DNA of 32,891 bases. Origin: Acidobacteriota bacterium. GTDB taxonomy: Bacteria > Acidobacteriota > Terriglobia > Terriglobales > Acidobacteriaceae. This document shows positions 1-32,891 of the stretch, in pieces. Position numbers and translations under genes: made by a program. The stretch is taken from the NCBI GenBank assembly GCA_021818105.1, contig JAKAFB010000035.1, positions 1 through 32,891 on the forward strand, given 5' to 3'. Each line of letters begins with the position of its first letter. Positions within the stretch are counted from its first letter, which is position 1. Under the pieces are notes generated by a model. The model was not told where the DNA came from. It saw nothing but the letters and a program-made list of their open reading frames with translations, and did no database searches.

Positions 1-1
1 T

Positions 2-238
2 GGCGCGTCCGTCACCGTGCATCACCTCGTAGCCACCATCTCCGGCAACGTCACAGACCTCTTTGCCGGGCCCAACAACGAACTCCTCCAAGCCGAGCTG
101 CCGCAGCAGGGCTTCGCGCTCATCCGCACCGGGTTCGTCCTCACGCCGCCGTCCAAGCCCATCACACCCGCGAATCCCGCGCCGCCCGGCGCGCAGCAGC
201 AACCCGGTGCCGCTCCCGGCTCGGCCCCAGCTCAATAA
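2..238 (+). CDS. C-terminal fragment of an unknown protein (cut by window start)
   Basis: An open frame runs in from the left window edge and stops with TAA at 236-238, so only about 78 C-terminal residues are visible. The GTG at 17 lies inside this frame and is probably not the true start. The visible part begins with a mixed beta-like stretch (VTVHHLVATISGNV) and ends in a Pro/Ala/Gln-rich low-complexity tail. I do not recognise the family and assign no function. It converges on the flavoprotein gene on the opposite strand, 39 bases away. Confidence 0.5.
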   Translation, partial: GASVTVHHLVATISGNVTDLFAGPNNELLQAELPQQGFALIRTGFVLTPPSKPITPANPAPPGAQQQPGAAPGSAPAQ

Positions 239-248
239 TTCTCGATGC

Positions 249-276
249 GCGGCAGCGGCCTTCGCGCCTCTGCCGC
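249..276. terminator. weak stem-loop between convergent genes
   Basis: Seven-base perfect arms (GCGGCAG at 249-255, CTGCCGC at 270-276) enclose a 14-base loop in the 39-base gap between two convergent genes. There is no T-tract, so a bidirectional terminator role rests mostly on position. Confidence 0.3.
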
Positions 277-277
277 A

Positions 278-1453
278 TTACAGAGCTCTGCCCGCCGCCA
301 CCGCCGAGGCCCACGCCCACTGGAAGTTGAATCCGCCCAGGTGCCCGGTCACATCCACCGCCTCACCAATAAAGTAGAGCCCCGGCACCGCGCGCGCCTC
401 CATCGTCCGCGCCTGCAAGCCGTCCGTGTCCACGCCGCCCGCCGTTACTTCGGCCTTCTCGTAGCCCTCGGTGCCCGTTGGATGAAACTCCCATCGATGC
501 AGCCCGCGCTCGCAGGCCCCCAGTGCTGCGTTGGTCCAGCCCTTGGGTGCAGCCGTTTCGGCAATGAATGTAGCCAGCCGCTGTGGCATCACCTCGCGCA
601 GTGACTGCTTGAGCGCCGTCGCATCCCGCCTCGCGCCCTGTTGCAGCAGCGGGTCCAGCACGCGCGCCCCCGGCGCAAAGTCCACCACCAGCGGCTCACC
701 CGTCCGCCAGTAGCTCGAGGCTTGCAGCACCGCCGGCCCGCTCAGCCCCCTGTGCGTCACCAGCAGCTTTTCGCGAAACTTCGGCCCGCCGCCCGCTTGC
801 ACCACCACTTCAGTTGACACCCCTGCCAATTCTGTCCACTCCTTCTCTCGCCCCAGAACCAGCGGCACCAGTGCTGGCCGCGTCGCCACCATCTTCAGCC
901 CAAACTGCCGCACAAGTTCGTAGGCCAGCCCGGTCGCACCCAGCTTCGGAATCGAAAGCCCGCCCGTCGCCACCACCAGCGAGCCAGCTTCGAACTCCCC
1001 TTGCGAGGACGCCACACGAAAGATCCCGCCACTGCGCTCCACCGCGATGTTGCGTGCGTTCAGCGCTATCTCCACGCTTCCGCTCTTACACTCTGTCAGC
1101 AGCATGTCCACAATGGCCCGCGCCGAATGGTTACAGAAGAGTTGGCCCAGCGTCTTCTCATGCCACGCAATGCCATAGCGCCCAACCAGCTCAAGAAAAT
1201 GCCGCGGCTGGTAAAGCGCCAGTGCAGACTTCGAGAAGTGAGGATTATTGGAAAGAAAGCGGTCCGGCGCGCAGTGCAGATTGGTGAAGTTGCACCGGCC
1301 TCCGCCGGAGATGAGAATCTTGCGCCCCGGCTGTGCATTATGGTCCAGCAGCGCCACGCGGCGCCCGCGCTGGCCCGCCACAGCCGCGCACATCATGCCT
1401 GCCGCGCCAGCGCCCAGAACCACCACATCCATTTGGCGCACGCGCTTGCTCAT
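278..1453 (-). CDS. BaiN/YhiN (HI0933)-family FAD-dependent flavoprotein
   Basis: The 391-residue product has the hallmarks of the HI0933/BaiN flavoprotein family. Near the N-terminus is a Rossmann FAD motif (VVLGAGAAGMMCA). It is followed by the family signature GRKILISGGGRCNFTN, where the glycines contact the FAD pyrophosphate. A central TGGLSIPKLGATG segment and a C-terminal GLYFIGEAVDVTGHLGGFNFQWAW segment complete the FAD site. The length is usual for the family, and the protein is expected to be cytosolic. Members are annotated as NAD(P)/FAD-dependent oxidoreductases or aminoacetone oxidase-like proteins, but the substrate of most is unknown. It lies 56 bases downstream of the GntR-family gene on the same strand. 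No functional link to the pectin genes is evident. Family is firm; substrate is not. Confidence 0.88.
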   Translation of the reverse strand: MSKRVRQMDVVVLGAGAAGMMCAAVAGQRGRRVALLDHNAQPGRKILISGGGRCNFTNLHCAPDRFLSNNPHFSKSALALYQPRHFLELVGRYGIAWHEKTLGQLFCNHSARAIVDMLLTECKSGSVEIALNARNIAVERSGGIFRVASSQGEFEAGSLVVATGGLSIPKLGATGLAYELVRQFGLKMVATRPALVPLVLGREKEWTELAGVSTEVVVQAGGGPKFREKLLVTHRGLSGPAVLQASSYWRTGEPLVVDFAPGARVLDPLLQQGARRDATALKQSLREVMPQRLATFIAETAAPKGWTNAALGACERGLHRWEFHPTGTEGYEKAEVTAGGVDTDGLQARTMEARAVPGLYFIGEAVDVTGHLGGFNFQWAWASAVAAGRAL

Positions 1454-1509
1454 CGTCCTGCTCAGAATAACCGGACGGCACCCTGAAGACCGCCAAATTC
1501 GGGCTTTGC

Positions 1510-2280
1510 CTAATTCACCACTGGCTTGGAACGCGCTTGCGTCTCCTTCGGCGATACTGCTTGTGGCTTCCGGTCAGGAACCGGCCGTTCCATGCCCTGT
1601 GCCTCCTGCGCCATGCGCAGGTGCTGCTCCATCAGGCGGCGTGCATCCTCTGGCTTGTGCGAGCGAATCGCACGGTAAATCTCGCGATGCATCTCCGCAG
1701 ATTCACGCAGATCAATCGCCCGCTCCACGGTCTTGCGGCGTTTGTCATACATCGAAGATGTCACCGTCTCCATGATCGCTGCGAGAATGGGATTGCCCGA
1801 AGCCTGCGCAATAATGCGGTGAAACATCACGTCATGCACCAGGTAGTCGCTGGGGCCTTCAATTGCCGCAAACATCTCGGCAACCTCCTCGGCCAACGCA
1901 GCATGATGTTCCTCCTTGCCGCGCTCTGCAGCCAGTGCGGCCAGATTGCTCTCCAGAATGATGCGCGCCTCAAACATCTGCCATGACTGAAAGCCGTGCA
2001 GGGCGCCCATAAAGCTGAGCGAGGCCTTGCCCAGGTCCGGTGGACCCTCCGCCACAAACGTACCGATCCCGTGGCGGATCTTCATCACGCCCATCGCGGC
2101 CAGGTAGCCGATGCCGGTGCGCAGGCTGGCACGGCTGATCTTGAGGGTGCGTGCCAACTCGCGCTCGGGCGGCAGTTTGTCACCGGGCTGCAGCGTACCA
2201 CTCTCGATCAGAGAACGTACGTGGTTGACCACTTGCATGGTCCGGTGCGTCTCAGGCAGATCCTTTTTTACCCGTGGCAT
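1510..2280 (-). CDS. FadR-subfamily GntR transcriptional regulator, probable uronate/pectin repressor
   Basis: The 256-residue product has an N-terminal winged helix-turn-helix (about residues 11-77) with the GntR pattern KLPPERELARTLKISR and HGIGTFV. An all-helical FCD effector domain spans about 97-222. D150, H154, H198 and H220 match the Asp/His set that binds a metal and the carboxylate ligand in FCD proteins such as UxuR, ExuR and LldR. The ATG at 2280 was chosen because the family fold begins there. In-frame starts at 2307 and 2370 would add residues unlike the family and lack a better ribosome site. It is divergent from the uronate operon, with tandem GGTCNGACC palindromes in the gap, so it probably represses that operon and senses a uronate intermediate. 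The effector is inference. Confidence 0.85.
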   Translation of the reverse strand: MPRVKKDLPETHRTMQVVNHVRSLIESGTLQPGDKLPPERELARTLKISRASLRTGIGYLAAMGVMKIRHGIGTFVAEGPPDLGKASLSFMGALHGFQSWQMFEARIILESNLAALAAERGKEEHHAALAEEVAEMFAAIEGPSDYLVHDVMFHRIIAQASGNPILAAIMETVTSSMYDKRRKTVERAIDLRESAEMHREIYRAIRSHKPEDARRLMEQHLRMAQEAQGMERPVPDRKPQAVSPKETQARSKPVVN

Positions 2281-2405
2281 AGGACGGAGACTTCCCTCTA
2301 AATCCATCGAATGACTAGTAATCACTACGAGAGTAGCACCGATTGCGCCTTTCGGGCACGCAAAAATCAATCAATCTTCATCGAGACAGTTGCGTGTTGT
2401 ATGTG

Positions 2406-2443
2406 TATACTTGTGGTCTGACCTCATCACAGGTCAGACCACA
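2406..2443 (+). promoter_or_regulatory. uxaC operon promoter -10 with tandem FadR-type operators
   Basis: A TATACT -10 hexamer at 2406-2411 abuts a perfect inverted repeat: 13-base arms at 2412-2424 and 2431-2443 with a 6-base spacer. Each arm contains its own FadR-type palindrome, GGTCTGACC at 2415-2423 and GGTCAGACC at 2432-2440, with centres 17 bases apart. A start site near 2418 would fall inside the first operator, the classic layout for repression. No clear -35 is seen. The repeat sits upstream of a gene and has no T-tract, so a terminator is unlikely. The regulator gene is transcribed away from the same gap and may be autoregulated. Confidence 0.8.
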
Positions 2444-2477
2444 GCTCTGATACTTTCCATGAGGTGCCCTTACCGCC

Positions 2478-3869
2478 ATGCTCCTTCATGAAGATCGCCT
2501 GTTTCCTGCCGAGCCCGGAGTACGCCAGATTGCCCGTGAGCTTTACGCGCACGTACGTGCCCTGCCGATTGTGAGCCCTCACGGACATACGCAAGCAGCC
2601 TGGTTTGCCCTGAACGAGCCTTTCCCGGATCCGGCCAAGCTTTTTGTGCAGCCCGATCACTATGTCTATCGGATGCTCTACAGCCAGGGCGTCTCGATGG
2701 ATGATCTTGAGATCGGTAACGCTGTCATGAAGGATCCGCGCAAAGTGTGGCGCCTGTTCGCCAGCCACTACCATCTCTTCCGCGGCACGCCCACGCGCAT
2801 GTGGCTGGACTATGCCTTTGAGGTGCTCTTCGGCCTGTCTGAACGGCTCTCCACCCGGACCGCCGACCTCTACTATGACACCATTGCCGCCAGGCTGCGC
2901 ACGCCGGAGTTCCTGCCTCGCGCGCTCTACGATCGCTTCAATATGGAAGTGCTGGCGACCACGGACTCACCTCTCGACTCACTCGAACATCACAAAGCCA
3001 TCCGCGAGTCCGGCTGGAAGGCGCGCATTCTGCCCACGTTTCGGCCCGATCCGGTGGTGGATCCCGAGTTCGCCGGCTTCTCCGATCGCATCGCCGAGCT
3101 GGGCAAGTTGACGGGCGAGGACACGCCAACATGGAGCGGCTACCTGAATGCTCTGCGCAAGGCGCGCACGCGCTTCCGCGAATTCGGCTGCACGGCCACC
3201 GACCACGGACACCTGACGGCGCAGACCGCCGATCTGTCGAACGCCGAAGCTGAGAAGCTCTACCAGGCTGTGCTTTCTGGAAAGGCCGACGCGGCGCAGC
3301 AGGAGCTTTTCCGTGCGCAAATGCTGACTGAGATGGCCGCGATGAGCGTGGAAGACGGCCTGGTGATGCAAATACATCCCGGCAGCACACGCAACCACAA
3401 TCGCAAAATCTACGAACGCTTTGGGCGCGACACGGGCGCTGACATCCCGCGGCCCACGAATTATGTGGACGCGCTGCGTCCGCTGCTGGACCGCTTTGGC
3501 AACGAGCCGGGGCTGACGATTATTCTTTTCACGCTGGACGAGTCCACCTACAGTCGAGAGCTTGCTCCGCTGGCCGGGCACTACCCTTGCCTGCGGCTCG
3601 GACCGCCGTGGTGGTTCTTTGACAGCCCCGAGGGCATGACGCGCTTCCGCGAAGCTACAACGGAAACCGCGGGCTTCTACAACACGGTGGGCTTCAATGA
3701 CGACACGCGCGCCTTTCTCTCCATCCCTGCGCGCCATGACGTTGCCCGGCGCATGGACTGCGCATTCCTCGCTCGGCTTGTGGCCGAACACCGGCTGGAA
3801 GTCGACGAGGCCATGGAAGTGGCGCATGATTTGGCCTACGGCCTGGCGAAGAAGGCCTATCGCCTGTAA
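2478..3869 (+). CDS. uxaC: uronate isomerase
   Basis: The 463-residue product is a full-length uronate isomerase (E. coli UxaC has 470), a cytosolic enzyme of the amidohydrolase fold. It converts D-galacturonate to D-tagaturonate and D-glucuronate to D-fructuronate. The N-terminal metal-site motif SPHGHT places H35 and H37 where the family has its first two metal or catalytic histidines. The C-terminal half carries the conserved GPPWWFFDSPEGM and VGFNDDTRAFLSIPARHD blocks. GAGGTG at 2461-2466 lies 11 bases before the chosen ATG. It is the first gene of the operon, directly behind the tandem operators. Thirteen bases separate its stop from the transporter start. The function call is secure. 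Confidence 0.95.
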   Translation: MLLHEDRLFPAEPGVRQIARELYAHVRALPIVSPHGHTQAAWFALNEPFPDPAKLFVQPDHYVYRMLYSQGVSMDDLEIGNAVMKDPRKVWRLFASHYHLFRGTPTRMWLDYAFEVLFGLSERLSTRTADLYYDTIAARLRTPEFLPRALYDRFNMEVLATTDSPLDSLEHHKAIRESGWKARILPTFRPDPVVDPEFAGFSDRIAELGKLTGEDTPTWSGYLNALRKARTRFREFGCTATDHGHLTAQTADLSNAEAEKLYQAVLSGKADAAQQELFRAQMLTEMAAMSVEDGLVMQIHPGSTRNHNRKIYERFGRDTGADIPRPTNYVDALRPLLDRFGNEPGLTIILFTLDESTYSRELAPLAGHYPCLRLGPPWWFFDSPEGMTRFREATTETAGFYNTVGFNDDTRAFLSIPARHDVARRMDCAFLARLVAEHRLEVDEAMEVAHDLAYGLAKKAYRL

Positions 3870-3881
3870 GGAGAATGCAGC

Positions 3882-5189
3882 ATGGGTGACCAGCCCTCAT
3901 CTGGAGCGGATGAAATTGTAGACGTGGGGCCCGGTGCACACATCGGCCGCGTGCGCTGGACGATCTGCGCCATGCTGTTTGTCGCCACATCCATCAACTA
4001 CATGGATCGTCAAGTAATCTCAATTTTGAAGCCGACGCTGCAACAAAGCATCGGCCTCACAGAGATCAGCTATGGCTACATCGTTGATGCCTTCCAGATT
4101 GCCTATGCGCTGGGCCTGATTGCAGCGGGACGCTTCGTGGACAAGGTGGGCACACGCATCGGCTACATGGTCATCATGGCCGTTTGGAGTCTATCCGCCA
4201 TGGGCCACGCACTAGCCAACACGGCACTCGAGTTTGGCATTGCGCGCTTCTCGCTGGGTGTGGGCGAGTCCGGCAACTTTCCCGCAGCCATCAAAACGGT
4301 TGCTGAATGGTTCCCGCAGAGCGAGCGCTCACTGGCCACAGGCATCTTCAACTCCGGCGCTAACCTGGGCGCCGTGCTGGCTCCGCTCATTGTGCCGTGG
4401 ATTACGATTCACTACGGATGGCACGCAGCGTTCCTTACAACGGGCATCTTTAGTGCGCTATGGATCTTCTGGTGGTATCGCAACTATCGCAAACCCGCCG
4501 ACCACCCCACGCTCACTGGCGCTGAACTGCGGTATATCTATCAGGAAGCCGCCACACAGATGGGGCCGTCGATGCACTGGCGGCGGCTCATCGGATACCG
4601 CCAGACGTGGGCCTTTTCTCTCGCCAAGTTTCTCACTGACCCTATCTGGTGGTTCTATCTCTTCTGGCTCCCGTCTTACTTTAACGAGCGCTTCCACCTG
4701 GACCTGTCGCATCTCGGCCTGCCGCTCATCATCGTCTACAACGCGTCCGCAGTTGGCAGCATTGGTGGTGGCTGGCTGCCTGCGCCGTTCCGGCGCCTGG
4801 GATTTTCAGCAACACGTGCGCGCCTGAGCGCCATGCTGCTATGCGCGTGCGCTGTGGTGCCCATCTTTGCTGTGAGCCACATTCAGTCGGAGTGGTCAGC
4901 AATCGCGTTGCTGAGTCTGGCCGCAGCCGCGCATCAGGGATGGTCCGCCAACCTATTCACCACAGCGTCCGACATGTTTCCTCGCACGGCGGTGGGTTCA
5001 GTAACTGGCATCGGCGGCATGGCGGGCTCGGCAGGCGGTGCCTTGCTTGCTTTCTACGCCGGTCATATTCTTCAGCTCACGCACAGTTACGCGAGCCTGT
5101 TCGCCATTGCCGGCAGCGCGTATCTTCTCGCACTTCTCGTGCTGTATCTGCTGGCCCCGGGTCTGAGAAAAGTGGAGTTTGCCGCATGA
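3882..5189 (+). CDS. exuT: hexuronate transporter, MFS (ExuT-like)
   Basis: The 435-residue product is a 12-helix major facilitator of the anion:cation symporter group that contains ExuT. It should carry galacturonate or glucuronate across the inner membrane with protons. The first helix region has NYMDRQVISILKPTLQQSIGL, which closely resembles ExuT-type transporters. The glycine-rich GVGESGNFPAAIKTVAEWFP segment after helix 4 is also typical. AAGGAG lies 8 bases before the ATG. Its TGA overlaps the ATG of the next gene (ATGA, 5186-5189), which points to translational coupling. Substrate assignment rests on the operon, which holds uxaC, uxaE and downstream steps. Other aldonates or short oligouronides remain possible. 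Confidence 0.85.
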   Translation: MGDQPSSGADEIVDVGPGAHIGRVRWTICAMLFVATSINYMDRQVISILKPTLQQSIGLTEISYGYIVDAFQIAYALGLIAAGRFVDKVGTRIGYMVIMAVWSLSAMGHALANTALEFGIARFSLGVGESGNFPAAIKTVAEWFPQSERSLATGIFNSGANLGAVLAPLIVPWITIHYGWHAAFLTTGIFSALWIFWWYRNYRKPADHPTLTGAELRYIYQEAATQMGPSMHWRRLIGYRQTWAFSLAKFLTDPIWWFYLFWLPSYFNERFHLDLSHLGLPLIIVYNASAVGSIGGGWLPAPFRRLGFSATRARLSAMLLCACAVVPIFAVSHIQSEWSAIALLSLAAAAHQGWSANLFTTASDMFPRTAVGSVTGIGGMAGSAGGALLAFYAGHILQLTHSYASLFAIAGSAYLLALLVLYLLAPGLRKVEFAA

Positions 5190-6454
5190 GTCTCTATTGC
5201 GCCGTTGGAAGCATTGACACTGATCTCTCTTCGCAGCAGATGCAGAGCCTGCTGGGTGAAAGCCTTGCCCGGTTTGGCGCCCGCAATCGCGTTCTTGCTG
5301 TCCCCCCTGACATCACGCGCCTGCACTCTCGCGCAGGCGAGCTGACGCGCTACGCATGGCAGCACTACGGCGACAAGATGCAGGCCGTTCTTCCCGCGCT
5401 TGGAACACATGTGCCAATGACGCCTGCGCAGGTTGCGCACATGTATGGCGACATGCCGCTTGACCTGTTCCGCGCACACGACTGGCGCAACGATATTGAG
5501 ACTGTGGGCGAAGTGCCCGCTGAGTTCATTCATGAGCAGTCTGAGGGCAAGCTGAACTACACGTGGCCGGCGCAGGTGAATCACCTGATTTCGCGCGGCG
5601 GATTCGACCTGATTCTTTCCATTGGCCAGGTTGTTCCGCATGAAGTTATTGGCATGGCCAACTACAACAAAAACATTCTTGTGGGTACCGGCGGACGCGA
5701 GGGCATCAACCGCAGTCACTATCTGGGCGCGGTCTACGGCATGGAGCGCATCATGGGCCGTGCTGACAATCCTGTCCGCAATGTACTCAACTACGCCTCT
5801 GATCGCTTCCTGCGTCACTTGCCGATTGTGTATGTGCTCACCGTAGTAGGCCGCCGCGATGATGGCGTACTGGCCGTCCGCGGACTCTTCATTGGCGATG
5901 ACTTTGAGTGTTTCCATCGCGCGGCAGAGCTGAGCCTCAAGGTTAATTTCGAGATTGTGGCCGAGCCAATTCGCAGGGCCGTTGTTTATCTCGATCCTGA
6001 CGAGTTCCATTCCACGTGGCTCGGCAACAAGGCTATCTATCGCACGCGCATGGCGCTCGCGGACAACGCGGAGCTGATCATCCTTGCACCAGGTGTAAGA
6101 GAGTTTGGCGAAGACAAGACCATCGACAAGCTGATTCGCAAGTATGGCTATCGCGGCACGCAGGCTACTCTTGCGGCCGTCGAGGCGAACAGCGATATTG
6201 CCGGCGATCTCAGTGCGGCAGCGCACCTGATCCATGGCTCCTCGGAAGGGCGGTTCAGGGTCGTGTGGTGCCCCGGCGGCCTGTGCAAGGAAGAGGTGGA
6301 GGGCGTCGGCTATGAATACGGCGATTTGAACTCCATGCTCAAATGTTACGACCCGCAACGGCTTGCCATGGGCCCCAACGTGGTCGATGGCGAAGATGTG
6401 TTTTTTATTTCCAATCCAGGTTTGGGGCTGTGGGCACACCGCAGCCGTTTATGA
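5186..6454 (+). CDS. LarA-family (DUF2088) nickel-dependent racemase/epimerase homologue
   Basis: The 422-residue product belongs to the lactate racemase LarA superfamily. PPDITR (residues 40-45) matches the DxTR motif. H75 (ALGTH), H152 (VPH), K162 (NYNK) and H178 (NRSH) correspond to LarA H108, H174, K184 and H200. The 152-162-178 spacing equals the 174-184-200 spacing of LarA exactly. In LarA that lysine tethers the nickel-pincer nucleotide and the histidines bind nickel or move the proton and hydride. Characterised homologues include racemases of several 2-hydroxyacids and a D-gluconate 2-epimerase. Here the gene overlaps the transporter by four bases and precedes uxaE by 12. A C2 epimerase acting on an aldonate such as mannonate/gluconate is the best inference. 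No larB, larC or larE is present in the window. An in-frame extension upstream exists, but the coupled ATG is preferred. Confidence 0.8.
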   Translation: MSLYCAVGSIDTDLSSQQMQSLLGESLARFGARNRVLAVPPDITRLHSRAGELTRYAWQHYGDKMQAVLPALGTHVPMTPAQVAHMYGDMPLDLFRAHDWRNDIETVGEVPAEFIHEQSEGKLNYTWPAQVNHLISRGGFDLILSIGQVVPHEVIGMANYNKNILVGTGGREGINRSHYLGAVYGMERIMGRADNPVRNVLNYASDRFLRHLPIVYVLTVVGRRDDGVLAVRGLFIGDDFECFHRAAELSLKVNFEIVAEPIRRAVVYLDPDEFHSTWLGNKAIYRTRMALADNAELIILAPGVREFGEDKTIDKLIRKYGYRGTQATLAAVEANSDIAGDLSAAAHLIHGSSEGRFRVVWCPGGLCKEEVEGVGYEYGDLNSMLKCYDPQRLAMGPNVVDGEDVFFISNPGLGLWAHRSRL

Positions 6455-6466
6455 AATGGAGATGTA

Positions 6467-7738
6467 ATGAAACAAGGCAGTTTGAAGCTCGGTAAATATT
6501 CCGTTGGCACGGGCGACAGGTTTGCGCATCAGGCAAAGACGCAGTTGCAGGCGTGCATCCAAGCTTTGGAACATGGCGTGGAAGTGATTCCTGTATGGAA
6601 CAAGTCCAACCGCGAGCACATGATTATCGGCTCTGAGCCAACCTCAGTGAGGCAGGCAGCGGACGCGGCCGTGAAGGCACTGGGCTGGAAGCACGCATAC
6701 TTTTGCGATGCAGACCACATCACCATCAAAACCGTGGACCGCTTTTTGAGTGCCTGTGATTTCTACACGATTGATGTGGCGGATTACATTGGCGAAGCTG
6801 CTGCGGAGGATGATATTGATGCCTTTGCCAAGCGCCATGCCGATCTCACTGGGCGCCTGCGGTTAGATGGCATAGAGGATGCAATCGAGATTACGCCGGA
6901 GATTTTACGCCAAACTGCCACGAAGTATCTCACGGCAGTAAAAAAAGCTGGAGAGGTGTACCGGGCCATCCTTGGCACAAAGGGCGAGGGTAACTTCATT
7001 CCGGAAGTGTCAATGGACGAGACAGACAGCGCACAGACGCCAGTGGATCTGCTGCTCATCCTTGCCGCAATTGTGGATGAAGGTATTCCAGTGCAGACCA
7101 TCGCGCCCAAGTTCAGTGGCCGCTTTAACAAAGGTGTGGACTATGTCGGTGATGTGGCGCAGTTCGAGCGCGAGTTTGCGCTGGACGTTGCTGCCATTGC
7201 GTATGCAGTGAAGTGCTTTGGCCTTCCAGAGAACCTGAAGCTCAGCGTGCACTCAGGCAGCGACAAGTTCTCCATTTATCCCGCCATTCATGCAACGATG
7301 AAACGCTTCAACGCCGGTGTGCACCTGAAGACCGCCGGAACCACCTGGCTGGAAGAACTGATCGGCCTTGCCGAATCAGGCGGCGACGGACTTGCTCTTG
7401 CCAAGGAAATTTATGCTGAGGCTTATGCACATCGTGAAGATCTTTGCGCGCCGTACTCCACGGTAATCGATATCGACCCTGCGAAGTTGCCCAGACCTGT
7501 TGAAGTCAACACGTGGGCATCAGAGCAGTACACCGCAGCACTGCGCCATGTGCGCGGGTCGTCAGCTTATAACAGCAGTCTGCGTCAGTTGTTGCATGTT
7601 GGCTTCAAGGTGGCGGCAAAAATGGGCCAACGCTACCTTGATCTGCTGGAGGAAAATGAACAGGTCATTGCGCGCAACGTCACCCAGAATTTGTTCGAGC
7701 GGCACATTGCGCCGGTCTTTCTAAGTCGCAATGCTTGA
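6467..7738 (+). CDS. uxaE: tagaturonate epimerase
   Basis: The 423-residue product resembles the UxaE family, first described from Thermotoga, which interconverts D-tagaturonate and D-fructuronate. This lets galacturonate enter the fructuronate/mannonate branch without the altronate enzymes UxaA and UxaB. Recognisable segments are NKSNREHMIIGSEPTSVRQAA near the N-terminus, FCDADHITIKTVDRF, NFIPEVSMDETDSAQTP, APKFSGRFNKGVDYVGD and LSVHSGSDKFSIYP. The Asp, His and Glu residues in these segments are candidate metal ligands. GGAG lies five bases before the ATG. The gene is tightly packed between the LarA homologue and the SDR gene, 26 bases from the latter. No uxaA or uxaB gene occurs in the window, which fits the epimerase route. 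Confidence 0.88.
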   Translation: MKQGSLKLGKYSVGTGDRFAHQAKTQLQACIQALEHGVEVIPVWNKSNREHMIIGSEPTSVRQAADAAVKALGWKHAYFCDADHITIKTVDRFLSACDFYTIDVADYIGEAAAEDDIDAFAKRHADLTGRLRLDGIEDAIEITPEILRQTATKYLTAVKKAGEVYRAILGTKGEGNFIPEVSMDETDSAQTPVDLLLILAAIVDEGIPVQTIAPKFSGRFNKGVDYVGDVAQFEREFALDVAAIAYAVKCFGLPENLKLSVHSGSDKFSIYPAIHATMKRFNAGVHLKTAGTTWLEELIGLAESGGDGLALAKEIYAEAYAHREDLCAPYSTVIDIDPAKLPRPVEVNTWASEQYTAALRHVRGSSAYNSSLRQLLHVGFKVAAKMGQRYLDLLEENEQVIARNVTQNLFERHIAPVFLSRNA

Positions 7739-7764
7739 GGCTGCAAGCCAGGAATGGAGGAAAT

Positions 7765-8541
7765 ATGAGTTCGAACCCCATGAGCCTTCGTGAGAAGGTT
7801 GTGGTCATTACCGGCGGAACATCCGGCATTGGCCGCGCCATGAGCCTTGGCCTCGCCGAGGTGGGAGCAGACGTGATTGCCACAGCGCGCCGTCAGCAAC
7901 AGGTGGACGAAACCGCCACTGAAATTGAAGCGCGCGGACGCAAGACCTTGCGGATTATCTCGGACGTGTGCAACCGCTCCTCGCTTGAAGCACTGCTCGA
8001 TGCGGCTCTCAAGAGCTTCGGGAAGGTGGACATCCTCATCAACTGCGCGGGCCGCATCAAACGTACCCCTACGCTGGCGATGGCCGAGGAGGAGTGGAAT
8101 GCAATCCTCGACACCAACCTGACAGGTACACTCCGCGCCTGCCAGGTGTTTGGCCAGCACATGCTGGATCGCGGTTATGGCCGCATCATCAACATTGCCT
8201 CGCTGAATAGCTTCGTGGCACTCAGCGAAGTCGCCGCCTATGCGGCAAGCAAGGCTGCCGTGGTTTCACTCACGCGTTCGCTGGCAGTTGAGTGGTCAAA
8301 AAACGGTGTCACGGTGAACGCAATCGCTCCGGGCGTATTTCGTACTGAGTTAAACGCCGCGCTGCTGGACAGCACACCGCGTGGCCAAGAACTGCTGATG
8401 CGCACGCCGATGGGCCGCTTCGGCAAGACAGAAGAGCTGATTGGTGCGGCAATTTATCTTGCTTCAGATAGCGCATCGTTCGTCACAGGCCAGACGCTCG
8501 TAGTCGACGGTGGATTCCTTGCCAGCGGCGTCAATCAGTAG
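7765..8541 (+). CDS. SDR-family oxidoreductase, probable fructuronate reductase (YjmF type) or KduD-like
   Basis: This 258-residue classical short-chain dehydrogenase has the cofactor motif TGGTSGIG (residues 16-23), NCAG near 93-96 and the catalytic triad S146, Y159 and K163. GGAGG stands four bases before the chosen ATG; a start at 7735 would add ten residues without support. It closes the operon directly after uxaE. B. subtilis uses an SDR (YjmF) as D-mannonate oxidoreductase, and the UxaE product fructuronate needs exactly this step. NAD(P)H-dependent reduction of fructuronate to D-mannonate is therefore the preferred reading. KduD (2-dehydro-3-deoxy-gluconate 5-dehydrogenase), which serves unsaturated uronates, is the main alternative, but no kduI or pectate lyase gene is present in the window. 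Confidence 0.75.
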   Translation: MSSNPMSLREKVVVITGGTSGIGRAMSLGLAEVGADVIATARRQQQVDETATEIEARGRKTLRIISDVCNRSSLEALLDAALKSFGKVDILINCAGRIKRTPTLAMAEEEWNAILDTNLTGTLRACQVFGQHMLDRGYGRIINIASLNSFVALSEVAAYAASKAAVVSLTRSLAVEWSKNGVTVNAIAPGVFRTELNAALLDSTPRGQELLMRTPMGRFGKTEELIGAAIYLASDSASFVTGQTLVVDGGFLASGVNQ

Positions 8542-8565
8542 TCTCGACGATGGCCTAAGCGCAGA

Positions 8566-8589
8566 AGGCTGTGCCCGCAGGCACAGCCT
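8566..8589. terminator. stem-loop terminator between convergent SDR and GH28 genes
   Basis: A perfect 10-base stem (AGGCTGTGCC at 8566-8575, GGCACAGCCT at 8580-8589) closes a four-base CGCA loop in the 71-base gap between convergent genes. Only a poor T-rich run follows on either strand. A bidirectional terminator is the simplest role. Confidence 0.6.
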
Positions 8590-8612
8590 CTTCATTTGCT
8601 GCAATGCTTTGC

Positions 8613-9884
8613 TTAGTGCAGTGTTAGGCTTGCCCCAGCGGTCTTCAGCATGGACTCGCCCTCGGTGGCTCGCACGGTGAAGTTGTGCCCTGCCACGTCA
8701 GCATAGCCAATCGTCATGCCCTTGCGCGCGCTGATGTTGACGTTGCGAAGTACAACCTTGCGAACAGGGGCCTCCGGCAGGCCAACGATTGCACCGGCAT
8801 CTACGCTGTCCGTCGCGGTCACATTCTCCAGCATGATGTCATGAAAGTGCGGTGTCAATCGCGTTACGGGCGCGGCCTTTGCATCTTCCGCAGGCAGAAT
8901 GCGCGGGTAGTATTCACTGATGATGAGCGCATGCTTCACATCCTTCATCTGGATGTCGCGGAAGACGAGGTGACTCACGTCATTGCCGCGATCACGATTC
9001 GCCTTCACGCGGATACCGTTGTCTGTGTCTTCAAACGTGATTCGCTCCGCAGTGATGTTCCTCGCTCCACCTGCGATTTCACTGCCCACGGACAAGCCGT
9101 GGCCATGCATGAAGTGACAGTCTGTAATCGTGATGTCGCGGCTGGGTTTGTCAGGCCCCGGTGAGTTGATGGCCCCGGACTTGATCGCAATGTCATCATC
9201 GCCTACGTCGGCGTATACGTGATTGATCGTTACATGCGAAGAAGAGAATGGATCGATGGCATCCGTGTTTGGCGAGTGTGCCGGCGCCAGTACCCTGATG
9301 TTACGAATAACGACATCGTCGGAGTAGTACGGCACCAGTTGCCACATGGGCGAGTTCTGGATGGTTATACCTTCCACGCGCACATGCTGACAGTGGTCAA
9401 AGACAACCAGTCGCGGCCGCGTATGTTCTGAGCCAAGAATACCGGCATCCTTATAGGCGCGCGCCTCCTTCCACCAGCTTTCGCCATTCCCATCAATCAC
9501 GCCTTCACCCGTGATGGCCACGTTGTCCGCGTGGTTCGCGCTGACCAATGATTGCCGGCCCGGCGCACGGAATTCAGTCTTCGCAGGATAGTCGGCATGA
9601 TCTGCCGATCCAAGCAGAGTCGCGCCCTTGTCCAGGTGGAGTGTGATGTTGCTCTTGAGCACAATGGGAGCGCTAAGGTATGTGCCGGCAGACAGCGTGA
9701 CTGTACCACCGCCTTTGGACGCGCAGGCATCAATTGCCAGTTGGAGCGCGGCGGTATCCTTGGTGATTCCATCACCCTTCGCGCCGTAGTTGCGTGCGTC
9801 GCAGGTGTTGGCCGCAAAGAGTGCTGTGCTTGCCGCGGCTGCGACGGTCAGAATCGCAAGCAGATTTCTTGTCCATGTCTTCAT
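8613..9884 (-). CDS. GH28 polygalacturonase (exported)
   Basis: The 423-residue product begins with a signal peptide (residues 1-25, cleavage near LFAAN). A parallel beta-helix GH28 domain follows, opening with RNYGAKGDG. All classical GH28 catalytic blocks are present: NTD (206-208), DDD (229-231), GHG (261-263) and the IRVK pair R292/K294. It should hydrolyse alpha-1,4 galacturonan in the periplasm or outside the cell. The ATG at 9884 was chosen. A GTG three codons earlier (9893) sits five bases behind GAGGAG and is an equally good start. The gene follows the KDG kinase on the same strand with a 139-base gap. They may share the regulated promoter at 11249-11278. Exo versus endo action cannot be told from motifs. 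Confidence 0.88.
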   Translation of the reverse strand: MKTWTRNLLAILTVAAAASTALFAANTCDARNYGAKGDGITKDTAALQLAIDACASKGGGTVTLSAGTYLSAPIVLKSNITLHLDKGATLLGSADHADYPAKTEFRAPGRQSLVSANHADNVAITGEGVIDGNGESWWKEARAYKDAGILGSEHTRPRLVVFDHCQHVRVEGITIQNSPMWQLVPYYSDDVVIRNIRVLAPAHSPNTDAIDPFSSSHVTINHVYADVGDDDIAIKSGAINSPGPDKPSRDITITDCHFMHGHGLSVGSEIAGGARNITAERITFEDTDNGIRVKANRDRGNDVSHLVFRDIQMKDVKHALIISEYYPRILPAEDAKAAPVTRLTPHFHDIMLENVTATDSVDAGAIVGLPEAPVRKVVLRNVNISARKGMTIGYADVAGHNFTVRATEGESMLKTAGASLTLH

Positions 9885-10023
9885 TCGGGTCACAAACACT
9901 CCTCGCACCACAATGTTTGGGTTCCTGACCTTCAGCCGTTGCGAATACTTCAGGCATGGCTGATGAGCTTGCCGCTTTGCGTCCTGGGAGTGGACATGCC
10001 TTCGTGGCTCACGCTTACCTGCA

Positions 10024-11106
10024 TTAGCGTTGAATACGCGCCGATCCTCCAGTAGCGAAGGCTTGCACTTGCTCCAGCGTGGCCATGGTTGTGTCGCCCG
10101 GGAAGCTTGTGAGCAGCGCGCCGTGCGCCCATCCAAGCTTGATGGCCTCTGCCGGCGTCTCGCCGTTGAGCAACCCGTAGAAGAAACCCGAGGCAAAGCC
10201 GTCTCCTCCACCCACGCGGTCATACACCGTCAGCTCGCAGGTGGGCGCCTGGATAGTTTCGCCATTCACCCACGCCACTGCGCTCCAACTGTGGTGGTTA
10301 GTGGAGTGCACCTCACGCAGTGTCGTCGCTACAATCTTGACGTGCGGAAAGCGGTCAACGACGCTCTCAATCATCGAGAAGAACGAGCCAGGATCGAGCT
10401 TGAACTTGGCGGCCACTTCCGGCCCGGCAAACCCAAGACCCTTTTGGAGGTCTTCTTCGTTGCCCACGAGAACGTCGACATTCTCAACAATGGCGCCTAG
10501 AATCTTCTGCGCGCGCTTCGCGCCGCCGCAGCTCTTCCAAAGCTTTTCGCGGTAGTTCAAGTCAAAGGAGCAGACAGCTCCGGCCTTGCGCGCGGCACGC
10601 ATGGCCTCGATCACGAGCTCTGCCGTCGTCTCAGACAGCGCGGCGAAGATTCCACCGCTGTGAAACCAACGAACGCCTTCGCCAAAGATGGCCTTCCAAT
10701 CAAAGTCGCCCGGCTTGAGCAGCGCAGCAGCTTCATTACAGCGGTTGTAAAAGACAACGGGCGCGCGTACGCCAAAGCCACGGTCGCTGTACACGGCTGC
10801 CATGTTGGGCCCACGCACGCCGTCATGCTCAAAACGGCGATAGAAGGGCCGTACTCCCATGGCACGCACTCGCTCGGCGATGAGGTCGCCAATGGGATAG
10901 GACACCATGGCCGACGCAATGCCTGTGCGCATACCGAAGCAATCCGCAAGGTTCGCTGCCACATTGAACTCGCCGCCGCTCACGTGAAGATCGAAATGCG
11001 AGGCCTTACGAAAGGGGATCATGCCGGGGTCGATCCGGTGAACCAGTGCGCCAAGCGACAAAAGGTCCAGCGTGCCTTGCGGGGGAATTCTGAAGCCCAG
11101 TTTCAT
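10024..11106 (-). CDS. kdgK: 2-keto-3-deoxygluconate (KDG) kinase, PfkB family
   Basis: The 360-residue product is a PfkB-family sugar kinase. The N-terminal substrate lid region has HVSGGEFNVAANLADCFG, and the C-terminal signature DRVGGGDGFASGFFYGLLNG contains the anion hole and catalytic Asp. SFDLNYREKLW in the middle is usual for KDG kinases. It would phosphorylate KDG to KDPG in the cytosol, the last uronate-specific step before the Entner-Doudoroff aldolase. AAGGAG lies nine bases before the ATG. The promoter holds a GGTCAGACC operator between its -35 and -10, tying it to the uronate operon. Substrate assignment is by family resemblance plus context; fructokinase-like relatives are the alternative. 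Confidence 0.85.
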   Translation of the reverse strand: MKLGFRIPPQGTLDLLSLGALVHRIDPGMIPFRKASHFDLHVSGGEFNVAANLADCFGMRTGIASAMVSYPIGDLIAERVRAMGVRPFYRRFEHDGVRGPNMAAVYSDRGFGVRAPVVFYNRCNEAAALLKPGDFDWKAIFGEGVRWFHSGGIFAALSETTAELVIEAMRAARKAGAVCSFDLNYREKLWKSCGGAKRAQKILGAIVENVDVLVGNEEDLQKGLGFAGPEVAAKFKLDPGSFFSMIESVVDRFPHVKIVATTLREVHSTNHHSWSAVAWVNGETIQAPTCELTVYDRVGGGDGFASGFFYGLLNGETPAEAIKLGWAHGALLTSFPGDTTMATLEQVQAFATGGSARIQR

Positions 11107-11520
11107 TGCGTCATTCTCCTTCTATCGCATGTTTGCTGCATCGCGCATAGCCGCGCGGGTGTGAGTCGTGGCTATATCTTCGACTGGCTCTGGAGGTGCC
11201 ATGCCACGCCTTTCACTTCCTCACTCACGCGGCTCTCATTCGCAAATGATTGTACATGGCAAGAGGTCAGACCATCAATATGCTTTTTTCAATTGCATTG
11301 ATGGACACAAGCGGCCGCTACTTCTCCGCACAGCTTCCAGCAGGTACATCAATGCATAGCTCGGCGACCATAATTTGCGCGTTCCACTGGACGGAAGCAT
11401 TGCGTGGTTGGCGTCGGACCGCGCTCTTCCTGTAAAGTAAGCTCGTGTAGTGGTCAGTCCTCTATCGTAGCATTCGGGCCTTGTGTACACGACTCCTGCC
11501 GCATACTTCGGAGACCTTCA
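11107..11520. other. intergenic region between kdgK and the GH28-CE8 gene
   Basis: This 414-base divergent gap carries the kdgK promoter and operator at 11249-11278. A degraded second copy of the palindrome, GGTCAGTCC at 11452-11460 (one mismatch), lies 60 bases before the pectinase ATG. No gene or RNA is supported in the remainder. Confidence 0.55.
11249..11278 (-). promoter_or_regulatory. kdgK promoter with FadR-type operator in its spacer
   Basis: On the minus strand a TTGATG -35 (11273-11278) and a TACAAT -10 (11249-11254) are 18 bases apart. The palindrome GGTCAGACC (11265-11273; AGGTCAGACCA at 11264-11274) fills the spacer and touches the -35. This is the same motif as at uxaC. A bound repressor would block polymerase. 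The predicted leader to kdgK is about 135 bases. The same site may also act on the divergent pectinase gene, for which no clear promoter was identified. Confidence 0.7.
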
Positions 11521-13884
11521 ATGCATCTTCGTTCAGCTCTCTCCCTCTGTGCAGCGCTTCTGCTCCTGGCAACATTGGCAGCGCATGCCCAGGACATACG
11601 CACCGTCACTGTGCCGCACGTTCCGCCTGCATGCGTGACGCTCCATGCGCGCATTACTGCAGGCAATGGACAGATCACGGAACGCGACGAGCGTGCACTG
11701 GACACCACTCGTATTCAAAGCGCTCTCGATCATTGTCCCGCCAGCCACGCGGTTGTGCTTCGGGCACGCGGTAGCAGGAATGTCTTTCTGACGGGCCCGC
11801 TCACCCTACGCTCAGGCGTCACGCTGGTCGTCAGCGCCAACACTGCACTGGTTGCTTCGCGCGATCCGCGCATCTACGACATCACGCCCGGCAGTTGCGG
11901 AGTGGTGAGTGAGAACGGCCATGGCTGCAAGCCTCTGTTCTCCGGGAACGGCGTCGAGGACGCAGCCATCATGGGCGAGGGCTCCATTGACGGGCGCGGA
12001 GGAGAAACCTTGCTCGGCCAAAACAAAACATGGTGGGATCTGGCGCACCAGGCCAAGCTTACGGACCAGTATCAGAGCGTGCCCTGGCTCATTGTTCTGC
12101 ACCATGCGAGGAATTTCACGCTTTACAACATCACACTGCGCAACTCACCTGGCTTTCACGTGGCAGTGAACCAGACGGATGGCTTTACCGCGTGGGGAGT
12201 GAAGATCATGACGCCCAAGACCGCGCGGAACACAGACGGCATTGACCCAGGCACGTCGCGGAACGTGACCATCACGCACTGTTACATCCATGCGGGGGAC
12301 GACAATGTTGCCGTCAAATCTGGCCCGGACGGACCGTCTTCCCACATCTCTATCGTGCACAACCATTTCTACACGGGGCACGGGATGTCCATTGGGAGCG
12401 GTACCAGCGGCGGCGTGGATCACATGCTGGTGGATGACCTGACGATAGACAGTGCAGATAATGGCATCCGCATCAAGTCTGACCGCAGCCGCGGCGGGCG
12501 CGTGCAAGGCATTGTCTACCGCAATGTGTGTATGCGCAACGTGAAGAATCCCCTACTGTTCACACCATTGTACACAACGTTCAGTGGCAATCTATTGCCC
12601 GTTTATAGTGACATCACGCTCACCGATGTGCACATTCTGACCGCAGGAACCTACACCTTTCTCGGCCTTGATGCACAACACAAGCTTGGACTTTCGCTGG
12701 ACAATGTGTTCGCGGATGGTCTGAATAACTCCAAACAGTTGAGCAGTAATGCGCAGATCACTATTGGCCCGCGGCGTGGCAATCTGGAGCCTCGGGGCGA
12801 GGGCGTGACCGTGACAGATATACAGGGAGAGCTGCCCGGCAGGCCGCTTGCTTGCGATGCGCGCTTTGTCCCATTCCCTGCGCTAAGCACGGCACCGGAG
12901 ATGGCGAGCACCGCCCCGCCGGAGGACAAGGCCCTTTACGTTGCCGCTGATGGTACTGGCGAATATTCCACCATTCAGCGCGCTCTGGATGCCGCTCCTG
13001 CCAGTGGCGCTCTGATTCTTGTTGCACCGGGCACCTATCGCGAGGTGCTCACCATCAACAAGCCAAACATCCATCTGCGCGGCTCTTCGCCTGATGCAAG
13101 CAGGACCGTTGTGGTGAATGACCGCAGCGCAGGCGCAAACGGGGGAACGTTGCATTCAGCCACAGTCAACATCAACGCTGACTACTTCTTCGCAGAAGAT
13201 ATTACCTTTGAGAATGACTTCAACCGCACCCATCCCCAGTTGCCTGCGGGGTCGCAAGCGCTGGCGCTGCTCGTCACGGGAGACCGTGATGTCTTCCACA
13301 ATGTGCGCCTTCTGGGCAATCAGGACACCGTGTATGTGGGGAGTCGCAATTGCTCACCGGACGGCATGCCATGTATACCCGCGCGCCAGTACTTTTCTAA
13401 TTGCTACATTGCAGGCAATGTCGATTTCATTTTTGGTGATGGCAAGGCTGCCTTTGACCACTGTGAATTGCACAGCACCGCCCACAACGGTGGCTTCATC
13501 ACCGCGCAGGCTAAGCACTATCCGGACGAGGACTCAGGCTTCGTGTTCGACCACTGCAAGCTCACGGCGGATAAGGACGTAACCGGCAATGTGTATCTTG
13601 GCCGTCCGTGGAGGCCGTATGCAGAGGTAGTCTTTCTCAACACTGAAATGGACGCACACATTGCTCCGGCGGGATGGCGCGAGTGGCATCCGGGCGAAAC
13701 ACGTTCACTGGACACGGCGTACTATGCCGAGTTCAACTCGTCTGGGCCCGGCGCGCATCCTGGCAAACGTGATCCCCATACGCACTTTCTTGACGCGCAA
13801 CAGGTCAGGCAGTTCGAGCCTGCGGTGTTCTTGCGCGGCACTGACAACTGGAATCCAATTGTTCCGCTGCAGTCAGTGAAGTAG
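11521..13884 (+). CDS. bifunctional GH28 polygalacturonase - CE8 pectin methylesterase, secreted
   Basis: The 787-residue product joins two pectin-degrading domains behind a signal peptide (residues 1-24). The GH28 domain (about 35-445) has NTD 237-239, GDD 259-261, GHG 286-288 and R317/K319, all intact. After a short linker (about 450-470) comes a CE8 pectinesterase domain (about 471-785). Its Q579, Q601-D602, D635 (GNVDFIFGD) and R695 (LGRPW) match the known catalytic set, and the 22-residue Q-Q spacing agrees with plant pectinesterases. A Cys-containing insert lies between D602 and D635. The CE8 part would remove methyl groups so that the GH28 part can cut the freed galacturonan. GGAG lies seven bases before the chosen ATG; the upstream extension does not look coding. 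Confidence 0.92.
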   Translation: MHLRSALSLCAALLLLATLAAHAQDIRTVTVPHVPPACVTLHARITAGNGQITERDERALDTTRIQSALDHCPASHAVVLRARGSRNVFLTGPLTLRSGVTLVVSANTALVASRDPRIYDITPGSCGVVSENGHGCKPLFSGNGVEDAAIMGEGSIDGRGGETLLGQNKTWWDLAHQAKLTDQYQSVPWLIVLHHARNFTLYNITLRNSPGFHVAVNQTDGFTAWGVKIMTPKTARNTDGIDPGTSRNVTITHCYIHAGDDNVAVKSGPDGPSSHISIVHNHFYTGHGMSIGSGTSGGVDHMLVDDLTIDSADNGIRIKSDRSRGGRVQGIVYRNVCMRNVKNPLLFTPLYTTFSGNLLPVYSDITLTDVHILTAGTYTFLGLDAQHKLGLSLDNVFADGLNNSKQLSSNAQITIGPRRGNLEPRGEGVTVTDIQGELPGRPLACDARFVPFPALSTAPEMASTAPPEDKALYVAADGTGEYSTIQRALDAAPASGALILVAPGTYREVLTINKPNIHLRGSSPDASRTVVVNDRSAGANGGTLHSATVNINADYFFAEDITFENDFNRTHPQLPAGSQALALLVTGDRDVFHNVRLLGNQDTVYVGSRNCSPDGMPCIPARQYFSNCYIAGNVDFIFGDGKAAFDHCELHSTAHNGGFITAQAKHYPDEDSGFVFDHCKLTADKDVTGNVYLGRPWRPYAEVVFLNTEMDAHIAPAGWREWHPGETRSLDTAYYAEFNSSGPGAHPGKRDPHTHFLDAQQVRQFEPAVFLRGTDNWNPIVPLQSVK

Positions 13885-13908
13885 CACGCAGGACGCGCGC
13901 GGACGCGC

Positions 13909-15558
13909 TTATAGCATTTTGTTACCAACGTTTGCCAGAGTTGCGTCCGCTGTGGCGCGGCTCCAGCCGATGCGGAGGTCTGTCACATTTCGCAAAGCGA
14001 AGGTACCTTCCACGTTGCGCGGAGCCGTAATGGCAAAGAGGTCTGCGCGCTCAACATCCTCGAGGTGGAATGCGGGGCGCGCATCGGCCGCGCGGTTGGC
14101 AATCTCCACGTGACTCATCTCAAGATGGCGCAGATGCCGCACGTAGAATCCTGACACCGGCGTTGTGCCGAACATGGTTGGCTCGGGATACTTCTCCTCT
14201 GCCTCGGGCAGTTGCAGTTGGGCTGCGTCTGCCCCAGCACCGCCTGCTGTCTCAATATAGATGTTCGAGAGTTTCACATCCTCAATGCTGTAGCCGGGAA
14301 TTCCGCTCAATATTGAGCTGAACTGCAAGGGCGCGTTGTAGCACTCCAGATTGCTGATGAGGATGCGGCGCAACGCGCCAACCTTTGTGCTTTCCTTCGG
14401 CCCGCGCAGGCGCGCGCCAAGGCGCATAAAGATGGGGCCAGAGTACAGATCGCGCATCGTGGTGTTCGTAATCGTGAAGTCTTCAAGCAGAGCACCATCT
14501 ACGGTTTCGAGCGCGTATCCGTGGCAGCCCTCAAAGGCGCAGTTGGAGATCGTTACATTGATAAACCCGCCATTGGATTCGGTGCCACATTTGATACGGC
14601 CTGTGTGGAATACGTGAACATCCGGCGCAAACTTCTTGAAGGTGCCATCGAGTACAGTGCCCAGCTCGTACGCGCCCGTGACAAAGCAGTTGGTGATGGT
14701 CAGGTTGCGCGTGGGGCGCGCATAACCCAGCGCAAAGCTGGACTTGGGGCAGATGCCGTCGTCCCACGGTGAGTTGACCGTGCAGTTGCTCACCCGCACG
14801 TTCTGGCAGCAGTCGATGTCCATGCCGTCACGGTCGGTGTCAATCATCAGGTTGTCAATTGTCAGATTGTCCACGCCGGTGAGCAGCATGCCAAGGTGCC
14901 CCCCCTTAAGAATGGAGAAGTCACGCAGCAGCACGTTGCGGCAGTTCTTGAGTGCAATGGCCTTGTTGCCCACGCCCGGCTGCTCTGCCACATATATGGG
15001 ATAGCCGCCGCGTGCAGCACGGTTTGCTCCAAAGCTCAACCCCTTGCCATAGATGAGGCCGGGCCCGGTGATGCTGAAGTCATGAATGCCTTCGCCCCAG
15101 ATCAACGAGTTGTGCCAATGATTGTGGCCGTAGTCCTGGTATGCATCCCACGCCGTTGTGGGCTCTGCTGCGTCATACTTGCCGCCGTTGTAACCGGTCT
15201 GCTGGCCGGGCAAGGGAGAGTCTGCCGCAATGATCGTCGCGCCCTGTAGCAGATGCAGATGCACGTAGCTCTTGAGGCGTATGGAGAAGCAAAGATAATT
15301 GCCTGCCGGAAAGACCACCACGCCGCCGCCAACCGCCGCGGCTGCTTCAATGGCGCGATTGACGGCAGATGTATCCAGCGCTTTTCCGTCGCCGGTTGCG
15401 CCATAGCGGCGCACGTCAAAAACGCCGTTGCCGCCAGCGGGCTGTGTGGCTTCGCGGCCAGCAGTAGCCGCCAATGATGCCGCAGGCATGGCGGCAACCG
15501 CCGCGCCAATGCCCCCTGTACGCAAAACGCTGCGCCGCACCGAATCAAAATTTCTCAT
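13909..15558 (-). CDS. Tat-exported divergent GH28-like beta-helix protein
   Basis: The 549-residue product starts with a twin-arginine signal (RRSVLRTGG, then AVAAMPAASLAATA). A pectate-lyase-superfamily beta-helix opens with DVRRYGATGDGKALDTS. Overall it resembles GH28 proteins of the rhamnogalacturonase or exo-polygalacturonase kind. The catalytic blocks are altered: TDRDGMDIDC (241-250) replaces NTDG, WDDGICPKS (265-273) supplies the DD pair, and no GHG motif is visible. RIKCGTESNGG (321-331) may hold the Arg/Lys pair. GAGGA lies seven bases before the ATG. It lies downstream of the TonB receptor on the same strand, separated by 215 bases and a hairpin. Activity on a pectin side chain such as rhamnogalacturonan or a modified galacturonan is inference. 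Confidence 0.75.
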   Translation of the reverse strand: MRNFDSVRRSVLRTGGIGAAVAAMPAASLAATAGREATQPAGGNGVFDVRRYGATGDGKALDTSAVNRAIEAAAAVGGGVVVFPAGNYLCFSIRLKSYVHLHLLQGATIIAADSPLPGQQTGYNGGKYDAAEPTTAWDAYQDYGHNHWHNSLIWGEGIHDFSITGPGLIYGKGLSFGANRAARGGYPIYVAEQPGVGNKAIALKNCRNVLLRDFSILKGGHLGMLLTGVDNLTIDNLMIDTDRDGMDIDCCQNVRVSNCTVNSPWDDGICPKSSFALGYARPTRNLTITNCFVTGAYELGTVLDGTFKKFAPDVHVFHTGRIKCGTESNGGFINVTISNCAFEGCHGYALETVDGALLEDFTITNTTMRDLYSGPIFMRLGARLRGPKESTKVGALRRILISNLECYNAPLQFSSILSGIPGYSIEDVKLSNIYIETAGGAGADAAQLQLPEAEEKYPEPTMFGTTPVSGFYVRHLRHLEMSHVEIANRAADARPAFHLEDVERADLFAITAPRNVEGTFALRNVTDLRIGWSRATADATLANVGNKML

Positions 15559-15718
15559 GGAATCGTCCTCTACAGACTCAACTGTGTGATGCCGGAGAAT
15601 CGCCCTGCGCGCCGAGCAAATGGAAGCTCTGAGCATGCGGGCCAGGCATGCTGTTCTGCGCCTGATGCCGAAGCGATTTCGCGAGCGAGTGAATTTTACC
15701 GCGTGAAGTAGAGACAGT

Positions 15719-15752
15719 CACGGCGCAAGGCAGATAAGTGCCGTGCGCCGTG
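15719..15752. terminator. 34-base hairpin downstream of the TonB receptor gene
   Basis: Perfect nine-base arms (CACGGCGCA at 15719-15727, TGCGCCGTG at 15744-15752) are extended inward, after one mismatch, by GGCA/TGCC around a six-base loop. It lies 22 bases after the receptor stop, between two genes on the same strand. Terminator or mRNA-processing barrier is likely. There is no T-tract. Confidence 0.5.
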
Positions 15753-15773
15753 TGCAGCCCAGGTGAGAGGCTT

Positions 15774-18700
15774 CTAGAATACGAGCCTTCCGCCAATCTG
15801 CACCTGCCGTGGCAGGGCGCCCGAGGTGGTCGACGTGATGTAGCCAAAGTTACTGGCCGTCGCGTTGGACACGTTGGGAGCATTGAAGATCGGGTGGTTC
15901 AGCAGGTTGAAGGTTTCAAAGCGCAGTTGGAAGTGTGCCCGCTCCGTGAAGTTGATGTTCTTCAAGAGCGATGCATCCAGGTTGTTATACCCGTCCTGGC
16001 GCACCCAGGAGAGCGTTTGCGGCAGTGTGCGGTAGTGGTAGGCATACTGTCCGTTGATGAAGGTACTGCCGTCGCAGGCGCCCGTGGTAGGACAGCTTGT
16101 AGAGTTACCCGTAACAAGAACGTTTGTGCTCAGCGCCGGAGTGCCTGAGCCGGGTTCCGCCGTGTTACGCGTCTGGTTCTTGATCTGTCGCAGCGTTGCT
16201 CCAGACTGCAGCGGAATATCGTTGGTGAAGTCGATGGGCGCGCCGGTCTGGAACTGGTAGATTCCATTCAGCACAAAGCCACCGGCAATAGCGTCCCACA
16301 GGCGGCTGTTGCCCAGGCTGAACATCTTGCCGCGGCCAAAAGGCAACACATACGTGGAGCCCACAGTGAAGTGGTGCGTGTGATCAAACGGCGAGATGCG
16401 ACGCTCCAACTGTGTGTCAACGTCGTTCAGGTAAGTATCAGCTTCAATCATCTTTGAGAAGCTGTAGTTGGCTGTCAGCGTGAGGCCATGCGTGGCACGC
16501 TGCTCCATGTGAATAATGAAGCTGTTGAAGCTGGACTGGCCAATCGTCTGGTTCTCGATTGCGACACTGCTGTTCGCAAACTGGGGATACGCTCCAAGCA
16601 GGCTGCCGAAGCCCACTGTCTTGGACTTGTTCAATCCAGTCGTGTTGGAAGCGCCCAGCGTCTGGTAGAAGGGGTTGGTGACTGCTTCACCATACGCCTT
16701 GGCCATATTCTGGTTGCGGTAGGGCGTCAATGACAGGTACTGGTACTGCGTTGCATTCAGGTTCTGCGTCTGTACTGGCAGATGCAGGCTGTGATTGCCC
16801 ACATAGAGCATCTCCAGCATCATGCTGTTCGTCAGAGACCGCTGGAAGCCGATGTCCCAGCGCTCGGAGTAAGGATCATGCTGCACCGGTGCCAGGAAGG
16901 CAATCGCCTGGCCGAGGAATGTGCTAGCTCCATCTGCCGAGCCTACGGGCTGTTCAAAGCCCTGCGGGAATGGATTGCTGAGCGAGTTGGCAGCGGTCAA
17001 GTAGTTGTTGGTCGTCGCCAGGTAGAGCGTGGAGGCGCTGAACCCTTCCTGATTCGACAGAGCATTCGAAGAGTATTTGCCGGTGGAAGCGAGCGATGCC
17101 AGCGTTTCCGGCTGTACAAAGACGCCGAAGCCGCCGCGAAATACCGTCTTCGTATCCGGGCTGTAGGAGAAGCCAAATCGCGGGCTCAGGAAGCCGTTGT
17201 TGGTCGCGTACACCGCTCCGTTCGGCCCCGAGGGATAGGTGAGGCCTCCGGCGGTGTTGATGCTGTTGATCGTGTAGGTGGTGCCGTTCTGCGTCACGCT
17301 CGTCGGCGAGAAGTTCGGCGTTTGTGCGTAGTTGATGGTTGCCGTGGGGTTGAATCCGTTGACTGTGCGTCCAAGCTTTTCGCGGAACGGAGTATCGATG
17401 TCGAAGCGCATACCCATGTTCAGGGTCAGCTTGTCTGTTACATGCCAGTCATCCTGGACAAAGGTGCCGATATAGTACTGGTGGTAATCTGCGCGCGCGT
17501 TCAGGTCAAACTGGCCGGATGACGGAAGGCCTAGCAGGAACGACGCAAGATCACTGCCAAAGGTCTGCGGCGCGGCTCCCGTGCCGGCGGTCACGAAGTT
17601 GGAGTTGAAGGTAAAACTGCCGGAAGAGTTGCCGAAGTTCTGGATGCTCATCCGGTACTGACGGCCGTCAAAGCCCACCTTGAGGGAGTGGCGTCCGATG
17701 ACCTTCACCATATCTGTGAACAGCTGGTAGCTCGTGGTCGGGTCCATGGCAGAACCGGTGTCGCCCAGACACTGGTAGCTGGAGTGATTTCCGCAACTGC
17801 TGCCCGTAGCGAAGTTCATGAAGGGCAGTTGCAGCAATTCGCTGGCGTTGTTCATGTAGCCCGGCAGGCCAATCGCTGTGGGGCTGTACTTGGTCGCGGG
17901 CGTGCCGTGAACCTCGTTGAAGTACGTCCAGTTCAGGCGTGTATCGAAGATGGTGGTCGAGTTCAGCGTGTAGACGTTGTCAAGCGTGGCGCCGAAGTTT
18001 TCGCGCGTGAGGATGGTGCCGGTAGCGCCGTTGCCGAAGTAGTTGTTCTTCGTCTGGCTGCGGTAGTTGTGCCGCATGTCAAAGAACACGTGGTCCAGGG
18101 AACTCAGGTTATAGTCCATGCGCCCGAATTCGTTGTCATAGTTGTCTACGCTCGGTGCGTTGCTGATGTAGTTGTCCTGCCCATCAGACGAGGCACCCGC
18201 GGTGTTGTTCGGCGCGGGGAAGAGCTTCATCACCGCCTGCGCTACTGAATCCAATGCACCCACACTCGTCAACTGGTTGTTCACAATCGGCTGGCGCACA
18301 ATCGAAGACCCAGACAGTGTTGCCGTGTAGGGATTGTAGAGTTGGTTGGGATCGAGATATGGCGAAGTGTTCTTGCCAGAGGGGTTGCACATGGCCGCTC
18401 CGGACGAGGTGTAGCCTGAGATGCCCGCAGGGCACCCGGCCAGCAGCGTCTGATAGAAGTCACCGGCCACTTCGCCGCCCGTTCCGGGGCTGCCGCCAAT
18501 GCTGGAGGTGGTGGGCACCGTGGTGGTGGTGGTCGCCGGCGTTGAATCCTTCAGGCTCTCCCATGCGAAGAAGAAGAAGAGCTTGTTCTTGCCGTTGACT
18601 ACTTTGGGAATCATCACCGGGCCGCCTACCGTCAGGCCGTATTGGTTGAAGTGGAATACGGGTGTAGGTTTGCCGCTACGATTGTTGAAGTAGGTATTGG

Positions 18701-19505
18701 CATCAATGCTCGATATCTGCCCAAACTCATAAAGTGTACCGTGCAGGTTGTTGGTGCCGCTCTTTGTCACCTGGTTGATGACACCGCCGATGGTGTGACC
18801 AAAGCTCGCGTCCGTGTCAAAAGGGCGAACCGAGACTTCTGCCACCGAGTCCTGCGTCGGCGCATAGGCCAGCGCGCCAAGCAGCGTTAGGTCCGGCGAA
18901 CCATCCATCAGCACTTCACTCACCTGGTTCGGCGTCCCACCAATCGACCAGGAATTGCCCGCGTTATTGTCAAACGGATGCACCTGCTGCGGAGCCGCCG
19001 TGGTCACAACGCCGGCCGCCAGTTCCGTCAGCGTGGTCGGGGTGCGCCCGTTCAGTGGCAAATCCGCTACCGACTCCGTGGTAATCACCTGGCCCACCGA
19101 TGCATTTGCGGTGTCCAATTGCGGCGCTGCTGCTGACACCACCACGGACTGGCTCACCGTGCCTACCTGTAGCTTCAGGTTGATGATGGGATGCTCCTGT
19201 GCGTGCAGCGTGATGCCTGTGCGTTCGAGCTTGTCAAAGCCGTTCGCCTCCACCGTAATGGAGTAGTCGCCAGGCAGGAGAAAAGGGACCACGTATTCCC
19301 CGGCATTGGTCGTCATGGTGCGGTTCACGGCGCCCGTACGCGTCTCCTGCACAGTCACCTGCGCTCCCGGCACCACCGCGCCGCTTGAGTCCGTGACAGT
19401 ACCGGAAATCGTTCCGCGGAATTCCTGCGCCCCCGCCCACGGCGCCGTCAGCAGCAGCCCGCAGGCAAGCATGAAGAGAAGGCCTGCGAGCCTGCCCCAC
19501 CGCAT
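15774..19505 (-). CDS. TonB-dependent receptor with carboxypeptidase-regulatory-like domain (Oar/SusC-like)
   Basis: With the start at 19505 the product has 1,243 residues. It has a signal peptide (1-26, cleavage near GAGAQ), a CarboxypepD_reg-like beta-sandwich (about 29-115: GTISGTVTDSSGAVVPGAQV), a plug domain and a long beta-barrel ending in an aromatic residue (GGRLVF). It should sit in the outer membrane. This receptor type is strongly expanded in Acidobacteriota and is often linked to polysaccharide loci. Here, flanked by pectinases and regulated-looking operators, import of pectin oligomers is likely. An in-frame ATG at 19619 has a good AGGA site but would put 38 odd residues before the signal peptide. 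A TGGTCCTACCA palindrome also falls in that stretch, so the later start is preferred. No SusD partner is seen. Confidence 0.88.
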   Translation of the reverse strand: MRWGRLAGLLFMLACGLLLTAPWAGAQEFRGTISGTVTDSSGAVVPGAQVTVQETRTGAVNRTMTTNAGEYVVPFLLPGDYSITVEANGFDKLERTGITLHAQEHPIINLKLQVGTVSQSVVVSAAAPQLDTANASVGQVITTESVADLPLNGRTPTTLTELAAGVVTTAAPQQVHPFDNNAGNSWSIGGTPNQVSEVLMDGSPDLTLLGALAYAPTQDSVAEVSVRPFDTDASFGHTIGGVINQVTKSGTNNLHGTLYEFGQISSIDANTYFNNRSGKPTPVFHFNQYGLTVGGPVMIPKVVNGKNKLFFFFAWESLKDSTPATTTTTVPTTSSIGGSPGTGGEVAGDFYQTLLAGCPAGISGYTSSGAAMCNPSGKNTSPYLDPNQLYNPYTATLSGSSIVRQPIVNNQLTSVGALDSVAQAVMKLFPAPNNTAGASSDGQDNYISNAPSVDNYDNEFGRMDYNLSSLDHVFFDMRHNYRSQTKNNYFGNGATGTILTRENFGATLDNVYTLNSTTIFDTRLNWTYFNEVHGTPATKYSPTAIGLPGYMNNASELLQLPFMNFATGSSCGNHSSYQCLGDTGSAMDPTTSYQLFTDMVKVIGRHSLKVGFDGRQYRMSIQNFGNSSGSFTFNSNFVTAGTGAAPQTFGSDLASFLLGLPSSGQFDLNARADYHQYYIGTFVQDDWHVTDKLTLNMGMRFDIDTPFREKLGRTVNGFNPTATINYAQTPNFSPTSVTQNGTTYTINSINTAGGLTYPSGPNGAVYATNNGFLSPRFGFSYSPDTKTVFRGGFGVFVQPETLASLASTGKYSSNALSNQEGFSASTLYLATTNNYLTAANSLSNPFPQGFEQPVGSADGASTFLGQAIAFLAPVQHDPYSERWDIGFQRSLTNSMMLEMLYVGNHSLHLPVQTQNLNATQYQYLSLTPYRNQNMAKAYGEAVTNPFYQTLGASNTTGLNKSKTVGFGSLLGAYPQFANSSVAIENQTIGQSSFNSFIIHMEQRATHGLTLTANYSFSKMIEADTYLNDVDTQLERRISPFDHTHHFTVGSTYVLPFGRGKMFSLGNSRLWDAIAGGFVLNGIYQFQTGAPIDFTNDIPLQSGATLRQIKNQTRNTAEPGSGTPALSTNVLVTGNSTSCPTTGACDGSTFINGQYAYHYRTLPQTLSWVRQDGYNNLDASLLKNINFTERAHFQLRFETFNLLNHPIFNAPNVSNATASNFGYITSTTSGALPRQVQIGGRLVF

Positions 19506-19577
19506 TCTGTGTGAGATTCCAGGCGCCACAGCCTCGGAGTCAGCATATCGGACCCTGTACCGCCCCGACACAATTAG

Positions 19578-19596
19578 TGGTCCTACCAGTATTCTA
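19578..19596 (-). promoter_or_regulatory. possible receptor promoter -10 with overlapping operator
   Basis: On the minus strand a TAGAAT -10-like hexamer (19591-19596) is followed at once by the perfect TGGTNNNACCA palindrome at 19578-19588, covering the expected start site. No good -35 was found. A consensus TTGACA at 19702-19707 with a weak GAGAAT -10 (19678-19683) could instead drive a longer transcript. Confidence 0.4.
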
Positions 19597-19798
19597 TCTG
19601 CACTTGTGAATTTGCACATTTCACGGCATCCTTTGATTTTTGTATTGCTGGCTTGGGAGATTTGACGTGCGAGCAGAATTCTCTACTTTCCCCGCAAACA
19701 TTGTCAATATCCCGTTTTTGCGGCATCAATGCGTCTGTCATCGGCCAAGCGATGCACTTCCCCCGTCATACTGCCACTGTATGCATCCATTCACCTAT

Positions 19799-19809
19799 TG
19801 GTCTGACCA
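19799..19809. promoter_or_regulatory. FadR-type operator upstream of the TonB receptor
   Basis: TGGTCTGACCA is palindromic apart from its central base and matches the sites at uxaC and kdgK. It lies about 290 bases before the receptor start and about 95 bases before the TTGACA -35 on the minus strand. The convergence of motif and gene content argues for the same regulator. Confidence 0.65.
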
Positions 19810-19885
19810 TAATGAGATCATCGCTCCTGCAGCGGTAGATCCAACGCTGCCTGCAAGGCAGCGCGATGCGCTTGCGAAATGCCGG

Positions 19886-20707
19886 CTAAAGGCTCTGCAT
19901 CGCCTTGAGCTTGCGCTTGATTTCAAAGGCCAGCGTCCGTGGATCCGTGAAGAACAGACTGCGCGCACGCGTGGGCAACTCCCGCAGCAGATCTTCAAAC
20001 GGCGTCGGCAGGCACGCCGGAAACGCGGCAAAGCCTGCTGCATCCGCCATCCGGCAGCTCACGCGTATCAGGTCCGTCATGCTCCACGGATTCTCCTGCG
20101 GACGAGAGACATGATGTCCAGCTACGACGGGCACAAACTCCGCAGGCAGCTCCCAGTCCCTTACCAGTTGCCCACCAAGCTCGCAGTGGTCCCAGCCAAA
20201 GGCCTCCCGTTCGTGCTCCAGAATGCCGTGCGGAGATCCCGCATACGTCTCCAGAAACTCCACATACTCCTCATGCCGCGGAACCGCCAGCGCAACCCGA
20301 CCGATATCATGCAGCACGCCGCAGGTGAATGCGATACCGGGATCCAGGGAGCACGTTGCAGCCAGTTGCTCGGCAATAGCTGCACAGGCCAGGCTGTGCC
20401 GCCACATCTTTCGCATGGAGGGTCGCCTGAGCGCGTCCACCATGGCGTGACGTACTCCCACGGCCACGCACAGCCCTTGCAGTTGAGTCGCACCGCAGAT
20501 TGCAAGGGCCTGGTGAATGTTGCAAATGGGTAAGCGCGGTGCGTAAGCCGGTGAGTTCACAATTGCAAGCACATCGTTGGCAATCACTACATCCGAGGCG
20601 ATCAGCACGCTCAACTCGGCCAGTTGCAGATGCTCATCAAATGCTCGCTGCAGCGTACGCAGCACAATCCGTGAGAGCAGCGGCAAACGAAGCACTGTCC
20701 CAGACAT
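19886..20707 (-). CDS. HDOD/HD-domain signalling protein
   Basis: The 273-residue product is a single HDOD-type helical domain. HDOD proteins are relatives of HD phosphohydrolases that act in bacterial signalling and usually lack catalytic residues. Here several are present: a His in MWRHSL, the HD pair in GVLHDIGR, an EH in ILEHEREAFGWDH, and HH in VAGHH. Catalytic activity is therefore possible. No membrane segment or receiver domain is visible. The ATG at 20707 is preferred over a GTG at 20743 because the family fold begins there. It sits between the receptor operator and a DUF2339-like gene on the same strand; no functional link is evident. HD-GYP-like hydrolase is the alternative. Confidence 0.75.
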   Translation of the reverse strand: MSGTVLRLPLLSRIVLRTLQRAFDEHLQLAELSVLIASDVVIANDVLAIVNSPAYAPRLPICNIHQALAICGATQLQGLCVAVGVRHAMVDALRRPSMRKMWRHSLACAAIAEQLAATCSLDPGIAFTCGVLHDIGRVALAVPRHEEYVEFLETYAGSPHGILEHEREAFGWDHCELGGQLVRDWELPAEFVPVVAGHHVSRPQENPWSMTDLIRVSCRMADAAGFAAFPACLPTPFEDLLRELPTRARSLFFTDPRTLAFEIKRKLKAMQSL

Positions 20708-20908
20708 GCGACCCAAACTTCCCGGATGGGATGTATACAGCACTCTTCAATTCCCATGGTTGTTGTCTTGCGGCTTTACCGCGACGCTTGCCGCACAGGC
20801 CATTGCGACACGGACGCGAGGCTCTTCAGACAATTCTTCAGCGAGGATGCGATCTCTTCCAGAGCTCAAGGGCTCACGAAAGTAATTTGAAAAACTTATG
20901 ACCATTTA

Positions 20909-22603
20909 CTATGGCTGTTTTGTCCGCTCCAAATCCTTCCTTCCCATGCGGGCAAGCCGGGGAACTGCGATGAGAGTAACGGCAAACAGGAAGATGGAAA
21001 CAGCGATGAATTCCATGCGGCCTTCGCGCAGATCCTCGAAGACTAATTTCACGGCAGTGAAGATCAGGGCGGCATACGCGATGCGTGTCATTTCCAGGCG
21101 GCCCCATAGCGCGCCGCCGAAGGCCATAGCCGCCGCCAGCGAACACACGGTCAGTGTGCGGAGGAATGCAAGATGAAACGGCTCAGGCGTCACGATGAAC
21201 GCGATGACCCTCACCAATCCCACGACTACAAGCGAGGCCATTCCGCAGGTGGCAAGCAGCGCCGTGACCAGATGAAGAAGCTGCTGCGGCCAGCGCTCGC
21301 CGATGCGTTCACGCGCCACGGCATAGGACACCACGGCGCATGCCGTGACGATGAAAAGGCTCCACGTCGGTCGCCCGGGAAGCGATCCGCCGAGCGCGTC
21401 GAGGACATAGGCCGGCAGTCCCGCTGCAACCGCGGAGGCAATAAGGTATACAAGGCCTTGCAGATCGAGTGCGACGCTCGTGAGCCTGGCACCAAATGCT
21501 ACGGCAACCAGAGCTGCAATGGCGAGCAGAATGGCCGCCCACTCCCGCGGGAGCATCAGGAACATGGCGCTCAGCAGCAGTGCCGCGCTCCACGAGGCAA
21601 AGACGCGGAAGTTGCGCCGCTCCTCCACACGCCAGAAGCGCGCAAAAGCAGCCGCATATGCTGCGGCCGCCAGCACAAGGCAGGCAACGCCCAGCACGGC
21701 GCTGCCTTGTGGTGCAAAGTAGAGTACGCTTGCCGCGGCCAGCAGGAACGCCAAGATTGCCTGCAGCGTTTCAAAAACGGTAATCCTGTGCAACAGTACT
21801 ACGGAGCGTATGACGACGCCAGAGCCGTGGATGGCAAATAACGCACTGGCCGGGGTCAGCAGCGCCAGGTTACTCAGCGCAGGGTAGTCATCGTGCGCGC
21901 TCTGCGGCCCGTTGTAAATGAAGATGAGCGCCCACACGGCAATATCTGCCGCCGCGGCCATCAGCGGCCGTACACCCGGCGCACGGGCATGCAACTCACA
22001 GTACTCGCACACCAGCACCAGCAGGAGCAGCACGGTAATAAATGGCATGAACGCGCGTGTGGCAAAGCACAGGGCAAGCGCCGTGCACGCGCCTGCGCAG
22101 TATGCCACCCACAGAATCTGTGTAAGGTTACGCTTCCAGGCCAGTGCGGTGGCCGCGAGCACAAAGCCGGCCAGCACAGTGGCCGTGGCAGACGACGACA
22201 GCACATTAAAGCGTAGCGTTAGCTCCCACAGCATGGGTGCGAGAATGAGCGCAGATGTGCCGGCATAAACCGCTCCAGCAAAGCGTGCCGTCCGCGTGGC
22301 TCCCACCAGCCATGCGAGGGCGTAGGCAAGGGCAAGACCCGCAATTGGCAGCTTGGGCAGCGACGTGGAATCCATGGGCGCGCGCAGCAGATACGCCCCG
22401 GCAATCCCGAGCATGGCACGACCGAGCACGGGAAAAACGCCTGTCGCGCGCTCCATCGCAGACTCATGCTCCACCGCATGCCGGCCGGCAGCGGCGGCAG
22501 CCTGCTCCATCGTCACTTCAGGATGCTCCAGCGCGTGGACACGCCTCTCCAGGTCTTCCACGCGGTGCGCGAGTTGGTCCAGAGCCTCGGGAAGATCGTT
22601 CAT
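20909..22603 (-). CDS. DUF2339-like polytopic membrane protein
   Basis: The product has about 564 residues. A short N-terminal coiled coil (LAHRVEDLERRVHALE) is followed by many hydrophobic helices up to the C-terminus. This layout resembles the DUF2339 family of predicted membrane proteins, whose function is unknown. A GTG three codons upstream (22612) is an alternative start; neither has a clear ribosome site. The gene follows the NrfD subunit gene after 49 bases on the same strand, so it may be co-transcribed with the redox module. Its C-terminus is basic (RMGRKDLERTKQP). The family call is tentative; membrane topology is clear. Confidence 0.65.
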   Translation of the reverse strand: MNDLPEALDQLAHRVEDLERRVHALEHPEVTMEQAAAAAGRHAVEHESAMERATGVFPVLGRAMLGIAGAYLLRAPMDSTSLPKLPIAGLALAYALAWLVGATRTARFAGAVYAGTSALILAPMLWELTLRFNVLSSSATATVLAGFVLAATALAWKRNLTQILWVAYCAGACTALALCFATRAFMPFITVLLLLVLVCEYCELHARAPGVRPLMAAAADIAVWALIFIYNGPQSAHDDYPALSNLALLTPASALFAIHGSGVVIRSVVLLHRITVFETLQAILAFLLAAASVLYFAPQGSAVLGVACLVLAAAAYAAAFARFWRVEERRNFRVFASWSAALLLSAMFLMLPREWAAILLAIAALVAVAFGARLTSVALDLQGLVYLIASAVAAGLPAYVLDALGGSLPGRPTWSLFIVTACAVVSYAVARERIGERWPQQLLHLVTALLATCGMASLVVVGLVRVIAFIVTPEPFHLAFLRTLTVCSLAAAMAFGGALWGRLEMTRIAYAALIFTAVKLVFEDLREGRMEFIAVSIFLFAVTLIAVPRLARMGRKDLERTKQP

Positions 22604-22652
22604 GGTCTTCACCCGATACGCGGCCCGGGTAAGCCGAGCCGCCTTCTATCGC

Positions 22653-23831
22653 TCAGTCTGCCGCCACGCCTTCGGCCGAGTGCCCATCCGTCCAAGGCGG
22701 CAGCAGCTTAACCAGCACCCAAAGGATGGCCAGTGGGAGCAGCGTAAGTCCCACAGCAACGAGCAGGCCTTCCTTCGTAACCAGGCTCATTTTGTAGGTT
22801 GTGTATCCGAGAAAGCTCTTCGAGAAGAGCTGGCCACCGATCACCACGTTCCAGCGCATGGCGAAGATACCAATCAATGTCAGCGCGCCTGCCACGGCAT
22901 ACATGCGCTTGCGCGCGATCTCTGGCAACTTGACAAGTTGGGTAATGGCCAGCAGCAAGAGTGGCACGAGCGTACCAAAGATAATCTGCACTACAATCTG
23001 CGAAAAATAGAGCTTGGTGTGAACCATGAAGTCCAGCGTGCGGAAGGACTCGTCAGCCTCATAAATGCGGTGAATCAGGTCCAGCATCTCCAGGCTGAAG
23101 TCGATGATGAAGGTGTAGAACAGGTACATCGCAATCGTATCCACACACTTCATATCGATGGTCTTGCCGCGCAGTTTCGTCACAGCCATATAGAGCACCA
23201 TGACGCAGGCAATGCCAGAGACCATCGCCGAGAAGATAAAGACCACCGGCATGAGCGGCGATGACCACCACGGATTGGCCTTGATGGATCCGAAGATGAA
23301 GCCTACATAGCCGTGGAGGAGAAATGCCGAAGGAATGCCCACCAGCGTGACAATCCAGCTCACCTTCTCATCGATGTGCAGGGCGCGCTCGCTGATGTTA
23401 TTCGAACCCAGCGTCATGATCTTGTAGATCACGCGCACCAGCCCCTTGGACTTTTGTGACATCAGCACAATTTCGCGGCGGTAATCGAGCCAGATCTCAA
23501 AGGTGAGCACGGCCATCAGATACCACAGGTACACGTAGCCGAACATGGCCATGGCCGACGTGCTGTGCGGCGTGAAATACATCTCCGGCGAGCGCTCCGG
23601 ATGCCCCAGGTGAAACTGCAGGGGCAGAGGCGCCACAATGAGAAATGACAGCGCCGTGAGCAATGCCAGCCGGTAGGTTGGCTTGACCGCCGTGACATTG
23701 AAGACGCGCTCCAGAGAGGCCAGGATGAACGCGCCAGCGACCAGCCCTGTGATATAGGGATAGAGAACGATCAACACACTCCAGTAGAGGTTGATCTCAT
23801 TCGGATACATGTAACCTTCAACACCGCTCAT
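22653..23831 (-). CDS. NrfD/PsrC-family quinone-interacting membrane subunit
   Basis: The 392-residue product is a multi-helix membrane protein of the NrfD/PsrC family. These proteins anchor redox complexes and exchange electrons with the quinone pool. Visible features are the INLYWSVLIVLYPYITGLVAGAF first helix, the PLQFHLGHPERSPEMYFTPHSTSAM segment typical of the family near the quinone site, and further hydrophobic helices. It follows the ferredoxin subunit gene by 15 bases and is preceded by AAGGAG. The operon order cytochrome - FeS - NrfD resembles Tmc- and Qrc-type complexes. No molybdopterin or other catalytic subunit accompanies it in this window. Confidence 0.88.
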   Translation of the reverse strand: MSGVEGYMYPNEINLYWSVLIVLYPYITGLVAGAFILASLERVFNVTAVKPTYRLALLTALSFLIVAPLPLQFHLGHPERSPEMYFTPHSTSAMAMFGYVYLWYLMAVLTFEIWLDYRREIVLMSQKSKGLVRVIYKIMTLGSNNISERALHIDEKVSWIVTLVGIPSAFLLHGYVGFIFGSIKANPWWSSPLMPVVFIFSAMVSGIACVMVLYMAVTKLRGKTIDMKCVDTIAMYLFYTFIIDFSLEMLDLIHRIYEADESFRTLDFMVHTKLYFSQIVVQIIFGTLVPLLLLAITQLVKLPEIARKRMYAVAGALTLIGIFAMRWNVVIGGQLFSKSFLGYTTYKMSLVTKEGLLVAVGLTLLPLAILWVLVKLLPPWTDGHSAEGVAAD

Positions 23832-23846
23832 ATTTCCCCCGTCTCC

Positions 23847-24581
23847 TTATCGCACCGATCCATCCAGCCCGTTGTAGTAGACCTTTGCGCCCGTGGCCAT
23901 TTGCGGCTTGAGAATCTGCACGGCGTGGGTCCGCAGGAATTCGTGGATGGGATCATTGGGGTTCTTCAGATCGACTAGTTGGCGTGCGCCTGTGGGGCAG
24001 GCCTCGCAACACGCGGTTGTAAGGCCCTTCGTGATGCGGTGGTAGCACAGCGTACATTTGTCGGCGACTTCCTTCTGCGGATGGATGTAACGGCATCCAT
24101 ACGGGCAGGCCTGCACGCAATACGCACAACCCAGGCAGTATTTCTGGTCCACGAGGACCACGCCATCCGGCGTCACAAATGTTGCGCCCACAGGGCACAC
24201 CTGCGTGCAGGGCGAATCCGCGCAGTGATTGCAGAGCTTGGGAACGAAGAAGTACTTGCCTTCGTCCTCCTTCTCCACCGGCGGAAATCCTTCCTTGCCG
24301 CCATCCGGTGAGATCACTGTGGGATTGGTCATGTCCTCGTCTTCCACGTGATAGCGCTCCACCCACGTACGGAAGAAGCCATCAGGGACGTCGTTCTCCT
24401 CCTTGCAAGCGCGCACGCAGTTGCCGCAGCCGATGCACTTGGGGATATCGATGAGCATGCTCCACCAGTGCTCGGACATAGTGTAGTTGGGTGCGGCCTC
24501 CGGAGTGCCGGCCATCACATGTTCCCATGCAATGGCCGCCGCGGGCAGCAGAACCAGCATCTGGCGTCGAGTGATTTTCAT
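23847..24581 (-). CDS. four-cluster ferredoxin subunit (DmsB/NrfC/HybA type), Tat-exported
   Basis: The 244-residue product starts with a twin-arginine signal (TRRQMLVLLPAAAIAW). Sixteen cysteines in four ferredoxin-like groups follow: C49-52-55-59, C117-120-125-129, C149-152-155-159 and C176-179-(191/192)-195. This is the usual pattern for four [4Fe-4S] clusters in the DmsB/NrfC family. It should wire the tetraheme cytochrome to the NrfD membrane subunit on the periplasmic side. Its ATG overlaps the cytochrome stop by four bases (ATGA), so the two are translationally coupled. The direction of electron flow cannot be told from sequence. Confidence 0.92.
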   Translation of the reverse strand: MKITRRQMLVLLPAAAIAWEHVMAGTPEAAPNYTMSEHWWSMLIDIPKCIGCGNCVRACKEENDVPDGFFRTWVERYHVEDEDMTNPTVISPDGGKEGFPPVEKEDEGKYFFVPKLCNHCADSPCTQVCPVGATFVTPDGVVLVDQKYCLGCAYCVQACPYGCRYIHPQKEVADKCTLCYHRITKGLTTACCEACPTGARQLVDLKNPNDPIHEFLRTHAVQILKPQMATGAKVYYNGLDGSVR

Positions 24582-25054
24582 TTCGCACCTCCGGACGTCA
24601 TAGCCGGACTGTGCGGCTGGTGACAGGTTTCACAGGGCAGCCCGGTGGAGTGCTCCGCGGCATGCACCTGGGGAAAGTTTTTGGGGCGCGCGGCGCTGTA
24701 CTCGTGGCAGCGCACGCACAGCGTCGCCGTGTCCGGCTTGGTTGGCGTCAAGCTTGCGGGGTCTTCAGCATGCTTCTGCAGCGCGCCGTGACACGCCTCG
24801 CAGTTCACATGGGCGTGCTTGCCGTCCTTCTTCACGTTGGCAACGTCCACGTGGCATGTTTCGCAGGCTTCGTGTCCCGCAAAGTGAAGCGGGTGTGCAG
24901 CGATCTCGTCGATCGATGCCGCCCGGTAATGCCCATACTTGCCGAAGCTCTTGGGGACAACGAAACCTCGTATCACCCAAAAGGCGATAAACAAGAAAAC
25001 GAATATCGCTAAAAATCGAAAGAGATGTCCTGCATCCTTGAAGACGCCCATCAT
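24578..25054 (-). CDS. membrane-anchored tetraheme cytochrome c
   Basis: The 158-residue product has one N-terminal membrane anchor (about residues 11-33) and four CxxCH heme c sites: C64-H68, C85-H89, C113-H117 and C141-H145. The spacing and added histidines (HxxH near 54-61, 80-82, 131-135) fit a low-potential multiheme fold with bis-His ligation. It is the first gene of a four-gene operon that continues with ferredoxin, NrfD and a DUF2339-like protein. Two adjacent ATGs (25054 and 25051) follow a GGGGG ribosome-site candidate. An FNR-type box lies 55 bases upstream. The electron partner is unknown. Confidence 0.88.
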   Translation of the reverse strand: MMGVFKDAGHLFRFLAIFVFLFIAFWVIRGFVVPKSFGKYGHYRAASIDEIAAHPLHFAGHEACETCHVDVANVKKDGKHAHVNCEACHGALQKHAEDPASLTPTKPDTATLCVRCHEYSAARPKNFPQVHAAEHSTGLPCETCHQPHSPAMTSGGAK

Positions 25055-25277
25055 GCCCCCAAAATTCTGTGAAGCGACATCAGGCAGTCAATTGGCGACT
25101 GCCTTGTGTGATCCAGATCATTTGTTCGGGTTCAAGTATTGAAGGCTGCGGCGGGGGTGTATGTGCGATGTGTCACAAGGAAATGTGATGGTGAGCACCA
25201 AGCCAAAGCATAGGGTGCTGTGGCCTGGGATCACATACTGGAAAAGCGGGCGATGTTATTGTTGCGGAGGATATTCC
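25055..25277. other. intergenic region upstream of the cytochrome operon
   Basis: This 223-base gap holds the FNR-type box and the AGGCAGTC/GACTGCCT inverted repeat described above. Nothing further is supported between 25140 and the phosphatase stop at 25278. Confidence 0.5.
25109..25120 (-). promoter_or_regulatory. FNR/DNR-type box upstream of the cytochrome operon
   Basis: On the minus strand the core is TGATCTGGATCA, a perfect TGAT-N4-ATCA dyad, flanked by A and C. It is close to the FNR/DNR consensus TTGAT-N4-ATCAA. Centred 60 bases before the cytochrome ATG, it could activate from about -41. No convincing -10 was found. A second dyad with arms AGGCAGTC/GACTGCCT (25083-25105) lies between the box and the gene. 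Confidence 0.5.
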
Positions 25278-27335
25278 TTAGGCGGGATTCAACTGCAGCA
25301 CGCCGTCCCCTTCCATGCGCGTAAGCGTGAGCACGGTAATGTCATCGTCCTGGCCAAAGTTGACGGCGGCCTGTGTTGCCTGCTGCGCGCTGGGATGCGA
25401 GGCAAACAGGCGTTCGAGACGAGCAAAGCTGTACAGCTCGCCGGAAGGACTGCGTGCCTCGAGCAATCCGTCGGTGTAAAGCGAGAAGTGATCGCCGACC
25501 TTGAGCGTGAGGCTTACTTCCTCGTACTCGGATTCGCGCGCAATCGCCAGCGGCAATGCGCCGGGTAGCTCCAGCTCGCGTCCGTTGATGAAGGGCGCAG
25601 GATGCCCGGCGCTGGCCAGCATACATTCACCTTTAGGGTCCAGCGTGAGTACCACACAGGTGGCAAAGCCGCCATGCAGGTGGCCGCAGAGACGACGGTT
25701 GAGCTGGGTGAGCAGCCGCGCAGGACTGGAGTGCTCCTCGGCAAGAGCGCGCACAGCGCCAATGATGAGCGAGACGGCCATGGCCGCCTTAAGACCTTTG
25801 CCGCTGACATCGCCCAGTAGGACCAGCGTGGAGCCGCTTTCCAGCGGGATCACCTGGAAGAAGTCACCACCCACCTCTGACATAGGCCGGTACGCGCTGG
25901 TAATCGTGAAGCCGGGCACAACCGGCAGCGACGACGGCACCAGCACCCGCTGGAGTTCCCGCGCATGCGACAACTCCTTTTCAAGCGTGCTGGTGCGCTG
26001 GCGCGTGTCAATGTACACGCGAATCACAGCGTACAGAATGGCGAAGAAAAGCAAGGTGCGCAACAACACTCCCACCGTGACGGCGCTGCCGAAAAAGGTG
26101 AAGAGCGGCTGGGTTATCTCGTCACCCAGATTCCAATGTGTAAAGCGCACACCCTGATTCGCTGCGTTCTGTGTCAGGTAGACCATGCTGTTGACAAAGG
26201 CAAGCGCCGCCACGATCCAGCGCGATGACTCAAGGCGCTTGCGACTGACGAACGCATACGAGACAAGCATGATGGGAAACGCTTCAAAGAAGACCATGAT
26301 GGCGGTTAACCCTGCATCCGCCCATTCAAAAGCGCTTGAACTCAGGATGGAGGGATACATATAGAGCAGTACCCCATCCAGCATGCTGGCAAACACACTG
26401 ATGATTGCAACCTTGCGCGCAAGCACAACGAGTCTGCGATTCTCCTGCAGCTTGAGAAGCCAGATCAGCAGGAACCACTGTGACAATTCCCGAAATGAGA
26501 TCTCCGTCTGGCCCCAGAATGTGAGCGTCGCAAAGGAGACATGCAGGCGAAAACCTGTCATGAACATGTCCATGACGAAGAATGCTGAAAATGTGCCCGT
26601 CCAGAAGAGCAGCCACTGCCCGCGGTCGCGCCAGAAGGCAAGAAACGCAAGCGCAGCCACCAGTGAGTACAGCGAGCTAAGGGCAAACACAAACTGTCTT
26701 GAACGCAACCACTCATAGTCGGAATTTCCCTTGGCCGCCGCAATGGCCTCGGGACTTCCAATGAGCGGCATACCGTTAAAGCCACCCGCGGTTCCGTCAT
26801 CGATGGAGGAAAGCGGCAACTTCCACACGCGCACGGCAAGGACGCCGGATTGCGCCTTGCCCAAGCCGTAGGTCTGCTGAGGAATGCCGATGTAGGCTTT
26901 CCAGTTCGGAGGCATGTGTCCCAGATTGGCTACACGAACACCGTTCCAGTAGATCTCATACACATCATTGATGGCGGGAATGTAGAGCGCCACATCCTCC
27001 GGGGCTCCGGGAGCGGTCTTGATGGTGAGGTGCTTCCTGTACCAGGCATAGCCGGTGTAGCTTTCGTGTCCTTGCAGACCCCACGGCTTGCCCGCCGTAA
27101 TCTGGTCCCAGCGCCTGTCATCGTAGTCCGGCAAGGCCCATTCAAGGTCGTCACCAAGACGGAACTGCCAAGGACCGCTAAGCTCCGCTGTACCCTTCCC
27201 GAGCCCGTCTACCGCCAGGATGGGCGCAGGACTTATAGCCATGCGATTCGGGTCTTGCGCGCGAGAGATGGATGTGCCGAAGGCAAGCACAGCAAGTACA
27301 ACAGTGGCGGGGAAGTACAGGCTGCGGGGAAGCAT
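25278..27335 (-). CDS. membrane sensor with periplasmic jelly-roll-like domain and RsbU/SpoIIE-type PP2C phosphatase
   Basis: The product of about 685 residues has a signal peptide (to about 26). A periplasmic domain (about 45-190) contains the PWQFRLGDD, DYDDRRWDQI and GYAWYRKHL pattern typical of sugar-binding jelly-roll modules of glycoside hydrolase family 2. Seven or so membrane helices follow (about 205-425), then a short coiled coil (TSTLEKELSHARELQRVL) and a PP2C/SpoIIE phosphatase domain (about 460-675). Metal-binding aspartates are in GDVSGKG, DGLLEA and GQDDDITVL. It would dephosphorylate a partner-switching anti-sigma antagonist in response to an external ligand. No RsbV/RsbW partner is nearby. 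The start is uncertain (27335 or 27362); neither has a clear ribosome site. Confidence 0.85.
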   Translation of the reverse strand: MLPRSLYFPATVVLAVLAFGTSISRAQDPNRMAISPAPILAVDGLGKGTAELSGPWQFRLGDDLEWALPDYDDRRWDQITAGKPWGLQGHESYTGYAWYRKHLTIKTAPGAPEDVALYIPAINDVYEIYWNGVRVANLGHMPPNWKAYIGIPQQTYGLGKAQSGVLAVRVWKLPLSSIDDGTAGGFNGMPLIGSPEAIAAAKGNSDYEWLRSRQFVFALSSLYSLVAALAFLAFWRDRGQWLLFWTGTFSAFFVMDMFMTGFRLHVSFATLTFWGQTEISFRELSQWFLLIWLLKLQENRRLVVLARKVAIISVFASMLDGVLLYMYPSILSSSAFEWADAGLTAIMVFFEAFPIMLVSYAFVSRKRLESSRWIVAALAFVNSMVYLTQNAANQGVRFTHWNLGDEITQPLFTFFGSAVTVGVLLRTLLFFAILYAVIRVYIDTRQRTSTLEKELSHARELQRVLVPSSLPVVPGFTITSAYRPMSEVGGDFFQVIPLESGSTLVLLGDVSGKGLKAAMAVSLIIGAVRALAEEHSSPARLLTQLNRRLCGHLHGGFATCVVLTLDPKGECMLASAGHPAPFINGRELELPGALPLAIARESEYEEVSLTLKVGDHFSLYTDGLLEARSPSGELYSFARLERLFASHPSAQQATQAAVNFGQDDDITVLTLTRMEGDGVLQLNPA

Positions 27336-27460
27336 GCGGAAAGGATACCCCGAAAGCAGCATTACGGATAGGCAAACTTTGGTCTATTTTTCCGCTCCAA
27401 AGGTACATTACCGGACAGGCCGACAGCGACGCGATAGGATGAGTCTTTGGAGTGTTGAAG

Positions 27461-28375
27461 ATGCCGAAAGTGCTGGATGGAGCGGCGATTGCCGCAGCAA
27501 TCAAACTGGAAGTGGCCGAGGATGTGCGCGCGCTGGCAGTACACGGCGTCCGGCCGGGACTGGCGGCTGTGCTGGTGGGCAACGTAGCAGCGTCTGAGAT
27601 TTACGTGCGCAGCAAGGTGCAGGCCTGCGCGGACCTGGGCATTTACAGCGACCTGATTACACCACCGGAGAGCGTAAGCACTGACGAGATGTTGGCTCTG
27701 GTGGACAAACTCAACCACCGCAACGACATCGACGGCATTCTCATCCAGTTGCCGCTGCCGAAGCATGTGGATACCAAGGCACTGCTGGATGCCGTAGATC
27801 CGGCAAAAGATGTGGACGGTTTTCACCCGATGAATGCGGGACGCCTACAGGCCGGCCGGCCCGCCCTGGCACCCTGCACGCCAGCGGGCGTGATTGAGAT
27901 TTTGCGTCGCAGCGGCATTGCCATGAGCGGACAGCACGCCGTGGTGGTGGGCCGCAGCGACATTGTGGGCAAACCGGCGGCGATGCTACTGCTGCACCAG
28001 AACGCAACGGTGACCATCTGCCACTCCAAGACGCGCGACCTGGGCGAGGTGACGCGGCAGGCGGACATCCTGGTGGCGGCCATCGGTAGGCCGGGCTTCA
28101 TCACGCCGGAGATGGTGAAGCCCGGCGCAACCATCATCGACGTGGGCATCAACCGGCTGACGACGCGCGAGGAGTTCGACCGCTACTTCGCGGGAGACGC
28201 CAAACGCGAGGCGATCTTTTCCAAGCGCGGCTCGACGATTGTGGGTGATGTGCATCCCAAGGCGTTTGAGCTGGCAGGCGCGTACACGCCTGTGCCGGGC
28301 GGCGTGGGTCCGCTGACCATTGCGATGCTGATGGCGAACACGGTGCGCGCTGCCAGGATGCGGCGGGAGTTGTAG
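27461..28375 (+). CDS. folD: bifunctional methylenetetrahydrofolate dehydrogenase/cyclohydrolase
   Basis: The 304-residue product is a full-length FolD, the cytosolic enzyme that interconverts 5,10-methylene-THF and 10-formyl-THF with NADP. Y48 and K52 (SEIYVRSK) are the folate-site catalytic pair. GILIQLPLPKH, KDVDGFHPMNAGRL, VVVGRSDIVGKP and PVPGGVGPLTIAML are family signatures. GGAG lies eight bases before the ATG at 27461; the GTG at 27452 is a less likely start. It is divergent from the phosphatase gene and two bases from coaE downstream, forming an operon. Confidence 0.96.
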   Translation: MPKVLDGAAIAAAIKLEVAEDVRALAVHGVRPGLAAVLVGNVAASEIYVRSKVQACADLGIYSDLITPPESVSTDEMLALVDKLNHRNDIDGILIQLPLPKHVDTKALLDAVDPAKDVDGFHPMNAGRLQAGRPALAPCTPAGVIEILRRSGIAMSGQHAVVVGRSDIVGKPAAMLLLHQNATVTICHSKTRDLGEVTRQADILVAAIGRPGFITPEMVKPGATIIDVGINRLTTREEFDRYFAGDAKREAIFSKRGSTIVGDVHPKAFELAGAYTPVPGGVGPLTIAMLMANTVRAARMRREL

Positions 28376-28377
28376 CA

Positions 28378-29061
28378 GTGCTGCGCGTAGGCCTGACTGG
28401 CGGGCTGGGAAGCGGCAAGAGCACCGTGGCGCAGATACTGCACGAGCTGGGCGCGGCGGTGAGCGAGTCTGACGAAGTGGGCCGCGCCATGATGCAGCCG
28501 GGACAGCCGGTTTACAACGACATTCTGCGCATCTTTGGGCCGCGCGTAACAGCGCCGGATGGACGGCTGAATCGCGCGGAGCTGGCGCGGCTGGCCTTTA
28601 CCGAGGGGCGTCTGGATGAGCTGAACGGCATTGTGCATCCGGCGGTGATTGCGGCGCAGCAGCAATGGATGGACGGCGTGTTTGCGCGTGACCCGAAGGC
28701 CGTGGCGGTGATTGTGTCGGCGCTCATCTTTGAGGTGGAGCGGGACGCACGGGCGCGAGGCGACCGAGAGAGCGTCCTGGGCGACTGGCACAACCGCATT
28801 GACCGCGTGATCGTCGTGACGGCTCCTGATGAGACAAAGATTGCGCGTTACGTGAGCCGGCTGAACCTGAGCGGAGTGGAGCGCATGAAGGCGGAAGACG
28901 ATGCGCGGGCGCGGCTGGCGCACCAGGTGCCGGATGCGGAAAAGGCTTCGCGGGCGGATTATGTGATTGACAATACGCGGGATATGGCAGACCTGCGCAC
29001 GCAGGTAGAGGCCGTGTGGCGGGCGCTTCAGGCAGAGAGCAACCAAAGAAGCGGGGAATGA
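28378..29061 (+). CDS. coaE: dephospho-CoA kinase
   Basis: The 227-residue product has a P-loop at residues 5-16 (GLTGGLGSGKST) and the CoaE layout, with a CoA-domain motif near LNRAELARLAFTEGRLDELNGIVHPAV. It phosphorylates dephospho-CoA in the last step of coenzyme A synthesis. The start is GTG, two bases after the folD stop. The family's DAD motif that positions the substrate reads ESDEVGR here, keeping the second Asp. A C-terminal extension is charged and probably dispensable. Assignment is secure. Confidence 0.92.
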   Translation: MLRVGLTGGLGSGKSTVAQILHELGAAVSESDEVGRAMMQPGQPVYNDILRIFGPRVTAPDGRLNRAELARLAFTEGRLDELNGIVHPAVIAAQQQWMDGVFARDPKAVAVIVSALIFEVERDARARGDRESVLGDWHNRIDRVIVVTAPDETKIARYVSRLNLSGVERMKAEDDARARLAHQVPDAEKASRADYVIDNTRDMADLRTQVEAVWRALQAESNQRSGE

Positions 29062-29162
29062 TTCTTTCACTATAAAAAGGGCCATGGCAGAAGCGGTGTA
29101 TCCGCGGACGCACCGTGGACGGCTTAAACTGCATCTTGAATAGATAGGAAAGGTTTCTCAAC

Positions 29163-30323
29163 TTGGTATCCACACACTTTCGCCGGTTACTTCTTGTTTT
29201 GGTGCTGGTGGGCGGCTTCTGGTACGTCACCACGCATTTGCCTTCACGGCTGGACCACCTGTCGCTGGTGGGAGCGCGCGGGTCCAGCTCTCCGCTGGAG
29301 CTGACTGAGGCGGAGGCCGCGCCAGCCTACAATGCAGAGGAGCAGAACAACATTGCCGTGTACAAGAAGGTAACGGCGTCGGTGGTGAATATTACATCCA
29401 CGACGCTGGTCTACAACTTCTTTTACGGCGCTGTTCCGCAGCAGGGCCAGGGCTCGGGCTTCATTCTGGACAAGGCCGGGCACGTGCTGACGAATTACCA
29501 CGTAATCCAGGGAGCCAACCGCGGCATCAAGGTGCAGTTGAGCAACAAGCTCACCTACTCAGCCCGCGTGATAGGCGCCGATAGGGTGCATGACCTGGCG
29601 CTGCTGCAGATTGACGCGCCGAACCTGCAGCCGGTGACGCTGTCGGACTCGTCGAATCTTGCGGTTGGCCAGGAGGTGTACGCCATCGGCAATCCGTTTG
29701 GGCTGTCGGGAACGATGACGCACGGCATCATAAGCTCCATCCGCTCGATTCGCAGCGCTGACGGGGCACCGATTGAAGACGCAATCCAGACCGATGCGGC
29801 CATTAACCCAGGCAACTCCGGCGGACCACTGCTGAACTCGCACGGCGAGGTCATCGGCATCAATACGATGATTTTGTCGAATGCGGACCAGAACGCGGGC
29901 ATCGGGTTTGCGATTCCCATCAACACGGCCAAGGCGGTGCTGGGCGACCTGACGCGCTACGGGCGGGTGCGGCGGCCTTCGCTGGGCATTGTTTCCTATG
30001 CCATCGGGCCGGACCTGGCCGAGCAGATGGGGCTTTCCGCCGACTACGGGGTGCTGATTCAGAAGGTGATTCCCGGCGGCGCGGCAGACCGTGCAGGACT
30101 GCGCGGCGGCAATGAGCAAGCCTACGTAGGCAACACGCCCATCGTGCTGGGCGGCGACCTGATTGTGGCCATCGACGGACAGCAGGTGACCGACCCCCAG
30201 GACATCAGCGCCATCATGGACAAGCACCAGGCAGGCGACACGATCAGCGTGAGCATCCTGCGCGGGAAGCGGCAGATGACCATCAAGCTGATTCTGGGCG
30301 AGGCCCAGGAAGCAAATACTTAA
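29163..30323 (+). CDS. HtrA/DegP-like trypsin-fold serine protease with one PDZ domain
   Basis: The 386-residue product has an N-terminal membrane anchor (about 9-26), a trypsin-like domain with the catalytic triad H113 (TNYHV), D144 (VHDLALL) and S219 (GNSGGPLL), and a single PDZ domain (about 272-380). It should act in the periplasm in protein quality control, like DegS or HtrA proteases. Translation probably starts at TTG, because AGGAAAGG lies nine bases before it and no ATG precedes the membrane helix. It follows coaE by 101 bases and is closed by a strong hairpin. The single PDZ domain and anchor point to a DegS-like or HhoB-like member. Confidence 0.92.
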   Translation: MVSTHFRRLLLVLVLVGGFWYVTTHLPSRLDHLSLVGARGSSSPLELTEAEAAPAYNAEEQNNIAVYKKVTASVVNITSTTLVYNFFYGAVPQQGQGSGFILDKAGHVLTNYHVIQGANRGIKVQLSNKLTYSARVIGADRVHDLALLQIDAPNLQPVTLSDSSNLAVGQEVYAIGNPFGLSGTMTHGIISSIRSIRSADGAPIEDAIQTDAAINPGNSGGPLLNSHGEVIGINTMILSNADQNAGIGFAIPINTAKAVLGDLTRYGRVRRPSLGIVSYAIGPDLAEQMGLSADYGVLIQKVIPGGAADRAGLRGGNEQAYVGNTPIVLGGDLIVAIDGQQVTDPQDISAIMDKHQAGDTISVSILRGKRQMTIKLILGEAQEANT

Positions 30324-30345
30324 TGAAAAAGGAAGCAGCAGACAG

Positions 30346-30377
30346 AATGGGCCGCTCCGCAGATGGAGCGGCCCATT
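30346..30377 (+). terminator. terminator of the protease gene
   Basis: A perfect 13-base GC-rich stem (30346-30358 and 30365-30377) with a six-base loop begins 22 bases after the protease stop. TTGCTTGC follows. The stem is strong; the T-tract is modest. Confidence 0.75.
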
Positions 30378-30445
30378 TGCTTGCTGGCCTAGAGCCGTGT
30401 CTCTGGAAGATTCGACGCATCGAAGTGTTTGGAGAACGGTCGCTC

Positions 30446-30503
30446 AGGTGCTGCAGCCCCTTTGATTTTGCGAGTCTTTAGGGCACGACTGAAGTCATGC
30501 CCT
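30446..30503. repeat. REP-like palindromes
   Basis: Two palindromes lie in tandem. The first, AGGTGCTGCAGCCCCT at 30446-30461, has one internal mismatch. The second, at 30480-30503, has AGGGCA/TGCCCT outer arms and GAC/GTC inner arms around TGAA. The second resembles short palindromes dispersed in acidobacterial intergenic DNA, though that is from memory. They are the main content of the gap 30378-30565. Confidence 0.5.
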
Positions 30504-30565
30504 GCCACAAGACCACTGACGCAAAACCAAAGCACCAATCTCTCTCGAGCTTCAGAGACACGACA

Positions 30566-30844
30566 CTAGAGCTTGATGCCGAGGCTGGCGAGGAACGACT
30601 TGACCTGCGGCCAGACGGCCTTGAGGTCGTTCACGGTCTGGACATCGAGGGGAATGTTGAGCGGGTTGGAGGCTGCGCCGGCAAGATCAGCCAGCGGCTT
30701 TTCGACCGCGCCGAGCAGGGTGGCGAGCGCCGCCACGACCTCGGGCGCTGCGTGCAGGGCCTTGTTGGCTCCGGTGAGCCACTTGAGGGCATCCTCGGCT
30801 CCGATTTCAATGCCCTTCTCAATGTTGACAAGAATATTGGCCAT
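30566..30844 (-). CDS. small Ala/Leu-rich protein of unknown function
   Basis: The 92-residue product starts MANILVNIEKGIEIGAEDALKW and is rich in Ala, Leu and Val. It is predicted to be mostly amphipathic helix, with no membrane segment of normal length and no cysteines. AAGGAA lies eight bases before the ATG. The frame stays open upstream to 31084, but the extra 80 residues are Pro/Arg/Gly-rich and overlap a foldable leader, so the ATG at 30844 is preferred. I do not recognise the family. A phage-like accessory protein, such as a holin or structural peptide, is conceivable but unsupported. Confidence 0.6.
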   Translation of the reverse strand: MANILVNIEKGIEIGAEDALKWLTGANKALHAAPEVVAALATLLGAVEKPLADLAGAASNPLNIPLDVQTVNDLKAVWPQVKSFLASLGIKL

Positions 30845-30911
30845 CGCGATGGTTCCTTTTCCGGTCTGCTGCCGGCCCCTCGCCGCGGGCAGAAGTGGAA
30901 CTACGCTGCGG

Positions 30912-31021
30912 GGGACCGGCTGGCGGACCTCTGGTTGATGCGGCTCTCTCAGGGCCGGCGTTGCCGTGGTTCCGGCGAAGCCGGCCAACAGAGAACCGCT
31001 GAGCTGACAGGCGACGGTCCC
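30912..31021 (-). ncRNA. candidate structured 5' leader RNA of the small protein gene
   Basis: Read on the minus strand, this stretch can form nested helices. An outer stem GGGACCG/CGGTCCC (31015-31021 with 30912-30918) encloses a ten-pair stem GCGGUUCUCU/AGAGAGCCGC with one G-U pair (30990-30999 with 30940-30949). Inside it lies a CCGGC-TTC-GCCGG hairpin (30972-30984), which competes with GGCCGGC/GCCGGCC (30980-30986 with 30953-30959). The right outer arm can also pair with GACCGG at 30861-30866, beside the ribosome site. This suggests a switch between folds. I do not recognise it as a known riboswitch class. Confidence 0.45.
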
Positions 31022-31108
31022 GCGCCCCGGCACCCTCCGCAAACTCGTGAGGGCGACTGCCTTCGCCGGGCACGGCATGTCCATCGCTTGTCTGGCTACT
31101 CTTTCAAG

Positions 31109-31137
31109 GTTAGAGACTTCGCGGAATTAGTCTGCAA
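31109..31137 (-). promoter_or_regulatory. possible promoter of the structured leader
   Basis: On the minus strand TTGCAG (31132-31137) and TCTAAC (31109-31114) are 17 bases apart, matching 3 and 4 of 6 consensus bases. A start near 31102 would give a leader of about 258 bases before the 92-residue gene. Confidence 0.35.
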
Positions 31138-31325
31138 AATGGAAATCTTGCGGAAACGGTGTGAATTGAATGATTTGCACGGCTTGAGCTGAGGGCCGGG
31201 ACTTGACAGCTCAAAGACAGGCAGGCGGGCCAGGGACGCGGCGGCTGGTGTTTCAGAGTGTGTCGAAATGATCTGCAAGACTTCTGTGGAAAACGAAAAT
31301 AAATAAGGGGGGTAGGGGGTAGGGC

Positions 31326-31356
31326 AGCTTCTAGCTTCTAGCTCCCAGCTTCCAGC
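31326..31356. repeat. seven-base tandem repeat
   Basis: Four units of AGCTTCT (third AGCTCCC, fourth AGCTTCC) run head to tail, followed by AGC. A simple repeat prone to length change. Confidence 0.7.
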
Positions 31357-31388
31357 CGGGGGCGGTGACTCAACAGGGTTCTGTACGG

Positions 31389-31436
31389 ACCGGGGGCATT
31401 CCTGACATTTTGAACCGGGGACATACCCGACAGTTT
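31389..31436. repeat. imperfect 23-base direct repeat, possible insertion-sequence end
   Basis: Two copies, 31389-31411 and 31414-31436, share ACCGGGG, CAT and GACA at a 25-base period. Tandem end repeats of this kind occur at the termini of IS21-like elements, but no transposase remains here. The link is inference. Confidence 0.45.
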
Positions 31437-31598
31437 CGCTGGGCTCTGGCTTCTCATGTATTCATTGTGCGACGGGGTGGGGAAATTATCTGCAAAGCGG
31501 CGGCAGACTTTGGGGCGAGTGGAGTGAAGGGGTTAGGGGAGAGTACGGCTGCGGAGCGGTTGACAAAGTGGAAGTCGGGGGGCTGAGGCTAGTCTTGA

Positions 31599-31616
31599 GT
31601 TACTTCCGGTTAGCCG
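31599..31616. repeat. left copy of an 18-base inverted repeat flanking the lipoprotein gene
   Basis: GTTACTTCCGGTTAGCCG here pairs with the copy at 32452-32469 in inverted orientation with one mismatch (17 of 18). The inner 15 bases are identical. The two copies bracket about 870 bases holding one gene. Confidence 0.75.
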
Positions 31617-31656
31617 ACCACTCGCCCTCGTCACTACCTCTGTTCACGTCTGTGCG

Positions 31657-31662
31657 TATAAT
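31657..31662 (+). promoter_or_regulatory. consensus -10 immediately before the lipoprotein ATG
   Basis: A perfect TATAAT lies nine bases before the ATG at 31672, so transcription would start within a few bases of the start codon and the mRNA would be leaderless. No Shine-Dalgarno sequence and no clear -35 are seen. Confidence 0.5.
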
Positions 31663-31671
31663 CCCCATGTC

Positions 31672-32412
31672 ATGCGAGCCTTTGTTGCGATTGCGCTTTG
31701 TGTACTGATCAGTTGCGCTGCTGGCTGTAAGTATTCGGAACTCGATTCTTTCCGAAGCAAGTGGGAGAAACTTCCCATAACGCCTCTGGAGGGTTCCTAC
31801 TACTTGCAGCAAGCCGAAACATCTTCATGCAAGTGGGAAGTAAGAGCCAGCGACGACCGAATCGCCATTCAGCGCGTGCCAATGCAGAGCGCCCAGTCTC
31901 CCGACACTTTACGGCTTGAGTTTGCAGGCGGCACTCTGGTTGGAGAAAACCGCGGCGAATGGGGCGGGAGCCTTTTGGTGCAGGAGAAGAGCAACGGAAA
32001 CTCAAGGCAAATTCTTAGCAAAAACGTTCTGCAGATGTATCCAATGCGAGATGGAGTCGTGGTCGTTACTGGCAGTCTCGACGCCAACGATGGCTCAGTG
32101 TGGCTGTATTCAGAAGCCGCAGGGCACGGCTGGCAGATCAGCAAGAAAGCTGATCTTCACGGCTATCCCAGAACAATCGGAAAAAATGGCGATCGCATGT
32201 TGTTCGCGTACGGAGATGGCGTCTCGACAATGGAGGACTTCGGAGAGAAGCAAATTGCGACGCTCCCCCTGCTTGAAACTTACCCGAACTCGATAGCTCA
32301 GGATGCTAGGGGCAACATCTACATTGGCATGAATGTCTTTGTCGTCCGACTTCTTTCTGACCCCAACGGTTATACGCAACAATGGTTCACGCAACGTGAG
32401 TGTTTGCGATAA
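31672..32412 (+). CDS. putative lipoprotein of unknown function
   Basis: The 246-residue product has a signal peptide ending in a lipobox (SCAAGC, lipidated Cys at 19), so it should be a lipid-anchored periplasmic or outer-membrane protein. The mature part is beta-rich, with repeated short strands such as GNIYIGMNVFVVRLL and TYPNSIAQDARGNIYIG, which recall beta-propeller blades. It has no recognisable enzyme motif. Base composition looks less GC-rich than the neighbours. An 18-base inverted repeat flanks the gene and its mRNA may be leaderless. These signs suggest recent acquisition. I do not recognise the family. Confidence 0.7.
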   Translation: MRAFVAIALCVLISCAAGCKYSELDSFRSKWEKLPITPLEGSYYLQQAETSSCKWEVRASDDRIAIQRVPMQSAQSPDTLRLEFAGGTLVGENRGEWGGSLLVQEKSNGNSRQILSKNVLQMYPMRDGVVVVTGSLDANDGSVWLYSEAAGHGWQISKKADLHGYPRTIGKNGDRMLFAYGDGVSTMEDFGEKQIATLPLLETYPNSIAQDARGNIYIGMNVFVVRLLSDPNGYTQQWFTQRECLR

Positions 32413-32451
32413 ACGTCAATCACTCGTGAGACATCATCGTGGTCGTGTTAC

Positions 32452-32469
32452 CGGCTAACCGGAAGTTAC
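32452..32469. repeat. right copy of the 18-base inverted repeat
   Basis: CGGCTAACCGGAAGTTAC is the reverse complement of 31599-31616 with one mismatch. It lies 39 bases after the lipoprotein stop. Neither copy forms a local hairpin, so a terminator role is unlikely. Confidence 0.75.
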
Positions 32470-32586
32470 GCAGAAATTGCCCTCAGGGGCTGAAAGTGAT
32501 GCGGGCTTTATCCCTGTCGAAGCGTCCGGGACTGTGCAGTTCATGCAGCAAGAGCCGAGGGAGGAGCGGGCCAGCCTACGCCAGAG

Positions 32587-32891
32587 TCAGGAAGGCCGGA
32601 TGCGGTCCTGCGGCTTGTCTCTTAAAAACACCTCGCCTTTGGTGAGCCAGGCGACGCCGAAGGCCACGAGCGCGAGCGATTCGCTGTAGAGGAGCGCGTC
32701 CATGGGCTGCAGCAGCCGGGCCACGGGCCTGAAAAGCAGGCTGACCATGACGAGGATGCATGCAACGATGACAAGGCCGCAGACTTTGTAGATCTTGTTC
32801 CTGTGGAGCTTGCGGCGGGTGATTGTCCTGTCAGGGCAGGACTTGCAAAAGAGAAACAGGCAGAAGTATGCAAGGGAAAGAAACATCAATG
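32587..32891 (-). CDS. C-terminal part of an unknown membrane protein (cut by window end)
   Basis: About 100 residues are visible, and the frame is still open at the right edge, so the true start probably lies outside. Three hydrophobic helices can be seen: FLSLAYFCLFLFC, VCGLVIVACILVMVSLLF and SLALVAFGVAWL. They are separated by a basic loop (RTITRRKLHRNK). The C-terminus is charged. I do not recognise the family. An ATG at 32886 could be a start if the protein is only about 99 residues. Confidence 0.55.
   Translation of the reverse strand, partial: LMFLSLAYFCLFLFCKSCPDRTITRRKLHRNKIYKVCGLVIVACILVMVSLLFRPVARLLQPMDALLYSESLALVAFGVAWLTKGEVFLRDKPQDRIRPS

Follow-up and report, generated by a model that had tools for sequence, protein, structure and literature searches.

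A LarA group-18 homologue, putatively a nickel-dependent D-mannonate/D-gluconate 2-epimerase, in an acidobacterial galacturonate operon with a PfkB-family kinase nearby

The window, the whole stretch of 32,891 nucleotides of acidobacterial DNA that was analyzed, contains a galacturonate operon with the gene order uxaC-exuT-larAH-uxaE-SDR on the plus strand, the setting that the initial annotation had proposed. The genes for a GH28 polygalacturonase and a PfkB-family kinase then follow on the opposite strand. The features are (scores in bits, followed by the model cut-off):

1510 to 2370, minus strand: FadR/GntR-FCD regulator, divergent from the operon (PF00392 and PF07729)
2478 to 3869, plus strand: uxaC, uronate isomerase (PRK02925, 586 vs 387)
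3882 to 5189, plus strand: exuT-like MFS transporter (PF07690; best NCBIfam model TIGR00893 at 238, below its cut-off of 395)
5186 to 6454, plus strand: larAH, LarA group-18 homologue, putative 2-epimerase (NF052594 and residues)
6467 to 7738, plus strand: uxaE, tagaturonate-fructuronate epimerase (PF16257, 178 vs 27; no NCBIfam match)
7765 to 8541, plus strand: SDR reductase, likely a fructuronate reductase (or gluconate 5-dehydrogenase)
8613 to 10223, minus strand: GH28 polygalacturonase (PF00295)
10024 to 11106, minus strand: PfkB-family kinase (HexK), proposed hexonate (gluconate or mannonate) kinase (PF00294)

The exuT stop codon overlaps the larAH start codon in the ATGA at 5186-5189 and only 12 bases separate the larAH stop from the uxaE start, which bears out both the coupling to the transporter gene and the position ahead of uxaE noted earlier. 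For the SDR we chose the ATG at 7765, which lies behind a GGAGG, over the mechanical start at 7735, and the true start of the GH28 gene is probably later than the mechanical start, which overlaps HexK. No dehydratase is encoded by the eight genes scanned between the regulator and the PfkB kinase, these two included.

The larAH open reading frame (5186-6454, plus strand) encodes 422 residues. By its sequence the product is a member of LarA group 18, the group described by NCBIfam model NF052594 ("nickel-dependent putative hexonate epimerase"), which it matches with 640.4 bits (cut-off 500; E 1e-192). This value rules out a chance resemblance to the LarA family and upholds the assignment as a LarA-type nickel epimerase homologue. 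The Pfam Lar_N domain (PF09861) was also found (27.2 bits, cut-off 23.3), and larAH was the sole NF052594 match at E <= 0.001 in the 3.64-Mb host genome (136 contigs, 97.9% complete). A profile built from 19 group-18 sequences matched PDB 4nar, which is GntE2 of Thermotoga maritima according to PMC7583248, with an E value of 4.3e-47, and the lactate racemase apoprotein 2yjg with an E value of 0.0019. When the profile alignment to 2yjg was read by eye, H75, H152, K162 and H178 of LarAH were the counterparts of the lactate racemase histidines and lysine, as the initial annotation had claimed, and R45 aligned likewise with the NPN-binding arginine position. The 10- and 16-residue spacings of LarAH 152-162-178 equal those of LarA H174-K184-H200 (LarA numbering as in PMC11770544). 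Hence LarAH has the two catalytic histidines (H75, H152) and the NPN-binding arginine, lysine and histidine (R45, K162, H178) of the LarA superfamily, with the same residues and spacing as the Lactobacillus plantarum lactate racemase. R45, H75, H152, E153, V154, K162, H178, W278, K282, A346 and H347 are invariant in all 19 group-18 sequences.

LarAH differs from the L. plantarum enzyme in the specificity residues. According to PMC11770544, D-gluconate 2-epimerases are marked by E, V, A and H where LarA has F175, F176, W358 and T359. LarAH carries this signature as E153, V154, A346 and H347, in place of the F, F, W, T of L. plantarum LarA. The first two residues were placed through the lactate racemase alignment, and A346 and H347 through 4nar only. 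The lar maturation genes required in the genome are present: larE (318 vs 150), larC1 (204 vs 90) and larB (293 vs 175) are grouped on one host contig (C1), every one over its cut-off.

A mannonate-to-gluconate activity of LarA proteins was demonstrated in 2020 for groups 19 and 20, and the same work predicted that group 18 epimerizes a hexonate (PMC7583248). The literature we found, read in part, contains no activity assay for any group-18 member. GntE1 of Corynebacterium glutamicum (group 19) is a D-gluconate 2-epimerase with a uronic-acid context, and the KM values for mannonate are 120 mM for GntE1 and 17 mM for GntE2 (PMC7583248). We liken GntE1 to LarAH by description only, as it belongs to a separate group and has the very high mannonate KM. 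GntE2 (group 20) is encoded in a co-regulated locus together with uxaE, uxaD, gntK and gnd, but belongs to another LarA group, T. maritima scoring below the NF052594 cut-off, and has H-E-S in the loop where LarAH has H-E-V. Moreover, the T. maritima locus has gntK, whereas GntK was not found in the host and a PfkB kinase lies near larAH instead. According to PMC6978723, the link in T. maritima was proposed by Rodionova et al. (2012) to consist of gntE and gntK, and the same authors noted homologues of gntE in Lactobacillus, Acidobacterium and Terriglobus. The mannonate-gluconate pathway idea is thus already in print, and what is novel here is the near-exclusion of the PfkB kinase and gluconokinase described below.

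The best reading of LarAH is a putative NPN-dependent D-mannonate/D-gluconate 2-epimerase, to which we assign a probability of about two in three. The initial annotation had offered this interconversion as a possibility, and genome comparison makes it the likeliest substrate pair, although the idea itself is not new. In the proposed route UxaC would isomerize pectin-derived D-galacturonate, UxaE would epimerize the UxaC product and the SDR would then reduce it to D-mannonate, which LarAH would convert to D-gluconate by epimerization at C2. By analogy with LarA, NPN would be held through R45, K162 and H178 and would transiently remove a hydride at C2, H75 and H152 acting as acid and base. The nearby PfkB kinase would phosphorylate gluconate and a short-type 6-phosphogluconate dehydrogenase, which in the host passes two cut-offs (457 vs 271 and 378 vs 297), would oxidize the product. 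The family, residues, operon and larE, larC and larB, together with the ManD, kinase, short-type dehydrogenase and linkage in relatives described in this work, are observed, and the substrate, the direction, the kinase activity and the SDR product are inferred.

D-fructuronate (5-keto-D-mannonate) is itself a 2-hydroxy acid, and its C2 epimer is 5-keto-gluconate. LarAH could therefore act before the reductase, converting D-fructuronate to 5-keto-D-gluconate, with the SDR being a gluconate 5-dehydrogenase that makes gluconate. The chemistry permits this order, and since the KM values of GntE1 and GntE2 are high, mannonate is perhaps not the true LarAH substrate. The five best PDB matches of the SDR include 5u9p and 1vl8, named gluconate 5-dehydrogenases, and its top match is so named. 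The host also has a second SDR, beside a mannonate dehydratase gene, so the two SDRs might differ in product. However, the operon SDR fell below the cut-offs of the NCBIfam models for KduD, mannonate oxidoreductase and gluconate 5-dehydrogenase, and these models cannot tell the three activities apart for either SDR. Mannonate is used by the known GntE enzymes, and the gene patterns found here do not separate the two orders. We consider epimerization ahead of reduction unlikely.

The initial annotation had suggested that the nickel enzyme bypasses or supplements mannonate dehydratase. UxuA and the enolase-superfamily enzyme ManD are unrelated mannonate dehydratases. UxuA (PF03786), which was to be looked for, had no match in the host genome, and ManD was found on contig C130 (715 vs 550), where the second SDR and another PfkB kinase are its neighbors. 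Since ManD is present, the larAH branch in the host would run beside the mannonate dehydratase route; of the two roles, supplementation alone would apply to this genome. GntK (TIGR01313) had no match in the host genome (22 of 31 first-look candidates scored), nor was a full-length 6-phosphogluconate dehydrogenase (Gnd) found there; both results speak against the proposed route.

The distribution of these genes was followed in 150 genomes drawn from the family, 51 of which contain a group-18 protein over the NF052594 cut-off and 99 of which do not. LarC was found in 44 of the 51. Full-length UxuA, defined by our own threshold of at least 335 bits, which 24 of the 150 genomes reach, was present in 17 of the 51 group-18 genomes and 7 of the 99 others; a further 19 genomes exceed the lower Pfam UxuA cut-off with matches that are weaker and split. 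ManD occurs in 30/51 and 26/99, one or the other dehydratase in 36/51 and 33/99, and GntK in 38/51 and 44/99, respectively. The dehydratases are thus commoner with group 18, which disfavors a general replacement of mannonate dehydratase. Neither full-length UxuA nor ManD passed the cut-off in 15 of the 51 group-18 genomes. A bypass is plausible in these 15; two of them, G117 and G124, contain weaker relatives of each dehydratase. GntK is present in 12 of the 15, and GntK or HexK in 50 of the 51, counts that favor the proposed route. Full-length Gnd was found in only 22 of the 51 genomes, which counts against it.

The closest relative found (G144, 99% complete) retains the uxaC-exuT-larAH-uxaE-SDR cluster and the kinase, and 2.9 kb away from the latter it has a full-length Gnd. 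UxuA and ManD over the cut-off and GntK were all sought and not found in G144, and at its equivalent of the host ManD locus the SDR and oxidoreductase genes adjoin with no ManD between. This genome fits the bypass reading. A YjhG/YagF-type dehydratase in G144 might provide a different exit.

We examined the regions around 40 of the 51 group-18 genes, some of them cut by contig ends, and counted as neighbors tblastn matches of at least 45% identity within 6 kb of larAH. The genes of the operon were the commonest neighbors (SDR 26/40, uxaE 22/40, uxaC 21/40 and exuT 20/40), followed by larB (7/40), larE (6/40), gntK (5/40, all five over the TIGR01313 gluconokinase cut-off), HexK (4/40) and Gnd (1/40). 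A second scan covered named genomes and retained 80 loci from at least 579 relatives: 32 are acidobacterial, and the other 48 belong to Bacteroidota, Planctomycetota, Ignavibacteria, Verrucomicrobia and further groups; 7 of the 80 contigs are also in the set of 40. Among the matches listed, full-length Gnd lies within 6 kb of larAH in 35 of the 48 non-acidobacterial loci and in 1 of the 32 acidobacterial ones. The Gnd proteins of those 35 listed loci are 60-100% identical to the query, which itself came from locus L127, and the one that was scanned scored 793 vs 427. uxaE near larAH and any uxaC match were each seen in 14 of the 48 loci, and at 45% identity or more the SDR was seen in 22 and the PfkB kinase in 7 of the 80, again among the matches listed.

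HexK scored below the cut-offs of the KDG-kinase models (NF041332, 132 vs 440; NF040938, 81 vs 400; NF052444, 32 vs 400), and its best NCBIfam model was an aldolase/kinase fusion (NF041633, 246 vs 700). The PfkB paralogue beside ManD also misses every KDG-kinase cut-off, so that these models do not separate the two kinases. A tree does split them (clade support 93/89, with a warning from the program about long branches). Close HexK relatives (72-100% identity) are found in 15 of the 51 group-18 genomes, the paralogues standing apart at 39-49%. The occurrence of HexK and GntK is close to mutually exclusive: 12 genomes have only HexK, 35 only GntK, 3 both and 1 neither (Fisher p 3.5e-8), the last (G058) being 83% complete. 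For the ManD-linked paralogue, taken as a control, the corresponding counts against GntK were 33/12/5/1 (p = 1), that is, no relation. A role for HexK as the KDG kinase of the operon is less likely; the ManD-adjacent paralogue, whose presence is unrelated to that of GntK, is the better candidate. In the three genomes that hold both HexK and GntK (L184-L186) the two genes adjoin. Full-length Gnd accompanies HexK in 11 of 15 genomes, compared with 11 of the 36 without HexK (p 0.012), the host having HexK and no full-length Gnd; it is found in 12 of the 38 genomes with GntK and 10 of the 13 without (p 0.008). The exclusion statistic is weakened by shared ancestry. A LarAH tree of 47 rows shows 8 changes of the kinase. 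Of its five supported independent pairs, 3-4 had GntK changing opposite to HexK and none had it changing in the same direction (p 0.125), in a test for which significance was out of reach. These data are suggestive, not conclusive, that HexK replaces gluconokinase as a so-far unrecognized hexonate kinase. A limited literature search (PfkB, gluconokinase, pectin and LarA; Acidobacteria, galacturonate, nickel and racemase) found nothing relevant, and the term PfkB is absent from PMC7583248 and PMC6978723.

Of the 15 genomes with HexK, 6 have it no more than about 4 kb from larAH and 9 have it elsewhere, and at those nine distant loci the queries matched nothing adjacent except GntK (three loci) and a piece of uxaE (L186). 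In G124 larAH, HexK and Gnd follow one another on one strand, and among the matches listed a kinase of 72-73% identity immediately precedes larAH in four loci of Ignavibacteria and Verrucomicrobia (L147, L168, L170 and L179). In the tree a deep clade of its own comprises the kinases of 21 Bacteroidota and Planctomycetota loci, among the matches listed, at 31-37% identity; these may or may not share the function of HexK. Two Bacteroidota loci (L148 and L159) have one PfkB kinase adjoining a KDPG-aldolase gene and another preceding larAH and Gnd; the L127 member of that KDPG-aldolase cluster scored 356 vs 275.

Taken together, group-18 LarA and a PfkB hexonate kinase may form a nickel-dependent shunt from uronates to 6-phosphogluconate in Acidobacteriota, Ignavibacteriota and Verrucomicrobiota, in which the kinase non-homologously replaces gluconokinase and, in some lineages, the shunt takes the place of mannonate dehydratase entirely. 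This reading, which also takes in Bacteroidota and Planctomycetota with their more distant PfkB kinase, we put forward tentatively, at somewhat less than even odds. The separate clade of the 21 kinases and the position of HexK near larAH in just 6 of 15 genomes weigh against both this reading and the mannonate/gluconate one. Among plant polymers pectin is a major one, and soils commonly contain Acidobacteriota. If the shunt operates, part of pectin turnover would be nickel-dependent and pectin carbon would feed the oxidative pentose-phosphate pathway, giving NAD(P)H and pentose phosphate, and not just the split to pyruvate plus glyceraldehyde phosphate. Some PfkB kinases that resemble KDG kinases would be renamed. 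Most worth testing are the exchange of kinases and those genomes in which no mannonate dehydratase is recognized.

Mannonate and 6-phosphogluconate are likewise joined in galacturonate catabolism by the isomerase/phosphoketolase hybrid route of Lactobacillus suebicus, which differs from the route proposed here in that mannonate is phosphorylated first and its genes are unidentified (PMC6978723). Candidate genes for its steps would follow if the shunt is real. By the same logic HexK could act on mannonate and LarAH could epimerize 6-phosphomannonate to 6-phosphogluconate, both activities having been shown in L. suebicus extracts (PMC6978723). The grouping of PfkB kinase, LarAH and Gnd in G124, and that of LarAH, Gnd and the more distant kinase in the Bacteroidota loci among the matches listed, would suit this order. 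However, HexK and GntK alternate from one genome to the next, and mannonate is reportedly not a substrate of E. coli GntK (cited in PMC6978723), so that the substrate shared by the two kinases should be gluconate; moreover, the GntE signature of LarAH is that of enzymes active on free acids. Phosphorylation as the first step is in our view very unlikely.

Equally improbable is that LarAH mainly converts gluconate (or aldonates from outside) to mannonate for ManD or UxuA: the host has ManD with GntK not found, UxuA and ManD are associated with group 18, and UxuA adjoins larAH in two non-acidobacterial loci (L133 and L166, among the matches listed), which would fit this direction, but the host has HexK and the short-type 6-phosphogluconate dehydrogenase, the cluster, HexK and Gnd persist in G144 with no ManD at the syntenic place, and epimerases are reversible, so that the question is one of flux and not of another enzyme.

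Under the mannonate/gluconate reading, gluconate could have another exit in the host, a YjhG/YagF-type D-xylonate dehydratase (1152 vs 808). The host has only two PF00920 matches, this one, typed by its model, and one whose score and sequence suggest IlvD, so that Edd would probably have no candidate. With ManD and the short-type 6-phosphogluconate dehydrogenase, exits through a dehydratase and through 6-phosphogluconate can both be drawn for the host, and a bypass is not forced. In six YjhG/YagF-gene neighborhoods our queries matched just the gene itself and, in L051, an MFS protein weakly (23%). PF00920 matches of this class also occur in the four further members of the genus that were searched, and G144 has a dehydratase of this type as well.

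A second branch of the group-18 LarA proteins, about 44% identical, was found in five loci (L086, L088, L090, L095, and L096, from genomes G148, G031, G140, G095, and G128, respectively). In each of these loci larAH is directly followed by larE and larB, and no match to LarC1 (TIGR00299) was found in any of the five genomes, the listed completeness of which is 98–100%. Judged from these gene sets, the question arises whether this branch may rely on assembly of the nickel-pincer nucleotide (NPN) without a recognizable LarC.

Five other loci (L061, L076, L097, L107, and L150) have the gene order uxaC-exuT-larAH-SDR, and no uxaE match was present within the stretches taken around larAH. Loci L097 and L119 are one and the same contig.

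In L140, L146, L166, and L177 a PPi-phosphofructokinase-like gene (568 bits versus a cut-off of 273 for that of L140, the only member scanned) and a HAD-like gene (class assigned from a single scanned member, taken from L135) both lie no more than 2–3 genes before larAH. The pair occupies the position held by the PfkB kinase in other loci, perhaps as a third kinase solution.

The window also encodes:
11404-13884, two-domain ORF, GH28 (137-410) and pectinesterase (512-812)
22653-25054, three minus-strand genes: NrfD-type membrane protein, 4Fe-4S protein, and multihaem-cytochrome-like protein
Any connection of the latter three genes to the larAH operon is not evident.

Elsewhere in the window's own genome, a 3.7-kb contig (L051, G000:C97) carries a YjhG/YagF-type D-xylonate dehydratase gene (1152 bits versus a cut-off of 808) adjoined by an MFS transporter gene. 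Genes 80–86% identical to that of the dehydratase were found in all four of the other genomes of the genus searched.
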